From Niveibacterium umoris (GTDB lineage Bacteria; Pseudomonadota; Gammaproteobacteria; Burkholderiales; Rhodocyclaceae): a stretch of DNA of 64,000 nucleotides. The stretch's first letter is position 1; the number at the start of each line of letters is the position of its first letter. Position numbers and translations under genes: made by a program. Shown here piece by piece: positions 1 through 64,000 of this stretch. The stretch lies in the NCBI RefSeq assembly GCF_014197015.1, contig NZ_JACIET010000001.1, forward strand, positions 496,001 to 560,000, given 5' to 3'. The notes under the pieces are model-generated. The model did no database searches, had not been told where the DNA came from, and was given only the letters and a program-made list of their open reading frames with translations.

Positions 1-2
1 GT

Positions 3-851
3 ACGCTTTCCGGGTCCGACAAGGTGCATGCCGTCGGCTATTGCATTGGCGGGACGGGCCTGTCGATGTACATGGCATGGGCCAACCGGCGCTATGCACC
101 TGAGGCGATGCCAGTGGCCCACTGGACTTTGTTCACGACCTTGGTCGACTTCGCCAAGCCGGGCGACGTCGAGGTCTTCATCGATGAGGGAAGCGTCAGG
201 TACTTGACCCGGGCGATGGAGCAGCGTGGCTATCTGGATGGGCGCGACATGGCGACCTCGTTCAGGCTGCTCAGATCGAACCCCTTGATCTGGCAGTACG
301 TGGTTCAGGGCTACCTGATGGGCGAGAAGCCGCCGGCGTTCGACGTCTTGTACTGGAACATGGATACGACCCGAATGCCGTATGCCATGCATGCGTGGTA
401 CTTGCGCGAGCTCTACTTGCAGAACAAGCTGATCGAACCCGACGCGCTGTCGGTGGCGGGCGAGTCAATTGATCTGGGGCGGATCAATCAGCCGCTCTAT
501 GCAGTAGCCGCTGAAGACGATCACATCGCGCCTTGGCGCCAGGCGTTTCGCGTGATGAATTTCGTCCGCGGCGAAAAACGCTTCGTCTTGTCATCCAGTG
601 GTCACATCCTTGGCATTGTGAATCCGCCGGTGCAACCGCCCAAGCGTGAGTACTGGATCGCGACCGCACATCGCACCGACAGTGCCCATGCGTGGCGCGA
701 ACGGGCGGAACATCTTGCTGGAAGCTGGTGGGAGGACTGGACGGCGTGGTTGGGGGAACGCTGCGGCGAGCAAGTCGCACCGCCTCCGCTCGCTACGGCA
801 GCCTATCCGGAGCTCGCGGCTGCGCCTGGCGAATACGTGCTTGAGCGTTGA
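3..851 (+). CDS. phaC: Class I poly(3-hydroxyalkanoate) synthase, C-terminal part (5' end outside window)
   Basis: The reading frame is open from base 3 with no start, so only the C-terminal 282 residues are present. PHA synthase polymerises hydroxyacyl-CoA into storage polyester at the granule surface. All three catalytic elements of the alpha/beta-hydrolase fold are visible: the lipase-like box GYCIGGT carrying the nucleophilic Cys, the Asp in AAEDDHIAPW, and the His in SSSGHILGIVNPP. The last motif and the neighbouring W-rich tail are typical of class I (single-subunit) enzymes. The gene ends 16 bases before the next start, so the two may be cotranscribed. Identification is firm; the missing N-terminus prevents a length check. 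Confidence 0.93.
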   Translation, partial: TLSGSDKVHAVGYCIGGTGLSMYMAWANRRYAPEAMPVAHWTLFTTLVDFAKPGDVEVFIDEGSVRYLTRAMEQRGYLDGRDMATSFRLLRSNPLIWQYVVQGYLMGEKPPAFDVLYWNMDTTRMPYAMHAWYLRELYLQNKLIEPDALSVAGESIDLGRINQPLYAVAAEDDHIAPWRQAFRVMNFVRGEKRFVLSSSGHILGIVNPPVQPPKREYWIATAHRTDSAHAWRERAEHLAGSWWEDWTAWLGERCGEQVAPPPLATAAYPELAAAPGEYVLER

Positions 852-867
852 ACTGGCGGCAATCGGG

Positions 868-1248
868 GTGGATTACGTCTGGCTCAAGGGCGTCCACGTT
901 GGCTGCGCGATCATCTCCGGGTGCGGATTCGTCGCCCGAGGCGTAGGCGTGATGCGATCCGCCTCGTGGGTCGAGCGACGCTGGGTCCGGATCGTGCCGC
1001 ACGTTGTGGATTCGATACTTCTTGCGTCAGCGATTGCGCTTGCTTGTGCGCTCGGCGTGGTGCCGGTTCGAAATGATTGGCTGAGCGCCAAAGTTGTGGC
1101 GCTGCTGGCCTATGTGATGCTCGGCAGCGTTGCGCTCAAACGTGGGCGGACAGACAAAGAAAAAGCGGCCGCTTTCGCGGCCGCCTTGGCGGTATTCGGC
1201 TACATCGTGTCGGTAGCGCACACGCATAGCCCGATCCCGTGGCGCTGA
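868..1248 (+). CDS. SirB2-family small integral membrane protein
   Basis: The product has 126 residues with about four hydrophobic segments and the opening DYVWLKGVHVGCAIISG, which resembles the SirB2 family (invasion-gene up-regulator homologues; molecular role not established). I chose GTG 868 because family members begin right before the (D)Y..LK..H motif; a TTG at 841 would overlap the phaC stop. The stop codon abuts the stop of the convergent fnr gene with no bases between them. The frame also contains a stem-loop that looks like the fnr terminator (1156-1184), which here encodes an Ala-rich KEKAAAFAAAL stretch. Function is unknown. Confidence 0.7.
   Translation: MDYVWLKGVHVGCAIISGCGFVARGVGVMRSASWVERRWVRIVPHVVDSILLASAIALACALGVVPVRNDWLSAKVVALLAYVMLGSVALKRGRTDKEKAAAFAAALAVFGYIVSVAHTHSPIPWR
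1156..1184 (-). terminator. Intrinsic terminator of fnr inside the sirB2 frame
   Basis: GCGGCCGC (1165-1172) and GCGGCCGC (1177-1184) form a perfect 8-bp stem with a 4-base loop. On the minus strand the hairpin is followed by a T-rich run (complement of 1156-1164). It lies about 65 bases beyond the fnr stop and has the right polarity for fnr only. On the plus strand it is coding sequence of the SirB2-like gene. Confidence 0.7.
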
Positions 1249-1989
1249 TCAGACGTTTGCGCGACCGATCAGGCGGCGCAGGCCTTCAGCATCCAGGATC
1301 TGGATGTGCTTCTGATGGACGCTGATCAGTCCGTCATCCTGGAACTTCGAGAATGCGCGGCTCACTGTTTCGAGTTTCAGTCCAAGGTAAGACCCGATCT
1401 CTTCGCGCGTCATCCGCAGGTGGAACTCGGACGCCGAATAGCCCCTCAAGCGCATGCGTTGCGACAGGTTGATCAGGAAGGCGGCCAGCCGCTCTTCCGC
1501 TCGCATCGAACCGAGCAGCATCATGATGCCCTGTTCGCGCACGATCTCGCGGCTCATGAACTTGTGGAACTGACGCTGCAAGGGTTCGATCCGGCGTGAC
1601 AGTTCCTCAAGGCGCTCGAACGGGATCATGCAGACGTCGGAATCCTCCAGCGCCACGGCATTGCAGACGTGGCGGTCGGTCGAGATGCCGTCGAGTCCGA
1701 GGATCTCGCCAGCCATCTGGAAGCCGGTGACCTGATCGCGACCATCTTCGGTCAGGATGTCGGTTTTGAAGAAACCGGTCCGAATCGCGTAGATCGCCTC
1801 GAAGGGTTCGCCCGCGCGGTAAAGGTGCTGCTGCCGCTTCACTTTCTTTCGCGCAGTGATGAGTCCGTCGATGCGTTCAAGATCGACATCGTCGAGCCCG
1901 ACCGGCAGACAGAGTTCCTTAAGATTACATTGGGTGCACGCAGTTCGCAGGTTTACGGCCGTCAGCGCAATGGTGGCGGGTTTTTCCAA
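1249..1989 (-). CDS. fnr: FNR/Anr-type oxygen-sensing transcription regulator
   Basis: This CRP/FNR-family regulator is a dimer with a [4Fe-4S] cluster that controls anaerobic and microaerobic genes. Counting from TTG 1989, the cluster cysteines are C18, C21, C27 and C120, nearly the E. coli FNR positions (20, 23, 29, 122). A cyclic-nucleotide-like beta-barrel is followed by a helix-turn-helix with the ExxSR recognition signature (LETVSR) that reads TTGAT half-sites. There is no ATG start: TTG 1989 has GGAG eight bases upstream, and TTG 2022 is also possible, but an FNR box overlaps it. The gene is divergent from hemN, a classic FNR target. Function is firm, the start is uncertain. Confidence 0.92.
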   Translation of the reverse strand: MEKPATIALTAVNLRTACTQCNLKELCLPVGLDDVDLERIDGLITARKKVKRQQHLYRAGEPFEAIYAIRTGFFKTDILTEDGRDQVTGFQMAGEILGLDGISTDRHVCNAVALEDSDVCMIPFERLEELSRRIEPLQRQFHKFMSREIVREQGIMMLLGSMRAEERLAAFLINLSQRMRLRGYSASEFHLRMTREEIGSYLGLKLETVSRAFSKFQDDGLISVHQKHIQILDAEGLRRLIGRANV

Positions 1990-2012
1990 GTCTGGTGCTC
2001 CAAGTGGGCTAG

Positions 2013-2026
2013 TTGATGGCAATCAA
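2013..2026. promoter_or_regulatory. FNR box in the fnr-hemN intergenic region
   Basis: TTGAT-GGCA-ATCAA is an exact match to the FNR consensus TTGAT-N4-ATCAA. Its centre is 63 bases upstream of the hemN ATG, which would place a class II (-41.5) hemN transcript start near 2061. It is also just upstream of the preferred fnr start, so autoregulation is possible. The site is read directly; the target assignment is inferred. Confidence 0.85.
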
Positions 2027-2082
2027 ACGGCTCCTACGGAGTTCATGACACCTTCCGGCATCCACAGAGAGAAAACAAAACA

Positions 2083-3477
2083 ATGAATCAAATTGAGCAG
2101 ATGCCGGTCTTCGACCGCGATCTCATCCGCCGCTTCGACGTTTCAGGTCCGCGCTACACGTCTTACCCGACGGCGGACCGCTTCAATGAGGGCTTCGGAC
2201 GCACCGACTTCGCAAGACATCTGGGTCTGCGAGCGCAGGGCGGCCTGATGAAACCCCTCTCATTATATTTCCACATTCCGTTCTGCGATACGGTCTGCTT
2301 CTATTGCGCGTGCAACAAGATCGTCACGAAGGATCGCAGTCGTGCCGAACGTTACCTCCAGTACCTCGACAAAGAGATGGGTCTGGTCGCGGCGCAACTC
2401 GCCGGATCCCGCCTGGTTTCGCAGATGCACTGGGGCGGCGGTACGCCGACCTTCCTGTCGGACAGTGAAATCCGCGAACTGTTCCGCGCCATCCGTAGTC
2501 ATTTCACGCTGACCGAAGGGGGCGAGTATTCGATCGAGGTCGATCCCCGGCGGGTCTCGGCTGAAACGGTCGCGCTCCTTGGTGCCGAAGGCTTCAACCG
2601 GATGAGCGTCGGTGTGCAGGATTTCGATCCGGTCGTGCAGGCAGCGGTCAATCGAATCCAGTCTGTCGATGAGACGGCTTCGGTCATCAACGCCGCGCGC
2701 GCCAATGGTTTCCGGTCCGTCAGCATTGATCTAATCTACGGCCTGCCGTTCCAGAGCGTCGAGCGCGTGAGCCGCACGCTGGACACCGTTCTGAGCCTTT
2801 CGCCGGACCGCCTCGCGCTGTACAACTACGCTCATCTGCCGACGCGATTCATGCCGCAGCGGCGCATCAACGCGGCGGATCTGCCGAGTGCCGATCAGAA
2901 GCTTGAAATACTGGGCATGGCGATCGACAAACTCACGCGCGCCGGCTACGTGTTCATCGGTATGGATCACTTCGCCAAACCTGACGACGAGATGGCCGTG
3001 GCGCAGCGGAATGGGCGCTTGTACCGCAATTTCCAGGGTTATTCGACGCATTCGGACTGCGATCTGCTCGGATTCGGCGTTTCTTCGATCGGCAAGGTGG
3101 GCTCCGCCTACATCCAGTCGGCGAAGACTCTGGAGGACTACTACGCATCGATCGACCGCGATGAACTGCCTGTGGTGCGCGGATACGAGATGAGTTTCGA
3201 CGACCAGCTCCGGTATGCGGTCATCCAGAGTCTGATGTGTCACTTCGAGATCGATTTCGGCGCCTTCGAACAGGGTTGGGGCATCAAATTCTCCGACTAC
3301 TTTGCGCAGGAACTCGAGGCATTGCGCGGTCACGAGCGCGATGGTTTGTGCACCGTCACACCGCATGGCGTGGAAGTCAGCGTCCCGGGGCGCATGCTCG
3401 CTCGCGTCCTGGCCATGGTGTTCGACGCGCATCTGCGCAGCGACCGCGAAGTGGTGCGCTACTCGAAGGTGATCTGA
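2083..3477 (+). CDS. hemN: Oxygen-independent coproporphyrinogen III dehydrogenase (HemN)
   Basis: The 464-residue protein matches the usual HemN length (about 455-470). It is a radical-SAM enzyme that converts coproporphyrinogen III to protoporphyrinogen IX without oxygen. The cluster motif CxxxCxxC is at C68, C72 and C75, followed by the extra Cys (C77) typical of HemN. The glycine motif GGGTPTFL and YGLP follow in order. ATG 2083 is preceded by AGAGAG. It is divergent from fnr with an FNR box between them, so induction under low oxygen is likely. The downstream membrane protein completes an anr-hemN-TauE/DsbD_2 arrangement also known near cbb3 oxidase genes in other proteobacteria. Confidence 0.96.
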   Translation: MNQIEQMPVFDRDLIRRFDVSGPRYTSYPTADRFNEGFGRTDFARHLGLRAQGGLMKPLSLYFHIPFCDTVCFYCACNKIVTKDRSRAERYLQYLDKEMGLVAAQLAGSRLVSQMHWGGGTPTFLSDSEIRELFRAIRSHFTLTEGGEYSIEVDPRRVSAETVALLGAEGFNRMSVGVQDFDPVVQAAVNRIQSVDETASVINAARANGFRSVSIDLIYGLPFQSVERVSRTLDTVLSLSPDRLALYNYAHLPTRFMPQRRINAADLPSADQKLEILGMAIDKLTRAGYVFIGMDHFAKPDDEMAVAQRNGRLYRNFQGYSTHSDCDLLGFGVSSIGKVGSAYIQSAKTLEDYYASIDRDELPVVRGYEMSFDDQLRYAVIQSLMCHFEIDFGAFEQGWGIKFSDYFAQELEALRGHERDGLCTVTPHGVEVSVPGRMLARVLAMVFDAHLRSDREVVRYSKVI

Positions 3478-3547
3478 ACGCGGGGCTGCGGGCGCTACAC
3501 TGGCCTCCTTTTCCGCTCGGCGGGTGCAATAAACTGCCGCGAACTGC

Positions 3548-4261
3548 ATGCCTGAAGCTGGATACTTTGCCGCCGCACTGATCGGCCTGTTGGGAGGGAC
3601 GCACTGCGTTGGCATGTGCGGCGGACTGGTTGCCGCGCTCACGGTCAATCTACCAGGGCAGGCCCGCACGTCGGCCTTGTTGCCGATACACCTCGCGTAC
3701 AACCTTGGTCGGATAAGCAGTTACACCCTGGCCGGGTGCTTCATGGGTGCGGTGGGGTCGACTGGCTTCCTTCTCAACCGAATCTTGCCAGTGCAGATGG
3801 CGTTCTACGTTGCGGCAAACGTCATGCTGCTGTTGCTTGGGCTCTACCTGACCGGCTTGACCGCGCCGCTGGCGCCGATTGAGCGCTTGGGCGGCGTTTT
3901 ATGGTCGCGCTTGCGACCGTATGGTGCGAGATTCATTCCTGCCCGCAGTCCGCTGACGGCCTATCCGCTCGGGTTGATCTGGGGATTCGTGCCGTGCGGG
4001 CTTGTCTACAGCATTCTTGCAACGGCATTGGTGTCTGGGTCGGCGCTTCGCGGTGCGACGCTGATGCTTGCCTTTGGCGTGGGCACCTTACCCAATCTGC
4101 TGCTTGCAGGCATGTTTGCGGTGAAGTTGCGAGCTGTTCTGCAGCGGCGCTGGCTGCGTTTGGGCGCTGGGCTCACCGTGATAGCGTTTGGCGCATTCGG
4201 GCTTGCCAATGCCAGCTCTCTGGGCGGCAAGCTATGGCAGGGCGTGATCTGCCATGTATGA
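3548..4261 (+). CDS. TauE/SafE- or DsbD_2-like membrane protein (urease-accessory/cytochrome biogenesis type)
   Basis: The 237-residue protein has about six to seven hydrophobic segments. The opening GLLGGTHCVGMCGGL and the internal GFVPCGLVYS, each with conserved Cys, are hallmarks of the sulfite-exporter/DsbD_2 group found beside ccoGHIS, hemN and anr in other proteobacteria. The substrate is not known; a role in metal handling or cytochrome oxidase maturation is inferred from that neighbourhood. It begins 70 bases after hemN and is followed closely by a stress protein and a metal-binding protein, which fits a small low-oxygen/metal operon. Confidence 0.75.
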   Translation: MPEAGYFAAALIGLLGGTHCVGMCGGLVAALTVNLPGQARTSALLPIHLAYNLGRISSYTLAGCFMGAVGSTGFLLNRILPVQMAFYVAANVMLLLLGLYLTGLTAPLAPIERLGGVLWSRLRPYGARFIPARSPLTAYPLGLIWGFVPCGLVYSILATALVSGSALRGATLMLAFGVGTLPNLLLAGMFAVKLRAVLQRRWLRLGAGLTVIAFGAFGLANASSLGGKLWQGVICHV

Positions 4262-4276
4262 AGGAGGGGATTGACG

Positions 4277-4702
4277 ATGAAAATCCTGCTGGCCACCGAT
4301 GGCTCGGCCGCATCGCTCGCGGCAATCGACGCGTTGCTGCGCGCCTTGAGCTTTTTCGCCGCGCCGCCTGCGTTGACACTGGTTACGGTTCATAACCCTG
4401 TGCCGATGACGTTTGCGACACGACATATCGAGAGCAGTGCGCTGGATCGTTATTACTCCGACGAAGGCCGCATCGCGTTGGCGCCGGCAGCGAGCCGGTT
4501 GAGGGCTGCTGGATTGAGTTTTGATGAGCAGGTATTGGTCGGTCAACCCGCTGAAACGATCGTCGCTTATGCGGTCGACCGCGGATGCGACTGGATCTGG
4601 TTGGGCGCGCGCGGCCACAGCGTGCTGGAAAAAGTTCTCGTAGGTTCAGTCGCGGCGAGGGTTGTTCAGCTGGCGCACTGCCCGGTTATGGTTGCGAGGT
4701 GA
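4277..4702 (+). CDS. Universal stress protein, UspA family
   Basis: The 141-residue protein has the single Usp fold: an N-terminal KILLATDGSAAS strand and loop, and a C-terminal ATP-binding-type GARGHS-x9-GSVAARVVQLAHCPVMV motif. That G-2x-G-9x-G(S/T) pattern marks the nucleotide-binding subgroup. I chose ATG 4277 because it has AAGGAGG seven bases upstream; an in-frame TTG at 4271 has no such spacing. Its ribosome site overlaps the end of the membrane-protein gene, indicating one transcript. Usp proteins are often FNR/Anr-controlled under oxygen limitation, which suits the location, though no FNR box is seen directly before it. Confidence 0.88.
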   Translation: MKILLATDGSAASLAAIDALLRALSFFAAPPALTLVTVHNPVPMTFATRHIESSALDRYYSDEGRIALAPAASRLRAAGLSFDEQVLVGQPAETIVAYAVDRGCDWIWLGARGHSVLEKVLVGSVAARVVQLAHCPVMVAR

Positions 4703-4706
4703 AGTG

Positions 4707-4913
4707 ATGGAAACGGTTACGTTCAAAGTCAGTGGCATGAGTTGCCAAGGCTGTGTCGGCTCGGTCGAGCGGGTTCTGAAAGCGCAGGAGGGGGTCGCCA
4801 CGGCCATCGTGTCGCTTGATGCGGCTCAGGCGACCGTCGAATTCGATCCGGATCGGGTGTCCTTGCCAGTGCTGCAGGCTGCGGTGCGAGGCGCAGGCTT
4901 CGAAACCGACTGA
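4707..4913 (+). CDS. Small heavy-metal-associated (CopZ-like) copper chaperone
   Basis: The 68-residue protein is a stand-alone HMA domain with the metal-binding motif GMSCQGC (C13 and C16), the size of CopZ/Atx1-type chaperones that carry Cu(I) to P-type ATPases. It starts five bases after the stress-protein gene with GTGA just upstream, so it is translationally linked to it. An upstream in-frame ATG at 4662 lies inside the neighbour's coding region and was not chosen. No copper ATPase is present in the window, so the partner is unknown. Confidence 0.85.
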   Translation: METVTFKVSGMSCQGCVGSVERVLKAQEGVATAIVSLDAAQATVEFDPDRVSLPVLQAAVRGAGFETD

Positions 4914-4934
4914 CAGCACAAAGGCAAAACGCAA

Positions 4935-4960
4935 ACGGCCGCCCTCGGGCGGCCGTATTT
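4935..4960. terminator. Bidirectional intrinsic terminator
   Basis: ACGGCCGCCC (4935-4944) and GGGCGGCCGT (4947-4956) form a 10-bp perfect stem with a two-base loop. The plus side continues with ATTTC and the minus side with TTTGCGTTTT. It lies between the converging CopZ-like gene and hppA and can serve both. Confidence 0.85.
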
Positions 4961-4980
4961 CATGGTGAATCAGCTTGCGG

Positions 4981-7038
4981 TCAGATCATCGGCAGCAGCG
5001 GCACGATCAGCAGCGCCACGATGTTGATGATCTTGATCAGCGGGTTCACTGCCGGGCCGGCCGTGTCCTTGTAGGGGTCGCCCACGGTGTCGCCAGTAAC
5101 GGCGGCCTTGTGGGCTTCGGAGCCCTTGCCACCGAAATGGCCATCTTCGATGTACTTCTTGGCGTTGTCCCACGCACCGCCGCCGGTACACATCGAGATC
5201 GCCACGAACAGGCCGGTCACGATGGTGCCCATCAGCAGGCCGCCGAGGGCTGCCGGTCCGAGGATCAGGCCGACCAGGATCGGTACGACGACCGGAAGCA
5301 GCGACGGAATGATCATTTCCTTGATCGCAGCGCCGGTCAGCATGTCGACGGCCTTGCCGTATTCCGGCTTGCCGGTGCCTTCCATGATGCCCTTGATCTC
5401 GCGGAACTGGCGGCGCACTTCTTCCACCACCGAGCCTGCTGCACGGCCGACCGCTTCCATCGCCATCGCACCGAACAGGTAGGGGATCAGGCCGCCGATG
5501 AAGAGGCCGATGATCACCATGTGGTTCGACAGGTCGAAGGTCACATGCATGTGGCGCGATTCGAGCGCGTGGGTGTAGTCGGCGAAGAGCACCAGTGCGG
5601 CCAGGCCGGCCGAACCGATCGCGTACCCCTTGGTGACGGCCTTGGTCGTGTTGCCGACCGCGTCGAGCGGGTCGGTGATGTCACGCACGCTATCCGGCAA
5701 CTCGGCCATCTCTGCAATGCCGCCGGCGTTGTCGGTGATCGGGCCGTAGGCGTCGAGCGCCACAACGATGCCCGCCATGCTCAGCATCGAGGTCGCTGCG
5801 ACGGCGATGCCAAACAGGCCGGCGAGCTTGAACGCCACGAAGATCGCGATACACACGAACAGTACCGGCCATGCGGTCGACTTCATCGAAACGCCCAGGC
5901 CGGCAATGATGTTGGTGCCATGGCCGGTGGTCGAAGCCTGAGCGATGTGCTGAACCGGCTTGTAATCGGTGCCTGTGTAGTACTCGGTGATCCACACCAT
6001 CGCAGCCGTCAGCACCAGGCCGACGACGCAGGCGCCGAACAGCGAGAGCGCAGTAATGCTGTCGCCGCTGGCCAGTTGCACGGGCTGCGGGAAAAGCGCG
6101 TTGGTGACGAAATAGAAGGCGATCAGCGACAGCACGCCCGCAACGGCGAGGCCGCGGTAGAGCGCCGGCATCACGTTCTTCATGCCGGGGCTGGCCTTGA
6201 CGAAGCTGCAGCCGATGATCGAGGCGATGATCGACACACCGCCGAGCAGCAGCGGGTAGATCACGGCATTGAGCGGTGCGCCGGCGACCATCAGCGCGCC
6301 CAGCGCCATCGTTGCGATCAGCGTCACGGCGTAGGTCTCGAACAAGTCCGCAGCCATGCCAGCGCAGTCGCCGACGTTGTCACCGACGTTATCCGCGATC
6401 ACCGCCGGGTTGCGCGGGTCATCTTCCGGGATGCCGGCTTCAACCTTGCCGACCAGGTCGGCACCGACGTCCGCACCCTTGGTGAAGATGCCGCCGCCCA
6501 GACGCGCGAAGATCGAAATCAGCGACGAGCCGAAGGCAAAGCCGAGAAGGGGCTTCAAAGTTGCCGAGTCAGCGACCGTGGCCCCCTTGCTGACGTACCA
6601 GAAGAAAAGGCCGACGCCGAGCAGGCCAAGGCCAACCACCAGCATGCCGGTGATCGCGCCGCCGCGGAACGCAACGTTCAGCGCCGGTCCGATGCCTTTG
6701 GTGGCCGCTTGCGCGGTGCGCACGTTGGCGCGTACCGACACGTTCATGCCGATGAAGCCACAGGCACCGGACAGCACGGCGCCGATCACGAAGCCAATTG
6801 CGGTGGTCAGATCGAGGAAAACGCCGATGAGGACTGCAAGGACCACGCCGACGACGGCGATCGTCCTGTACTGCCTTGCGAGGTAAGCCGCAGCCCCTTG
6901 CTGGATGGCGCCCGCAATCTCCTGCATGCGTGCGTTTCCGGGGTCCTGCGAAAGAATCCAGCTGCGAGAAATGAAGCCGTAAAGCACGGCAGCAAGGCCA
7001 CAGGCCAAGGCGAAATACAGCGCCATGGTCGTCGACAT
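4981..7038 (-). CDS. hppA: K+-insensitive H+-translocating membrane pyrophosphatase
   Basis: The 685-residue protein is the usual length for bacterial membrane pyrophosphatases and has about 16 transmembrane segments. It hydrolyses PPi and pumps protons across the inner membrane. The substrate region [23 protein letters not shown] followed by DNVGDNVGD is intact. The sequence GNTTKA (about residues 462-467) has Lys where K+-dependent enzymes have Ala, which marks the K+-insensitive H+-pumping class. ATG 7036-7038 has AAAGGAG upstream. It is divergent from the soluble pyrophosphatase gene, so both PPi-consuming enzymes share one intergenic region of 270 bases in which I see no further gene. 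Confidence 0.95.
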
Positions 7039-7308
7039 AGGGGCAACTCCTTTGTTTTGGAAGGTTCAACTGCCTGAAGCGACTCTCTTGGCGTCCGTGT
7101 CGTTGTTATTTTGCGATCGCGGGCGCCCGGGCATCCTAATGGAGGCTCGTCGCCCATGGCAACGCGGTTCTTGAGGCGTCTGATCCAGCGCAAGTCCGCT
7201 ACGCGCCTGGGATGCGCATCGAGTACTTGGGTGCAGTGCAGCAAGCCGTAAGCTTCGGGTGATAAAATTCAATCCGCGCGTTCCCAAATCACACAGAGAG
7301 AACAGAAC

Positions 7309-7836
7309 ATGAGCCTTCACAACGTGACGCCGGGCAGCAAGGCCCCGGGCGAGTTCAACGTCATCATCGAGATCCCGGCCCACGCCGACCCGATCAAGTA
7401 CGAAGTCGACAAAGAAACCGGCGCCATGTTCGTCGACCGGTTCATGGGTACTTCGATGCACTATCCGTGCAACTATGGCTATATACCCTGCACGATCGCC
7501 GGTGATGGTGACCCGGTCGATGTGCTCGTGGTGACGCCGTTTCCGCTCCTGCCCGGCATTGTTGTCCGCTGCCGGGCAATCGGGCTGCTGAAGATGCAGG
7601 ACGAGGGCGGCGAAGATGCCAAGCTGATCGCAGTGCCGATCAGCAAGACGACCTCGCTGTACGACAAGGTACGCACCCTCGACGATCTGCCGGAACTGCT
7701 GCGCAGCCAGATCGTGCACTTCTTCGAGCACTACAAGGATCTTGAGCCGGGCAAGTGGGTCAAGGTGCTGGGCTGGGGCGGGGAAGAAGAGGCGATCGGC
7801 GAAATCATGGCCGGCATCGCCAAGGCCAAGGGCTGA
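7309..7836 (+). CDS. ppa: Soluble inorganic pyrophosphatase, family I
   Basis: The 175-residue protein matches hexameric bacterial family I enzymes. It hydrolyses PPi to two phosphates in the cytoplasm and drives biosynthetic reactions forward. The signature GDGDPVDVLV with its Mg2+-binding Asp residues is intact, as are the upstream KYEVDK and the later YDKV motifs. ATG 7309 is preceded by AGAGAGAA. The gene stands alone and is followed about 90 bases later by a strong terminator. Confidence 0.96.
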   Translation: MSLHNVTPGSKAPGEFNVIIEIPAHADPIKYEVDKETGAMFVDRFMGTSMHYPCNYGYIPCTIAGDGDPVDVLVVTPFPLLPGIVVRCRAIGLLKMQDEGGEDAKLIAVPISKTTSLYDKVRTLDDLPELLRSQIVHFFEHYKDLEPGKWVKVLGWGGEEEAIGEIMAGIAKAKG

Positions 7837-7923
7837 AATCTTTTCAAATAGCCCTAAAGTTCATCGCAAGAACGATCGTTAATAGATTCGTGGGGTGGTT
7901 CCCACGCATCGACTCTCTCCTTG

Positions 7924-7953
7924 AAGGCCGTCCGCGAGACGGCCTTTTCTTTG
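7924..7953 (+). terminator. Intrinsic terminator after ppa
   Basis: AAGGCCGTC (7924-7932) and GACGGCCTT (7938-7946) form a 9-bp stem with a five-base loop, followed by TTTTCTTT. It separates ppa from the flagellar cluster. Confidence 0.85.
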
Positions 7954-8003
7954 GGCTGACTGCATCCGGTCTGGCGCCTGGCCTTGCCGGACCGCGGCTC
8001 GTG

Positions 8004-8039
8004 CAGGCCCGGCTGCCGGAATAGCGGCAGTTTTCCCCG
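8004..8039. promoter_or_regulatory. Weak tandem CGGCA-N5-TGCCG-like sites upstream of flhB
   Basis: CGGCA-GTTTT-CCCCG (8025-8039, 8 of 10 consensus positions) and a poorer copy ending in TGCCG (8004-8018, 7 of 10) are centred 21 bp apart, as in the stronger pairs before flhF and flgB. No correctly spaced sigma-54 promoter follows, so function is doubtful. Confidence 0.3.
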
Positions 8040-8101
8040 CCTGATCGCAGGCTCATGCCAGACCCCGCTGCCGATAATCCGCTACACGGAGTCAATGGGT
8101 C

Positions 8102-9253
8102 ATGGCAGAAGACAGCGATCTCGAACGAACAGAACCAGCGTCAGGCCGACGGCTGGAACAAGCACGCGAAGAAGGGAACGTTCCCCGATCGCGCGAGCTG
8201 GGGAGTCTGCTTGTCCTGATGGCGGGCGTCGCCTCGTTGTGGGTGCTGGGCGGCTGGGTCTACCAGCGCATGTTGCTGGTCACCCGCGCCGGGCTCTCGC
8301 TGGAACCCGCCCAGGTCCGGGACCCGGCGGCGATGATCGCGGCGTTGGACTCCCAGTTCACAGACGCGCTGACGACCCTGTTACCGCTCTTTCTGGTGCT
8401 GGTTCTTGCCTCGATGGCCGCTCCGGTGGCCGTCGGGGGCTTCAACGTCTCGACCAAGGCCCTTTCATTCCAAGCCTCGCGCCTGAATCCGATCTCTGGT
8501 CTGACGCGCCTGTTCTCGCTGCAGGGCTTGTCCGAGCTGGTCAAGGCGCTGCTCAAGGCCGCGCTGCTTGGCTGGATCGGATTTTCGGTCATGAAGTCAC
8601 GTGGCGAGCAGTCCCTGCACCTGATGCTGATGGCAGTCGAGCCGGGCCTTTCCGAGTTCGCCGAGATGCTGCTGATGGCGACGGTGACGCTGGTTTCCGG
8701 CCTGGCGCTGATCGCCCTCTTCGACGTGCCGTTCCAGCTCTGGCAGTACTACAGCAAGCTCAAGATGACCAAGGACGAGCTCAAGCAGGAGTTCAAGCAG
8801 CAGGAAGGCGATCCGCAGATCAAGGCCCGCATCCGCCAGCGCCAGCGCGAAATGGCCCGCCGCCGCATGATGCAGGAAGTGCCCAAGGCCGACGTCGTCG
8901 TGACCAACCCGACCCACTACGCGGTGGCGATCCGTTACGACGGTGCTTCGATGAAGGCGCCGCGCGTGGTGGCCAAGGGCGCCGATCTTGTCGCGCAGCA
9001 GATCCGCGAGATTGCCCGCGCGAACCAGGTGCCGCTGCTGGAGGCGCCACCTTTGGCGCGCGCGCTGTACCGCTACACCGAAATCGGCGACGACGTACCT
9101 TCCGCCTTGTACACCGCCGTTGCCGAGGTCATGGCCTGGGTCTTCACGCTGCGCCATGCAACCGCGCACGGTGTGACGCCGCCGCCTGAGCCGACGCATC
9201 TGCCGGTGCCACCACGCCTTGACCCGGCGAACGCCGCCGCAGGCCCGAGATGA
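8102..9253 (+). CDS. flhB: Flagellar export switch protein FlhB
   Basis: The 383-residue inner-membrane protein switches type III export from rod/hook to filament substrates. The opening MAEDSDLERTEPAS matches the family start. About four transmembrane segments are followed by a cytoplasmic domain with the self-cleavage motif NPTH at residues 269-272, the same position as in E. coli. The C-terminal 30 residues are Pro-rich and variable. It is followed 81 bases later by flhA, with a GC hairpin between them. ATG 8102 is in the right place relative to the conserved N-terminus. Confidence 0.97.
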   Translation: MAEDSDLERTEPASGRRLEQAREEGNVPRSRELGSLLVLMAGVASLWVLGGWVYQRMLLVTRAGLSLEPAQVRDPAAMIAALDSQFTDALTTLLPLFLVLVLASMAAPVAVGGFNVSTKALSFQASRLNPISGLTRLFSLQGLSELVKALLKAALLGWIGFSVMKSRGEQSLHLMLMAVEPGLSEFAEMLLMATVTLVSGLALIALFDVPFQLWQYYSKLKMTKDELKQEFKQQEGDPQIKARIRQRQREMARRRMMQEVPKADVVVTNPTHYAVAIRYDGASMKAPRVVAKGADLVAQQIREIARANQVPLLEAPPLARALYRYTEIGDDVPSALYTAVAEVMAWVFTLRHATAHGVTPPPEPTHLPVPPRLDPANAAAGPR

Positions 9254-9290
9254 ACCAGCCGGTTTTGCTCGCCTGGCCAGTAATGACTGA

Positions 9291-9309
9291 CGCCGCGCAA
9301 CGCGCGGCG
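9291..9309 (+). other. Intercistronic hairpin between flhB and flhA
   Basis: CGCCGCGC (9291-9298) and GCGCGGCG (9302-9309) pair perfectly around a three-base loop. No T-run follows, so it is more likely an RNA-stabilising or translation-modulating structure than a terminator. Confidence 0.5.
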
Positions 9310-9334
9310 GCCACTTTGTTGAAGGAGCCGAAGC

Positions 9335-11434
9335 ATGGCTAGCGGAACCAGTACGCTCGATCTGCGAGATATCTTCTCGACCGCCAACATCCGGCAACTC
9401 GCGGCGCCTATCCTGATCGTGATGGTGCTGGCGATGATGGTGCTGCCGTTGCCGCCCTTCCTGCTCGATCTCTTGTTCACCTTCAACCTCGCGGTCGCGG
9501 TGATGGTGCTGCTGGTCGGCATGTACACCCGCAAGCCGCTCGACTTCTCGGCCTTCCCGACCGTGCTGCTGATGACGACCTTGCTGCGCCTGTCGTTGAA
9601 CGTGGCATCCACGCGGGTCGTGCTGCTCGAAGGTCACACCGGGCCGGACGCCGCCGGCAAGGTGATCGACGCGTTCGGCCACTTTCTCGTGGGCGGCAAC
9701 ACGGCGGTCGGCATCATCGTGTTCATCATCCTCACCGTGATCAACTTCGTCGTGATCACCAAGGGCGCCGGGCGCATTGCGGAAGTGGGGGCACGCTTCA
9801 CTTTGGATGCGATGCCCGGCAAGCAGATGGCGATCGACGCCGATCTCAATGCCGGCCTGATCGACGACAAGGAAGCCAAGCGCCGCCGTTCGGAGATTGC
9901 CCAGGAAGCCGACTTCTACGGCGCGATGGACGGTGCGTCGAAGTTCGTTCGCGGCGACGCGGTGGCCGGCATCCTGATCATGGTGATCAACGTCTTCGGC
10001 GGCCTGATCGTGGGTATCGTCCAGCACGACCTGACGGCCGCCGAGGCGGGCAAGGTCTACACCCTGCTGGCAATTGGCGATGGACTGGTGGCGCAGTTGC
10101 CGGCCCTCGTCATTTCGGTGGCAGCCGGTATGGTGGTGTCGCGAGTCGGCGACGAGCAGGACGTGGGGGGGCAGGTCGTCTCGCAGGTCTTCACCAACCC
10201 GAAGGTCATGCTGCTCACCGCCGGCATCCTTGGCCTGCTTGGTCTGATCCCGGGCATGCCGAATTTCGTCTTCCTGTTGATGGCCGGTGTCTTTGGCTGG
10301 GGGGCATGGAAGCTGAGCCAGAAAGCAATGGCAGACGCCGCGGCGGCAGAATCGTTTGCGGCACCTTCGCCGACCGCTCCGACCGAATCCAATGAAGCGA
10401 GCTGGGCCGACGTGACGCCGGTCGATGTGCTCGGCCTGGAAGTCGGTTACCGCCTGATCCCCATGGTCGACAAGGGGCAAGACGGCGAACTGCTGCGGCG
10501 GATTCGCGGCTTGCGCAAGAAATTCGCCCAAGATGTCGGCTTCCTCGCCGCGCCGGTGCATATCCGCGACAACCTCGAACTAAGGCCCAATTCCTACCGG
10601 ATCACGCTCAAGGGCGTCGAGATCGGCACAGGCGATGCCTACCCGGGCATGTTCCTGGCCATCAACCCCGGCCGCGTCAGTGGCCCGCTGCCCGGCAACC
10701 AGACGCGCGATCCGGCCTTCGGACTGCCGGCGATCTGGATCGAAGCCGGGCTGCGCGAGCAGGCGCATGCGATGGGCTACACGGTGGTCGACGCAAGCAC
10801 CGTCGTGGCGACGCACCTGAACCATGTGATCGTCGGCCACTCGGCGGAACTGCTGGGGCGCCATGAAACCCAGGCACTGCTCGACCACATCGCGAAGGAT
10901 TCGCCCAAGCTGGTCGAAGACCTGGTGCCCAAGCTCATGCCGCTGCATGTGCTGCAGCGCGTGCTGCAGTACCTGCTCGAAGAGGGGGTCAACATCCGCG
11001 ACATGCGGACCATCATCGAAACGCTGGCCGAGCAGGCCACCCGGACGCAGGATCCGATGGACCTCGCGGCACGCGTGCGCACCGCGCTGGGCCGCGCGAT
11101 CGTGCAGCAGATGTTCCCGGGTGGCGCGGAACTGCAGGTCATGGCACTCGACCCGACGCTGGAGCGGGTGCTGCTGCAGGCGGTGCAGTCTGGCGGCGGC
11201 GAAGGCGTGCTCGAACCCAACCTCGCCGACAACCTGATGCGCGAAGCGGCGGGGGCGTCGCAGCGTCAGGAAGACCTTGGCTTGCCGGCAGTGCTGCTGG
11301 TGCCGAACCAGTTGCGCTGGCTGCTCGCGCGCTTCCTGCGGCGCGCGGTGCCGAACCTGCGCGTGCTGGCGAACTCCGAGGTGCCGGAGTCGCGCAATAT
11401 CCGCGTCACCGCCATCATCGGGGGCAAGAACTGA
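9335..11434 (+). CDS. flhA: Flagellar export gate protein FlhA
   Basis: The 699-residue protein matches the family length. FlhA forms the nonameric export gate of the flagellar type III system. The N-terminal half has about eight transmembrane segments and includes the FHIPEP-type region around VLLMTTLLRLSLNVASTRVVLL and the following cytoplasmic loop. The C-terminal domain (from about residue 350) binds chaperone-substrate complexes. ATG 9335 is preceded by GAAGGAG. A terminator directly after the gene separates it from flhF. Confidence 0.97.
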   Translation: MASGTSTLDLRDIFSTANIRQLAAPILIVMVLAMMVLPLPPFLLDLLFTFNLAVAVMVLLVGMYTRKPLDFSAFPTVLLMTTLLRLSLNVASTRVVLLEGHTGPDAAGKVIDAFGHFLVGGNTAVGIIVFIILTVINFVVITKGAGRIAEVGARFTLDAMPGKQMAIDADLNAGLIDDKEAKRRRSEIAQEADFYGAMDGASKFVRGDAVAGILIMVINVFGGLIVGIVQHDLTAAEAGKVYTLLAIGDGLVAQLPALVISVAAGMVVSRVGDEQDVGGQVVSQVFTNPKVMLLTAGILGLLGLIPGMPNFVFLLMAGVFGWGAWKLSQKAMADAAAAESFAAPSPTAPTESNEASWADVTPVDVLGLEVGYRLIPMVDKGQDGELLRRIRGLRKKFAQDVGFLAAPVHIRDNLELRPNSYRITLKGVEIGTGDAYPGMFLAINPGRVSGPLPGNQTRDPAFGLPAIWIEAGLREQAHAMGYTVVDASTVVATHLNHVIVGHSAELLGRHETQALLDHIAKDSPKLVEDLVPKLMPLHVLQRVLQYLLEEGVNIRDMRTIIETLAEQATRTQDPMDLAARVRTALGRAIVQQMFPGGAELQVMALDPTLERVLLQAVQSGGGEGVLEPNLADNLMREAAGASQRQEDLGLPAVLLVPNQLRWLLARFLRRAVPNLRVLANSEVPESRNIRVTAIIGGKN

Positions 11435-11456
11435 GCAGCTTTACCTCCACACAGAT

Positions 11457-11483
11457 TGGCGCCTGCGGGCGCCATTTTGTTTT
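11457..11483 (+). terminator. Intrinsic terminator after flhA
   Basis: TGGCGCC (11457-11463) and GGCGCCA (11468-11474) form a 7-bp stem with a TGCG loop, followed by TTTTGTTTT. It closes the flhB-flhA transcript and means flhF needs its own promoter. Confidence 0.82.
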
Positions 11484-11495
11484 CGGCGGGTGGTG

Positions 11496-11533
11496 CGGCA
11501 GAAATGGCCGGTGTTTACCGGCGTGTTCTGCCG
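11496..11533. promoter_or_regulatory. Tandem activator sites upstream of the flhF sigma-54 promoter
   Basis: CGGCA-GAAAT-GGCCG (11496-11510) and CGGCG-TGTTC-TGCCG (11519-11533) each match CGGCA-N5-TGCCG at 9 of 10 positions. Their centres are 23 bp apart, about two helical turns. The nearer centre (11526) is 72 bases before the -24 GG of the promoter. I infer binding by FlrC; this is not demonstrated. Confidence 0.65.
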
Positions 11534-11596
11534 CTTGACGGAGGAGGGGAGGCGGAATAATCCGATCAAAGCAGGAAAGGCCGGATTCGCCAGGGG

Positions 11597-11611
11597 TGGA
11601 ACGGCGCTTGC
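11597..11611 (+). promoter_or_regulatory. Sigma-54 promoter of flhF
   Basis: TGGAACG-GCGC-TTGC matches the -24/-12 consensus TGGCACG-N4-TTGC with one change and has the obligatory GG-N10-GC spacing. It sits 60 bases before the flhF ATG and after the flhA terminator. Confidence 0.75.
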
Positions 11612-11670
11612 TGACACAGGACATGCAGCCCACGCCCGTCGTCCAGGCTGCGTAGCACCGGAGGCTCACG

Positions 11671-13299
11671 ATGATCAACGTCAAACGCTACTACGGCCGC
11701 ACCGCGCGCGATGCGCTCCGGCTCGTCAAGGAAGAGCTCGGCAACGATGCCGTGGTGCTTTCGAACCGGGCGGTCGATGGCGGTGTCGAGATCCTCGCCT
11801 TGCCGAGTGAAGAGGTCGGCGCGGTGCAGGCAGGCATTCGCGCGCAGACGCGCGCCCAGCCGGCCCCGCCACCGGCGCCCGAGCCGATCCGCGTGCAAGC
11901 GCCCGCACCGCGTGCCGTGGCCGCCAAGGCGCCGCCCCCAGCGATCGCGATGCCGCGCGAAGAAGAACACGATTTCCGCGTCAGCCTGAGCACCCGCGTG
12001 GCGCACGCCAACAACACTGCGGAGTCGTTCACTCAAGGGCTGGCAGAGGGCGTGCCGCACGCGGTCAGCGATCCGCGCGCGCAGATTCGCCCCTTCATTC
12101 CGCCGCGGGTCGACCGCGCTGGCCGGCCAGTGGAGCCGCCGCTGGAGCGCCCGACGCCGCCGGAAGACCCATGGGCGCAACGCGCCGAGTTGCGCGCCGA
12201 GGCTGCGGAACCCTATCCCGCGCGCCCGCAGCCGGCACAGCCGCAGGTTTCGCGCCGCGAACGCCAGGCCGAGGAGCGCGCCGCAGAGATCGCTGCTCGC
12301 ATGGCGGCCGACGCGGCGGAAGCCGAGAAGGTGCGTGCGCTGGAAGCCGCCAATGCGAAGATGGCCGACGAACTCGGTGCGATTCGCGGCATGATCGAAC
12401 GCCAGCTCGCCGGCTTCGCCTGGGGAGAACTGACCCGCGGTGCACCGGTACGCGCCCAGATCATGGGCGAACTGCTGGAAACCGGCTTTTCGGCGCAGCT
12501 CTCGCGTGAATTGACCGAGACGGTACCGGTCGACGTTGCTGCCGACACCGCGCGCACGATGGTGCGCAACCAGATCAGCCGTCGCATGCTGACACTCGAA
12601 TCCGAAGCAGATCTGATCGAACGTGGCGGGGTGTATGCGCTGGTCGGGCCGACCGGGGTCGGCAAGACCACCACCGCGGCCAAGCTCGCTGCGCGGTGTG
12701 TGGTGCGCCACGGCGCGGACCGGCTTGCGCTGATCACGACAGACGGTTACCGGATCGGCGCGCATGAGCAACTGCGCATCTACGGCCGCATCCTCGGCGT
12801 GCAGGTGCACACGGTGCGCGACGCGTCCGAACTGCGCCGCACGCTGCAGGATCTGGCCGGCAAGCACATGGTGCTGATCGACACGATCGGCATGAGCCAG
12901 CGCGACAAGATGGTCGCCGAACAGGCCGCGATGCTCTCCGGCGCGGGCTGCGTTCGCCGGCTCCTGCTGCTCAACTCGACCAGCCGCGGCGACACGCTTG
13001 AAGACGTGGTGCGTGCCTACGAAGGGCCGGACCTGGCCGGCTGCATCCTGACCAAGACCGATGAGGCGGTGTCGCTTGCCCCTGCGCTGGACGTGGTGAT
13101 CCGGCACGAGCTGCGTGCCTACTACGTGGCCAACGGGCAGCGCGTGCCGGAAGACCTGCACCTGCCCAACCGTGCCTGGCTGACCCACCGTGCCTTGCGC
13201 GAACTGACGCCGGACTCGCCATTCCGGCTTACCCCCGAAGATGCCGGGCTGCTCAGTTCCGCCCCGCGCCTTCGTGGCAACGATGGAGCGCACGCATGA
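11671..13299 (+). CDS. flhF: Flagellar SRP-type GTPase FlhF
   Basis: The 542-residue protein sets flagellar number and polar placement. The N-terminal basic segment (INVKRYYGRTARDALRLVKEELG) is family-typical and is followed by a long Ala/Pro-rich linker (about residues 60-230). The NG GTPase domain carries the P-loop GPTGVGKTTTAAKL, a DTIGMSQRD switch and TKTDEA. ATG 11671 has GGAG upstream. The stop overlaps the start of the FlhG-like gene (ATGA), indicating coupled translation. Presence of FlhF suggests a polar flagellum. Transcription probably starts at the sigma-54 promoter at 11597. Confidence 0.95.
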   Translation: MINVKRYYGRTARDALRLVKEELGNDAVVLSNRAVDGGVEILALPSEEVGAVQAGIRAQTRAQPAPPPAPEPIRVQAPAPRAVAAKAPPPAIAMPREEEHDFRVSLSTRVAHANNTAESFTQGLAEGVPHAVSDPRAQIRPFIPPRVDRAGRPVEPPLERPTPPEDPWAQRAELRAEAAEPYPARPQPAQPQVSRRERQAEERAAEIAARMAADAAEAEKVRALEAANAKMADELGAIRGMIERQLAGFAWGELTRGAPVRAQIMGELLETGFSAQLSRELTETVPVDVAADTARTMVRNQISRRMLTLESEADLIERGGVYALVGPTGVGKTTTAAKLAARCVVRHGADRLALITTDGYRIGAHEQLRIYGRILGVQVHTVRDASELRRTLQDLAGKHMVLIDTIGMSQRDKMVAEQAAMLSGAGCVRRLLLLNSTSRGDTLEDVVRAYEGPDLAGCILTKTDEAVSLAPALDVVIRHELRAYYVANGQRVPEDLHLPNRAWLTHRALRELTPDSPFRLTPEDAGLLSSAPRLRGNDGAHA

Positions 13300-14081
13300 A
13301 AGCCGGCTTCGAGGATCAGGCCGCGGGTCTGCGCAAGCTGTTGCGCAAGGCGCCGCCGCAGGTGGTTGCGGTCAGCGTGTTCGGTGCCCGTGCGATGCAC
13401 TGGTTTGCCGGGCAGGCGCTGACGCGGGCGCAGGGCGGCCGGCATGTGGTGGCTTTCGACGAAATGGCGACCAGCGGAAATTTCGCCGATGCACTGGGTG
13501 CCGCGGCGCGCTTCGATCTGTTGCAGGCGGTGGAACGCCATGTCGCGCTTGACGCCGTGCGGGTCGATGCCGGGCCGGGCTTGTCGCTGTTCCCTTCGGC
13601 GCGGCTTGCGCGTGCGCTCAACGGTGCCGACCGGGTGCTCAGCGATCGCTTCGCCGATACTTGCCGCGCGCTGCAACGAGGCAGCGATCTGTGGCTGATC
13701 CATGCGCGGCCCGACGAGGGGCGGGTGCTCTCGCCGCTGGCCAGCGCAGCGCACCGTATGGTGGTGGTGCTCGACGGCTCGCCGCGTGCGACGACCGAAG
13801 CCTATGCCTTGATCAAACGGCTCGACGGCGGGCCATGGCCGCAGATCGACCTGGCGCTCGCGCCGGCACGCGATCCGGACGAGGCCGAAGCGTTGCTGGC
13901 CAACCTGATCCTGGTCGGCCACCGGCAGACGGGACTCGCGCTGCGCCGGGTAAGCAGCCTCGAAGCCTGCGCGGCCGCTGCGGCGGCAGTGTCGGATTCG
14001 GCAGCGGATGGCGTCTTCCTTGAACGCGTGCTGGGTCTGGCCAAGCGGCGCCAGCGCACATCGATGGCGCTGGCCATGTAG
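13296..14081 (+). CDS. FlhG/FleN-like protein with degenerate ATPase site
   Basis: The 261-residue protein sits where flhG/fleN normally lies, and its start overlaps the flhF stop (ATGA). The N-terminus keeps DQAAGLR (residues 7-13), the DQAxxLR motif by which FlhG stimulates the FlhF GTPase. The MinD/ParA fold is recognisable at VVVLDGSPRATTEAYALIKRL. However, the expected Walker A (SGKGGVGKT) reads SVFGARAMHW at about residues 27-36, with no Lys and no Gly-Lys-Thr, and the DxD-type switch is also lost. ATP binding is therefore unlikely. I infer a retained role as FlhF regulator without the ATPase clock; an unrelated function cannot be excluded. Confidence 0.7.
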   Translation: MKAGFEDQAAGLRKLLRKAPPQVVAVSVFGARAMHWFAGQALTRAQGGRHVVAFDEMATSGNFADALGAAARFDLLQAVERHVALDAVRVDAGPGLSLFPSARLARALNGADRVLSDRFADTCRALQRGSDLWLIHARPDEGRVLSPLASAAHRMVVVLDGSPRATTEAYALIKRLDGGPWPQIDLALAPARDPDEAEALLANLILVGHRQTGLALRRVSSLEACAAAAAAVSDSAADGVFLERVLGLAKRRQRTSMALAM

Positions 14082-14112
14082 CGGCCTGAGATAAAAAATC
14101 CTGAAAAAGGGC

Positions 14113-14139
14113 TCAATTTCCCTCTCAGGCGGCCGATAG
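14113..14139 (+). promoter_or_regulatory. Sigma-28 promoter of fliA
   Basis: TCAA-N15-GCCGATAG differs from the sigma-28 consensus TAAA-N15-GCCGATAA at two positions and has the exact spacing. It lies 70 bases before the fliA ATG, so FliA probably activates its own gene and the stator genes downstream. Confidence 0.75.
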
Positions 14140-14158
14140 TGTGAGTAGCAACGGCAGG

Positions 14159-14177
14159 GAGGCTTCGCCGAAGCCTC
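14159..14177 (+). other. Hairpin in the fliA leader
   Basis: GAGGCTTC (14159-14166) and GAAGCCTC (14170-14177) pair perfectly around a three-base loop, between the sigma-28 promoter and fliA. There is no T-run. It would be in the 5' untranslated part of the fliA messenger. Confidence 0.5.
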
Positions 14178-14209
14178 GAACGAGACCGTAGAAGAGAGAG
14201 TCACACGAG

Positions 14210-14965
14210 ATGTACACGGCATCGGGAACGCTAGACAAGAACCAGCTCGTCACGCAGTACGTTCCACTTGTGAAACGTATCGCGTACCACCTGATGGCCA
14301 AGTTGCCGGCCAGCGTGCAGGTGGAAGACATCATCCAGAACGGCATGCTGGGCCTGCTCGACGCGATCGGGCGCTACGAAGAGGGTCTGGGCGCCCAGTT
14401 CGAGACCTACGCGGTCCAGCGGATCCGCGGCGCGATGCTCGACGGCCTGCGCGAGAACGACTGGCTGCCGCGCAGTCTTCGCCGCGAAATGCGTCGCATC
14501 GAGACGGCCATCCACCAGCTCGAACAGCGTTTCGGGCGGCAGCCGACCGAGAAGGAACTCTCCGAGGCGTTGGGCATGACCCTGGTCGACTACCAGAAGA
14601 TGCTGCAGGAAGCGCGCGGATATCAGCTGGTGTATTTCGAGGATTTCAGCGACGAGGAAGAAGAAGACTTCCTTGAGCGCCATGTGGCAGGACACGAAGC
14701 CGACCCGCTGGACGTACTTGAGGACAAGACGATGCGCGAATCGCTGGTGAAAGCCATTGACGATCTGCCGGAACGGGAAAAGATGGTCATGGGCCTCTAC
14801 TACGAAGAGGACCTGAACCTGCGCGAGATCGGTGAAGTGCTTGGCGTATCCGAATCGCGGGTCTGCCAGCTGCACAGCCAGGCAATTGCGCGCCTGCGTT
14901 CGCGCATTACCGGCACGGTGCGTGCCCATGCGGCCAGCACGCGCGGGCGCCGCGCATCGGCATAA
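14210..14965 (+). CDS. fliA: Flagellar sigma factor sigma-28 (FliA)
   Basis: The 251-residue sigma factor directs transcription of late flagellar genes. Region 2 is visible in IAYHLMAKLPASVQVEDIIQNGMLGLLDA and FETYAVQRIRGAMLDGLR, and region 4 in EREKMVMGLYYEEDLNLREIGEVLGVSESRVCQLHSQA. It is the normal length (about 240-250). RBS-like GAGAGAG precedes ATG 14210. It is followed 15 bases later by motC, and three sigma-28 promoters are found in the window (fliA, motD, flgM). Its antagonist FlgM is encoded at 18169-18474. Confidence 0.97.
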   Translation: MYTASGTLDKNQLVTQYVPLVKRIAYHLMAKLPASVQVEDIIQNGMLGLLDAIGRYEEGLGAQFETYAVQRIRGAMLDGLRENDWLPRSLRREMRRIETAIHQLEQRFGRQPTEKELSEALGMTLVDYQKMLQEARGYQLVYFEDFSDEEEEDFLERHVAGHEADPLDVLEDKTMRESLVKAIDDLPEREKMVMGLYYEEDLNLREIGEVLGVSESRVCQLHSQAIARLRSRITGTVRAHAASTRGRRASA

Positions 14966-14980
14966 GCCAGGGAGCCGGGC

Positions 14981-15721
14981 GTGGACAAGATCTCCATCTT
15001 CGGTCTGCTGCTCGGCCTCACTGCCATCGTCGGCGGGCAGGTGCTGGAGGGTGGCCACGTCGGGTCGCTGGTCCAGCCGACTGCATTCATGATCGTGATC
15101 GGCGGCACCCTCGGTGCGGTCATGCTGCAGAGCCCATTCACGGTATTCCGTCAGGGCGTGAAGATGGCTGTGTGGATCTTCGTGCCACCGGCGCCGCCGT
15201 TTCGCCGCGTGATCGACCAGATCGTTTCCTGGAGCGGCATTGCCCGCAAGGAAGGCTTGCTTGCGCTGGAAGGGCAGGCTGCTGGCATCAAGGATCCATT
15301 TGCCGCCAAGGGCCTGCAGTTACTGGTGGACGGCGTCGAGCCGGAGCGCCTGCGCGAAGTGCTTGAAGTGGAAATCGGCGCGTGGGAGCAACAGCTCAAG
15401 ACCAGCGCCAAGATATGGGAAGCCGCCGGCGGCTACGCGCCGACCATTGGCATCCTCGGTGCGGTGATGGGCCTCATTCATGTGATGGAGAACCTCTCCG
15501 ACCCCTCCAAGCTGGGTGCCGGCATCGCGGTGGCCTTCGTTGCCACGATCTACGGCGTCGGTTCTGCCAACCTGATCTTCCTCCCGGTCGCCAAGAAACT
15601 GCTGGCGCACATCACGCAACTGGTTGCGGTGCGAGAAATGATGATCGACGGCCTCGTCGGCATTGCCCACGGCGACAACCCGCGCATCATCGAGAGCCGG
15701 CTGCAGGGGTATATCGCCTGA
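14981..15721 (+). CDS. motC: Flagellar motor stator subunit MotC (MotA/PomA family)
   Basis: The 246-residue protein has the four-helix MotA/ExbB topology. Stator A subunits form the ring around the B subunit and couple ion flow to rotor torque. The channel region GYAPTIGILGAVMGLIHVMENL and the final transmembrane segment ending in NLIFLPVAKKL are conserved. The start is GTG 14981, with GGGAG about nine bases upstream, fifteen bases after fliA. The short form without a long cytoplasmic insert resembles MotC (second stator set) more than enterobacterial MotA. Its partner MotD is encoded 1 kb downstream beyond an unrelated gene. Confidence 0.9.
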   Translation: MDKISIFGLLLGLTAIVGGQVLEGGHVGSLVQPTAFMIVIGGTLGAVMLQSPFTVFRQGVKMAVWIFVPPAPPFRRVIDQIVSWSGIARKEGLLALEGQAAGIKDPFAAKGLQLLVDGVEPERLREVLEVEIGAWEQQLKTSAKIWEAAGGYAPTIGILGAVMGLIHVMENLSDPSKLGAGIAVAFVATIYGVGSANLIFLPVAKKLLAHITQLVAVREMMIDGLVGIAHGDNPRIIESRLQGYIA

Positions 15722-15890
15722 GGGCGCTGCGTCGGCGTTCGTATCCGGCGGCGCTGCGGCCGATGCAGCGATTACATTCCAGACACGATTTGCAACGACT
15801 TGTCGTCAGCGCCGCAGGGCACTGTCGGGTGATAATTACGAGTTGGCGCGATAGGCGTCGTCTACCGGACCCAAGGCTCTGAAAGTCACC

Positions 15891-16544
15891 ATGTTCCAAA
15901 ATACTTCGATCGTGAAGCTGGTTTCCTCGTTCTTTCTGATGTCGCTGCTGGCCGCATGTGGCGGCGGTTCTTCGGACAGCGGCAGCGTGACGCCGACGCC
16001 GCCGGCCAGTAACTGCAGCGATGCGGGTGTTGCTGCGTCAAATGCCAGCGCTTTCCCCACAGTGTGCATGCTGACCAGCCGCGGCGAGATGGTTTTCGAG
16101 CTCTATCCGGCCAGCGCGCCGGCAACCGTCAGCAACTTCCTGAAATATGTGAGTGCGGGTTTCTATTCCGATACGGCGATCCACCGCGTAGTGCCATCCT
16201 TCGTGTTTCAAGGGGGCGGCTATACCCGTGAACTGAAGGCAAAGGATGCCTTGTATGGCCCGATCACACTCGAGAGCAACAATGGGCTGAGCAATCTGCG
16301 CGGAACCATCGCCATGGCGCGGACCAGCGACCCGAACTCTGCGACGTCGCAGTTCTTCGTCAACACGGTCGACAACCTGATGCTGAACTACGACCCGAAC
16401 GTTGCTGGCGCCAACGGCTATGCGGTGTTCGGCAAAGTCATTTCCGGTTTGCCGGTGGTTGATGCCATTGGACGTTCGGCGACCAATGCGGTCGAACAGC
16501 CGACACCCGGCATTACGGTGTACTGGGTCAAGCAGCTCAAGTAA
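15891..16544 (+). CDS. Lipoprotein cyclophilin-type peptidyl-prolyl isomerase
   Basis: The 217-residue protein begins with a lipoprotein signal: hydrophobic VKLVSSFFLMSLLAAC with the lipidated Cys at residue 23, followed by GGGSSDSGS. The rest is a cyclophilin domain with AIHRVVPSFVFQGGGY and NSATSQFFVN, which carry the catalytic Arg, Phe and Gln region. It should act in the periplasm, anchored to a membrane. It is inserted between motC and motD, preceded by 169 bases without a clear promoter and followed by a strong terminator, so it may be read from the fliA-motC transcript. A link to motility is only positional. Confidence 0.88.
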   Translation: MFQNTSIVKLVSSFFLMSLLAACGGGSSDSGSVTPTPPASNCSDAGVAASNASAFPTVCMLTSRGEMVFELYPASAPATVSNFLKYVSAGFYSDTAIHRVVPSFVFQGGGYTRELKAKDALYGPITLESNNGLSNLRGTIAMARTSDPNSATSQFFVNTVDNLMLNYDPNVAGANGYAVFGKVISGLPVVDAIGRSATNAVEQPTPGITVYWVKQLK

Positions 16545-16570
16545 TGGGCGCTGCTGTCGTGTGAGCAGAA

Positions 16571-16603
16571 GGGGCGATCGATATTCCGATCGCCCCTTTT
16601 TGT
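16571..16603 (+). terminator. Intrinsic terminator after the cyclophilin gene
   Basis: GGGGCGATCG (16571-16580) and CGATCGCCCC (16587-16596) form a perfect 10-bp stem with a six-base loop followed by TTTTTGT. It ends the fliA-motC-isomerase unit. Confidence 0.88.
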
Positions 16604-16639
16604 ATGGGCGCCTTGTCGCGCATGACTGCGCGGCTGCGC

Positions 16640-16666
16640 TCAAGAAGCGGGGCGGATTGCCGTTAA
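16640..16666 (+). promoter_or_regulatory. Sigma-28 promoter of motD
   Basis: TCAA-N15-GCCGTTAA matches TAAA-N15-GCCGATAA with two changes and exact spacing. It lies between the terminator at 16571-16603 and motD, so motD is probably expressed by FliA separately from motC. Confidence 0.75.
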
Positions 16667-16698
16667 TTCTGATGTTCCCTCAACAACGGAAGCTGGTC

Positions 16699-17529
16699 AT
16701 GGCGGGCCGTCGCAAGCACGAAGAAGAGCACGAGAACCACGAGCGCTGGCTTGTCTCGTACGCGGACTTCATTACCTTGCTGTTTGCGTTCTTCGTTGTG
16801 ATGTACGCGCTCAGTTCGATCAATGAGGGCAAGTACCGCGTCTTGTCCAATTCTCTGGTCAGCGCCTTCCGCAATGTCACGACCAATGCGGACGGTATGA
16901 ATATCGTGCCGCGTGCGTCGATTTCCGGAGCCGTGCCACAGCAGAACCGGCCGCAGAAATCGACCCAGCCCGAATCAAAGGCGCGCACCCAGGCGCGTCA
17001 GCAGATGCACAGCATGGCCGAGCAGGTGCGGCGTGTGCTGGAACCCCTGGTGCGCAGCGGTCAGGTCAGCGTGAGCGAGGGCGCGCACGGCATTTCCATC
17101 GAAATCAACGCCAGTGCCTTGTTCAACCCGGGTGAGGCTTTGCTTGGGCCGGAGGCTGCACGTGCGCTGAGTGCGGTCGGTCAGGTTGTCGCGCAAGGCG
17201 ACTTCCCGATTCGCGTCGAGGGGCATACCGATAGCGTGCCGATCTCTACAGCCGCGTACGCCTCGAACTGGGAGTTGTCATCCGTGCGGGCAAGTTCGGT
17301 CGTCCGCTTGTTCATCGAAGCCGGCGTCGACGCGCGGCGGCTGACGGTGGCGGGCTACGCCGACCAGCGGCCGGTGGCGGACAACAGCACCGCGGAAGGG
17401 CGTCAGCGCAACCGCCGGGTGAGTATCCAGGTGGAATCGATGTTCCCGCCGGAAGCCGAAGGGCCGTCGGTCGGGCCGATCACGCCCAGTCCGGGCGGCG
17501 CAGCACTTGGGGCGACTCTGCCCGAGTGA
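16699..17529 (+). CDS. motD: Flagellar motor stator subunit MotD (MotB family, OmpA-like domain)
   Basis: The 276-residue protein has one N-terminal transmembrane helix with the ion-binding Asp (D23 in VSYADFITLLFAFFVVMYA) and a C-terminal OmpA/MotB peptidoglycan-binding domain (VEGHTDSVPI, NWELSSVRASSVVR, RNRRVSI). It anchors the stator to the cell wall and carries the ion path with MotC. I chose ATG 16699, which has GGAAG upstream; an in-frame ATG at 16672 lacks a ribosome site and falls close to the expected transcript start. The Pro/Gly-rich C-terminal tail is unusual only in composition. Confidence 0.92.
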   Translation: MAGRRKHEEEHENHERWLVSYADFITLLFAFFVVMYALSSINEGKYRVLSNSLVSAFRNVTTNADGMNIVPRASISGAVPQQNRPQKSTQPESKARTQARQQMHSMAEQVRRVLEPLVRSGQVSVSEGAHGISIEINASALFNPGEALLGPEAARALSAVGQVVAQGDFPIRVEGHTDSVPISTAAYASNWELSSVRASSVVRLFIEAGVDARRLTVAGYADQRPVADNSTAEGRQRNRRVSIQVESMFPPEAEGPSVGPITPSPGGAALGATLPE

Positions 17530-17663
17530 AGGCAGTTTCGGCTTGAGTGTGTGATGTGCCCTCGCTGCGTGCGCCCCGCCGGCATGGGATGAATACCTGC
17601 TGCAACGCCAATTGCCGTGAGAACACGACGAATCGTGATGCGAGGTTTTCCGCCGTAGCTGGA

Positions 17664-18140
17664 TCAGGCCTGGCCGAAGAGACGGCCGCCCGGACGTGCC
17701 GAGGTGATCCCGTCGGCGTCGTAAAGCGAAGGCCCGCTATGCGCGAGCAGAACGCTCATGGCCTGCTGATTGACGCGTAGCTGGTCACGGATGAAGGTGC
17801 CGTTGCGCGCGTTCGCGTCATGGGCGCGCCGCGCCAGCCCAAGGTAGTGCTGCCAGGCGTTCACGGTTTGTTGAGGAAGCAGGGCAATGAAGTCGCCGAT
17901 CCTTGCCGCGCTGGCGTCGACACCGGCGCGACTCAGCAACAGGGCGCGCGCGTTTTCCGTCTGCTGCAGTTGCCGGACGGCCGCCGTCTTGTCTTCAGCC
18001 AGCGTCAGCAGGGCTTCGACCTTGCCGGTGAGCAGCAACTCATGCTCGTCGTCGAGCAAACGCACGAACCGCTCCAGCTGGCTGGATGCTTCAGCCAGCA
18101 GAGCGGCGAACTGTGCCTGGAGCAGGGCGTTCGGGGTCAA
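17664..18140 (-). CDS. flgN: FlgN-type flagellar export chaperone
   Basis: The 158-residue protein is mostly helical, with LDDEHELLLTGKVEALLTLAEDKTAAVRQLQ matching the FlgN family. FlgN binds the hook-junction proteins FlgK and FlgL before export. The only suitable start is TTG 18140 (TTGACCCCG); no ATG or GTG occurs early in the frame and the ribosome site is weak. It lies 28 bases downstream of flgM, the common gene order, so the two are cotranscribed. The 134 bases to motD on the other side show no strong terminator. Confidence 0.82.
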   Translation of the reverse strand: MTPNALLQAQFAALLAEASSQLERFVRLLDDEHELLLTGKVEALLTLAEDKTAAVRQLQQTENARALLLSRAGVDASAARIGDFIALLPQQTVNAWQHYLGLARRAHDANARNGTFIRDQLRVNQQAMSVLLAHSGPSLYDADGITSARPGGRLFGQA

Positions 18141-18168
18141 ACCCGGCGCGCCTTTCGATCAGCGCGCA

Positions 18169-18474
18169 TCAAGCCTGACGGGGTTGCGCGGTCAGCATCT
18201 GGCGAACGCTTTCGAGCAGCCCGTCTGCGACTTTTTCGGGATTGACCCGGAAGCGGCCTTCGGAAATTGCCTGCTTGAGCTCGCCGACCTTGGTTGCGTC
18301 GACTTCCGGCACGCTGGTCAGCGTGCCCTGCAGTTGCTGCAGTTGCGATGCCAAAGGCGAAACTTCCACCTTCGAGCCCGCTTCGGCGCCCGGTTTGGCA
18401 GCGCTTTCGCGCGGACCTCGCGCCTTCACGTCGCCGGCATTGCCGACGCCCTTGTATGTGCCTTCGATCTTCAT
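18169..18474 (-). CDS. flgM: Anti-sigma-28 factor FlgM
   Basis: The 101-residue protein matches FlgM length. FlgM holds FliA inactive until the hook is complete and it is exported. The C-terminal sigma-binding part includes VDATKVGELKQAISEGRFRVNPEKVADGLL, a typical FlgM signature. The N-terminal half is low-complexity, as expected for a largely disordered protein. A sigma-28 promoter lies about 100 bases upstream, giving the usual feedback loop. flgN follows on the same transcript. Confidence 0.93.
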   Translation of the reverse strand: MKIEGTYKGVGNAGDVKARGPRESAAKPGAEAGSKVEVSPLASQLQQLQGTLTSVPEVDATKVGELKQAISEGRFRVNPEKVADGLLESVRQMLTAQPRQA

Positions 18475-18572
18475 GATGTCGCTCCGGTTATGGCCTGTTC
18501 AAAGCCTTCGCGAAAACGGAACTGCCTGTCTTGCACCGTGTTTGCGTAGTCTTCTTCGGCTTGTTGTCAGGT

Positions 18573-18599
18573 TTAACGGCGCCAACCTGCGGAACTTTA
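18573..18599 (-). promoter_or_regulatory. Sigma-28 promoter of flgM
   Basis: On the minus strand TAAA-N15-GCCGTTAA matches the sigma-28 consensus with a single change (A to T in the -10) and exact spacing. It lies about 100 bases upstream of the flgM ATG, in the flgA-flgM gap of 198 bases. Confidence 0.82.
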
Positions 18600-18672
18600 A
18601 CAATTTTCCATTCAATTCGAGTAGGCCCTGACCCTTGCTCCCGGGCCCGGCGCGGCACTTGGGCTGGTTGCG

Positions 18673-19380
18673 TCAGGGCGTGATCTCGACGCGCCCGCCA
18701 GGCTTGGCGATCCCTTGCAATACCTTGCCGGAATCGAGCCTCACCTGGACAAGCTGCCCCTCGGCGCCGGGCGTCAGCGCGACGCCCTGATTCGCGACTT
18801 CGAAGCCTCCGCCCTGCGCTATGACCTGCACCCGTTGCCCGCGTTCCACCACTTGTACCGTCAGCAACTGGCTGCTGAGCAGTGCGCTGCCACTGGCGAC
18901 CGGCTGGCGCAGCGTGCGGCCGGTGGCTTGCGTGGCAGCGGTGAGCACGCCTGCACCCTGGGCGGCCAGATCGCCGTGGCGCACTTCCCAATCGCTCGTT
19001 CCGAGCACGGTTCCTGCAGCAAGTGGCCGCGAGGCGACCAGATAGTCGCCTTCAATCCTTACGTGCGCGGCGACATAAAGCGTCCACGCCGGCGCGCTGC
19101 AACTGACTCCGACCGTAGTGCGGCCCCAGGCCCGTTGCCCGCTCGGAAAGAATGCCCTCAGCGTGTTGCACGACTTGGCGTTGCGCGGGATGGCGGTGTC
19201 CGCCAACTCGATCTTCACCTCGCCGAGGCCCGGCGTGGCGGCTCGCTGCAGAAAATCGACCACGCTATCGCGGATCGCCGCCCGCGCAGGCGTCATCGGC
19301 TCGCTGGCGCGCGCCGCGCTGGCGAAGATCAGTGCGGCGCCAAGCAGCGATGTGAGCAGGAATCGGGTCTCGGTCTTCAT
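18673..19380 (-). CDS. flgA: P-ring assembly chaperone FlgA
   Basis: The 235-residue protein has a Sec signal peptide (FLLTSLLGAALIFASAARA) and a C-terminal SAF domain (LAAGTVLGTSDWEVR, GRTLRQPVASGSAL, GQRVQVIAQGGGFEV). FlgA is periplasmic and assists assembly of the FlgI P-ring. It is divergent from flgB, and the shared 215-base intergenic region holds the tandem activator sites, so it may be controlled by the same regulator, although no promoter toward flgA is evident. Confidence 0.93.
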   Translation of the reverse strand: MKTETRFLLTSLLGAALIFASAARASEPMTPARAAIRDSVVDFLQRAATPGLGEVKIELADTAIPRNAKSCNTLRAFFPSGQRAWGRTTVGVSCSAPAWTLYVAAHVRIEGDYLVASRPLAAGTVLGTSDWEVRHGDLAAQGAGVLTAATQATGRTLRQPVASGSALLSSQLLTVQVVERGQRVQVIAQGGGFEVANQGVALTPGAEGQLVQVRLDSGKVLQGIAKPGGRVEITP

Positions 19381-19420
19381 CGATGCGGATTGTCACATGG
19401 GCAGCGCTTGCCGTGCCGGC

Positions 19421-19457
19421 CGGCAAGGCTTGCCGTTCGCGGCGGCAGTCAGTGCCT
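19421..19457. promoter_or_regulatory. Tandem activator sites upstream of the flgB sigma-54 promoter
   Basis: CGGCA-AGGCT-TGCCG (19421-19435) is a perfect palindrome and CGGCA-GTCAG-TGCCT (19443-19457) matches 9 of 10 positions. Centres are 22 bp apart, and the nearer centre (19450) is exactly 72 bases before the -24 GG, the same geometry as at flhF. FlrC is the inferred ligand. Confidence 0.7.
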
Positions 19458-19520
19458 GAATTGCCGGCTTTATCCGTCTCTATTCGGCGCAAGGCCTGCT
19501 GTGCGTGGCGACGAGAATGC

Positions 19521-19535
19521 TGGCACGGAAGCTGC
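19521..19535 (+). promoter_or_regulatory. Sigma-54 promoter of the flgB operon
   Basis: TGGCACG-GAAG-CTGC matches TGGCACG-N4-TTGC with one change and GG-N10-GC spacing. It lies 61 bases before the flgB ATG and can drive the rod and hook operon flgBCDEFGHIJ. Confidence 0.85.
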
Positions 19536-19595
19536 AAAAGGGTGGGCGTGTGTTCCGGACCGCCCCAGGCAGCCCGGGCCACCAGGAGATTTGCG

Positions 19596-20003
19596 ATGAC
19601 CACCACAGCGATTGACCGTCACCTTGGATTCCAGCAAGCCGCGCTGAATGCGCGTGCTTACCGCCAGGAACTGCTCGCCGCCAACATCGCAAACGCCGAC
19701 ACCCCGCACTACAAGGCGCGGGACATCGACTTCAAGGAGGCACTCATGGGCGCACTGGACGGTAAGGTCAAGCCACTGGCGCTGAATACGACCTCGGCGC
19801 GGCACATCGACGCCGGCGAGAAATCGCCGATGTCGCCCTTCGTCAAGTATCGCCAGGAGACGCAATCCGCTGTTGACGGCAACACCGTGGATATGGATAT
19901 CGAACGTTCCGCCTTCGCCGAGAACGCGGTGCAGTACGAGGCCAGCCTCTCGTTCATCAATGGTCTGCTGCGTTCGATGCAGCAGGCGGTTTCGAACCAG
20001 TAA
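19596..20003 (+). CDS. flgB: Flagellar proximal rod protein FlgB
   Basis: The 135-residue protein is the usual FlgB length. It has the rod-protein N-terminus RQELLAANIANADTPHYKARDIDF and the helical C-terminal end, both typical of axial proteins. I chose ATG 19596 because AGGAG lies eight bases upstream; the reading frame extends to 19383 but that part overlaps the activator and promoter sites. It is the first gene of the rod-hook operon. Confidence 0.95.
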   Translation: MTTTAIDRHLGFQQAALNARAYRQELLAANIANADTPHYKARDIDFKEALMGALDGKVKPLALNTTSARHIDAGEKSPMSPFVKYRQETQSAVDGNTVDMDIERSAFAENAVQYEASLSFINGLLRSMQQAVSNQ

Positions 20004-20017
20004 GCGGGCGTTGAACC

Positions 20018-20428
20018 ATGAGCACGCTCAATGTCTTCAACGTTGCCGGTTCGGCCCTCAGCGCGCAGGCACTGCGCCTGAACGCGGTGGCCAGCAACCT
20101 CGCCAATGCCGAGAGCGTCGTCAAGTCGGACGGCCAGCCGTATCGCGCCAAGCAGGTGGTGTTCGAGGCGGTTCCCATGGGCAACAGCGGCGCCGCGATG
20201 GGCGTGCACGTCAAGCAGATGGTGGAATCCGCCGCGCCCGGGCGCTTGGTCTATGACCCGAAGAATCCGGTCGCCAACGCCGAGGGCTATGTGCAGATGC
20301 CGAACGTCGATGTGGTGGAGGAGATGGTCAACATGCTCTCTGCCTCGCGTTCATACCAGACCAATGCCGAGGTCATGAATACCGCCAAGACCCTGATGCA
20401 ACGCACGCTGCAACTGGGCCAGGGCTGA
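20018..20428 (+). CDS. flgC: Flagellar proximal rod protein FlgC
   Basis: The 136-residue rod component has the axial motif [14 protein letters not shown] near the N-terminus and the C-terminal signature [36 protein letters not shown]. It builds the proximal rod with FlgB and FlgF. It starts 14 bases after flgB and lies in the flg operon. Confidence 0.97.
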
Positions 20429-20442
20429 TCGGGAGTTGAATC

Positions 20443-21147
20443 ATGTTCGTTTCGTCTGCGAGTAGCACCAGTAGCGGCGCCGGCGTTGTCAGCCAGGATC
20501 TGCTCGACTCGATCAACGGGAAGAGCAAGTCCAAGACGGCCTCAGGTGACGCGAGTCCGGTCTCGCAGGATCACTTCCTGCAGATGCTCACGACCCAGCT
20601 GAAGAATCAGGATCCGATGAATCCGATGGACAACGCGCAGATGACCTCGCAGCTTGCGCAGATCAGCACGGTCGACGGGCTCACCAAAGTCAATGCCACG
20701 CTGCAGACGATGCTCAGCGCCTTTCAGGCCGACCAGACGATGCAGGCGGCCGCGATGGTCGGACGCGGCGTGCTGGTCGATGGCAAGGGGCTGCAGCTCT
20801 ACAACGGGCAAGCGCTCGGTGGCGTCGATCTGAGTGGCGCGGCAGACAAGGTGAAGGTCTCGATCGTCGATTCGAGCGGGCTGGAAGTTGCAAACCTCGA
20901 CCTCGGCGCGATGGACGCCGGTTCCCATGTCTTCACCTGGGACGGCAAGACTTCAGCCGGCGCAGATGCGGCTTCGGGCATGTACTCGGTGAAAGTCAGT
21001 GCGGTGCAGGGCGACAAGAGTGTCACCGCCACCGCGCTGCAACTCGGTACGGTGAGCAGTGTGGTCAGTGGTGCCCAAGGCGCCCAGATCGAAGTCGGAA
21101 AACTCGGCATGTTCTCGATGTCGGATATCAAGCGGATTCTGTCCTGA
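20443..21147 (+). CDS. flgD: Hook assembly scaffold FlgD
   Basis: The 234-residue protein caps the growing hook. The N-terminal conserved part SQDHFLQMLTTQLKNQDPMNPMDNAQMTSQLAQISTVDGL is the FlgD signature, followed by a FlgD Ig-like domain and a tudor-like region (FTWDGKTSAGADAASGMYSV). It starts 14 bases after flgC and ends 19 bases before flgE. Confidence 0.96.
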   Translation: MFVSSASSTSSGAGVVSQDLLDSINGKSKSKTASGDASPVSQDHFLQMLTTQLKNQDPMNPMDNAQMTSQLAQISTVDGLTKVNATLQTMLSAFQADQTMQAAAMVGRGVLVDGKGLQLYNGQALGGVDLSGAADKVKVSIVDSSGLEVANLDLGAMDAGSHVFTWDGKTSAGADAASGMYSVKVSAVQGDKSVTATALQLGTVSSVVSGAQGAQIEVGKLGMFSMSDIKRILS

Positions 21148-21166
21148 GCGGGCGAGGAGAAGGATC

Positions 21167-22402
21167 ATGGCATTTCAGCAAGGCCTCAGCGGGCTTAACG
21201 GCGCATCCAAGGCAATCGACGTCATCAGCAACAACGTGGCGAACGGCAGCACGATCGGATTCAAGAGCTCCCAGACCAAGTTCAATGATGTCTATGCGGC
21301 CGCACTCAACGGCGCTGCAGCGGGCGTTCAGGTCGGTATCGGCGTGAACGTCGGCGCGGTGTCACAACTGTTTAGTCAAGGCAACATTACGCCGACCGGC
21401 AACCCGCTCGATTTGGCCATCAACGGGAACGGATTTTTCCGGGTCCAGCAACCCGCAGGCGCGGTGGCCTATACCCGAAACGGGCAGTTCGAGATCGACA
21501 AGAACGGTTACGTCGTCAATGCGGCGGGCTATCGGCTTCAGGGATACCCTGCAAACGCGCTTGGTGTGATCCTTCCCGCGACGCCGCAAGACATCTTTCT
21601 GAATACCTCGGACTTGCAGCCGAAGCCGACGACCTCCGCGAAAGTCGGCCTCAACCTTGATTCGCGCCAGACGGTCCCGACGGTGCCCTTCGTCAGTACC
21701 GCTGCTGCCCCCCTGCCGGATCCCCTGTCGTACAACTCATCGACCTCGATCTCGATCTACGACTCCCTCGGCAACCCCCACATCTACACGATGTATTTCG
21801 TGAAGACCGGCGGCGGTACATGGGATATGCATACCTCGGTGGATGGCGCCGCGACAACCGGCCCGACCGCACTGGCGTTCGACACCTCTGGAGCGCTCAC
21901 GACGACGATGCCATTGACGGTGACCGCGACGTTTGCGCCGACCTTTGGTTCTGCGACGCCGCTGACCTTCGAGCTCGACTTCACAGGATCTTCGCAGTAC
22001 GGCAGCGCGTTCGGTATCAACCGTCAGGTGCAGGATGGCTACGCGTCGGGCCGTCTGTCCGGCATCACCATTGCGCAGGACGGCACGATCCAGGGTCGCT
22101 ACAGCAACGGTCAGTCGAAGATCCTCGGCCAGACTGTGCTGGCGAGCTTTGCCAACCCGAACGGCTTGCTTTCGCTGGGTCAGAACCTCTGGAGCGAATC
22201 GCCGGAGTCTGGCCAGCCCCTGGTGGGTAGCCCAGGTTCAGGCAGCCTAGGCCTGGTTCAGGCGGGTTCGGTGGAGGAATCGAACGTCGACCTGACCGGT
22301 GCGCTGGTTGATCTGATCACGCAGCAGCGCAGCTACCAGGCCAATTCTCAGTCGATCAAAACGCAAGACCAGATCCTCCAGACCCTGGTCAACCTGCGGT
22401 AA
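21167..22402 (+). CDS. flgE: Flagellar hook protein FlgE
   Basis: The 411-residue protein polymerises into the hook. The N-terminus MAFQQGLSGLNGASKAIDVISNNVANGSTIGFKSS and the C-terminal VEESNVDLTGALVDLITQQRSYQANSQSIKTQDQ are typical axial-protein ends, with an FlgE D2 beta domain in the middle. I chose ATG 21167, which has GGAGAAGG just upstream; the frame extends further up but overlaps flgD. Confidence 0.97.
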   Translation: MAFQQGLSGLNGASKAIDVISNNVANGSTIGFKSSQTKFNDVYAAALNGAAAGVQVGIGVNVGAVSQLFSQGNITPTGNPLDLAINGNGFFRVQQPAGAVAYTRNGQFEIDKNGYVVNAAGYRLQGYPANALGVILPATPQDIFLNTSDLQPKPTTSAKVGLNLDSRQTVPTVPFVSTAAAPLPDPLSYNSSTSISIYDSLGNPHIYTMYFVKTGGGTWDMHTSVDGAATTGPTALAFDTSGALTTTMPLTVTATFAPTFGSATPLTFELDFTGSSQYGSAFGINRQVQDGYASGRLSGITIAQDGTIQGRYSNGQSKILGQTVLASFANPNGLLSLGQNLWSESPESGQPLVGSPGSGSLGLVQAGSVEESNVDLTGALVDLITQQRSYQANSQSIKTQDQILQTLVNLR

Positions 22403-22473
22403 GGGTTGGCAGAGGAGGGGTTGTGACCCGCACGTAGCCACAGCAATACAGCCAACGGAAACGGAAACTCAAA

Positions 22474-23214
22474 ATGGACCGTGCGATCTACACAGCGATG
22501 ACTGGCGCCAAAAGCACCTTGTTGCAACAGGCCGCCGTCGGACACAACCTCTCCAACGCCACCACCGATGGTTTCCGCACCGAGATGCACCGCCTGCGCG
22601 CGGTGCCGGTGTTGTCGCCAGCGCAGCCCTCGCGAGCCTTCGTGGTCGACGCCAGCGTCGCCAGCGACTTCACGCCCGGTGCCTTGCAGCAGACCGGACG
22701 CCCACTCGATGTCGCGCTTCACGGAAAGGGCTGGTTTGCGTTACAGATGCCGGACGGGAGCGAGGCCTACACCCGTGCAGGCCGTTTCGAAGTCGATGCC
22801 AATGGTCAACTCGTTAACGAGCGCGGCTTGCAAGTGCAGGGCGAAGGCGGCCCGATCGCGTTGCCGCCCGACAACCGCTACGAGATCGCAGCCGACGGCA
22901 CGATCAGCGCGATTCCGCGCACAGGCAGTCGCAATGCGGCCGAAGTTGTCGGCCGACTGAAACTCGTCAACCCGGATGAGGCCAGTCTCAAGCGTGGCGA
23001 CGATGGCTACTTCCGGCTCGCAAATGGCCAGCAGGCCGACCCGGACGCGAATGTGCGGGTTGCCGGCGGCTACGTCGAAGCCAGCAACGTGAACGTGGTC
23101 GAGCAGATGGTGAACATGATCTCGCTGGCAAAGCACTTTGAGTTGCAGACCCGCATGATCTCGTCGCTCGACACCAATGCGAAGACTGCCGATCAGGTAC
23201 TGGCGATCACCTGA
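22474..23214 (+). CDS. flgF: Flagellar proximal rod protein FlgF
   Basis: The 246-residue protein has the FlgF/FlgG-type ends: MDRAIYTAMTGAKSTLLQQAAVGHNLSNATTDGFR at the start and YVEASNVNVVEQMVNMISLAKHFELQTRMISSLD at the end. It is slightly shorter than FlgG, as is usual for FlgF. The 71-base gap from flgE has no promoter that I can recognise. Confidence 0.95.
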   Translation: MDRAIYTAMTGAKSTLLQQAAVGHNLSNATTDGFRTEMHRLRAVPVLSPAQPSRAFVVDASVASDFTPGALQQTGRPLDVALHGKGWFALQMPDGSEAYTRAGRFEVDANGQLVNERGLQVQGEGGPIALPPDNRYEIAADGTISAIPRTGSRNAAEVVGRLKLVNPDEASLKRGDDGYFRLANGQQADPDANVRVAGGYVEASNVNVVEQMVNMISLAKHFELQTRMISSLDTNAKTADQVLAIT

Positions 23215-23233
23215 TCTGGTCACCGAATTGAAC

Positions 23234-23256
23234 CGGGCTTTGCCCGCTTATCGGGC
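23234..23256 (+). other. Alternative hairpins between flgF and flgG
   Basis: CGGGC-TTT-GCCCG (23234-23246) and GCCCG-CTTAT-CGGGC (23242-23256) share the middle GCCCG, so only one can form at a time. No T-run follows. The arrangement lies in the 103-base gap ahead of flgG. Confidence 0.4.
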
Positions 23257-23317
23257 CTAGCCCTCCGCGCAAGACGGGGAACAATCCTGCCATGCGCGTC
23301 GTAGAAGGAGCTTCATC

Positions 23318-24100
23318 ATGATCCCCGCACTGTGGGTGGCCCGTACCGGACTGGATGCCCAGCAGACCCAGCTTGACGTCATTTCCAACAACCTCGCCAA
23401 CGTCAGCACCAACGGCTACAAGCGCGCGCGCGCGGTCTTCGAAGATCTGCTGTACCAGACCTTGCGGCAGCCCGGTGCGCAGTCGTCGCAACAGACGCAA
23501 GTGCCTTCTGGCCTGCAACTGGGTACCGGCGTGAAACCGGTGGCCACGGTGAAGAACCACTCGCAGGGCAACCTGCAGCAAACCGGTAATACGCTTGATG
23601 TGGCGATTCAGGGCGAGGGTTTCTTTCAGGTTCTGTTGCCGGATGGCACGATTGGTTACACCCGCGACGGTTCCTTCCAGAAAGACAACACCGGCCAGAT
23701 CGTGACGTCCAGCGGCTATCCGGTGGATCCGGCGATCACGATTCCGCCCAATGCGCAGTCGGTGACGATTGCGAAAGATGGCACCGTCAGCGTGACCACG
23801 GCCGGCTCGGCTACGGCAACCCAGATAGGCACGATGCAGGTCTCGACGTTCATCAATCCGGCGGGTTTGCAGGCGGTGGGTGAGAACCTTTTCCTGGAAA
23901 CTGCATCGAGCGGCACTCCGACCGCCGGCACCCCCGGTACCAACGGGGCTGGCGTGCTGAACCAGGGCTATGTCGAAACATCAAACGTAAACGTCGCTGA
24001 AGAACTGGTGGGTCTGATCCAGACCCAGCGTGCATATGAGTTCAATTCAAAGGTTGTGACGACCGCTGATCAGATGCTCGGCCGGCTGTCGCAGATGTGA
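23318..24100 (+). CDS. flgG: Flagellar distal rod protein FlgG
   Basis: The 260-residue protein has exactly the usual FlgG length. The N-terminal [29 protein letters not shown] and C-terminal [37 protein letters not shown] signatures are complete. It forms the distal rod. AGAAGGAG lies upstream of ATG 23318; flgH follows 12 bases after its stop. Confidence 0.98.
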
Positions 24101-24112
24101 CGGAGCCTGATC

Positions 24113-24784
24113 ATGCGCGTCCGTAACTTCCTGACGGTGATGCTCGCGGCGGTGTCGCTCGCGGCCTGCGTCACGCCGCCGCTGACCAACGTGCACCAAC
24201 CGATGACGACCCGCGCGCAACCGCGCCCGGTCCAGGAACCGATTGCCGGCTCGCTGTTCAGCACCAACGCCAGCCAGCGCGGCATGTTCGAAGACCGGCG
24301 CGCACGCCTGGTCGGCGACACGCTGACGATCAACCTGGTCGAGAAGACGGCTGCGACGAAGAATGCCAACAGCTCGGCAAGTCGCGATTCCAAACTCTCG
24401 GCCGGAATCCCGACGATGACCCACGTGCCGCTGCATTACCTGCAGGGCGTGGATCTTTCGGCCACCACCAGCGACACCTTCGCCGGCAAGGGCGCCTCGG
24501 CGGCGAACAACAACTTCACCGGCACGATCACGGTGACGGTGATTGATGTCTATCCCAACGGCAATCTGCTGGTCTCGGGCGAAAAACGCGTGGCGATCAA
24601 CCAGGGCGACGAGTTCATCCGCTTCTCGGGCGTGGTGAATCCGATGTTCGTCAGTTCGGCCAACGCAGTGAATTCGACCCAGGTGGCCGACGCGCGGATC
24701 GAGTACCGCGGTAGCGGCTACATCGACGAAGTCCAGCAGAAGGGCTGGCTGGCGCGCTTCTTTGATGTGATTGCGCCGTTCTGA
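24113..24784 (+). CDS. flgH: Flagellar L-ring lipoprotein FlgH
   Basis: The 223-residue lipoprotein forms the outer-membrane L-ring. The N-terminus FLTVMLAAVSLAAC gives a lipobox with the lipidated Cys, and GSLFSTNASQRGMFEDRRARLVGDTLTINLVEKTAATKNANSS is the family signature. It lies between flgG and flgI as in most flg operons. Confidence 0.97.
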   Translation: MRVRNFLTVMLAAVSLAACVTPPLTNVHQPMTTRAQPRPVQEPIAGSLFSTNASQRGMFEDRRARLVGDTLTINLVEKTAATKNANSSASRDSKLSAGIPTMTHVPLHYLQGVDLSATTSDTFAGKGASAANNNFTGTITVTVIDVYPNGNLLVSGEKRVAINQGDEFIRFSGVVNPMFVSSANAVNSTQVADARIEYRGSGYIDEVQQKGWLARFFDVIAPF

Positions 24785-24795
24785 GGAGCCCTGGC

Positions 24796-25899
24796 ATGTG
24801 CAAGCGCATCAAAGTCCTGCTGGCGGCGCTCTCGCTGTGTCTGTGCAATGTCGCGGGCGCCGAACGCATCAAGGACATCGCCAACATCGCCGGTGTGCGC
24901 AGCAACCCGCTTGTGGGCTACGGGCTGGTAGTGGGGCTGGATGGCACCGGCGACCAGACGACGCAGACGCCCTTCACCGTTCAAAGCATTGCCAACATGC
25001 TCTCGAACATGGGTGTGGCGCTACCAGCAGGCGTGAGCCTTCAGCTCAAGAACGTCGCCGCGGTGATGGTGACTGCGACCTTGCCGCCGTTTGCCCAGCC
25101 GGGGCAGGAAATCGATGTGACCGCTTCGTCGCTGGGCAATGCGAAAAGCCTCAAGGGCGGCACCCTGCTGATGACCCCGCTGAAAGGGCCGGACGGGAAC
25201 GTCTACGCCTTGGCCCAGGGCAACCTGGTCATCAGTGGCGCCAGTGGTGGTGGAGGCGGGTCCAAGGTTACCGTCAACCATGTGTCGGCGGGCCGCATAC
25301 CCGGCGGTGCGATCGTCGAGCGTGCAGTGCCGATGCCGGTGGGCGCTGCCGACAGCGTGTCGGTCGAGCTGCGGCAGGCTGATTTCGGTACCGCGCAGAA
25401 GGTCGCCGAGGCGATTAACCGCAGTGTCGGCAAGCCGGTGGCGATGCCGCTGAACGGTCGCCAGATCCAGGTCAGCGCGCCGGCCGAACCCGACCGCCGC
25501 GTGGCCTTCCTCGGCATGCTGGAAAACCTCGACGTCGTGCCGGAACAGGGTGTCGCCCGCGTGATCGTGAATTCGCGCACCGGCTCGGTGGTGATGAATC
25601 GCGCGGTGCAGTTGCAGGATTGCGCGGTGGCGCACGGCAGCCTCACCGTGACGGTTACTGCCGACAACCAGGTCAGCCAGCCGAATGCCTTTGCCCGCGG
25701 CGAGACCACGACCACCCAGAACACCCAGGTCGACATCAAGCAGGAGCCCGGCAACCTGATCAAGGTGAAGGCCGGCACCAACCTTGCCGAAGTGGTCAAG
25801 GCGATCAACGCGGTCGGAGCGAATCCGCTCGACATGATCGCGATCCTGCAGGCGATGAAAGCGGCGGGTGCGCTGCGCGCGGAACTCGAAGTGATCTGA
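24796..25899 (+). CDS. flgI: Flagellar P-ring protein FlgI
   Basis: The 367-residue periplasmic protein has a signal peptide (LLAALSLCLCNVAGAERIKDIANIAGVR) and the FlgI signature NPLVGYGLVVGLDGTGDQ. It forms the P-ring around the rod with help from FlgA. The signal region has a second Cys near the cleavage site, but AxxERIKDIA is the ordinary signal-peptidase I junction. It lies 11 bases after flgH and nine before flgJ. Confidence 0.97.
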   Translation: MCKRIKVLLAALSLCLCNVAGAERIKDIANIAGVRSNPLVGYGLVVGLDGTGDQTTQTPFTVQSIANMLSNMGVALPAGVSLQLKNVAAVMVTATLPPFAQPGQEIDVTASSLGNAKSLKGGTLLMTPLKGPDGNVYALAQGNLVISGASGGGGGSKVTVNHVSAGRIPGGAIVERAVPMPVGAADSVSVELRQADFGTAQKVAEAINRSVGKPVAMPLNGRQIQVSAPAEPDRRVAFLGMLENLDVVPEQGVARVIVNSRTGSVVMNRAVQLQDCAVAHGSLTVTVTADNQVSQPNAFARGETTTTQNTQVDIKQEPGNLIKVKAGTNLAEVVKAINAVGANPLDMIAILQAMKAAGALRAELEVI

Positions 25900-25908
25900 G
25901 GCCACGCC

Positions 25909-26796
25909 ATGGCCGTGCCGATCCAGGATTCGATCTTCGACACGCGCCGCCTCGGCGAGCTCAAGCGCCTCTCCGGCGAACGCTCGCCGGAGGCGCTGAA
26001 GGCAGTCGCGCAGCAATTCGAAGCGCTGTTCATGCAACTGGTCATCAAGCAAATGCGCCAGAGCGCGAGTTTTGGCGACGCCCCTTTCGATGGCGAGACT
26101 GCGCAGTTCTATCGCGGCATGGCCGACCAGCAACTTGCGCTGAACCTCTCGAAGAAGGGCGGGCTGGGCCTGGCCAAGGCGATCGAACGTCAGCTTGGCG
26201 CGAGCATGGGCCTGCAAGCGGAGCCTTCGACCGACATTCCGGCGCCACCTCGCACGGCGCCTTTGCCGGGCCATGCGGCAAAGTCTGCCGCCGCGGCAAG
26301 CGCCGGGCAGAATCCGCCGGATAACGGCAATGCGGCAAGCTTCATCGACCGCATCTGGAACCATGCCAAGCAGGCCGCGCAGTCGCTCGGTGTGCCGACC
26401 CAGTTCATCGTCGGTCATGCGGCGCTCGAGACCGGCTGGGGCAAGTCCGAGATCGCCCGGCCCGATGGCAGCCCTTCCTACAACCTGTTCAACGTGAAGG
26501 CAGGTAGCGACTGGAAGGGCGATACCGTCGAGGCTTCGACCATCGAGTACATCGGCGGCGTGGCGACGCGGCGCACCGAACGCTTCCGCGCCTATGCCTC
26601 GTACGACGACGCGTTTCGCGATTACGCGCGGCTGATTGGAGCGAATCCGCGCTATGCCCAGGTTGCCGGGCAGTCCGATGCCGCTGGGTTCGCGCGCGCG
26701 TTGAGCCGTGGCGGTTACGCGACCGACCCGATGTACGCCGACAAGCTCACCCGCATCATCGGCGGCAACACCCTCCGCGCTGCCCTGTCGTCCTGA
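25909..26796 (+). CDS. flgJ: Flagellar rod cap and peptidoglycan hydrolase FlgJ
   Basis: The 295-residue protein is the bifunctional form. The N-terminal rod-cap domain (LKAVAQQFEALFMQLVIKQMRQS) is followed by a linker and a C-terminal glucosaminidase domain (FIVGHAALETGWGKSEIARPDGSPSYNLFNVKA) with the catalytic Glu in ETGWGKSE. It opens the peptidoglycan for the rod. It is the last gene of the flgB operon before a 104-base gap to flgK. Confidence 0.95.
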   Translation: MAVPIQDSIFDTRRLGELKRLSGERSPEALKAVAQQFEALFMQLVIKQMRQSASFGDAPFDGETAQFYRGMADQQLALNLSKKGGLGLAKAIERQLGASMGLQAEPSTDIPAPPRTAPLPGHAAKSAAAASAGQNPPDNGNAASFIDRIWNHAKQAAQSLGVPTQFIVGHAALETGWGKSEIARPDGSPSYNLFNVKAGSDWKGDTVEASTIEYIGGVATRRTERFRAYASYDDAFRDYARLIGANPRYAQVAGQSDAAGFARALSRGGYATDPMYADKLTRIIGGNTLRAALSS

Positions 26797-26851
26797 GCGC
26801 ACCCCGCGCGGCCTGCGATCAGCGGGCAATCAAGCTATCCCCGAATTCAGG

Positions 26852-26879
26852 CAAAGGAATTGCTTAGATAAGCCGTAAA
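26852..26879 (+). promoter_or_regulatory. Possible sigma-28 promoter of flgK
   Basis: CAAA-N16-GCCGTAAA resembles TAAA-N15-GCCGATAA but has a one-base longer spacer and three mismatches. flgK-flgL are often FliA-dependent, which is the main reason to list it. Confidence 0.35.
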
Positions 26880-26900
26880 CGGCATTACGGGGTGACCATC

Positions 26901-28892
26901 ATGGGCAACAGCGTTCTCTCTATCGGGATTTCCGGCGTCAATGCCGCGCAGGCAGGTTTGGTCACGACCGGACACAACATTTCGAACGCCTCGACGGAAG
27001 GCTATAGCCGGCAGCAGATTGTCCAGGGCACCAACCTGCCGGTGTATTCCGGCGCCGGGTACTTCGGGCAAGGCACCAACGTCCAGACGGTGAAGCGGGC
27101 CTACAACAGCTACCTCGACCAGCAGGTGCTGACTGCGAACGCGAGCTTCAATGAGCTCGATACCTACTACACCCAGATCAAGCAGATAGACGACGTGTTT
27201 GGCGACCCGGCGGCGGGCTTGTCGCCGGCAATCCAGGGGTTTTTCGATGGCGTGCAAAGTGTGGCCGCCAATGCCACCAGCGTGCCGGCCCGCCAGTCGA
27301 TGATCTCGCAATCGCAGGCCTTGGTCTCACGCTTCCAGACGCTGGATGGCCGCATCAACGAGCTGCGCGATCTCGTAAACGGCGAAATCTCGGGCACGGT
27401 GACCGAGATCAACAGCACGGCCAAGCAGATCGGAGAGTTGAACCAACGCATCATCCTCGCAACAGGCTTGGCCAACGGCAGTCAGCCTAACGATCTGCTC
27501 GACCAGCGTGCGCAGCTGATCTCGCAACTCAACGATCAGGTTCGCGTGAACACCATCGCGAACGATGACGGTTCGGTCAATATCTTCGTCGGAAATGGGC
27601 AGCCCTTGGTGATCGGGGCCAGCGTGTCCACGCTCACCGCCCAGCCGGCACGTGAAGACCTGTCTCGCACGGTGGTGGCAATTCAGCTTCCGACCGGAAG
27701 CGGGCAGGAATTGCCGGATGCGGCATTCAGTGGCGGCAAACTTTCCGGGTTACTGAACTTTCGCGCCCAGTCGCTGGACCCGGTACAGAACGGGCTCGGG
27801 CGGCTGGCGCTGGGCATCACCGAGACCTTCAATGCACAACACAAACTCGGACAGGATCTCAACGGGGTGCTGGGGGTCGATTACTTTACTCCCTTGGTGG
27901 GTCGGACCATCTATCCGAACACCCCGCCGAATGCCGGCACGGCGACGATCGACGTGCCGATCTCCAGCGTTTCTGACCTCACAACCAGCGACTATTCGCT
28001 GACTTATACCGCGGCAAATACCTTCCAACTGGTGCGGAAATCAGACGCGCAGGTATGGACGGCCTCCGGTGCTTCGCCCGCTGCGGCGCTTTCCGCGGTG
28101 CTTGCGGCCGCGCCGGCACAAGGGTTTTCGATGACGCTCACCGGCGCCCCGGCGGTGGGAGACAGCTTTCTGATCCAGCCAACGCGCGCCGCCGCGAACC
28201 AGTTTTCGGTCGCCATCAACGACCCGACTTTGATCGCCGCCGCAGCGCCGATCCGGACCAGCGCGACAAATGCCAACGCCGGCAACGCGTCGATCACTCA
28301 GGGCGTTGTCAGCAGCGTCGCGAGCCTGACGCCGCCGCCGGCGCTCGCGCTGCCTGCCACCCTGACCTACAGCGCGGGCAACATTTCCGGTTTCCCGGCA
28401 GGGTTTCCGATCACGGTGACGACGCCGGCCGGCGTGTCGACCGGGTACCCGGCGGGTGGGCCGATCACATACTCGGACGGCGCAAAGATCGCGTTTGGCG
28501 GGATTTCCTTCACGATCTCCGGCACCCCGAAGAACGGCGACACCTTTACCGTCGATCGCAACCCGGGTGGGGTGGCCGATAGCCGCAATGCGGTGTTGCT
28601 GGGCCAGCTGCAGCAGGCCAAAACGCTTGTCGGCAATTCATCGAGCTATCAGTCGACCTATGCGCAACTGGTAGGTGACATCGGTTCGCGCACACGCGAA
28701 GTCCAGGTCACCTCTCAGTCGCAGAAGGTCGTGGCCGAGCGCGCCAAGGATGCGCAGCAGTCACTGGCCGGCGTGAACCTGGATGAGGAGGCGGCAAACC
28801 TGGTCCGTTACCAGCAGGCCTACCAGGCCGCCGGCAAGGTGATGCAGGTGGCAAGTACCTTGTTCAACGAAATTCTGGCGATCGGTCGCTGA
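26901..28892 (+). CDS. flgK: Hook-filament junction protein FlgK (HAP1)
   Basis: The 663-residue protein is longer than enterobacterial FlgK (about 550). The axial ends are present: VLSIGISGVNAAQAGLVTTGHNISNASTEGYSRQ and GVNLDEEAANLVRYQQAYQAAGKVMQVASTLFNEIL. The middle contains two beta-rich modules with the pattern ISGTPxxGDxF or LTGAPxxGDxF. I chose ATG 26901, with GGGGTG seven bases upstream; a GTG at 26892 is in frame but is itself part of that ribosome site. It is exported with the help of FlgN. Confidence 0.95.
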   Translation: MGNSVLSIGISGVNAAQAGLVTTGHNISNASTEGYSRQQIVQGTNLPVYSGAGYFGQGTNVQTVKRAYNSYLDQQVLTANASFNELDTYYTQIKQIDDVFGDPAAGLSPAIQGFFDGVQSVAANATSVPARQSMISQSQALVSRFQTLDGRINELRDLVNGEISGTVTEINSTAKQIGELNQRIILATGLANGSQPNDLLDQRAQLISQLNDQVRVNTIANDDGSVNIFVGNGQPLVIGASVSTLTAQPAREDLSRTVVAIQLPTGSGQELPDAAFSGGKLSGLLNFRAQSLDPVQNGLGRLALGITETFNAQHKLGQDLNGVLGVDYFTPLVGRTIYPNTPPNAGTATIDVPISSVSDLTTSDYSLTYTAANTFQLVRKSDAQVWTASGASPAAALSAVLAAAPAQGFSMTLTGAPAVGDSFLIQPTRAAANQFSVAINDPTLIAAAAPIRTSATNANAGNASITQGVVSSVASLTPPPALALPATLTYSAGNISGFPAGFPITVTTPAGVSTGYPAGGPITYSDGAKIAFGGISFTISGTPKNGDTFTVDRNPGGVADSRNAVLLGQLQQAKTLVGNSSSYQSTYAQLVGDIGSRTREVQVTSQSQKVVAERAKDAQQSLAGVNLDEEAANLVRYQQAYQAAGKVMQVASTLFNEILAIGR

Positions 28893-28912
28893 TGAAGGAT
28901 AGGAGCTGAGCC

Positions 28913-30097
28913 ATGCGTGTCTCCACCGCGATGATCTACGACAACGGCACCACGCAGTTCCAGAACCGCGCGGGTGACTTGCTCAAACTGCAGCAGCAGA
29001 TGTCGACCGGCCGGCGCGTGGTCGCGCCATCCGACGATCCGATCGCCGCGGCGACCGCCTTGACGGTGCAGCAGTCGCGTGACGTTAACGCCGCCTACAC
29101 GATCAACCGCGGGGCCGCAAAGGATTCGCTACAGATTGTCGAGAGCAAGCTTTCCGGCGTGAGCGAACTCATCTCCTATCTCAAGGAAAAGGCCGTACAG
29201 GCGGGCAATGGGGCTCTTGGGCCGAACGATCTCAAATCGATCGCGGTCGATGTGCGGGCTCGTTACGACGCCCTGCTGGGCTTGGCGAACAGCAATGATC
29301 CGCAAGGGGGTTACCTTTTTGCCGGGTTTCAGACCAACACGCAGCCCTTTGTCGGCAATATCGCCAGCGGCGTGACCTACGTCGGTGACCAAGGCTCGCG
29401 TTCCCTGCAGATCAGTGATTCCCGCGTCGTGCCGGTGAGCAACTCGGGCAACGAGGTGTTCATGGACATCCCCAACCTCAACGGTGCGTTCCATACCTCG
29501 GCGGCATCGACCAATACCGGCGCCGCCGTGATCGACGACGGGTCGGTTGTCGGCGCCTATTCGGGCAACCAGTACCAGATCGTCTTTACCGCGCCAGGCA
29601 GTTACGACGTCTATGACGTAACGGCCGGCGGGGGGCCGATCTCGACCGGCTCCTACACGAGTGGTTCGTCAATCAGTTTTGCGGGCATCCAGATGTCGAT
29701 TTCCGGCACGCCGGCGACGGGTGACAAGTTCAACATCGACCCGGGCGGCTATACAGACCTGTTCAATACAGTCAGCACCTTCGTCGGGGCACTCGAGAAT
29801 TCCACCGGCCCGGCGCTCAACACACAGGTGGTGCAGACGATTGGCAAACTCGACAAGGCGCTGGACAACGTCTTGCGGGTGACCGCTTCGATCGGCTCGC
29901 GCGTCAATGAAGTCCAGGCGGCTGATGCGGTCAGTTCGCAGGCCGATGTCCAGTACGCGGCAACGGTCTCGCGCCTGACCGATCTCGACTATGCCAAAGC
30001 CAGTTCCGATGTCTCGCAGAAGACGACGGCCTTGCAGGCGGCCCAGCAGGCCTTCATCAAAACGACGGGTCTCTCGCTGTTCAACTATCTGGGTTGA
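28913..30097 (+). CDS. flgL: Hook-filament junction protein FlgL (HAP3)
   Basis: The 394-residue protein begins MRVSTAMIYDNGTTQFQNRAGDLLKLQQQMSTGRRVVAPSDDP and ends TTGLSLFNYLG, both typical of FlgL. It also carries a beta-module with ISGTPATGDKF like that in FlgK. It starts 20 bases after flgK with AGGAG upstream, and its stop overlaps the start of a lipoprotein gene. Confidence 0.95.
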   Translation: MRVSTAMIYDNGTTQFQNRAGDLLKLQQQMSTGRRVVAPSDDPIAAATALTVQQSRDVNAAYTINRGAAKDSLQIVESKLSGVSELISYLKEKAVQAGNGALGPNDLKSIAVDVRARYDALLGLANSNDPQGGYLFAGFQTNTQPFVGNIASGVTYVGDQGSRSLQISDSRVVPVSNSGNEVFMDIPNLNGAFHTSAASTNTGAAVIDDGSVVGAYSGNQYQIVFTAPGSYDVYDVTAGGGPISTGSYTSGSSISFAGIQMSISGTPATGDKFNIDPGGYTDLFNTVSTFVGALENSTGPALNTQVVQTIGKLDKALDNVLRVTASIGSRVNEVQAADAVSSQADVQYAATVSRLTDLDYAKASSDVSQKTTALQAAQQAFIKTTGLSLFNYLG

Positions 30098-30537
30098 TGG
30101 CCATGCGCGCCCTGACACCCTTGATCTTCGCGGCCGCGCTCTCAGGGTGCTCGACGATCTCCGGCAATTACCCGAAAGCGCCGCTGTTGCCGAATGCATC
30201 GATCTACCTCTGGGACGGCATGGCCATCGCCTTTGAAGACCTGCTGGCGGGTGCGGCGGTTGTCGGGGTGGTGTATTACGTGATCGAGCCGCAGGCGCCC
30301 AACTGGTCGGTCCAGACGGTGCGCATGTCGGAAGACCGCTACCGTTTCGAAATGCGGATGAAGCGCTTCCATATGGGCGGGGAAGGCGAGGCGATGCAGT
30401 TATTCAAGCGCCAGGCCGAAGACATGATGCGTGCGCAGGGCTATGCCAGCTACACGATCGCGCGCTACGACGAGGGCATGGAGTCCAACTGGATCGCCGA
30501 ACGCGTTGCGAGTGGCGACATCCTTCTCAAGCGTTGA
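30097..30537 (+). CDS. Small lipoprotein of unknown function downstream of flgL
   Basis: The 146-residue protein has a lipobox (LIFAAALSGC) and then a hydrophobic stretch LLAGAAVVGVVYYVI, so it may be both lipidated and membrane-inserted. The remaining part is charged (VRMSEDRYRFEMRMKRFHMGGEGEAMQLFKRQAEDMM). I do not recognise a family. ATG 30097 overlaps the flgL stop (TGATG); ATG 30103 is an alternative that shortens it by two residues. Its position at the end of the flgK-flgL unit suggests coexpression with late flagellar genes. Confidence 0.65.
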   Translation: MAMRALTPLIFAAALSGCSTISGNYPKAPLLPNASIYLWDGMAIAFEDLLAGAAVVGVVYYVIEPQAPNWSVQTVRMSEDRYRFEMRMKRFHMGGEGEAMQLFKRQAEDMMRAQGYASYTIARYDEGMESNWIAERVASGDILLKR

Positions 30538-30589
30538 ACCTGCGAAAAGCGCAACGATGTAACGGGCGCCCGGCGCCTTGCAAGGGGAA

Positions 30590-31378
30590 TCAGTTGCCGG
30601 CCGCGATCTTCAGGAACATGCCCACGGTGTCGAAGCCGCGTTCGTACAGCGTTTGAAGCGCGCCGGCGAGTAGCGGCAGGCAGGCGCCAACGGCCAGTGT
30701 GCCCACGGTCAGCGTGATCGGGAAGCCCAGTGCAAACAGGTTCAGCTGTGGCGCAGCGCGGGTCAGCACGCCGAGCGCGATGTTTGTGATCAACAGCGTT
30801 GTGATCGCGGGCAGGGCGAGCATCAGGCCGGTGACGAAGATGCCGGTCGCACTGCGCGCGACAATCTTTGCCGCATCGCCGTGAAAGCCTACGCCTCCCG
30901 CCGGCAGCCATTCGAAACTGCGTACGACCGTTTCGACCATCAGCAAATGGCCATTGAGGACGAGGAAGATCAGCGACGCAAAGAGGCCGAGGAATTGCGC
31001 CAGCACCGTCGTCTGCCCCGCCGTGCTGGGGTCGTAGAACATGGCAAAGGAAAGGCCCATCTGCAGGCCGATAAGGTCACCGGCAAGATCCACCGCGACA
31101 AACACCATGCGGATCGTGAAGCCGATGGCGACGCCGATCATCATTTCGGTCGCGATCGCGCCAACCACCAGAAATGAGCCGGGCGCCACCGCCGGTGAGG
31201 GCGGCAGTGCGGGCGCAATCGCCATCGTGATGGCAAGCCCGACAATCAGCCGGATATGGCGGGGAAGGGCGACGTTGTTGAAGATCGGCGCGCTGGCCAG
31301 CATCGCCAGAATCCGGAACGCAGGGTAGGCATACAGCGCCAGCCATGCTGCCCAGTCGGTGGTGCTGAAGGTGAACAT
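30590..31378 (-). CDS. fliR: Flagellar export apparatus protein FliR
   Basis: The 262-residue integral membrane protein has about six hydrophobic segments and the FliR features ALPRHIRLIVGLAITMAIAP and the LLITNIALGVLTRAAPQLNLFALGFPI segment. With FliP and FliQ it forms the export gate core. It is the last gene of the fliOPQR group; a 52-base gap separates it from the convergent lipoprotein gene. Confidence 0.96.
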   Translation of the reverse strand: MFTFSTTDWAAWLALYAYPAFRILAMLASAPIFNNVALPRHIRLIVGLAITMAIAPALPPSPAVAPGSFLVVGAIATEMMIGVAIGFTIRMVFVAVDLAGDLIGLQMGLSFAMFYDPSTAGQTTVLAQFLGLFASLIFLVLNGHLLMVETVVRSFEWLPAGGVGFHGDAAKIVARSATGIFVTGLMLALPAITTLLITNIALGVLTRAAPQLNLFALGFPITLTVGTLAVGACLPLLAGALQTLYERGFDTVGMFLKIAAGN

Positions 31379-31401
31379 GCGCGCCGGGCCGGATCGCCCG
31401 T

Positions 31402-31671
31402 CTAGCCAATCAGGCCGGGGATCGCCGCGTACAGGCGGTGGATGTAGTCGGTCATCGTCGTCAGCATCCAGGGGCCCGCGATCAGCAGGGTCAGGAACAT
31501 CACCATCACTTTCGGCACGAAAGTGAGGGTCATCTCGTTGATCTGCGTCGCTGCCTGAAAGATCGAAAGCACCAGCCCGACCACCAGCGAGGCGATCAGC
31601 GGGGGCGCTGAAATCATCAAGACCATTTCGATGGCGTCGCGACCGAGGGCAACTACGGTGGTGGGTGTCAT
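31402..31671 (-). CDS. fliQ: Flagellar export apparatus protein FliQ
   Basis: The 89-residue protein has two transmembrane helices and the family length. The MTPTTVVALGRDAIEMVLMISAPPLIASLVVGLVLSIFQAATQINEMTL start is typical. The frame extends six codons upstream to 31689 but that overlaps fliP, so ATG 31671 was chosen. It lies between fliP and fliR. Confidence 0.96.
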   Translation of the reverse strand: MTPTTVVALGRDAIEMVLMISAPPLIASLVVGLVLSIFQAATQINEMTLTFVPKVMVMFLTLLIAGPWMLTTMTDYIHRLYAAIPGLIG

Positions 31672-31681
31672 GAATGTTCCC

Positions 31682-32425
31682 CTAGGCAAAGCTGTTGACG
31701 AGGGTGGCCACGACCAGATTCCAGCCGTCGACCAGCACGAACAGCATCAACTTGAACGGTAGCGACACGATGACCGGCGACATCATCATCATGCCCATCG
31801 ACATCAGCACCGAGGCGACCACCATGTCGATGATCAGGAAGGGCAAGAAGATGATGAAGCCGATCTGGAAGGCGGTCTTCAACTCGCTGGTAACGAAGGC
31901 CGGGATGATGACTCGCATCGGCAGGTCTTCCGCCTTCTTCACCTTCGGCGTCTTGGCGAGTTGGGCGAAGAGCGAGAGGTCGGCCTCGCGCATCTGCTTG
32001 AGCATGAAACCTTTCACCGGTACCGACGCGCGTTCCAGCGCCACGTCGAATTCGATGCGCCCCTCGGCGAGCGGCTTGTAGGCGTCCTGATACACCCGGT
32101 CTGCCACCGGGCTCATGATGAAGAAGGTGAGGAACAAGGCCAGCCCCATGACGACCTGATTGGGCGGCGAGGTCTGGGTGCCCAGTGCGTGACGCAGCAG
32201 GCCAAGCACGATGATGATGCGGGTGAAGCTGGTCATCATCAGCACGACCGCCGGGATGAAGACCAGAGAGGTCATCATCACCAGCGTCTGTACGGTGATC
32301 GAGTAGTTCTGCGATCCGCCCGGGCCAGGGACGCTGTTGAACGCGGGCAGCGCCTGCGCCAGCACTGGTGTGGCCAGCGCCAGCAGTGGCAGCGCCAGCA
32401 GGGTGCGGAGCCGGTTAAGCCTCAT
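31682..32425 (-). CDS. fliP: Flagellar export apparatus protein FliP
   Basis: The 247-residue protein has a cleavable signal peptide ([17 protein letters not shown]) and four further hydrophobic segments. The signatures [39 protein letters not shown] and the C-terminal [22 protein letters not shown] are conserved. It overlaps the end of fliO by 11 bases, so the two are translationally coupled. Confidence 0.97.
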
Positions 32426-32822
32426 GGCGGCCCCTTTTCAACAGCGTTGCCAGCTTGCGCTGGAAGTCGCTTTCGAGCGGTGTTGCCGTTGCGCGCGGTA
32501 CGTCTTCCGAATTCAAGGTGTGCAGTGCGCTCACCCGCCCCGGCGCAACGCCGAGTACGAGCACGGTGTCGCCCACTTCGACCAGCACCACGCGCTCGCG
32601 CGGCCCGACCGCGGCACCGCCGATGACGCTGAGCTGCGCCTGCCCGTTGCCGCTTCGTGCCTGCAGGCGTTTGAGCGCGAGCAGCAGTCCATACAGCGTG
32701 GCGAGCACCACGGCGAGCCCGATAACCATCGAGAGGACGCTGCTGCCCGCGTCCGGCACGGATGCGTACGCACCGATTGGCGCAATCAAAAAGGGCAGGG
32801 CAAGGGCAATTCGTTTGGGCAT
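32415..32822 (-). CDS. fliO: Flagellar biosynthetic protein FliO
   Basis: The 135-residue protein has a signal-like N-terminus, one transmembrane helix ([25 protein letters not shown]) and a cytoplasmic part with [40 protein letters not shown], the FliO signature. FliO assists FliP assembly. It is separated from fliN by 235 bases, unusually long for this gene order, which contain a perfect CGGCA-N5-TGCCG palindrome. Confidence 0.9.
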
Positions 32823-32863
32823 CGCAATGTCACAGGTTTGACGTGCGATGCCATTGTCGCTGC

Positions 32864-32878
32864 CGGCAAGAATTGCCG
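32864..32878. promoter_or_regulatory. Perfect CGGCA-N5-TGCCG palindrome in the fliN-fliO gap
   Basis: CGGCA-AGAAT-TGCCG is an exact copy of the motif found before flgB and fliF. It is centred 49 bases upstream of the fliO start and no sigma-54 promoter with proper spacing lies between. It may be a regulator site or a simple hairpin (GCCGGCAA/TTGCCGGC). The rest of the 235-base gap has no gene I can support. Confidence 0.5.
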
Positions 32879-33057
32879 GCCTGCCGATAAGAGGGAGAAA
32901 TCGTCTGCTATTCCCGCGCTGTGATTGCTGGGGCCGGGATGGGCTGGCCAGCAGCGCGGAGGACGTCAGGGGCGTTGGCGCATTGCGCCGATCGTACGTG
33001 CGCTTGATCGGCGCCGCAGCGGCGAGCGCGCTCGCCGCTGCAGGGCCATCGACCAGA

Positions 33058-33474
33058 TCAGAGGCCGCGTACCTTACGCATGCGTTCGGACGGCGTGATG
33101 ATGTCGGTGAGGCGGATGCCGAACTTGTCGTTCACGACCACCACTTCACCCTGCGCGATCAGCGTACCGTTGACCAGAACATCCATCGGTTCGCCGGCCA
33201 GCGCGTCGAGTTCCACCACCGAACCGTGCGCGAGTTGCAGCAGGTTGCGGATCGAGAGTTTGGTGCGACCGAGTTCGACAGTGATCTGGACCGGGATGTC
33301 CAGAATCATGTCGAAGTCGTTCATCGACGTCGGTTTTTCGCCGGCACCGAATTCGGGGAAGGCCGCGCGCGCGGGCTCAGGTGCCGGCTCGGCCATGGCC
33401 GCGTCGGCCACCGCCTGTTCCTGCATCGCTGCTGCCCAGTCGTCTTCACTGATTTGTTCTTCGTCAGCCATCAT
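33058..33474 (-). CDS. fliN: Flagellar motor switch protein FliN
   Basis: The 138-residue protein has a variable acidic N-terminus and the C-terminal SpoA domain (ILDIPVQITVELGRTKLSIRNLLQLAHGSVVELDALAGEPMDVLVNGTLIAQGEVVVVNDKFGIRLTDI). It forms the C-ring with FliM and FliG. The start codon pair MM overlaps the end of fliM by 11 bases. Confidence 0.97.
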   Translation of the reverse strand: MMADEEQISEDDWAAAMQEQAVADAAMAEPAPEPARAAFPEFGAGEKPTSMNDFDMILDIPVQITVELGRTKLSIRNLLQLAHGSVVELDALAGEPMDVLVNGTLIAQGEVVVVNDKFGIRLTDIITPSERMRKVRGL

Positions 33475-34483
33475 GGCCTCCCAGTTTCGCCGCGATCAGG
33501 TTGATCTCGCGGTCCTCCGGCGGCACCAGCCGCTCGATCCGCACGGCGTGGTAGCCGTGGCTGATGCCGTGTTTTCCTTCGAACGCCGGTACGCCATCCA
33601 CATGGCCCTGTACCAGATCCGGAATGTCGAGCGGGATGATGTCGCCCGCCTTGAATTGCACCACGTCGCGCAGCGATACCGTGGTCTTGCCCAGATCCAC
33701 CGTCAGCGCCAGTTCGATGCTCTGGATCTGCTTGGACATCAGGCCGACCCAGCGCTTGTCCTGCGTGAGGTGATCGGACTGCATCGTGCTGTAGAGCAGA
33801 TCGCGGATCGGTTCGACTGTGGAGTAGGGCAGGCAGAAGTGCATGTCAGCCTGCGTGCCGCCAAATTCCAGCGCGAAATTCATCGATACGACGATCTCGC
33901 TCGGCGTTGCGATGTTCGCGAACTGCGGGTTCATTTCCGAACGTACATATTCGAACTGGATGCCGAACACCGGCGCCCAGGCTTTTTCCATCTCCGAGAA
34001 CACCACCTGCAGCAGCCCGCGGATGATGCGTTGCTCGGTGGGCGTGAAGTCGCGACCTTCAACCCGGGTGTGAAAACGACCGTCGCCGCCGAACATGTTG
34101 TCGACCACCAGGAACACAAGGTTCGGGTCGAACACGATGAGGCCGGTGCCGCGCAGCGGCTTCACCATGATCAGGTTGAGGTTGGTCGGCACCACCAGGT
34201 TGCGGACAAACTCGCTGTACTTCTGCACCTTGATCGGCCCCACCGACACTTCGGTGTTGCGGTGCATGTAGTTGAACAGGCCGATGCGCAGGTTGCGCGC
34301 GAAGCGCTCGTTGATGAGTTCCATCGTGGGCATGCGCCCACGAACGATCCGCTCCTGTGTCGCCAGGTTGTAGTTGCGTATGCCGCTGGTATCGGCATCG
34401 CCCTGGTCGACTTCATCGGTTTCACCGGTGACGCCACGCAGTAGCGCATCGACCTCTTCCTGCGAGAGAAAGTCTTGTGCCAT
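33464..34483 (-). CDS. fliM: Flagellar motor switch protein FliM
   Basis: The 339-residue protein has the N-terminal CheY-binding segment (AQDFLSQEEVDALLRGV), the middle CheC-like domain (MPTMELINERFARNLRIGLFNYMHR) and a C-terminal SpoA domain. It transmits CheY-P binding to the rotor. It starts 30 bases after fliL and overlaps fliN. Confidence 0.97.
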   Translation of the reverse strand: MAQDFLSQEEVDALLRGVTGETDEVDQGDADTSGIRNYNLATQERIVRGRMPTMELINERFARNLRIGLFNYMHRNTEVSVGPIKVQKYSEFVRNLVVPTNLNLIMVKPLRGTGLIVFDPNLVFLVVDNMFGGDGRFHTRVEGRDFTPTEQRIIRGLLQVVFSEMEKAWAPVFGIQFEYVRSEMNPQFANIATPSEIVVSMNFALEFGGTQADMHFCLPYSTVEPIRDLLYSTMQSDHLTQDKRWVGLMSKQIQSIELALTVDLGKTTVSLRDVVQFKAGDIIPLDIPDLVQGHVDGVPAFEGKHGISHGYHAVRIERLVPPEDREINLIAAKLGGHDG

Positions 34484-34513
34484 GGTTGAGTCCCGGTGTG
34501 CTCCGTTACGTCC

Positions 34514-35080
34514 TTACTGAACGATGAATGATGTGAACAGCACGGCCACGATTGGCCCGCCTTCACCCTCGTCGCCGCCTTTTTTCTTCTTCTTCGGCTT
34601 CTCGTAACCCAGCGACGTGTTTGCCTCTTCCCTGATCTCGCCGGCAAGCGCTTCGCGGCCCTCCGGGTTAGCGATCTCGGAGGCCTTCTTGCCCGACAGC
34701 AGCATCAGGATGCGGTGGCGGATCTCCGGCATCAGTGCCTTGATCTGGTCGCCAGTGTGGGCGTCCGCGACCCGGAAGGACAAAACCACCTGCAAGTACT
34801 GTTCGCCGTTTTCCGGTTGCAGATTCACTACGAAGGGTTCGAGCGGCACGAACACCGGCGGCGCCTTCGGATCCACCGCATGCGCGGCGGGTTTTTCTTC
34901 TGCAGCCGCTTCTTCTTCACCTTCCGCCGCGGCTTTCTTCTTCTTGCTGAGCAGGAAGAAGGCGCCACCTGCAGCAATCGCCACCACCAGCGCCGCGACG
35001 ACGATGATGACCAGCATCTTCTTGCTCTTTTTCGGAGCGGCTTCGCCTTCGGCGGCGGGTTTAGCGGGCTTGCTCGACAT
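34514..35080 (-). CDS. fliL: Flagellar basal body-associated protein FliL
   Basis: The 188-residue protein has a cytoplasmic Lys-rich tip, one transmembrane helix (MLVIIVVAALVVAIAAGGAFFLL) and a periplasmic domain with YLQVVLSFRVADAHTGDQIKALMPEIRHRILMLLSGK, the FliL signature. FliL surrounds the stators. The linker after the helix is a charged K/E/A-rich repeat. A 141-base gap to fliK contains a short GC palindrome but no obvious promoter. Confidence 0.94.
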   Translation of the reverse strand: MSSKPAKPAAEGEAAPKKSKKMLVIIVVAALVVAIAAGGAFFLLSKKKKAAAEGEEEAAAEEKPAAHAVDPKAPPVFVPLEPFVVNLQPENGEQYLQVVLSFRVADAHTGDQIKALMPEIRHRILMLLSGKKASEIANPEGREALAGEIREEANTSLGYEKPKKKKKGGDEGEGGPIVAVLFTSFIVQ

Positions 35081-35221
35081 TGAAAAGTCCTTCTCGGTCA
35101 GTCGGTGTTGCCTTGCAGCCTTGCTGGCCGGCGCTGCGCCGGGGTAGAGGCTGCCAAGGAGGATTATTCCCCTTGTTTACGGCTGCCAAAGCGACGAACT
35201 GAGGCCTTCACGTCGTCCATT

Positions 35222-36571
35222 TCAAGCGAAGGTGTCAATCATTCCCCTGCCTGCAGACCACACGGCCCGACTCGCAGCGGGAATCACGTCACCTTCATCC
35301 ATTTGTGTCCGGCTGCCCGTGCGCGATCCACCGGACCATCCGGGGTTCTCCTGCGACGGGTCTTTCGTGCTGTTTGCGCTCACGTTGACCTGCCCCAGGC
35401 TCAGCCCGGCGTCAGTCATCAACTCACGCAAGCGCGGCAAGGACTGCTCGATGGCTTCACGCGCGGCGGGCGTTGCCGTCACGAAGCTGGCGGTGGTCTG
35501 GTCGCCATTCACATGCAGCGTGATCTCGACGCGCCCCAGATGCGGTGGCGTCAGGATCAACTCTGCGCGGCCCAGTTCCTTGCCGGCCATCCACACCATC
35601 CGATTGCCGACATCGTCGGCCCAGCCTTGCTGCGACACCGGCGTACGGACCGCGAACTGCGGTGCGTCGGTTCGGGCGGCCTCGGCGGTGCGCGACGCCG
35701 TCGTGGCCGACAAGGCTTGCGCGGCGGCTTGCGTGGCATCCCCCGCCTGGATGGGCGTGTCGGTGGCAAGCAGTTTCTGCGTAGGCACCGCACTGGCCAG
35801 CGCTTCTTTACTGGACTGTGCAGTGATTGCCGCGGCACTGTCTGCGCGCACGGTCGCAAGCACTGACTGGGCGGCGTTGATGTCGGTCGCCTTCGGATGA
35901 TCAGATGTTGCCGTAGATGACACCTGCGAGGAGAAAAGCGTCGCACCAATCTTGCCGCCATCGGGATCTGCTGAGCTGGCGCCTGGTTGCGCGCCGACAG
36001 CCGCTGCCGGCACTGTCGCAGTTGGAAGCAAGTTGGCTCTGCCGGATTGCCCACTGTTAGCCGGTGCATTTCCTGTCGCAGTCGGAGGCGCATTGTTTGC
36101 CCCAGGCTGCGCGCCATTCGCTGCGGCAGTTACTGCCGCTGTCGGCAGCAGATTGCCGGCTTGCGGCAAGGCGCTGGCATCGCTTGCCGCTGCCGCGGGC
36201 TCGGTTGCGGCAGGCGCGATGCTGGCGGCGGGCGTTGCCTCGACGGCTTTGTCCGCATTGGGTGTGGCGCCGAATGCGGCGAGCAGGGCAGCCGCGATCT
36301 GCGCCAGTTGCGCCGGGTCTTCACCGCTCGCCTGCGCGTCGTCAGACTGCTCGGCGGAACCCTTGCCGTCGACAGCCTTGCCTTGTGGCGGCTGGCTTTG
36401 CGCGCCTTGGTTCGCCTTGACCTTGGCGTCCAGCGTATTGGCAAAGCTGCCTTGCTGATCGCCTTGTGTGCGCTGTTCGGACGCGTTTGCTGGCGCGCTC
36501 CCCTGTACCGGTGACGTCGGTGCGACTGCAGCGGGCATCGGGCTTGGGGTGACAGTGTTCAGTGCTGACAT
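35222..36571 (-). CDS. fliK: Flagellar hook-length control protein FliK
   Basis: The 449-residue protein has a long Ala/Gln/Pro-rich N-terminal ruler and a conserved C-terminal domain (GRAELILTPPHLGRVEITLHVNGDQTTASFVTATPAAREAIEQSLPRLRELMTDAGLSLGQVNV). FliK measures hook length and triggers the FlhB switch. The ruler includes a 21-residue segment repeated with a 40-residue period (residues 140-160 and 180-200). It begins 48 bases after a sigma-54 promoter and can be expressed separately from fliFGHIJ. Confidence 0.92.
   Translation of the reverse strand: MSALNTVTPSPMPAAVAPTSPVQGSAPANASEQRTQGDQQGSFANTLDAKVKANQGAQSQPPQGKAVDGKGSAEQSDDAQASGEDPAQLAQIAAALLAAFGATPNADKAVEATPAASIAPAATEPAAAASDASALPQAGNLLPTAAVTAAANGAQPGANNAPPTATGNAPANSGQSGRANLLPTATVPAAAVGAQPGASSADPDGGKIGATLFSSQVSSTATSDHPKATDINAAQSVLATVRADSAAAITAQSSKEALASAVPTQKLLATDTPIQAGDATQAAAQALSATTASRTAEAARTDAPQFAVRTPVSQQGWADDVGNRMVWMAGKELGRAELILTPPHLGRVEITLHVNGDQTTASFVTATPAAREAIEQSLPRLRELMTDAGLSLGQVNVSANSTKDPSQENPGWSGGSRTGSRTQMDEGDVIPAASRAVWSAGRGMIDTFA
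35972..36154 (-). repeat. Tandem repeat within fliK (120-bp period)
   Basis: Residues 140-160 (36092-36154) and 180-200 (35972-36034) read NLLPTAAVTAAANGAQPGA and NLLPTATVPAAAVGAQPGA plus two residues. The DNA copies have diverged at many third positions, so the duplication is not recent. Confidence 0.7.
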
Positions 36572-36618
36572 TCCGGACTCCTCGGGGTTTGCCGCCCGTT
36601 TGGGTTACCGGCTGATCA

Positions 36619-36633
36619 GCAAAGCCCGTGCCA
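36619..36633 (-). promoter_or_regulatory. Sigma-54 promoter of fliK
   Basis: On the minus strand TGGCACG-GGCT-TTGC is a perfect match to the -24/-12 consensus. It lies in the fliJ-fliK gap, 48 bases before the fliK ATG, and can drive fliK-fliL-fliM-fliN. No good CGGCA-N5-TGCCG pair is seen at the -72/-94 positions within fliJ. Confidence 0.85.
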
Positions 36634-36647
36634 GCGGGCTTGAAGGC

Positions 36648-37115
36648 CTATTCGCCGGCCTCGGACTCGTCGTCAGCGTCCTGCGATTTGCCGCGATAAA
36701 GCTTGGCGGAGTGCTCGTCTGTGATGCGCTGCTCGGCGCGGTGTTCCTTGCGCAGGGCGTGGGCTTGCTGGCGCGAGGCGAGGGTGTCGAAAGCCTTCTT
36801 GCGATTGCGTTCATCCACCCAGGCCTGCTTGCCTGCGACGACCTGATCGCGCGCGCGGGCGACGACCTGCTCCTGCTCGAACACGGCTTCATCGAGCTTG
36901 GCGAGGAAGGTTGAATAGTTGCGCCAGGCATCCGGCGATATGCCGGTTTGCGCTGCGGACTTGAAGCGCTCGTGGTATTCGGCGCGGTATTGCACCAGGA
37001 TCTCGAGCTTCTGCTCATGCGCTTGCCCGCTCGCCAGCAATTCGCCAAGGCGCTTTGCCGCATCGTCCATGCGGTTTTGGGCGAGTTCGAGAAGGGTTTG
37101 CAGTGCGTTGGCCAT
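36648..37115 (-). CDS. fliJ: Flagellar export protein FliJ
   Basis: The 155-residue protein is predicted as an all-helical coiled coil (LLELAQNRMDDAAKRLGELLASGQAHEQKLEILVQYRAEYHERF), the expected FliJ form. FliJ couples the ATPase FliI to the gate. It lies 75 bases downstream of fliI in the usual order and is the last gene before the internal sigma-54 promoter. Confidence 0.9.
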   Translation of the reverse strand: MANALQTLLELAQNRMDDAAKRLGELLASGQAHEQKLEILVQYRAEYHERFKSAAQTGISPDAWRNYSTFLAKLDEAVFEQEQVVARARDQVVAGKQAWVDERNRKKAFDTLASRQQAHALRKEHRAEQRITDEHSAKLYRGKSQDADDESEAGE

Positions 37116-37190
37116 GCTCGGGTTGCAGCTTCATCCGGCGGGGTGCCGCACTTCAATATATACGCCAAGCTGCCGTGGGCAAAATGCCCA

Positions 37191-38594
37191 TCAGGTTTCA
37201 ACGCCGAACAAGGTGTGCAGGGCGGCAAGGCTTTGTTCATAACCGGCGCGTTCGTCGATGCCTTGCTGCAGAAAAGCCTCCAGCTGCGGGTAGGCACGTA
37301 CTGCCTCATCGAGCAGAACATCCGAGCCTGGCTGGTAGGCGCCAACCGCGATCAGGTCGCGTGAGCGCTGGTAGCGCGAGAAGAGCTGCTTGAATCGCCG
37401 CACCAGTTCGAAGTGCGTCGGCTTGATCAGGTTGTGCATCGCGCGCGAGATCGATTGCTCGATGTCGATCGCCGGGTAGTGCCCCTGATCGGCCAGCGCG
37501 CGCGACAACACGATGTGGCCGTCGAGGATTGCGCGGGCCGCGTCCGCGATCGGATCCTGCTGATCGTCACCTTCCGCCAGCACCGTGTAGAAGGCGGTGA
37601 TCGAACCGCCGCCTTCCGGGCCATTGCCGGCCCGTTCCACCAGCGCCGGCAGGCGCGCGAATACCGACGGCGGGTAGCCGCGGGTCACAGGTGGTTCGCC
37701 GATCGCCAGCGCGATCTCGCGCTGGGCCATTGCGTAACGGGTCAGCGAGTCCATGATCAGCAGCACCTGTTTGCCCTGATCGCGGAAATGTTCGGCGATG
37801 GTGGTGGCGTAAGCGGCACCCTGCAGGCGCATCAGCGGGCTGGTGTCGGCCGGCGCGGCCACCACCACCGAGCGGGCCCGGCCCGCGACGCCCAGGTTCT
37901 GCTCGATGAACTCCTTCACTTCGCGGCCGCGTTCGCCGATCAGCCCGACGACAATCACCTCGGCTTCGGTGTAGCGGGCCATCATGCTGATCAGCACCGA
38001 CTTGCCGACGCCGGAGCCGGCGAACAATCCCATCCGCTGGCCGCGGCCGATCGTCAGCATCGCGTTGATGGCGCGGATTCCGACATCGAGGCTGGCGTCG
38101 ATCGGTGCGCGCGAGAGCGGATTGAAGGGGCGACTCTGCAGCGAGCGGGTGTGCTTGACCTGCAGCGGGCCGTGGCCGTCGAGCGGGCGGCCGGCGCCAT
38201 CGACGACGCGGCCAAGCAGTTCATCGCCCACCGGCAAGTGCTTGGCACGGTCAGACGCGCGGCGGCGTGGTTCCACCCGTTCTGTGGTGGTGAGCTTGGG
38301 TTGCGCGGGGTCGTTGGGCACTACCTGTGCGCCGGGGGCCAGACCGAACACATCGTCGGTCGGCATCATGTAGAGCTTGTCGCCGGTGAAGCCGACCACT
38401 TCGGCTTCGACCGAGCCCCCGCCCGGAATCAGGATGCGACAGCCCGACCCGAGCGGCAGTTTCAGCCCGGAGGCTTCCATCACCAGCCCGTTGATGCGGG
38501 TCAGGCGGCCGGCGACCTGGTAGGGCGTGGCGACGCTGGCCATCTTGCCGCAATCGACCAGATAGTCACGCCAGGAGGTGGCGAGGCGGCTCAT
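37191..38594 (-). CDS. fliI: Flagellum-specific ATPase FliI
   Basis: The 467-residue protein is a V/F-type ATPase for flagellar export. Walker A is [13 protein letters not shown], followed by the [13 protein letters not shown] region, Walker [26 protein letters not shown] and the [10 protein letters not shown] segment. The length is in the family range. Its ATG overlaps the fliH stop (ATGA). Confidence 0.97.
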
Positions 38595-39310
38595 CAGTCG
38601 TCTTCCCAGGGATGTTCGCGCGACAGGTTTTCGACCACGCGGCGCCAGCGGGTCGCGACCGTTGCGTCGAGATGCGTGCCGGCCACCTCGATTCTGCAGC
38701 CGCCGCGTTCGACGCTGTCATCCTCGATGATGCGGTGGCCAGCGTGGGCGTACTGCTCGCCGAGGTACTGGCGGACGAGGGCCGAGTCTTCGGTATGCAC
38801 ATGCAGCGTCGCGTGTTGCTGGGGCATCTGGTTCAGCGCCTCGCGCACGACAATCAGCAGCGATTCGGGGCGATGCACGACATGATCGCGCACCACCAGG
38901 CGCGCCACCTCGAGTGCCAGGGCCAGGATTTCCGCGCCCACCGTTTCGTCGAAGTGGCTCAGGTTCTCGTCGAACTGGCTCAGCAACTGATGCAGCTCCG
39001 CCGCTTCCAGGCGACCGCGCGCGCTGCCTTCCTCGTACCCGATGTCGTAGCCGGCCTTGTAGGCCTCCTGGTGGATCTGTTCGACCTCGTCGGCGGTGGG
39101 CAGATGGATGCCCGGCGCAATCTCGATCTGTCCGTTGCCTTGCGGCAATTCTGCGGGCTCGGGTTCCGGCGGCAGCACCGCTGGCTCTGGCTCGGCAAGA
39201 ACCGGCGCCACCTCGGGCTCGGGTTGGGACGGTCTGCCGAAGTCCTCGAACTGGACCCGGCGGTAGGCGCCGGCTGCCTGTGTTGCACGGATGACGAGAT
39301 CGGTCGACAT
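38594..39310 (-). CDS. fliH: Flagellar assembly protein FliH
   Basis: The 238-residue protein has a variable Pro/Glu-rich N-terminus, the GxxxG-type segment [24 protein letters not shown] and a C-terminal FliI-binding domain ([31 protein letters not shown]). It regulates FliI. It starts 18 bases after fliG and overlaps fliI by one base. Confidence 0.92.
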
Positions 39311-39328
39311 GGGCTATTCCGTATCCGC

Positions 39329-40327
39329 TCAGACGAAGTCGTCGCCGCCCTTGCCGCCCAGCTGGATCTGGCCTTCCTCGGCGAGGCGGCGGGCGATCTT
39401 GAGGATTTCCTTCTGCGAGGCTTCCACCTCGGAGAGGCGCACCGGGCCTTTCGATTCGAGGTCTTCGCGCAGCATTTCGGCAGCACGCTGCGACATGTTC
39501 TTGAACACCTTCTCGCGCATTTCCGGGTTGGCGCCCTTGAGCGCGATGACCAGCTGGTCGGACTGCACTTCGCGCAGGATCGTCTGGATCCCGCGATCGT
39601 CCACGTCCATCAGGTTGTCGAAGACGAACATCTCGTCGAGGATGCGCTGCGCCAGATCCGGGTCGTACTCGCGCACATTGTCGAGGATCGCGGTCTCAGC
39701 GGCACTGCCGACGAAGTTGAGGATGTCCGCCGCGTGGCGCACGCCGCCGATCGAGGTCTTCTTGAGCTGGGTGGAACCCGACAGCACACGCGTCAGTGCC
39801 TCGTTCAGCTCTTTCAGCGCGGTCGGTTGAACCCCGTCCAGCGTGGCGATGCGCAGGAGCACGTCGTTGCGCTGGCGCTCGGTGAAGTGCTTCAGGATCT
39901 CGCCGGCGTGGTCGAACTCCAGGTGCACCAGGATCGTGGCGATGATCTGCGGGTGCTCGTTCTTGATCAGGTCGGCCGCGGTGGCGGCGTCCATCCACTT
40001 CAGCGACTCGATGCCGGCCGTATCCGAGCCTTGCAGCACGCGAGAGAGCAGGTTGGCCGCCCGCTCGTCGCCGAGCGCCTTGGTCAGCATGATGCGGATC
40101 TTCTCGTCGTCCGCCTGTACCGGCGAGCTCTTCGCGGCATAGATCGCGACTTCGTTGATCAGCGCCTCGATGGCCTCGCGGCCTTGCGGGGTGAGCTTGG
40201 TCATCGCCAGACCGAGCTTCTGCACCTCGCGCGGCGTCATGTGCTTGAGGATGTCGGCCGCTTCGTCCGGGCCGAGCGTGAGCAAGAGCAGCGCGGCTTT
40301 GTTGATTCCCTCTTCAGCGTCGCTCAT
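39329..40327 (-). CDS. fliG: Flagellar motor switch protein FliG
   Basis: The 332-residue protein is the standard length. The middle domain EHPQIIATILVHLEFDHAGEILKHF and the torque-generating C-terminal helix MFVFDNLMDVDDRGIQTILREVQSDQLVIALKGA with its charged residues are conserved. FliG connects FliF to the C-ring and interacts with the stator. It overlaps the end of fliF by 14 bases. Confidence 0.98.
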   Translation of the reverse strand: MSDAEEGINKAALLLLTLGPDEAADILKHMTPREVQKLGLAMTKLTPQGREAIEALINEVAIYAAKSSPVQADDEKIRIMLTKALGDERAANLLSRVLQGSDTAGIESLKWMDAATAADLIKNEHPQIIATILVHLEFDHAGEILKHFTERQRNDVLLRIATLDGVQPTALKELNEALTRVLSGSTQLKKTSIGGVRHAADILNFVGSAAETAILDNVREYDPDLAQRILDEMFVFDNLMDVDDRGIQTILREVQSDQLVIALKGANPEMREKVFKNMSQRAAEMLREDLESKGPVRLSEVEASQKEILKIARRLAEEGQIQLGGKGGDDFV

Positions 40328-42044
40328 TCGGCTGGCTCCCCATCCATTCCTTCATCAGCGTGGCGATCACCTTCGGGTTCTTGACCGCGATCTCGCGCAC
40401 CTTGGCGATCTTGCGGTCGAAGCTCATGCGGGCAATTTCCTCCATCCGCACTTCTGGCGGCAAGAGCTGGTCGTCCGGAATCTCGCCCGCCTCGTTGAGT
40501 GTGACCACGACGCCTTCCTCCTCGCCTTCTTCGCCTTCGCCGGGCACTTCCTCGCCGGCTTCCAGTTCCGGCGGGGGCGGCGGGGCCACTGTCCTGACCA
40601 GCGGGCGCAGCACGCGCAGCCACAGGAACCCGGCCAGCAACGCAAACAGCAGCCAGCGCCCGATATCCATGGCCAGTGCGCGCAGCTCCGGATCCTTCCA
40701 CCACGGCAGCTCTTCGCCCTTGCGCAGGAACTCGGTGAACGGCGCATTGGCGACGTTGACCGTGTCGCCCCGCTGGTCGTTATAGCCCACCGCTTCGCGG
40801 ACGAGCTCATTCACCTGCTTCATTTCGGCATCTGACAGCGCAACGGTCTTTACGTTGCCCTTCGCGTCGCGCTCGGTCTTGTGGTTAACCACCACGGCCA
40901 CCGACAGGCGGCGGATCTGGCCGAGGGCGCGCTTGGTGTGCTGGACGGTCTTGTCGAGCTCGTAGTTGGTCGTCGACGTTTTGCTCGTCGACAGCGGCTG
41001 CGCCTGGTTCGCCGCGCCGGGCGTGCCGGGGGCGGCCGGGGTGGTGATCGGCGCGGTGGCCGGCACCGGCGGCTGATTGCTCAAGGCGCCCGGCACGCCG
41101 GCGGGTGCCGGTTGCATGGTGGTGTTGTCGGCCAGTTGCTGGCTGCGGATGGCCTGCTTCGGGCTCGGGTTCGGCGCGAAGGTCTCGGCGGTCTGTTCCT
41201 GCTGGTCGAAGTCGATGTCCGCCGTGACCTGCGCGCGCATGTTCGCCTGGCCAACGATCGGCTCGAGGATGCTTTCGATGCGGCGTACGAAGCGGTCTTC
41301 GATGTCGCGCACATACTTGATCTGCGTCGCGTCGAGCCCGGAAGGATCCGCCTTGGTGGTGAGCAGGTTGCCGTTCTGGTCGAGCACGCTGACCGCCGAC
41401 GCGGTCAGTTGCGGCACCGCAGCCGATACAAGGTTCACGATGCCGGCGATCTGTCCGCCGTCGAGTGCGCGCCCGGCATGCAGGGTCAGCACCACCGAGG
41501 CCGAGGGTTTCTGTTCGTCACGCAGGAAGGCGGTCTGTTTCGGGATGGCCAGGTGCACACGGGCGTTCTGCACCGCGTTCAATGACCCGATCGTGCGACC
41601 CAGCTCGCCCTCCAGCGCGCGCTGGTAATTCACCTGTTCGTTGAATTGCGACAGGCCGATGCGGTTGCCTTCCATCAGCTCGAAGCCGACCGAGCCGCCT
41701 TTGGGCAGACCCTGTGCGGCAAGGCGCAGCCGCAGCTCGGCGGCCTGGTTGGCCGGAACGAGGATCGCCGAACCGTTGTCGGTCACCTTGAAGGGGACGT
41801 TCTGTGCCTGCAGCGCGGTGACGATGGCGCCACCATCCTTTTCCGCGAGCCCCGAGAACAGCACCGAGTAGTTCGGCTGCTTGCTCCACAGCCACACGCC
41901 GGTCAGCACTGCGATCGACATCGCGATGGCCGCAGCGCCGGCGATCTTCTGCCGCGCGGTCAGGCGGTTGAAGTTCTCGCGGATCAGCTCGATCGGAGAC
42001 TGCGGCGGTGCTGGCTGGTCTGCAGTGAGTTCGGCGTCGGCCAT
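40314..42044 (-). CDS. fliF: Flagellar MS-ring protein FliF
   Basis: The 576-residue protein has two transmembrane helices flanking a large periplasmic region with the secretin-like domain (GLPKGGSVGFELMEGNRIGLSQFNEQVNYQRALEGELGRTI). The C-terminal cytoplasmic tail binds FliG. A Pro/Ala/Gln-rich segment lies around residues 300-350. It is the first gene of the fliFGHIJ unit and is divergent from flrB, with activator sites and a probable sigma-54 promoter in the 180-base gap. Confidence 0.97.
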   Translation of the reverse strand: MADAELTADQPAPPQSPIELIRENFNRLTARQKIAGAAAIAMSIAVLTGVWLWSKQPNYSVLFSGLAEKDGGAIVTALQAQNVPFKVTDNGSAILVPANQAAELRLRLAAQGLPKGGSVGFELMEGNRIGLSQFNEQVNYQRALEGELGRTIGSLNAVQNARVHLAIPKQTAFLRDEQKPSASVVLTLHAGRALDGGQIAGIVNLVSAAVPQLTASAVSVLDQNGNLLTTKADPSGLDATQIKYVRDIEDRFVRRIESILEPIVGQANMRAQVTADIDFDQQEQTAETFAPNPSPKQAIRSQQLADNTTMQPAPAGVPGALSNQPPVPATAPITTPAAPGTPGAANQAQPLSTSKTSTTNYELDKTVQHTKRALGQIRRLSVAVVVNHKTERDAKGNVKTVALSDAEMKQVNELVREAVGYNDQRGDTVNVANAPFTEFLRKGEELPWWKDPELRALAMDIGRWLLFALLAGFLWLRVLRPLVRTVAPPPPPELEAGEEVPGEGEEGEEEGVVVTLNEAGEIPDDQLLPPEVRMEEIARMSFDRKIAKVREIAVKNPKVIATLMKEWMGSQPNERR

Positions 42045-42100
42045 GGTCGTGACCTCTTGGGCGCAAAGGCCCTTTTATGGATGGGCGCATTGTGTTGCCG

Positions 42101-42115
42101 GCAAGGCAAGTGCAA
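42101..42115 (-). promoter_or_regulatory. Probable sigma-54 promoter of fliF
   Basis: On the minus strand TTGCAC-TTGCC-TTGC resembles TGGCAC-N5-TTGC with correct 10-base spacing between -24 and -12, but the -24 dinucleotide is TG instead of GG. It lies 57 bases before the fliF ATG. Confidence 0.5.
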
Positions 42116-42127
42116 AGTCCGTTTAAG

Positions 42128-42163
42128 CGGCAGTTTTTGCCGCCTATTCAGCGCTTGTTGCCG
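42128..42163. promoter_or_regulatory. Tandem CGGCA-N5-TGCCG sites between fliF and flrB
   Basis: CGGCA-GTTTT-TGCCG (42128-42142) is exact and CAGCG-CTTGT-TGCCG (42149-42163) matches 8 of 10, with centres 21 bp apart. The distance to the candidate fliF promoter is only 22 and 43 bases, shorter than at flhF and flgB. Either the promoter call is wrong or the site works differently here, for example on the divergent flrBC operon. Confidence 0.55.
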
Positions 42164-42224
42164 GTTGTGTGCAGCTAATCTGCGGGTAGGGCCGGAAAAA
42201 GGGCTCTGAGCGCTCCACCCAATC

Positions 42225-43340
42225 ATGCAAGAGACGATCCAGCCACCTCTCGACGCCGCCCAGCTCGCAGAAGCCTTCCGCCAGTTCTCGGAGGCCTCGG
42301 CACAGCTCACGCAGGCCTACTCCGGCCTCGAACGCCAGGTCGAACGCCTGAACGAGCGCCTGACCGGCCTGCTGGCGGCGCTGCCGGCCGGCGTGGTATT
42401 GCTCGACGCCTCTGGCAAGGTCGAGCAGGTGAACGCCGCCGGCCGCGCCATGCTGCAGGCCGACCTCGTCGGTACCGACTGGTCCGCCGCCTGTGCGCAA
42501 CTGCTGCGCCCGAGCGACACCACGGCGGAGTTCGAGACCGGCCCGGAAGACGCCGCGCGCCGGCTCGCCCTGTCGCAGACTGCCGAGGATTCGGCCGGCG
42601 GGCGCATCGTGCTGTTGCACGATGTCACCGAGGCTTGGCTGATGCGTCGCAACGCGGCGCGCAACGAACGTTTGGCGGCGATGGGTGAAATGGTCGCGGG
42701 TCTCGCGCATCAGCTTCGCACGCCTTTGGCCGCTGCGCTGCTTTACGCCGGTAATCTCGCCGAGCCGACGCTGTCGCCGGCCGACCGCGTGCGCTGCACC
42801 GAGCGCACCCTCGAGCGCCTGCGCCACCTTGAGCGGCTGATCCGCGACATGCTGAGTTTTGCCCGCGGCGAGGCGCTCGGCAGCGAAGACTTCGATGTCT
42901 GCGAACTTGTCGCCGAACTGGAACACACCATCGAGCCGGTGGCGGCACGGCGCGCTGTGGCGTTCAGCAGCGAATGCCGCTGCGCCGGACTGCGTCTGGC
43001 CGGGCACCGCAAGGACATCGCTGGCGCGCTGACCAACCTGCTCGAAAACGCGCTGCAAGCCGTAGGGGAAGGTGGTTCGGTGCGCCTGCTGGCAGACAGC
43101 GATGCGGAACGGGTCCGCTTCTCTGTCGAAGACAACGGGCGAGGCATCGACGCGGCGCTGCAGGCGCGCCTGTTCGAACCCTTCTTCACCACCCGTGCCG
43201 ACGGCACAGGCCTTGGCCTCGCGATCGCGCGCGGCGTCGCGCGTGCGCACGGGGGCGAAATTTCTTTACGATCGACGCCCGGCGAGGGCAGCACCTTTGT
43301 GCTGGACCTGCCGCTGCCGGCGCGCGAGGAGCTTGCATGA
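42225..43340 (+). CDS. flrB: Flagellar sensor histidine kinase FlrB/FleS
   Basis: The 371-residue kinase has no transmembrane segment, so it is cytosolic. An N-terminal helical segment is followed by a PAS domain (ALPAGVVLLDASGKVEQVNAAGRAML), a HisKA box with H162 in AGLAHQLRTPLAA, and an HATPase domain (NLLENALQAV, DNGRGI, GTGLGLAI). It phosphorylates the response regulator FlrC, whose start overlaps its stop (ATGA). The gene symbol follows Vibrio usage. Confidence 0.9.
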   Translation: MQETIQPPLDAAQLAEAFRQFSEASAQLTQAYSGLERQVERLNERLTGLLAALPAGVVLLDASGKVEQVNAAGRAMLQADLVGTDWSAACAQLLRPSDTTAEFETGPEDAARRLALSQTAEDSAGGRIVLLHDVTEAWLMRRNAARNERLAAMGEMVAGLAHQLRTPLAAALLYAGNLAEPTLSPADRVRCTERTLERLRHLERLIRDMLSFARGEALGSEDFDVCELVAELEHTIEPVAARRAVAFSSECRCAGLRLAGHRKDIAGALTNLLENALQAVGEGGSVRLLADSDAERVRFSVEDNGRGIDAALQARLFEPFFTTRADGTGLGLAIARGVARAHGGEISLRSTPGEGSTFVLDLPLPAREELA

Positions 43341-44686
43341 TCGAGACGCTGCACATCCTGGTGGTCGAGGACGATCCGGACATTCGCGACGCGGTGGCTT
43401 TTACGCTGGAGACGGCCGGCCACATCGTCACCGCGGTGGGCGACGGCCCGGCGGCGCTGGCGCAGCTCGACCGCAGCGCTTTCAACCTGGTCGTCAGCGA
43501 TCTGCGCATGCAGCCGATGGACGGGCTGCAACTGCTCGACGCGATCCGTGCTGGTCACCCGCAGCTGCCGGTGATGCTGATGACGGCGTACGGAGATGTC
43601 GGCACTGCGGTCGCGGCGATGCGGGCCGGGGCCTGCGATTTCCTGCTCAAGCCCTTCGAGCCGGCGGTGCTGCTCGAACAGGTGAGGCGATATGCGATTG
43701 CGGCGCCGGACGAATCCGAAATGATTGCCGAGGACGGACGCACCCGCGAGGTGCTGTCGCTCGCGGCACGGGTCGCCGAAACCGACGCAACGGTGTTGCT
43801 GACAGGCGAATCCGGTACCGGTAAAGAGGTGTTCGCGCGCTACATCCACCGCCACTCGCGCCGCGCGGCGGGGCCTTTCGTTGCCATCAACTGCGCTGCG
43901 ATCCCCGAGACGCTGCTAGAAGCGACGCTGTTCGGCTACGAGAAGGGCGCTTTCACCGGGGCGCAGACTGCGCAGGCTGGAAAGTTCGAACAGGCGGACG
44001 GCGGCACGCTGCTGCTCGACGAGATCTCTGAAATGCCGCTGCCGCTGCAGGCCAAATTGTTGCGCGTCTTGCAGGAGCGCGAGGTCGAGCGTGTCGGTGG
44101 CAAGAAACCGATTGCCCTGGATATCCGCGTGCTTGCCACCAGCAACCGTGACATGCTCAAGGAGGTCCAGGCCGGCCGCTTCCGCGAAGACCTGTACTAC
44201 CGGCTCAACGTCTTTCCGATTGCGATCCCGAGTTTGCGGGAACGTCCGCGCGACATCGCGGCGCTCGCCACCCACTTCCTGCAGCGCCATAGCGAGCGGA
44301 TCGGCAAGGTCGCACGTCTCTCGCCCGAAGCGGCGGCAATTCTTGCCGCCTGGTACTGGCCCGGCAATGTGCGTGAGCTTGAAAACACGTTGCAGCGCGC
44401 CGCGATTCTCGCGCGTGGCGACACCGTCGAAGCCGCCGACATGCGCCTGTGCTTGCCACAGATGGGGGCGCAGGCGGAGGCAACTGCGCCGCCGGAAGCC
44501 AATCTCCTGCTGGTCGAGTCCGACGAGAAACCAAGCAATATGCGGGATCTGGAGAAACAGCACATCCTTGAAACCTTGAAATCGGTCGGTGGCTCGCGCA
44601 AACTCGCTGTCGAGAAGCTCGGCATTTCCGAACGCACGCTTCGCTACAAGCTGCAGCAATATCGCGCTGAAGGCGCTGATGTCTGA
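43337..44686 (+). CDS. flrC: Sigma-54-dependent flagellar response regulator FlrC/FleR
   Basis: The 449-residue NtrC-type activator has a receiver domain with phospho-acceptor D55 in VVSDLRM, an AAA+ domain with Walker A GESGTGKE and the sigma-54 contact motif GAFTGA, and a C-terminal helix-turn-helix (RKLAVEKLGISERTLRYKL). It activates middle flagellar promoters. I infer that it binds the CGGCA-N5-TGCCG sites found in this cluster. A further exact copy lies within its own coding sequence at 44334. Confidence 0.93.
   Translation: MIETLHILVVEDDPDIRDAVAFTLETAGHIVTAVGDGPAALAQLDRSAFNLVVSDLRMQPMDGLQLLDAIRAGHPQLPVMLMTAYGDVGTAVAAMRAGACDFLLKPFEPAVLLEQVRRYAIAAPDESEMIAEDGRTREVLSLAARVAETDATVLLTGESGTGKEVFARYIHRHSRRAAGPFVAINCAAIPETLLEATLFGYEKGAFTGAQTAQAGKFEQADGGTLLLDEISEMPLPLQAKLLRVLQEREVERVGGKKPIALDIRVLATSNRDMLKEVQAGRFREDLYYRLNVFPIAIPSLRERPRDIAALATHFLQRHSERIGKVARLSPEAAAILAAWYWPGNVRELENTLQRAAILARGDTVEAADMRLCLPQMGAQAEATAPPEANLLLVESDEKPSNMRDLEKQHILETLKSVGGSRKLAVEKLGISERTLRYKLQQYRAEGADV
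44334..44348. promoter_or_regulatory. Exact CGGCA-N5-TGCCG palindrome inside flrC
   Basis: CGGCA-ATTCT-TGCCG encodes Ala-Ile-Leu-Ala codons in the conserved AAxILAAWYWPGN region, so it may be chance. It is about 350 bases upstream of the fliE sigma-54 promoter, a distance over which enhancer sites can still act. Confidence 0.35.
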
Positions 44687-44689
44687 AAC

Positions 44690-44704
44690 TGGCACACGGT
44701 TTGC
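44690..44704 (+). promoter_or_regulatory. Sigma-54 promoter of fliE
   Basis: TGGCACA-CGGT-TTGC matches TGGCACG-N4-TTGC with one change and correct spacing. It begins four bases after the flrC stop and lies 27 bases before the fliE ATG. Confidence 0.85.
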
Positions 44705-44730
44705 TGCTTGGCAGTACGGAGAGGAAGACC

Positions 44731-45048
44731 ATGGACACGCGCGGCATTGAACAGATGATCGGCCAGATGCGCGCCACCGCAGAAGCGGCGGCGGGCAAAC
44801 CTGCAGCCGCCGAAAGCGGCGACGGCGTCGATTTCTCGCAAGTGTTGCAGGGCGCGTTGCAGCAGGTGAGCCAGGCGCAGAACGACGCCAAAGCCATGTC
44901 AGAACAGTTCTCTGCCGGCGATCCAAACGTCAACCTTCAGGACGTGATGGTCAACCTGCAGAAGGCAAACCTCTCATTCCAGCAAATGGTTCAGGTGCGC
45001 AATCGTCTGGTCACTGCGTACCAGGACATGATGAACATGCAGGTCTGA
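44731..45048 (+). CDS. fliE: Flagellar hook-basal body protein FliE
   Basis: The 105-residue protein has the FliE length and the C-terminal signature VMVNLQKANLSFQQMVQVRNRLVTAYQDMMNMQV. FliE joins the MS-ring to the rod. ATG 44731 has GGAAG upstream. It is the last flagellar gene in the window, is separated from fliF and is followed by a terminator. Confidence 0.95.
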   Translation: MDTRGIEQMIGQMRATAEAAAGKPAAAESGDGVDFSQVLQGALQQVSQAQNDAKAMSEQFSAGDPNVNLQDVMVNLQKANLSFQQMVQVRNRLVTAYQDMMNMQV

Positions 45049-45075
45049 TCGACCGTCGGCAGGTCTCCAAAAAGA

Positions 45076-45104
45076 AACGGCGCCCTGGGCGCCGTTCTTG
45101 TTTC
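45076..45104 (+). terminator. Intrinsic terminator after fliE
   Basis: AACGGCGCC (45076-45084) and GGCGCCGTT (45088-45096) form a 9-bp stem with a three-base loop, followed by CTTGTTTC. Confidence 0.78.
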
Positions 45105-45131
45105 TGGCTGGGCGAGCCGTATCCGCGCATG

Positions 45132-45161
45132 AAAAAGCCGCACAACCTTTCGGAGTGCGGC
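45132..45161 (-). terminator. Intrinsic terminator after the SHOCT-domain gene
   Basis: On the minus strand the pair GCCGCAC (45155-45161) and GTGCGGC (45137-45143) is followed by TTTTT (complement of 45132-45136). It lies 26 bases past the stop of the SHOCT-domain gene. Confidence 0.75.
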
Positions 45162-45186
45162 CTTCTGGACCCGTCAAAGCGTCGGT

Positions 45187-46068
45187 TCAAAGATCCTTGA
45201 CGATCTGTGCGCGCTTGGCCTGGAACTCGGTTTCGGTGATCAGCCCCTGGTCCTTCAGACGCTGCAGCGCCTTGAGGCGGCTTTCCTGTTTCGCGTAAAA
45301 CGCGTCGGTACCGGGTTCGGCTGCCGTTGCTGGTTTCGCGGTTGCGGCAGCGCCGGCGGCCGGCGCGGCAACGGCTGCGCCAGCCACCGCGGGCGCAGCG
45401 CTTGGTGCGAGTGTCAGCGCGATCCAGTCTTCACGCACCAGTTGTGCCTGGCCTTCGGTGACGCCAATAATCTTGACGTCCTTGGCGGGGGCGGTACGTG
45501 ATCCGAGATCAAACTTGGGATCCTGACGGGAACCGTAAAGCTTGTTGCCGACCACGTCAGCCTGAAGCAAGCCGATGATGATGTTCAGCTTGCCGTCTGC
45601 AAAGAAGATGCGACCCGTATTCGTCAGTACCGGCGCAACGAGGCCAGTCCAGGCATGCTGGCCGCTGATCACGAAGGCGAGGTCCTGGTCCGGCCCTGCG
45701 ATCTTCAGGGCAGCGACGATTGCAGGCGAAAGTTTCTTGATTTCGTCTTCCGAGAACAGCTCTTTGACATCCCGGAACGGGCGCGCCTGAATCGTTGCAA
45801 GCGCAGCGGCCACCTGCTTGACGTCGAGCGAGACCGGTTGAGCATTCGGAGAGCCGCCGTTGCGCGCAACGAGACGTACAAAGTCCACGTCGCCCCAAGT
45901 CAGCTTCTTTTCGGGGCTCTTTGTCCATTGTTCGAGGCGCTTTTCATCGCTCGGCCCGAACAGGGTCTCGTCGAAAAGGCCCGCGTGCGAGGGCACCGTT
46001 GCCAAGCCAGTCGCAATTGTGAGTGCGGCTACTGCAAGGCTGCGAGCCTTCTTGTGGAGATACTGCAT
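45187..46068 (-). CDS. Secreted SHOCT-domain protein of unknown function
   Basis: The 293-residue protein has a signal peptide (SLAVAALTIATGLATVPSHA) and a large central part with FVISGQHAWTGLVAPVLTNTGRIFFADGKL that I cannot assign. An Ala-rich linker (about residues 225-255) leads to a C-terminal SHOCT domain (RLKALQRLKDQGLITETEFQAKRAQIVKDL), a short helical module often found at protein ends. I chose ATG 46068; upstream codons to 46158 run into pgi. It follows pgi by 64 bases on the same strand and may be cotranscribed with the glucose operon. Confidence 0.7.
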   Translation of the reverse strand: MQYLHKKARSLAVAALTIATGLATVPSHAGLFDETLFGPSDEKRLEQWTKSPEKKLTWGDVDFVRLVARNGGSPNAQPVSLDVKQVAAALATIQARPFRDVKELFSEDEIKKLSPAIVAALKIAGPDQDLAFVISGQHAWTGLVAPVLTNTGRIFFADGKLNIIIGLLQADVVGNKLYGSRQDPKFDLGSRTAPAKDVKIIGVTEGQAQLVREDWIALTLAPSAAPAVAGAAVAAPAAGAAATAKPATAAEPGTDAFYAKQESRLKALQRLKDQGLITETEFQAKRAQIVKDL

Positions 46069-46132
46069 TGCGTGAAACTCCTCAGGTGCGGCTTGGGCGG
46101 CAGAGCCTTCGGGTCTTGCCGCCCCGTTGATG

Positions 46133-47782
46133 TCAGCGGTCGAGCGAGAGTCGCGCACGCGCCAAGCCGATCAGCCGCTGGGTCGAAGCGTCGTAGTCTA
46201 GCTCACCGCCGCCGCCCTTGAGTGCGCGCTCGATGCCGCTGGCCAGTTGCTTGCCCAGTTCGACACCCCATTGGTCATAGGAGTTGATACCCCAGATGGC
46301 GCCTTGAACGAACACTTTGTGTTCGTAAAGCGCGATGAGGGCACCCAGATGAGCCGGATCGAGCTTGTCGAGCAGCATCATGTTGCTGGGGCGGTTGCCG
46401 TCAAAAGTGCGGTGCTTGACCAGCATCTCGGCGCGTTCGCCCGTTACACCGGCCTTGTCGAGTTCGGCGCGGACTTCGTCCGGGGTCTTGCCACGCATGA
46501 GCGCCGCCGATTGCGCGAAGCAGCTCGCGATCAGCACAGCGTGGTGTTTCGGATCCATGTCGCTCTGTTCCAGCGCAAGGATGAAATCCAACGGGATCAG
46601 ATGCGTGCCCTGGTGCAGCAACTGGAAGTAGGCGTGCTGACCGTTGATGCCGGGCTCACCCCAGATGATCGGGCCGGTCTTGTAGTCGACCTTGTCGCCT
46701 TCGTTACGCACGCCCTTGCCGTTTGATTCCATGTCGAGCTGCTGCAGATATGCCGGCAGACGATGCAGGTTCTGGTTGTACGGTGCGATTACGACGGAGG
46801 GCGAGCCAAGGAAGTTGGCGTACCACACGCCGAGCAGGCCGAGCAGCATCGGCAGGTTCTTTTCAGCCGGCGCGGTACGGAAATGCTCGTCCATCGCATG
46901 GGCGCCGGCGAGCAGGGCCTTGAAGTTGTCGGGGCCGATCGACAGCACGATCGGCAGACCGATGGCCGACCACAGCGAATAACGACCACCGACCCAGTCC
47001 CAGAAGCCGAACATGTTGTCGGTGGAGATGCCGAACTTGCTCACGGCCGCGGCATTGGTCGAAACCGCCACGAAGTGTTTGGCGATGTCGGCTTCGCTGG
47101 CACCGGACGCGAGGAACCAGTCGCGCGCGGAGTGCGCGTTGGTCAGCGTTTCGATCGTCGTGAAGGTCTTCGACGCGATGATGAACAGCGTTGTTTCCGG
47201 ATTCACCTTGCGCAGCGTCTGGGCGATCTGGGCGCCATCGACGTTCGACACGAAGTGCATCTTGATCGTGTCGTGGCCGTAAGGCTTCAGCGCTTCGCAC
47301 ACCATCAGCGGACCGAGGTCGGAACCGCCGATACCGATGTTCACCACGTCGGTAATCGCGGCACCGGTGCGGCCCTTCCATTCACCGGCGCGAACTTTGT
47401 CGGCGAATGCAAACATGCGCTCAAGCACTTCATTGACGTCGGGCATCACGTCTGCACCTTCGACCACGATCGGCGTGTTGCTGCGATTGCGCAGGGCAAC
47501 ATGAAGGACTGCGCGATTCTCGGTGTTGTTGATCTTGGCCCCACTGAACATGGCGTCGCGGCGCGCGGCTACGCCGGTTTCCGACGCCAGTTGCAGCAGC
47601 AGTTCGAGGGTTTCATCGTTGATGCGGTTCTTGGAGTAGTCGAGCTGGATGCCGCATGCGTCGGCGACGTAACGCTGTGCGCGGGCCGGGTCGGCCTTAA
47701 AGACCTCACGAAGATGCTTGGCGGACCATTGGCCGGCGTGCTGGTCAAGCGCCTTCCAGGCGAGCGTCGAAGTGGGATTCAT
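46133..47782 (-). CDS. pgi: Glucose-6-phosphate isomerase
   Basis: The 549-residue enzyme interconverts glucose 6-phosphate and fructose 6-phosphate. Both family signatures are present: [14 protein letters not shown] and [32 protein letters not shown], and the length equals that of E. coli Pgi. AAAGGAG precedes ATG 47782. It sits downstream of glk with a hairpin and T-rich stretch between, so part of its expression may come from its own promoter. Confidence 0.97.
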
Positions 47783-47844
47783 GGACTACTCCTTTTTTAT
47801 ATCGAGGGGGAGACTGCCGACGGTGCCGTTCGAGCGGCCCCGCA

Positions 47845-47883
47845 TAAAAACGATACGGCGCGCCGGCGAACACCGACGCGCCG
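47845..47883 (-). terminator. Possible terminator or attenuator between glk and pgi
   Basis: CGGCGCG (47856-47862) and CGCGCCG (47877-47883), extended inward by three more pairs after one mismatch, form a strong hairpin. On the minus strand it is followed by TATCGTTTTTAT. It could reduce read-through from glk into pgi. Confidence 0.5.
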
Positions 47884-47898
47884 CGATGTGAGGCGATG

Positions 47899-48882
47899 TC
47901 AGTGTTTCGCGAGCGCGCGCTCAAGCGCGACAGCGGCGCCGGTGAAAGCAGGGTAGGGCGAGTGGATGACAAAAACCGGCACCGATTCCAGGTACGAACG
48001 GAACCGGCCCTTGTCTTCGAAGCGGCTGCGGAACGGTGAGCGATCGAAGAAATCGCCCAGTCGCGGGATGATGCCGCCGCCAATGAACACGCCACCCTTC
48101 GCGCCCAGCGTCAGCGCAAGATTGCCCGCAATTGTGCCGAGCATTCCGCAGAACATGTTGACCGAGTCCAAAGCCAGCGCATTCGAGCCATCAAGCGCAC
48201 CATTGGTGATCGAGGGTGCGTCGATGCCGGGCGACGGGAGGCCACGTACGGCAGCGAGTGACTCGTGCAGCGTGACCAAGCCAGGGCCGGAGATGAGGCG
48301 TTCTGCCGAAACGTGCGGAAATGTCGCTCGCGCCACTTCGATCACGGCGGCCTCTTCCGGATTGGTTGCGGCAAGCGTGACGTGACCGCCTTCACCTTCC
48401 AATGGCAGATAGCCCTCGGCAGACGGGACGAGGCCCGAGACGCCCAGCCCGGTCCCCGGCCCGAGTACCGCGATCGCCCGGTTCAGCTCCCTTGCCTTGC
48501 CGCCAACCTGATGCAGTTCTCCATCGGGCAAGAAGGGCAGTGACAACGCAAGCGCGGTGAAGTCGTTGATGAACACGAGCCGGGTGAAATTCAGCTGCTG
48601 CCGCACGGCGTCGATCGAGAATGCCCATGTGTGGTTGGTCATCTTGATGCGGTCGCCGTCGATCGGATTCGCGATACCGATTGCGCCGGAGGTCGGCCTC
48701 GCACCGCCTACCTCCGCGAGGTAGGCCTCGATCGCCTCAGCCGGGCCCGGGTAGTTCGCACCCGGCAAGGTGCGGATGTCCTCGATCGGCCCGCCCTCAG
48801 AGCGGATGAGGGCAAAGCGCGCGTTCGTGCCACCAATGTCTCCAAGGAGACGAGGGTAGGTGTTAGCGGCACCAGAAGACAT
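47899..48882 (-). CDS. glk: Glucokinase
   Basis: The 327-residue enzyme phosphorylates glucose with ATP. The nucleotide-binding loop LLGDIGGTNARFAL, the catalytic FINDFTALALSLP region and GPGTGLGVSG match the E. coli Glk type. I chose ATG 48882 because AGGAAAGG lies just upstream; it lies inside the last 20 bases of pgl, so translation is coupled. Its operon mates zwf, pgl and pgi show that glucose is activated here for the Entner-Doudoroff route. Confidence 0.95.
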   Translation of the reverse strand: MSSGAANTYPRLLGDIGGTNARFALIRSEGGPIEDIRTLPGANYPGPAEAIEAYLAEVGGARPTSGAIGIANPIDGDRIKMTNHTWAFSIDAVRQQLNFTRLVFINDFTALALSLPFLPDGELHQVGGKARELNRAIAVLGPGTGLGVSGLVPSAEGYLPLEGEGGHVTLAATNPEEAAVIEVARATFPHVSAERLISGPGLVTLHESLAAVRGLPSPGIDAPSITNGALDGSNALALDSVNMFCGMLGTIAGNLALTLGAKGGVFIGGGIIPRLGDFFDRSPFRSRFEDKGRFRSYLESVPVFVIHSPYPAFTGAAVALERALAKH

Positions 48883-49564
48883 GGCAAGGGGTCCTTTCCT
48901 GTTGGAGTGCGAATCGAATCGGGAGGCGCTCGGTCTCTGTTCCGGCGAGTGCCTCGCCGAGCAGGGCCCATTTGGCTGCGCCGGAAATGTGTACAACGAT
49001 GTTGTGCGCGTTCAGAAGACGCGGAGCCGTCATGCTGATGCGCCAGCGGGGCGCCTTGGTGGCGTTTTCGGTAGCGATGCAGGCAGCATTGCTCGCGTCG
49101 TGAAGGCCGGCGAGTACTTGCGGTGAATCGGGAAAGATCGACGCCGTATGGCCGTCTTCGCCCATGCCGAGGATCACGACGTCGAACGCTTCGTGATGGG
49201 GCGCGAGCGCAGCACTGGCAAGTCTCGCGCCGTGTGCCGGGGTCTCGGCGTCGAATTTGAGCGGTACGAATGCCGCGGCCGATGCCGCATCCCGCAGCAG
49301 GTGCTCGCGAACGAGACGTTCGTTGCTGTCGGCGTGGTCGTTTGGGACCCAGCGCTCATCAGACAAGGTGACGGTGACCTTTCCCCATTCGAGCGGAATG
49401 CCCCGCAGTTGTCTGAAAAAGCCCAGCGGCGTGCGCCCGCCGGACACCACCAATGTCGCCATGCCGCGGCGGGCGACGCCTTCCTTCAGGCGGCTTGCGA
49501 CCCACTCGGCGAGTTCAGCATCGAGAGTGGTGGCGCTGTCCGACGCATGCAAGTGAAGCGGCAT
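48863..49564 (-). CDS. pgl: 6-phosphogluconolactonase
   Basis: The 233-residue enzyme is of the DevB/NagB-like type and hydrolyses 6-phosphogluconolactone. The signatures SGGRTPLGFF, LSDERWVPNDHADSNERLVREHLL and GMGEDGHTASIFP are all present. Its ATG overlaps the zwf stop (ATGA), and its end overlaps the glk start, giving a tightly coupled zwf-pgl-glk unit. Confidence 0.96.
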   Translation of the reverse strand: MPLHLHASDSATTLDAELAEWVASRLKEGVARRGMATLVVSGGRTPLGFFRQLRGIPLEWGKVTVTLSDERWVPNDHADSNERLVREHLLRDAASAAAFVPLKFDAETPAHGARLASAALAPHHEAFDVVILGMGEDGHTASIFPDSPQVLAGLHDASNAACIATENATKAPRWRISMTAPRLLNAHNIVVHISGAAKWALLGEALAGTETERLPIRFALQQERTPCHVFWCR

Positions 49565-51021
49565 CAGATTTCCTCGTGCCACGCGTGGCCGTTTCGCCCA
49601 AGCAGGGCGCTCGATGCTGCGGGGCCCCAAGTCCCGGCAGTGTAGGACTTTGGCTTCTCACCGCTTTCCGCCCAGGCATCGAGAATGGGTTCCACCCAGC
49701 GCCATGCCGCTTCCTGTTCGTCACGACGCACAAACAGCGTCAGGTTGCCGAGCATGGCATCCATCAGCAGTCGCTCATACGCTTCAAGCTGCCGGGCCTT
49801 GAAAGTCTCGGAGAAGTCCATGTCGAGGGCGACTTCGCCGAGCCGCATGGTGTTGCCGGGCTGTTTGGCAAGCAGATGCAGGTGCACGGTTTCGTCTGGC
49901 TGCATTTGTATGACAAGCCGGTTCACCGGACGGCCGACATGGCAGGTATCGAAAATGCAGTGCGGGATCGGCTTGAAATTGATGACGATCTCGGCGAGCT
50001 TTTCCTGCATGCGTTTACCGGTGCGCAGGTAGAACGGGACACCGGCCCAGCGCCAGGAACCGATCTCGGCCTTGATCGCGACGAAAGTCTCGGTGTTGCT
50101 GTCCGGCGCGATTCCTGCCTCGTCCAGATAGCCCTTGACCGGCTGCCCGCCCACGGCGCCGGCACGGTACTGGCCGCGCACGGTGTTGTTGCCGACGCTG
50201 GCTCCGGTGATCGGTTTCAGTGCCCTGAGCACCTTGAGCTTTTCGTCGCGGACCGAGTCTGGTTCCAACGACGCCGGTGGCTCCATTGCCGTAATGCACA
50301 GGAGCTGCAGCAGATGGTTCTGCACCATGTCGCGCATCGCGCCGGTCTTTTCGTAGAACTCGCCCCGTGCTTCAACGCCCAGTTGCTCGGCAACCGTGAT
50401 CTGCACGTCGCGCACCCATTGGCCGCGCCAGAGCGGTTCAAGCAACACGTTTCCGAAACGCAATGCAAGGAGGTTCTGGACGGGCTCTTTGCCGAGGTAG
50501 TGATCGATGCGAAAGATCTGCTTTTCGCCGAAGTACTGGCCGACTTCGTCATTGATTGCCTTGTTCGACGCCAGATCAGTGCCGAGCGGCTTTTCCAGGA
50601 TCACCCGGCTGTCCGCTGAAATCAGGCCTGCGTCCGCGAGGTTACGACAGGTCGGCGTAAACAGGTTTGGCGCTGTGGAGAGGTAGTAGACGCAGGCTCG
50701 CCCGGTGTTGCCGATGACACTTGCCAGTGCTTTGAATGTCTCGGGCTTTGTCGCATCGACCGCCTGGTATTGGATGCGCGCCGCGAAGGACTGCCATGTC
50801 CCATCGTTGTAGGCGCCGCCCAGAAAAGTGCTGGCTTGGGCGTGCGCGCGATCCACATAGGCCTGGCTGCTCAGTTCGCTGCGCGCCACCCCGATGATGC
50901 GCACTTCTGCCGACAGCATCCCGTCCTGGTGCAGGTGGTACAGCGCCGGGATCAACTTACGCATGACCAGATCGCCGGTTGCGCCGAACAGGACGACATC
51001 AAGAGGGGGGATCTGGGACAT
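49564..51021 (-). CDS. zwf: Glucose-6-phosphate 1-dehydrogenase
   Basis: The 485-residue enzyme oxidises glucose 6-phosphate with NAD(P)+. The Rossmann motif GATGDLVMRKL is near the N-terminus and the active-site motif RIDHYLGKEPVQN is intact. I chose ATG 51021 (MSQIPPLDVV); the frame extends 16 codons upstream without support. It is the first gene of the minus-strand glucose operon and is divergent from edd, with HexR-like sites between. Confidence 0.97.
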   Translation of the reverse strand: MSQIPPLDVVLFGATGDLVMRKLIPALYHLHQDGMLSAEVRIIGVARSELSSQAYVDRAHAQASTFLGGAYNDGTWQSFAARIQYQAVDATKPETFKALASVIGNTGRACVYYLSTAPNLFTPTCRNLADAGLISADSRVILEKPLGTDLASNKAINDEVGQYFGEKQIFRIDHYLGKEPVQNLLALRFGNVLLEPLWRGQWVRDVQITVAEQLGVEARGEFYEKTGAMRDMVQNHLLQLLCITAMEPPASLEPDSVRDEKLKVLRALKPITGASVGNNTVRGQYRAGAVGGQPVKGYLDEAGIAPDSNTETFVAIKAEIGSWRWAGVPFYLRTGKRMQEKLAEIVINFKPIPHCIFDTCHVGRPVNRLVIQMQPDETVHLHLLAKQPGNTMRLGEVALDMDFSETFKARQLEAYERLLMDAMLGNLTLFVRRDEQEAAWRWVEPILDAWAESGEKPKSYTAGTWGPAASSALLGRNGHAWHEEI

Positions 51022-51094
51022 GGAAAACGCCTGTTCAGATGTGTGAACGCGCCGGCAAGAGGCAGACACGCGCCAAAGAATGTCAGCAAAGTAT

Positions 51095-51111
51095 AAGAAG
51101 TAAAACTACAA
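51095..51111. promoter_or_regulatory. HexR-like half-degenerate site near zwf
   Basis: Read on the minus strand this is TTGTAG-TTTTA-CTTCTT. One half matches the HexR consensus TGTAR-N5-YTACA exactly and the other only partly. It lies about 75 bases before zwf. Confidence 0.45.
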
Positions 51112-51177
51112 GCTTTCAAGGAACCGGGGTGGTGCAGTGTTCAGCGGGGTGCAGCTTTTCGGTGCGGGAGTGACGAG

Positions 51178-51197
51178 CTGTTGCGTGTTCGCAACAG
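51178..51197. repeat. 20-bp perfect inverted repeat in the zwf-edd gap
   Basis: CTGTTGCG (51178-51185) and CGCAACAG (51190-51197) flank a TGTT loop. It could be an operator or an RNA hairpin in the leader of zwf. The intergenic region 51022-51379 (358 bases) otherwise holds the two HexR-like sites, an AT-rich stretch around 51220-51245, and no gene that I can support. Confidence 0.45.
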
Positions 51198-51322
51198 GAC
51201 GGTGCCTTGGCAGTGGAAATGGATATCTATATAAAACATATGCTTAGTTGACGGTGGCGGTGTGTGCGCTTGGTCTAGATCAACTTCTTGTATTGCTGCA
51301 TCAACGGTTTCTTGTGTTCGAT

Positions 51323-51339
51323 TTGTAGCATTACTACAA
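51323..51339. promoter_or_regulatory. HexR box upstream of edd
   Basis: TTGTAG-CATTA-CTACAA is a perfect palindrome that fits the HexR consensus TGTAR-N5-YTACA. HexR is a KDPG-responsive repressor of zwf, edd-eda and related genes in many proteobacteria. The box is about 40 bases before the edd ATG. No hexR gene is in the window. Confidence 0.75.
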
Positions 51340-51379
51340 TCCGCCGCAGACGTAGTTTGAAACGGTTCCTTACATCTAC

Positions 51380-53203
51380 ATGACTCTTCATCCGAAAATC
51401 GTCGAGATAACCGAGCGGGTTCGTGAGCGCAGTCGCGCCACGCGTGCCGCTTATCTCGATCAAGTCGCTGCCGCGCCAGTCGCGACGCAGCGCTCGGATC
51501 TGTCATGTACGAATCTCGCGCATGCATTCGCCGCAGCTCCGGCGCAGGACAAGATTGTCATCCGCGAGCTTCGCAAGCCCAATCTCGCAATTGTCTCTGC
51601 TTACAACGACATGTTGTCCGCGCACCAACCCTTCCGCGATTACCCGGAATGGCTGAAAGAAGCTGCGCGTGCAGCCGGCGCTACTGCTCAGGTCGCGGGT
51701 GGTGTTCCTGCGATGTGCGATGGCGTGACCCAGGGCCAGCCGGGCATGGAGCTGTCGCTGTTTTCGCGCGATGTAATCGCGATGGCGACGGCCGTCTCGC
51801 TGTCTCACAACATGTTCGACGCGGGCTTGTATCTCGGCGTCTGCGACAAGATCGTTCCTGGCCTGCTGATTGGCGCGCTGACGTTTGGTCAATTGCCGGC
51901 AGTGTTTGTGCCTGCCGGTCCGATGCCGACCGGGCTATCCAACGACGAAAAGGCGAAGTTCCGCCAGAAGCACGCCGCGGGGGAATTGGGGCCGGATGCG
52001 CTGTTAGAGGCTGAATCCAGGGCATACCACGCTGCGGGGACCTGTACGTTCTACGGCACCGCCAACAGCAATCAGATGCTGATGGAAGTCATGGGGCTGC
52101 ATCTGCCCGGCGCAGCCTTCGTTGCACCGGGATCTCCGCTGCGCTACGCGATGACTGTCGCTGCCGCCAAGCGTGCCGTGGAGATTACGCGGCAAGGTGG
52201 TCAATTCACACCGGTCGGTCAGATGATCGACGAGCGTTCGATCATCAATGCGATTGTCGGTCTGCTCGCTACGGGCGGATCGACTAATCACACGCTTCAC
52301 CTCGTCGCGATCGCTCGTGCCGCTGGAATCATCATCGACTGGGACGATTTCGATGCCTTGTCGGATGTTGTTCCGTTGCTTGCGAGGGTTTATCCGAACG
52401 GTTCTGCTGACGTCAATCAGTTCCACGCCGTCGGTGGGTTGGCCTTCCTGATTCGCGAACTGATTGCTGCTGGTTTGCTGCACGAAGATGTGCAAACGGT
52501 GGCAGGGCCGGGACTGTCGCGCTACGCGCGTATCCCGTCGTTGTCTGCGGATGGTTCCTTGCTCTGGGTCGACGCACCGGAGGCTTCTGGTGACACCTCG
52601 ATTCTGCGTCCGGCCTCAAATCCGTTCAGTGCAGATGGCGGCCTCAAGGTATTGCAGGGCAATCTCGGACGCGCGGTGATCAAAGTGTCTGCCGTGAATG
52701 TGAACCATCGGGTGGTAGAAGCCCCAGTTCGCGTTTTTGCCGATCAGGCCGAGGTCATCGGAGCCGCAAAGCGCGGCGAGTTGGAGCGCGACGTTGTGGT
52801 GGTGGTGCGCTACCAGGGGCCGCGTGCTAACGGTATGCCCGAGCTTCACAAGTTGACGCCCACCTTGGCTAATCTGCAGGACAAAGGCTTTAAGGTCGCG
52901 CTGGTGACGGATGGACGCATGTCCGGAGCCTCAGGCAAAGTGCCAGCCGCGATTCATGTGACGCCGGAAGCCGTAGCGGGGGGGGGCATTGCCCGCCTGC
53001 GCGACGGTGATTTGGTACGTGTGGATGCGAATGCAGGATTGATGTCCGCTCTCATCAGCGACGAGGAGTTCGCGGCTCGGGAAGTCGCTGAGCGGGATCT
53101 CGTCGGTAACGAATCCGGCATGGGGCGTGAGTTGTTCCGTGTTTTCAGGCAGTCCGTTTGCGGCGCAGAGCAGGGCGCAAGCGTGTTTGGCAGTATTCAC
53201 TGA
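51380..53203 (+). CDS. edd: 6-phosphogluconate dehydratase
   Basis: The 607-residue protein is the normal Edd length and belongs to the IlvD/Edd Fe-S dehydratase family. It converts 6-phosphogluconate to KDPG. Signatures include [34 protein letters not shown] and [20 protein letters not shown], and the [17 protein letters not shown] segment near the end. ATG 51380 has no clear Shine-Dalgarno sequence (CCTTACATCTAC precedes it). It is cotranscribed with eda and is probably repressed by a HexR-like protein. Confidence 0.96.
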
Positions 53204-53211
53204 GAGAGCGA

Positions 53212-53841
53212 ATGAACCTGATTGACGTTCTGCGTATCGGGCCGGTCATGCCGGTCATTGTGATCCGGAATCTGGAGCACGCAGCGCCGCTGGCGCGCGC
53301 GCTGCATCGGGGCGGCATCCGTGTCTTCGAAGTGACGCTGCGGACGGACGTTGCATTGGACGCTGTAAAGGCGATGCGTGATGCTGTACCAGACGCCATT
53401 GTCGGCGTTGGCACGGTGACCCGGCCGCAAGATCTTGAATCCGCGGTTTCGGCCGGCGCGATGTTTGCGGTCAGCCCCGGATTGACCAAAGAATTGGCCG
53501 AGGCCGCAGTGGCGCCCGCGCTGCCGTTGCTGCCTGGTGTGATGACCCCGGCAGAATTGATGGAAGCCCGTACTTTGGGATTCGAGGCGCTGAAGTTTTT
53601 CCCGGCACGGGAGGCGGGCGGCGTCGGAATGCTACGTGCGTTGGCCGGCCCGTTCCCCGATGTCGTTTTTTGTCCTACTGGTGGCGTGACATTCGAGACC
53701 GCCCCGAGTTATCTCGAGTTGCCGAACGTGGCGTGCGTCGGCGGTAGCTGGCTCGCGCCGATTGAAATGATGGAACGTGGCGATTGGGATGGTATTTCGC
53801 GCTTGGCCGAATCGGCTGCGGCGCTGAGAGTGCAGTCCTGA
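53212..53841 (+). CDS. eda: 2-keto-3-deoxy-6-phosphogluconate aldolase
   Basis: The 209-residue enzyme cleaves KDPG to pyruvate and glyceraldehyde 3-phosphate. The catalytic Glu is in FEVTLRT, the Schiff-base Lys in ALKFFPA, and the phosphate-binding PTGGV follows. I chose ATG 53212 with GAGAGAG upstream, eight bases after edd; the frame extends further but into edd. It completes the Entner-Doudoroff pathway. Confidence 0.96.
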   Translation: MNLIDVLRIGPVMPVIVIRNLEHAAPLARALHRGGIRVFEVTLRTDVALDAVKAMRDAVPDAIVGVGTVTRPQDLESAVSAGAMFAVSPGLTKELAEAAVAPALPLLPGVMTPAELMEARTLGFEALKFFPAREAGGVGMLRALAGPFPDVVFCPTGGVTFETAPSYLELPNVACVGGSWLAPIEMMERGDWDGISRLAESAAALRVQS

Positions 53842-53981
53842 GGGCTGCGCCAAGTAACATCGTCGCCCTTTGTTTCGAACGAAGGGTGTCGGTCGGAAAG
53901 CAGTGAGTAGTTCAGTAGTTTTGTTTTTTCGTAACGGCTGACCACAAATGGCAGCCATTTACAAACCACAGGAGAGGTGAC

Positions 53982-55259
53982 ATGAACTTCAAACTCAGCG
54001 CAATCGCTGTTGCCGTCGCGGCAGCTACGCTGTCCGCAACGGCTGGTGCCGCTGCGGTCGATTTCCACGGCTATGCCCGTTCGGGCGTGGGCGCATCCAC
54101 CAAGGGCGGCAGCCTGGTTTGCTACTGGCTGGGTGACCTGGGCCACTTCCGCCTCGGTAACGAGTGCGATACCTACCTCGAGCTCGCGTTCGACGCCAAC
54201 CTGGCTGAAAAGGGTGAGACCAAGTTCAACCTGCACACCATGGTTGCATCTGGCACGCAGCAGCTGCAGGACTGGGAGCAGTCGGTTCCGTCGTGGCGCC
54301 AACTGTGGACCGAAGCGACCAACGTCGGTTCGGGCCCGCTGGCTACCGCAAACCTGTGGGTCGGCAAGCGCTACTACAAGCGTCAAGACATCCACATGAC
54401 GGACTTCTTCTACAACGCAGTGACCGGTCCGGGCGCTGGTATCGAGAACGCCGACTTCGGCTTCGCCAAAGGCTCCTACGCCTACTTCCGTTATCAGCCG
54501 GATTACGGTCCCCAGTCGGACGCCGCTGGCTTCCGCCCGAACTTCGTGAACGGCGGTGTGAAGGCGACCGGCGTGCATGACCTGCGCCTCGAAGGCATCC
54601 AGCTGGGCGGCTTCGGCTCCCTGGACGCATTCCTGCAAGTCGTGACCGATTCCAGCCGTGAGAATGCCAAGGCCAAGGGCGGCGAAGCCTTCACCGTGCA
54701 GCACACCATCGGTGCTGTCGGTGGCTTCAACCGCGCTGTCATCCAGTACGCCAAGGACGGTGCCAACCTCGACGGTGGCGCGAAGTGGTGGGCTGACGAC
54801 ACCCTGAAGTACACCGGCTTCCGCCTGCTTGATCACTTCGTGTTCGACGTGGATCAGTTCAACGGTTCCGTGACCGTCGGCTACCAGCAGGACAAGGACT
54901 TCCCGTGGTACAAGGGCGCCACCAAGACCCAGTACAACCTGGGTGCTCGCGTGTGGTACCACTTCAACGACCTGTACTCGATCGGCGGCGAACTGGGCCA
55001 TGCTCAGGTCAAGGATGTCGACTACAACGGCGGCAACGCTCCGGAGCAGAAGCTGGACAAGATCACCCTCGCAGGTCAGATCTCGGCTGGCAAGAGCTTC
55101 TGGGCACGCCCGGCTCTGCGTGCTTACTACACGTACGCCAAGTGGAACGATGCCGCTCACCCGGCATGCACGGGTCGTGACTGCGGTACCAGCGTTGATA
55201 TCGGTACCAACGTGACCAACGGCAGCACCTACGGTTTCCAGATGGAAGCCTGGTGGTAA
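53982..55259 (+). CDS. lamB: Maltoporin LamB
   Basis: The 425-residue precursor has a signal peptide ending in AGAAA, and the mature protein opens VDFHGYARSG exactly as in LamB. The protein is an 18-stranded outer-membrane channel for maltodextrins, and the C-terminus ends in Trp as outer-membrane proteins commonly end in an aromatic residue. The GNECDTYLELAF segment also matches LamB. AGGAGAGG lies before ATG 53982. Codon choice is strongly biased to C- and G-ending codons, indicating high expression. It starts the maltose transport section. Confidence 0.94.
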   Translation: MNFKLSAIAVAVAAATLSATAGAAAVDFHGYARSGVGASTKGGSLVCYWLGDLGHFRLGNECDTYLELAFDANLAEKGETKFNLHTMVASGTQQLQDWEQSVPSWRQLWTEATNVGSGPLATANLWVGKRYYKRQDIHMTDFFYNAVTGPGAGIENADFGFAKGSYAYFRYQPDYGPQSDAAGFRPNFVNGGVKATGVHDLRLEGIQLGGFGSLDAFLQVVTDSSRENAKAKGGEAFTVQHTIGAVGGFNRAVIQYAKDGANLDGGAKWWADDTLKYTGFRLLDHFVFDVDQFNGSVTVGYQQDKDFPWYKGATKTQYNLGARVWYHFNDLYSIGGELGHAQVKDVDYNGGNAPEQKLDKITLAGQISAGKSFWARPALRAYYTYAKWNDAAHPACTGRDCGTSVDIGTNVTNGSTYGFQMEAWW

Positions 55260-55299
55260 GAACCGGATCGTCACTCGTCTGAGCTGACAATCTGAAAGT

Positions 55300-55321
55300 C
55301 CCCCCGGAGCAATCCGGGGGG
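55300..55321 (+). other. Strong GC hairpin after lamB
   Basis: CCCCCCGGA (55300-55308) and TCCGGGGGG (55313-55321) pair perfectly around GCAA, a stable GNRA-type tetraloop. There is no T-run, so it probably stabilises the lamB message or partly blocks read-through into malK. Confidence 0.65.
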
Positions 55322-55413
55322 CAAGAATTCCAAACCGGGTGATTACACCCTTCGTCGCTGGCACAGCAACCGCCGGCAGGGTCGTTTGACCCAAAGAAAT
55401 CGGAGAGATTTAG

Positions 55414-56511
55414 ATGGCTGGACTGGTACTCAAGGGCATCAAGAAGTCGTACGGAGATGTGCAGACGCTCCACGGCATCAATCTGGAGATCCAGGACGGC
55501 GAGTTCATCGTTTTTGTCGGTCCTTCGGGTTGCGGCAAGTCGACGCTTTTGCGAGCCATTGCGGGTCTCGAAGATATCAGCGCGGGCGAGCTCTACATCG
55601 GCAACAAGCAGATGAACGACGAGCCGCCATCGAAGCGCGGTGTCGCAATGGTGTTTCAAAGCTATGCGCTCTACCCGCACATGTCGGTAGAAGAGAATAT
55701 GGCGTTCGCCCTAAAGCTGGCGGGCGCCTCAAAGCAGGAAACGGCTGCTGCGGTTGACCGCGCAGCCAAGATTCTGCAAATCGAGCCCTTGCTTGCACGT
55801 AAGCCGAAGGCGCTGTCGGGCGGCCAGCGCCAGCGCGTCGCAATCGGTCGCGCCATCGTCCGCAAGCCGGATGTGTTCCTGTTCGATGAGCCGCTTTCCA
55901 ACCTTGACGCGGCGCTGCGTGTTCAGATGCGTGTCGAGTTGTCTAAGCTCCACAGCGAACTGAAGTCGACCATGATCTATGTGACGCACGATCAGGTCGA
56001 GGCAATGACCCTCGCGAACCGCATTGTCGTGTTGTCGGCCGGGCGTATCGAGCAGGTCGGAGCGCCGCTGGAGCTCTACCACCGTCCCGCCAACCTGTTT
56101 GTCGCGGGCTTCATTGGTTCGCCGAAGATGAACTTCGTACACGGGCAACTGGTTGCCGCGGACGAAAAAGTGGCTCAGATCAAGCTTAAGAGCGGCGCGG
56201 TGGTGAAAGCGGCGGTTGATGCTCGCAAATTGAAACCGGGTGCGCCGATCACGTTCGGCGTACGTCCTGAACATGCTTCGATCGACGTTGAGCCTGGCGA
56301 TAGCACGATGGCCGGCAAGATTCAGGTTGTAGAGCGCTTGGGTGATACGACCTATTTCTACCTTGACGTTGCCGGGTCCGACACGCCGTTCATCGTGCGC
56401 GCACCGGGCGACAAGCATGCCAAGGTTGGTGAAAACATCGTTGTCGGTTTGCCGATTCAGCGTTGTTATGTGTTCGACGAAAAAGGGCAGGCCTGCCCGG
56501 TGACGTGGTAA
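55414..56511 (+). CDS. malK: Maltose/maltodextrin ABC transporter ATPase MalK
   Basis: The 365-residue ATPase has Walker A GPSGCGKST (residues 36-44), the signature LSGGQRQRVAIGRA, Walker B VFLFDEPLSNLD and the switch His in YVTHDQVEAMTLA. The C-terminal regulatory domain (about 240-365, with FGVRPEHASI) is of the MalK/UgpC type. It powers import through MalF-MalG. GGAGAG precedes ATG 55414. Other sugars cannot be excluded from this subunit alone, but the neighbours define maltodextrin. Confidence 0.94.
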   Translation: MAGLVLKGIKKSYGDVQTLHGINLEIQDGEFIVFVGPSGCGKSTLLRAIAGLEDISAGELYIGNKQMNDEPPSKRGVAMVFQSYALYPHMSVEENMAFALKLAGASKQETAAAVDRAAKILQIEPLLARKPKALSGGQRQRVAIGRAIVRKPDVFLFDEPLSNLDAALRVQMRVELSKLHSELKSTMIYVTHDQVEAMTLANRIVVLSAGRIEQVGAPLELYHRPANLFVAGFIGSPKMNFVHGQLVAADEKVAQIKLKSGAVVKAAVDARKLKPGAPITFGVRPEHASIDVEPGDSTMAGKIQVVERLGDTTYFYLDVAGSDTPFIVRAPGDKHAKVGENIVVGLPIQRCYVFDEKGQACPVTW

Positions 56512-56647
56512 TCGTCATACAAAAAGGCCGATAAAAATAGAACCAAGTTAGTACGGCATCCGTAGCGCGTGAAGAAGTGTCTGTCGCGTGCGTGTCTTCG
56601 CACACGACGTGGCGATCATGGGGTGGACCACTACAAGGAGATGAAGT

Positions 56648-57847
56648 ATGCAAGTCCGTAATCAAGTGAAGCTGTTCGCCGCTTCCGCGGTGGTCGCGCT
56701 TTCGGGCGTGATGAGTGCGCCGGTTCAGGCTGCCGAACAAGGCAAGCTCCTGATCTGGATCAACGGCGACAAGTGCTACAACGGTTGGGCAAAGGTCGGC
56801 CAGGAATTCACGAAGAAGACCGGTGTTCAGGTGGCTGTCGAGCACCCCGAAGACGCACCGGGCAAGTTCCAGCAAGCTGCTGCAGCCGGCAAAGGTCCCG
56901 ATATCTGGATCTGGGCGCACGACCGTATTGGTGAGTGGATTGCCGGTGGTCTTCTGCAGCCGCTCGCTCCGAGCAAGAAGGCAAAGGATGCTATCGACCA
57001 GCTGGGCTGGAACGCTTTCTCGCTCGGCAACAAAGTCTGGGGCTACCCGCTCGCTATCGAAGCGGTCCACCTGATCTATAACAAGGACCTCGTCCCGACC
57101 CCGCCGAAGACCTTTGAAGAAATCGCTGCAATCGACAAGAAGCTGTCGGCTGATGGCAAAAAGGCCATCCTGTGGGACTACACCAACACCTACTTCACCT
57201 GGCCGGTGCTGGCAGCCAACGGCGGCTACGCATTCAAGCTGAAGAAGGATGGTACCTATGACCCGAACGATACCGGCGTGAACAACAAGGGTGCCGTTCA
57301 GGGTGCGACCCTGCTCGCGAAGATGATTACCGACGGCGTGATGCCGAAGGGTGCTTCGTACGCCGACATGGAAGCCGGTGTGAACCAGGGCAAGATCGCC
57401 ATGATGATCAATGGCCCGTGGGCATGGGACAACCTGAAGAAGTCGAAGATCAACTTCGGCACCGCCCCGATTCCCAAGGTCGGCGGTAAGGCAGGTGCAC
57501 CGTTCGTTGGCGTGATCGGCGCGATGGTGAACAAGGCTAGCCCGAACAAGGAACTGGCTGTCGAATTCATCGAAAACTACATGCTTAGCCAGCAGGGCCT
57601 GAAGACCTGTAACGCCGACGTGCCGATGGGTGTGCCGGCCGACAAGGCCTTCTACAAGGAACTTGCTGCCGACGCCAACATCAAGGCTGTGATGGAGTCC
57701 GCCAAGAACGGCGCGCCGATGCCGAACAACCCCGAAATGGGTCGTTTCTGGGCCTCGATGGCATCTGCTCTGCAGAACATCACCCAGGGTCGTCAGACTC
57801 CGAAGGAAGGTCTTGACGCTGCTGCGAAGCGCATCGGATCGAAGTAA
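56648..57847 (+). CDS. malE: Periplasmic maltose/maltodextrin-binding protein MalE
   Basis: The 399-residue precursor has a signal peptide ([23 protein letters not shown]) and an MBP fold: [58 protein letters not shown] and [24 protein letters not shown] are close to the E. coli protein. It captures maltodextrins for MalFGK. A strong AAGGAG lies before ATG 56648, and codon bias suggests high expression. A weak terminator-like element follows, which would give more MalE than MalF. Confidence 0.96.
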
Positions 57848-57859
57848 TCAGTTGTAGGG

Positions 57860-57885
57860 CGGGTTGCACTGACCCGTCTTGTTTG
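57860..57885 (+). terminator. Weak terminator-like element between malE and malF
   Basis: CGGGT (57860-57864) and ACCCG (57872-57876) form a short stem, followed by TCTTGTTTG. It could give partial termination after malE. The remaining 175-base gap to malF holds no gene I can support. Confidence 0.4.
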
Positions 57886-58022
57886 CCCGCTCCTGCCAGA
57901 ATCCGATCACTTCGGGATCTGGCAGGTCAGCGCGGTCTTTGCTTGTTTCAATCGGATCTGCGAGCGCCCGGGAGTACCAGTTTCCCGACCGTAGCGGTAT
58001 CTGCACGTAAGGGATAGGTGTC

Positions 58023-59552
58023 GTGAACGACCGTCTGACAAAATGGATTGGCCCCGCATTGCTGGCGTTGCTGACGCTGGGCGGCCTTTATCTTGTTTTC
58101 CTCGTGTATGTTTCGGGACAAACGGTTGTTGCTACCGTCGGCTTGATCGTAGTGGCCTTGATGGTGTACGTCTATCTTGCTCCTGGTGCGTACTCATATC
58201 GCTATCTGTTCCCCGGGGTGGCGGGGGCGATCATATTTGTCGTGTTCCCGATGCTTTACACGATTGCCATCGGGTTTACAAACTACAGTTCCAAGAATCT
58301 TCTCGAATTTGATCGGGCGACCAAGTATCTGCTCGAAGAGACGTACCAGACGGAAGGGCAGGTCTTCGCTTCGAGCCTTCATCGGGATGGGCGTGAATAC
58401 CGTCTGAAGCTTGAGAATCAAGATGTTGGGCTCTCATTTGTCACCGGCCCCCTTGCTCTGAAGAAGGCGGAACGCGTTGTCATTCAAGCCACGCCTGCGC
58501 AATCGTCAGAGATTGCACTGGGAGAGGCGGTTGAATTGCGGGAAATCATCCCGCTGCGCAACATGCTCAAGGAGGTCGTCATTCATCTGCCGGATGGCAG
58601 TGAGCTGACGATGTCCGGTTTGCGCGAGTTCGCCCCGGTGCGCAAGCTTTACTCCAAGAATCCTGACGGCACGCTTACCAACGTCCAAACGAATCAGATT
58701 ATCAAACCGAACTTCAAGACTGGCTTTTACGAAACCGCTCAAGGAGAGCAACTGGCGCCGGGTTTCAAGGTTGGCATTGGTTTCGATAACTTCCGCCGCG
58801 TGTTGGGTGACGAGTCCATCCAGCAGCCGTCGCTGCGTATCTTTGCGTGGAACGTGACCTTTTCCTTCATGTCCGTGCTGCTTACCGCAGCAGTGGGCAT
58901 GTTCCTTGCGGTCCTGCTGAACTGGGAGGCAATTGCCGGCCGTGGCGTATATCGGACGCTGCTATTTCTCCCCTATGCTGTTCCTGGCTTTATTTCAATC
59001 CTTGTATTCAAGGGACTGTTCAATAATAACTTTGGTGAAATCAATCTGATTCTAAACCAGATCATTGGTGTCAAGCCGCCATGGTTTTCGGATCCTACTC
59101 TCGCCAAGGTCATGATCCTGATCGTCAATACATGGCTTGGCTACCCGTACATGATGGTGCTTTGTCAAGGGTTGATCAAATCGATTCCTTCGGACTTGTA
59201 TGAGGCATCCGCTCTCGCAGGCGCCGGTCCTTTGACGAATTTCTTCAAAATCACGATGCCCCTGATCTTGAAGCCTTTGATGCCTTTGCTGATCTCGTCC
59301 TTTGCGTTCAACTTCAATAACTTCGTGTTGATCAGCCTTCTGACGAACGGTCGCCCAGACTTTCTCGATACGAAGATTCCGGCAGGCGAAACCGACATTC
59401 TGGTGTCCTACACCTATCGGATCGCGTTTGGTGATTCAGGGCAACAGTTTGGTTTGGCGGCTGCAATTTCTACCGTCATCTTCATTATGGTTGCCATCTT
59501 GTCGATCCTGAATCTCAAACTCACGAAGGTCAATCAGCAAGAGGCGCGCTAA
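58023..59552 (+). CDS. malF: Maltose transport permease MalF
   Basis: The 509-residue permease starts at GTG 58023 with AAGGGA upstream. It has the MalF layout: three N-terminal transmembrane helices, a large periplasmic P2 loop (about residues 90-275) and five C-terminal helices. The EAA loop EASALAGAGPLTNFFKITMPLI contacts MalK. Its base composition is clearly lower in GC than the flagellar genes. Confidence 0.95.
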   Translation: MNDRLTKWIGPALLALLTLGGLYLVFLVYVSGQTVVATVGLIVVALMVYVYLAPGAYSYRYLFPGVAGAIIFVVFPMLYTIAIGFTNYSSKNLLEFDRATKYLLEETYQTEGQVFASSLHRDGREYRLKLENQDVGLSFVTGPLALKKAERVVIQATPAQSSEIALGEAVELREIIPLRNMLKEVVIHLPDGSELTMSGLREFAPVRKLYSKNPDGTLTNVQTNQIIKPNFKTGFYETAQGEQLAPGFKVGIGFDNFRRVLGDESIQQPSLRIFAWNVTFSFMSVLLTAAVGMFLAVLLNWEAIAGRGVYRTLLFLPYAVPGFISILVFKGLFNNNFGEINLILNQIIGVKPPWFSDPTLAKVMILIVNTWLGYPYMMVLCQGLIKSIPSDLYEASALAGAGPLTNFFKITMPLILKPLMPLLISSFAFNFNNFVLISLLTNGRPDFLDTKIPAGETDILVSYTYRIAFGDSGQQFGLAAAISTVIFIMVAILSILNLKLTKVNQQEAR

Positions 59553-59584
59553 TTCTTGGCGCAATGATGGAATATGGCTGGGAT

Positions 59585-59617
59585 GGAAGGATTGGCGAAC
59601 GTATTGCCAATTCTTCC
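59585..59617 (+). other. Intercistronic hairpin between malF and malG
   Basis: GGAAGGATTGGC (59585-59596) and GCCAATTCTTCC (59606-59617) pair over 12 positions with one mismatch and a nine-base loop. No T-run follows. Confidence 0.6.
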
Positions 59618-59657
59618 AGACATAGATTGCTGTCGCAGGTTCTGAAAGGTCTGAGTT

Positions 59658-60548
59658 ATGGCTGTCGTACTTGACAAATCTCACCGCTGGCGTGTCGTTG
59701 TGGCCCATTTGGGGTTGATCGCGTTCATTTCGCTCTGCATGTTCCCGTTCTTGATGATCCTGTCGATTTCACTGCGACCAGGCAACTTCGCCGTCGGTAG
59801 CTTGATCCCGGCGCAGATCAGTTTCGAGCACTGGAAATTAGCGTTGGGGATTTCTTACCAAGGTGATGACGGATCGTTGATCACGCCGCCTTATCCGGTG
59901 CTGCTGTGGCTGTGGAACTCGATCAAGATCGCTCTGATATCGGCGACGATTGCCGTGTTGCTCTCAACCACAGCTGCTTACGCGTTTGCGCGAATGAAAT
60001 TCCGTGGCAAGAAGCACTGGATGACGGCGCTGCTACTGATGCAGATGTTTCCGACCGTATTGGCACTGATCGCTATCTACTCGATCTTCGATTACATGGG
60101 CAGCTACGTTAAATGGCTGGGTATTGATAGTCACTGGTCGCTGATTCTCGCTTATGCGGGTGGCATTGCACTCCACGTCTGGACGATCAAGGGTTACTAC
60201 GACACCATTCCCGTTGAAATTGAAGAGGCAGCAGTTGTGGATGGCGCAACGCATTGGCAAGCATTCAAGTACGTCCTGCTGCCGATGGCCAAGCCAATTC
60301 TCATGGTTGTATTTCTGCTGGCTTTTATTGGTGCCATCATCGAATACCCTGTGGCGTCTGTGCTGCTCCAGCAGCAGGATAATCTGACGCTTGCAGTCGG
60401 TTCCAAGCTATTCCTTTACGAACAGAAGTATCTGTGGGGCGACTTCGCTGCCGCGGCAATTCTCTCTGGTTTGCCGATCACGTTCGTCTTCCTGCTCAGC
60501 CAACGCTGGATGGTCGGCGGGTTGACTGCAGGCGGCGTCAAAGGCTGA
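59658..60548 (+). CDS. malG: Maltose transport permease MalG
   Basis: The 296-residue permease has six transmembrane helices and the EAA loop [28 protein letters not shown]. With MalF it forms the translocation pore. The length equals the E. coli protein. ATG 59658 has AAAGG upstream. It lies 105 bases after malF across a hairpin. Confidence 0.96.
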
Positions 60549-60596
60549 GCCAGCAATTTGTCGCAGACCGCAGATGTAGAAGAAAAGGCCACATGT

Positions 60597-60623
60597 GTTC
60601 GCCTGACGTATTGTCAGGCGAAC
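60597..60623 (+). other. Perfect intercistronic hairpin after malG
   Basis: GTTCGCCTGAC (60597-60607) and GTCAGGCGAAC (60613-60623) form a perfect 11-bp stem with a five-base loop. It is not followed by a T-run and is within the 150-base malG to CBM41 gap. Confidence 0.65.
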
Positions 60624-60698
60624 CTAAGTGGTCATGTAGGACGAGAAACTGTGCGTAGTGGATTTCCCTGCGAAGTACTTTCCACCGGAGGACAACCC

Positions 60699-61154
60699 AT
60701 GACAACAAAGCGTTACTTCCTCAAGGCAATTGCCGCGCTTGCCCTGACTGCGGCAGCTATCCCTTCTTTTGCTGCTGATGCCTCGGATCCGCCCGAAGGT
60801 CAGATTGCAATCAACTATTTCCGGCCGGATGGCAACTATGCCGGTTGGGGTGTGCACGCATGGATCGGTAACCCGGGCCAGCCTGGCACGCCGATCGACG
60901 GTGTTGATTGGTTTGGTCCGCTCAAGCCGAAAGGCAAGACCGATGACGCCGGCGTCTATTGGCACATTCCGCATGCCGCTTTTGGCAAGAGCGGCATGGT
61001 GAATTACATCATCCACAAGGGTGATACCAAGGAGCAGGGCGGTAAGGATATGCGCTTCGATGGGAACACCACGAAGCAGATCTGGGTGAATTCTGGCGAC
61101 AAGACGATCTATACGTCGAAAGAAGAGGCGATCGCGGCTCGTCAGGCCAAGTAA
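60699..61154 (+). CDS. Secreted stand-alone CBM41-like (pullulanase-associated) alpha-glucan-binding protein
   Basis: The 151-residue precursor has a Sec signal peptide (FLKAIAALALTAAAIPSFAADA). The mature part of about 125 residues is one module: IAINYFRPDGNYAGWGVHAWIG with conserved aromatic residues matches family 41 carbohydrate-binding modules (PUD domain) normally attached to pullulanases. There is no catalytic domain. GGAGG lies before ATG 60699; the upstream frame to 60558 has no support. I infer a periplasmic or surface role in presenting starch fragments to the neighbouring amylase or transporter. Confidence 0.75.
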   Translation: MTTKRYFLKAIAALALTAAAIPSFAADASDPPEGQIAINYFRPDGNYAGWGVHAWIGNPGQPGTPIDGVDWFGPLKPKGKTDDAGVYWHIPHAAFGKSGMVNYIIHKGDTKEQGGKDMRFDGNTTKQIWVNSGDKTIYTSKEEAIAARQAK

Positions 61155-61165
61155 TCGCAAAGCGA

Positions 61166-61196
61166 GAATTCCGCCGCCAATCTGGCGGCGGAATTC
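61166..61196 (+). other. Strong hairpin between the CBM41 gene and the amylase gene
   Basis: GAATTCCGCCGCC (61166-61178) and GGCGGCGGAATTC (61184-61196) pair perfectly, with one further A-T pair inside, around a three-base loop. GTTTGG follows, so it is at best a weak terminator. Confidence 0.6.
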
Positions 61197-61218
61197 GTTT
61201 GGCGTCATAGAGATCTGA

Positions 61219-62862
61219 ATGCTCATTCGAATCGCCGCCGCCTTCGCGGTCGTCCTGTCGATCCTCTTCGCGTCAACCAGCGCGTCGGCGGATTTTTCCG
61301 AGAATCCGATCGTTTATTTCCTGATCACTGATCGGTTTTTCAACGGAAATCCCGCCAATGATCACGCCTATGGGCGAAAGAACGACGGCGCGTCCGAAAT
61401 TGGAACTTTCCATGGCGGGGATCTCGCCGGCGTTACGCAGAAGTTGAAGTCCGGGTGGTTCTCGGCTCTCGGCGTCAATGCGATCTGGCTCTCAGCACCG
61501 TTTGAGCAGATCCACGGCTGGGTCGTCGGTGGTAATGCGGAGTTCAAACACTACGCATATCACGGGTACTACACGACTGATTTTACGGTGCTTGATTCCA
61601 ATATGGGCACGGTTGAGGAACTGCGTGAATTGGTTGACACCGCGCACTCCCAGGGAATCCGTGTTCTGTTCGATGTGGTGATGAATCACCCTGGCTATCT
61701 CGATATCCAGTCGGCGATTGATTTCAAGATTCCGGTCATCTGGCGCGGGGCCGAAAAGGCGGAGCTTGGGAACTATCACGAGTTTATCGACTATAACGCT
61801 GACAAGAAGAAGTGGGCCCAATGGTGGGGCGGCGCATGGGTACGCGCGGGATTGCCTGGCTACACGCCGGAAGGCACTGATGACTACACCAAGCAGGTGG
61901 CCTACCTTCCGGACTTCCGAACAGACAGCAAAGAGTTCGTATCCCTACCTCCTTTTCTCAAGCGGAAGTCTGATACGCGCGCGGTTGAACTGCAAAAAGC
62001 TACGGTCAGGGACTACCTCGTCGGCTGGCTGGCCGAGTGGGTGCGAGAATACGGCGTAGATGGATTTCGCTGCGACACCGTCAAGCATGTGGAGCCCGCG
62101 GCGTGGAAACGCTTGAAGGCTGAGGCGGTAGCTGCCCTGAGTGATTGGAAAGCGAAGCACCCGGACAAAAAGATTGACGATGAACCGTTCTGGATGGTTG
62201 GCGAGTACTGGGGGCAAGGCATAGAGAAGAGTCCTCTGTACGGGAATGGCTTCGACGCACTGATCAATTTCGATTTCCAGGGGCGTGTCTCATCGTCTCG
62301 CGACCTGGATTCGCTCTTTCACGACTATGCCGCGCGTCTTTCAGGCAAGCCGGGATACAACGTGCTTTCTTATTTGTCGTCACACGACACACGACTTTAT
62401 CCGCGCAATCGCTTGATTGATGGTGGAACGGCTCTTCTACTGGCGCCGGGTGGTGTCCAGATCTTCTATGGGGATGAGACCGCTCGTCCCAATGGGCCGA
62501 CCGTGCCTTCCGATGCACAGCAGGCGACGCGATCGGATATGAATTGGAATTCGATCAATCAGACAGTATTGGCGCACTGGTCCAAGTTGACCCGTTTTCG
62601 CGCGCGCCATCCTGCATTGGCGCGGGGAGCGCATCACCGCCTTGCAACATCGCCTTACGTTTTCTCGCGAGTGATTGATGGCGGCGGCGACGCGATCGTG
62701 GCGGCTCTTGGCGCAACAGGAGAGGTGGATATTCCGGTCGCGGGTGTGTTCAAAGAGGGCGCCCAGTTGGTGGACGCCTATTCAGGTCGCGAGTCGACAG
62801 TCATAAATGGCAAAGTCCATTTGCTGGGCGAGTCGGTCGTTTTGCTGGAGGAGAGGCGATGA
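61219..62862 (+). CDS. Periplasmic alpha-amylase, glycoside hydrolase family 13
   Basis: The 547-residue precursor has a signal peptide (about residues 1-24). The GH13 barrel motifs are all present: DVVMNH (N156, H157), GFRCDTVKH with nucleophile D286, the acid/base E329 in VGEYW, and D390 in SSHDT. The overall plan resembles the periplasmic MalS-type alpha-amylases. It would cut maltodextrins or starch fragments before uptake by MalE. The stop overlaps the next start (ATGA). No separate starch-binding module is attached; the CBM41-like protein is encoded just upstream. Confidence 0.9.
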   Translation: MLIRIAAAFAVVLSILFASTSASADFSENPIVYFLITDRFFNGNPANDHAYGRKNDGASEIGTFHGGDLAGVTQKLKSGWFSALGVNAIWLSAPFEQIHGWVVGGNAEFKHYAYHGYYTTDFTVLDSNMGTVEELRELVDTAHSQGIRVLFDVVMNHPGYLDIQSAIDFKIPVIWRGAEKAELGNYHEFIDYNADKKKWAQWWGGAWVRAGLPGYTPEGTDDYTKQVAYLPDFRTDSKEFVSLPPFLKRKSDTRAVELQKATVRDYLVGWLAEWVREYGVDGFRCDTVKHVEPAAWKRLKAEAVAALSDWKAKHPDKKIDDEPFWMVGEYWGQGIEKSPLYGNGFDALINFDFQGRVSSSRDLDSLFHDYAARLSGKPGYNVLSYLSSHDTRLYPRNRLIDGGTALLLAPGGVQIFYGDETARPNGPTVPSDAQQATRSDMNWNSINQTVLAHWSKLTRFRARHPALARGAHHRLATSPYVFSRVIDGGGDAIVAALGATGEVDIPVAGVFKEGAQLVDAYSGRESTVINGKVHLLGESVVLLEERR

Positions 62863-63749
62863 TCGCGTCGCGCTACTTTGGCAAGATGTCGCCGATAGCG
62901 CTCGGGACTTGGCGCATGCACGAATGGGGCATGAGTTCGGCTGAACTCGCTTCCTTTCTGCAAGGTGCCGTCGAGGCAGGCGTTACGACGATTGACACCG
63001 CTGACGTTTATTGCAATTACGGCGGCGAACGGATGCTCGGGGATGCGTTACGGCGCTCTCCGGATCTTCGTGATCGTATCCAGTTGGTCACGAAGTGTGG
63101 GGTGCGACTGAAGTCGTCCGACGCGCCGGCGTCACGTGTGAAGCACTACGACTGTTCGCGTGCTTACGTTATTCAGCAGGTTGAGCGCTCATTGCAGTCT
63201 CTCTCGACTGATCGAATCGATCTGCTTCTCCTGCACCGTCCGGATCCTCTGTTGGATGCTGACGAACTGGCTGAAGTGTTCTGCGCACTTAAGCAGTCCG
63301 GAAAAGTCCGTAGTTTCGGCGTGTCGAATTTCCGGCCGCAACAATTGGAACTCCTTCAGTCGCGGCTACCGTTTCCTCTGGTGGTGAATCAGATCGAGCT
63401 TTCGCTCATGCGTTGCAGCCCGATGTTCGACGGAACGCTCGATCAATGCCAGAAGATGCGGATTGTGCCGATGGCGTGGTCTCCACTTGCGGGCGGTCGT
63501 TTGCTTTCCAGCGATGCGCGCAATGATGCGCTTGAAGCTGTGCTTTCGGCGATTGCAGGCGAGACAGGTCTGACGCCGGAGCAGGTAGCGCTGTGCTGGC
63601 TGATGCGTCATCCCGCCGGGATTGTTCCGGTGATTGGGTCCGGAAAACTTGAAAGAGTCAGGCTTGCGATCGACGCTGCCAGCTACGCTATGGACAGGCA
63701 GCACTGGTTCGAGCTGCTGGAAGCCGCCACAGGCTGCGAGGTTGCATGA
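62859..63749 (+). CDS. Aldo/keto reductase, YdhF-like
   Basis: The 296-residue NADPH-dependent oxidoreductase has the full catalytic tetrad D46, Y51, K79 and H126 (IDTADVY, VTKC, LLLHRPDP) and the C-terminal cofactor region IVPVIGSGKLERV. It is close to the YdhF group by its WSPLAGGRL segment. The start overlaps the amylase stop and the end overlaps the glucokinase start, so it is part of the operon. Its substrate in sugar metabolism is not known. Confidence 0.88.
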   Translation: MIASRYFGKMSPIALGTWRMHEWGMSSAELASFLQGAVEAGVTTIDTADVYCNYGGERMLGDALRRSPDLRDRIQLVTKCGVRLKSSDAPASRVKHYDCSRAYVIQQVERSLQSLSTDRIDLLLLHRPDPLLDADELAEVFCALKQSGKVRSFGVSNFRPQQLELLQSRLPFPLVVNQIELSLMRCSPMFDGTLDQCQKMRIVPMAWSPLAGGRLLSSDARNDALEAVLSAIAGETGLTPEQVALCWLMRHPAGIVPVIGSGKLERVRLAIDAASYAMDRQHWFELLEAATGCEVA

Positions 63750-64000
63750 ATACCCGCGCCGCGCGTGCCGTGGCTCCGGCCTCGGTGGCCGGTTTGGTGC
63801 GTGCGTTCGCCAACGCAACCCCTTTTCCGGATGGTCCTCGCCTGCTCGCGGACGTAGGCGCAACCAACGCGCGTTTTGCGCTTGAGACCGCCCCGGGGCA
63901 TTTCGAAGCCATTGAAGTGCTCCGCTGCGACGACTATGCCGGGATCGTCGATGTCATTCGCTCCTATCTCGAACGAGTTCGACTTCCGCGCGTCAGCCAT
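63746..64000 (+). CDS. Second glucokinase, N-terminal part (truncated by window end)
   Basis: The first 85 residues are present. LLADVGATNARFAL is the ATP-binding loop of Glk-type glucokinases, as in the glk gene at 47899-48882, but with Ala-Asp-Val-Gly-Ala instead of Gly-Asp-Ile-Gly-Gly. About 30 extra residues precede it. The start overlaps the aldo/keto reductase stop (ATGA). It likely phosphorylates glucose released from maltodextrins, but the active-site region is outside the window. Confidence 0.8.
   Translation, partial: MNTRAARAVAPASVAGLVRAFANATPFPDGPRLLADVGATNARFALETAPGHFEAIEVLRCDDYAGIVDVIRSYLERVRLPRVSH

Follow-up and report, generated by a model that had tools for sequence, protein, structure and literature searches.

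The FlbD element (ftr) of sigma54 flagellar genes in Caulobacter crescentus is printed as CCCGGCA-N5-TGCCGGG, and the motif of DVU1063 from Desulfovibrio vulgaris as GGCAxxxxTGCC (PMC3333781). In Vibrio cholerae the rod-hook genes are under FlrBC, a two-component sigma54 activator (PMC6504787), and in Pseudomonas aeruginosa, where the pair is FleSR, FleR has been reported to recognise the flgBCDE promoter (PMC8335546). The palindromes found upstream of flgB in Niveibacterium umoris have the core CGGCA-N5-TGCCG, which is held within the FlbD element as printed and resembles the printed DVU1063 motif, the latter having one base less between its halves (PMC3333781). Because of the match to the FlbD element, the kind of enhancer, and of control, is a known one. 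In the literature searched, which was mostly open-access, we found neither a betaproteobacterial FleR/FlrC consensus nor a register rule for FleR sites.

The window, i.e. the whole stretch of 64,000 nucleotides that was analysed, contains the flagellar genes flhA, flhF, fliA, motC, motD, flgA, flgB to flgL, fliR, fliP, fliO, fliN, fliM, fliL, fliK, fliI, fliH, fliG, fliF, fleS, fleR and fliE (features are listed in Table 1). flgB opens a same-strand run of flg genes reaching about 30097 (position contributed to the naming of flgF, flgG and flgL). The intergenic region that separates flgA (-) from flgB (+) contains three CGGCA-N5-TGCCG sites at intervals of 22 bp. The preliminary description had noted a perfect and a 9-of-10 copy in front of a sigma54 promoter, and measurement on the sequence confirms both of them and their distances of 94 and 72 bp; the third, outermost copy is additional to that pair. 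The promoter has GG-N10-GC in a TGGCAC/TTGC context, it is conserved, and rpoN is present in the genome. The start of flgA is 19-77 bp from the palindromes, which could act on this gene as well. We interpret the palindromes as probable enhancer sites for FleR, an activator of the FlrC/FlbD type, that would drive the sigma54 promoter of flgB (probability about 0.87). The basis of this reading is the elements themselves, their conservation, their co-occurrence with fleR and their helical register; the binding of FleR, its phosphorylation, the looping of DNA and the activation of flgB are predictions from sequence.

Table 1. Features of the window (positions counted from its first nucleotide)
Feature	Position	Strand	Remarks
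flhF pair of 9/10 palindromes, CGGCAGAAATGGCCG (centre 11503) and CGGCGTGTTCTGCCG (centre 11526)	11496-11533	.	95 and 72 bp
flhF sigma54-like element TGGAACGGCGCTTGC	11597-11611	+	10/11
flgA	18673-19380	-	TIGR03170; divergent from flgB
Third palindrome GGGCAGCGCTTGCCG	19399-19413	.	9/10, centre 19406; 116 bp before -24 GG
Perfect palindrome CGGCAAGGCTTGCCG	19421-19435	.	10/10, centre 19428; 94 bp before -24 GG; main predicted FleR site
9/10 palindrome CGGCAGTCAGTGCCT	19443-19457	.	centre 19450; 72 bp before -24 GG
Block GAATTGCCG with TTGCCG half-site	19458-19466	.	invariant in source genome and 2 congeners; putative role
flgB sigma54 -24/-12 element TGGCACGGAAGCTGC	19521-19535	+	10/11; GG at 19522-19523
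flgB, rod protein	19596-20003	+	TIGR01396, 120.2 bits, cut-off 59.05
Perfect palindrome CGGCAAGAATTGCCG	32864-32878	.	just before fliO (-)
Sigma54 site TGGCACGGGCTTTGC before fliK	36619-36633	-	element of at least 10/11 also in both congeners
Perfect palindrome CGGCAGTTTTTGCCG	42128-42142	.	between fliF (-) and fleS (+); invariant in 2 congeners
fleS, PAS histidine kinase	42225-43340	+	adjoins fleR
fleR, response regulator / sigma54 activator	43349-44686	+	receiver, AAA+, Fis-type HTH; best solved relative FlrC
Perfect palindrome CGGCAATTCTTGCCG inside fleR	44334-44348	.	350 bp before fliE sigma54 site; invariant in 2 congeners
Sigma54 site TGGCACACGGTTTGC before fliE	44690-44704	+	fliE = 44731-45048

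Chance expectation was estimated from 100 dinucleotide shuffles of the window. Six perfect palindromes were observed, against a shuffle mean of 0.3 and a maximum of 2; sigma54-like sites (at least 10/11, with GG and GC fixed) numbered four, against a mean of 1.9 and a maximum of 6. The window has one such sigma54-like site that is preceded at 50-130 bp by a perfect palindrome, at flgB, and two that are preceded at this range by two or more palindromes (up to one mismatch), at flgB and flhF; neither combination appeared in any of the 100 shuffles. The genome scan proposed in the preliminary description, carried out over 4.8 Mb with a relaxed combined pattern that was composed after both loci were known, returned exactly two matches, flhF and flgB, and none in the reversed control. 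A plain sigma54 scan of the genome was uninformative (71 and 66 matches versus 70 and 57 in the reversed control). The palindrome alone shows a mild genome-wide excess, 38 sites versus 27 in the reversed control, and one 25-kb stretch of the flagellar cluster holds six of the 38. That control figure, together with the 62% G+C of the window, is what could be said for regarding the flgB palindromes as chance occurrences or as part of a terminator, a reading contradicted by the shuffles, by conservation and by the lack of excess folding of the array (z -0.35), so that we give it practically no credence. A terminator or hairpin at flgB was rejected on the folding result.

Comparison with two genomes of the same genus, G267 and G206, reveals what has been retained at flgB. 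The perfect palindrome CGGCAAGGCTTGCCG is identical in both at 15 of 15 positions, lying 94 bp from the -24 GG in G267 and 115 bp in G206, and the -24/-12 element with its spacer is invariant. The copy at 72 bp is reduced to 8/10 in G267 and absent in G206, and the copy at 116 bp is kept in neither. Blocks GAATTGCCG and TCTATTCG (19458-19490), between the palindromes and the -24 region, are unexplained and invariant in the two congeners.

A candidate for the cognate activator is encoded in the same cluster. FleR, an FlrC-like protein with receiver, AAA+ and Fis-type HTH domains, scores best among solved structures against FlrC (312.7 bits), which we take to be the Vibrio cholerae protein, and at most 256.6 bits against FleQ; RpoN is also encoded in the genome. 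The genome has 15 matches to PF00158, nine of them strong and all nine with a Fis-type HTH, which leaves room for the idea that another sigma54 activator, NtrC-, PilR- or ZraR-like or FleQ, binds the flgB palindromes. We consider this quite improbable: the flgB site tracks the presence of fleR, while lower-scoring paralogs occur also in genomes without it, and the motif core is that of the FlbD element as printed (PMC3333781). As for FleQ, its domain (PF06490) is found in none of the nine strong activators, and the genome encodes no protein that has both a FleQ and a sigma54-activator domain; the only PF06490 match of the genome lies outside the nine and scores 22.4 bits at a cut-off of 22 bits. 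Across the order, PF06490 matches reach at most 37.1 bits, and in some relatives (G182, G120) the match coincides with fleR itself; therefore the weak matches are receiver domains. FleQ control was rejected, a FleQ-type activator not having been found in the genome.

The distribution of the site was analysed in the order, where 137 of 200 genomes searched have a FlgB match and 130 were examined at flgB; seven (G051, G052, G058, G069, G119, G142, G166) were left out for a partial or unlisted FlgB match. Orthologs of fleR were called at 387 bits or more, the next matches, at about 356 bits and below, being paralogs or three partial matches (G017, G083, G094). The latter were counted apart, and all three genomes have a perfect site. 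Upstream of flgB, a sigma54 element is present in 76 of the 81 genomes with fleR, a perfect palindrome within 300 bp in 60, and one with up to one mismatch in 72; in the 46 genomes without detected fleR the corresponding numbers are 6, 6 and 7. By family, 24 of the 25 that possess fleR have a palindrome with up to one mismatch in some genome. In the exception, f29, all four fleR genomes keep sigma54 elements and lack such a palindrome; these four are among the nine fleR genomes (of 81) without one within 300 bp of flgB. Seven genomes other than those with flhC also lack detected fleR, and five of them have both palindrome and sigma54 element; these five are 67-86% complete, and fleR may be absent only from the assembly. 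Three further single genomes in which fleR was not detected deserve mention: G147 (97% complete) has the sigma54 element without the site, G023 has a perfect site without the element, and G024 has neither. Thus, the site is found with the activator gene apart from G023, G147 and f29. The co-occurrence tracks clades, so that p-values overstate independence, and because genomes of the same clade are not independent we put weight on the pattern rather than on Fisher values. Together with conservation, this pattern supports the earlier suggestion of sigma54 and FlrC/FleR-type enhancer control of flgB, as predicted from sequence.

The same genomes bear on the role of FlhDC, which could be the main activator at flgB instead of FleR and sigma54, with the palindromes as a relic or modulator. 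FlhC is present (282 bits, encoded 86 kb from flgB), and the blocks GAATTGCCG and TCTATTCG between site and -24 region are invariant in the two congeners. Against this, the sigma54 element is invariant in the congeners, and a FlhDC box consensus fits flgB poorly (5 of 16 positions mismatched), with no clear enrichment among genomes that have flhC. We regard this alternative as improbable. In the 39 flhC genomes without detected fleR there is one perfect site and no sigma54 element.

The preferred reading, control by FleR, also has a geometric side. The preliminary description had put the nearer palindrome at exactly 72 bases before the -24 GG and taken the layout as a candidate rule. Where order genomes have both the perfect site and the sigma54 element at flgB, 65 centre-to-GG distances from 63 genomes cluster near 62, 72, 83, 93, about 102-103 and 115, with five outside the main range (128, 129, 139, 149, 201). 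The register at a period of 10.5 bp is R = 0.50 for all 65 distances and R = 0.57 (p = 0.0016) with one distance per family (n=20). We also scanned public species genomes with the pattern CGGCAA-N3-TTGCCG-N60-90-TGGCAY-N6-TGC, which permits distances of 69-99; at least 120 stretches matched, and the 80 matches listed were taken as the sample, 76 of them with a downstream ORF of at least 60 aa. Their distances peak at 72, 84 and 93, with only three of the 80 at 75-80 or 87-89, and R = 0.55 versus 0.10 for a uniform distribution. Removal of five matches that repeat order loci leaves 75 of those listed and R = 0.54, and the 32 listed matches taken as alphaproteobacteria give R = 0.66. The best-fitting period is above 10.5, namely 10.9 in the order set and 11.25 in the 80 listed public matches. 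A fixed distance of 72 bp is thus rejected by the order distances, the public scan and the congener alignment, in which the copy at 72 is poorly conserved. The distances form a comb of which 72 is one tooth, and what is kept is one helical face. Such a register would be expected if the DNA formed a short loop, and looping is the predicted explanation.

The combined pattern belongs mostly to flagellar genes. Using window proteins in tblastn, we found that 56 of the 80 listed public matches lie directly before a flagellar gene and four more near flagellar genes at the edge of the locus, 60 in total; the other 20 have no flagellar match in the locus and still keep the register (R = 0.52, p = 0.003). 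The register may not be strictly flagellar, or some of these 20 may be flagellar genes missed by tblastn, since Pfam finds a flagellin domain in three of the 76 listed downstream proteins (40 of the 76 have Flg_bb_rod). Among the carriers of the listed matches are Propionivibrio, Thauera, Methyloversatilis, Vogesella, Gallionellaceae, Bradyrhizobium, Stappia and Thiodiazotropha. The gene order shared with named carriers suggests a placement of the source genome close to Methyloversatilis and its kin. The pattern was seen also in loci of Corallococcus and Myxococcus (L245, L247, L287) that contain no flagellar match. Two of the 76 listed downstream proteins have an ADYC domain, the tally not specifying their carriers.

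At flhF the preliminary description had reported the same layout as at flgB, and the distances of 95 and 72 bp are indeed those measured. The wider comparison covered flhF loci of 29 order relatives and 28 further loci of the family (the top-scoring ones among 136 and 72 genomes with an flhF match, respectively). None of the 29 order relatives (best of 136; 22 with fleR) has a perfect palindrome at flhF. Four (G150, G020, G196, G034) have a sigma54-like element of at least 9/11 within 350 bp upstream, and beside these four elements no palindrome with up to one mismatch was reported. In 26 of the 29 a long upstream frame (at least 1000 nt) ends within 60 nt of the opening of the flhF frame, which fits joint transcription of flhF from flhA there; in the source genome the upstream gap is 221 nt. 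Among the 28 further family loci (best of 72), a sigma54-like element with palindromes is found only in the congeners G267 and G206, and G269 has a perfect palindrome without a sigma54 element nearby. In G267, 43 of the 44 bases of the flhF block are conserved, as is the -24/-12 element, within an intergenic region of 62% overall identity, while G206 has three 9/10 palindromes, at 123, 104 and 28 bp, plus GGGAACGCGTCTTGC. The proposed common rule for flgB and flhF is supported in part: the layout stands at both loci in the source genome, at flhF it finds no support beyond the genus in the loci compared, and the fixed 72 is not part of it.

The flhF pair (11496-11533) also forms a near-perfect stem-loop, a stretch of 56 nt that includes it folding at -31.9 kcal/mol (z -5.25), and this stem-loop is kept in G267 with one loop base changed (-31.8 kcal/mol). 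Together with the imperfection of both sites and the missing perfect palindrome in the 29 order relatives (best of 136), this makes it a serious possibility, if somewhat short of an even chance, that the 9/10 palindromes form the two ends of a single long stem-loop, a cruciform or an mRNA hairpin after flhA, and are not a FleR enhancer pair. Such a structure would leave unaccounted for that the relaxed combined pattern, albeit composed afterwards, occurs in the genome only at flhF and flgB, that the pair is followed 72-73 bp on by TGGAACG-N4-TTGC, which G267 has retained, and that G206 combines its different set of 9/10 palindromes with GGGAACG-N4-TTGC and a much weaker fold (-16.5). On the sequences compared, we lean slightly towards control of flhF by FleR, which would have arisen within the genus instead of belonging to an old rule. 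The ORF at 13296-14081, in the position of flhG between flhF and fliA, has no Pfam family even at E 10 and no NCBIfam at 0.001; we read it as a degenerate or replaced FlhG.

Besides flgB and flhF, sigma54-like elements of at least 10/11 mark the flagellar promoters of fliE and fliK in the window, and neither of these two has the flgB-type layout. For fliE, the palindrome CGGCAATTCTTGCCG (44334-44348) is a predicted FleR enhancer embedded in the fleR coding sequence. It uses the uncommon codons GCA, ATT and CTT, which in 31 window genes account for 0.13, 0.16 and 0.08 of the codons of their respective amino acids, and 13 of 29 order relatives also have perfect palindromes inside fleR (L092-L095, L104, L105, L107, L113-L115, L117-L119). 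For fliK, about 500 bp separate the sigma54 site from the closest perfect palindrome (36124-36138), which is downstream of it and within the fliK frame. Upstream of fliO, the source genome and the two congeners each have a perfect palindrome, with a different spacer in each congener. For CGGCAGTTTTTGCCG autoregulation or control of fliF is possible. Upstream of flgK (26780-26900) we observed GGCAAAGGAATTGC, a GG-N10-GC sequence invariant in the two congeners that resembles a weak sigma54 element.

Taken together, the predicted course of events at flgB would be as follows. FleS would phosphorylate FleR, the product of a gene of this cluster 24 kb from flgB; the activator would oligomerise on the palindromes, looping out the intervening DNA, and remodel RpoN-RNA polymerase poised at the -24/-12 element, so that transcription of the rod-hook genes would start from flgB. 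The loop would be short, for the most part about 60-120 bp, and would therefore favour palindromes on one face of the helix, so that spacing would evolve in whole helical turns. A broader proposition, that the FleR/FlbD class acts phylum-wide from one helix face at short-range promoters, with spacing drifting in whole turns, and that FleR has newly captured flhF in this genus, has in our judgement even odds. A palindrome in helical register with a -24/-12 element would serve as a predictive signature of likely FleR/FlbD flagellar promoters in unannotated genomes, and the comb of distances as a natural test of short-range DNA looping by sigma54 activators.

With respect to the known systems, FlbD is described as regulated by FliX and not by a FleS-type kinase (PMC3096577), whereas here a histidine kinase gene precedes fleR. 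The sites of FlrC have been described as true enhancers that typically lie downstream of the start (PMC6504787), in contrast to the upstream sites at flgB. The Vibrio cholerae cascade is headed by FlrA, while in the source genome we found FlhC and no protein of the FleQ/FlrA type, which suggests that its flagellar hierarchy combines FlhDC and FleSR and has no master regulator of the FleQ type. Finally, flhF of Pseudomonas aeruginosa is listed among the FleQ-dependent early genes (PMC3930126), whereas in this one genus it may be under FleR; such a capture, if true, would tie flagellar placement to the rod-hook checkpoint.
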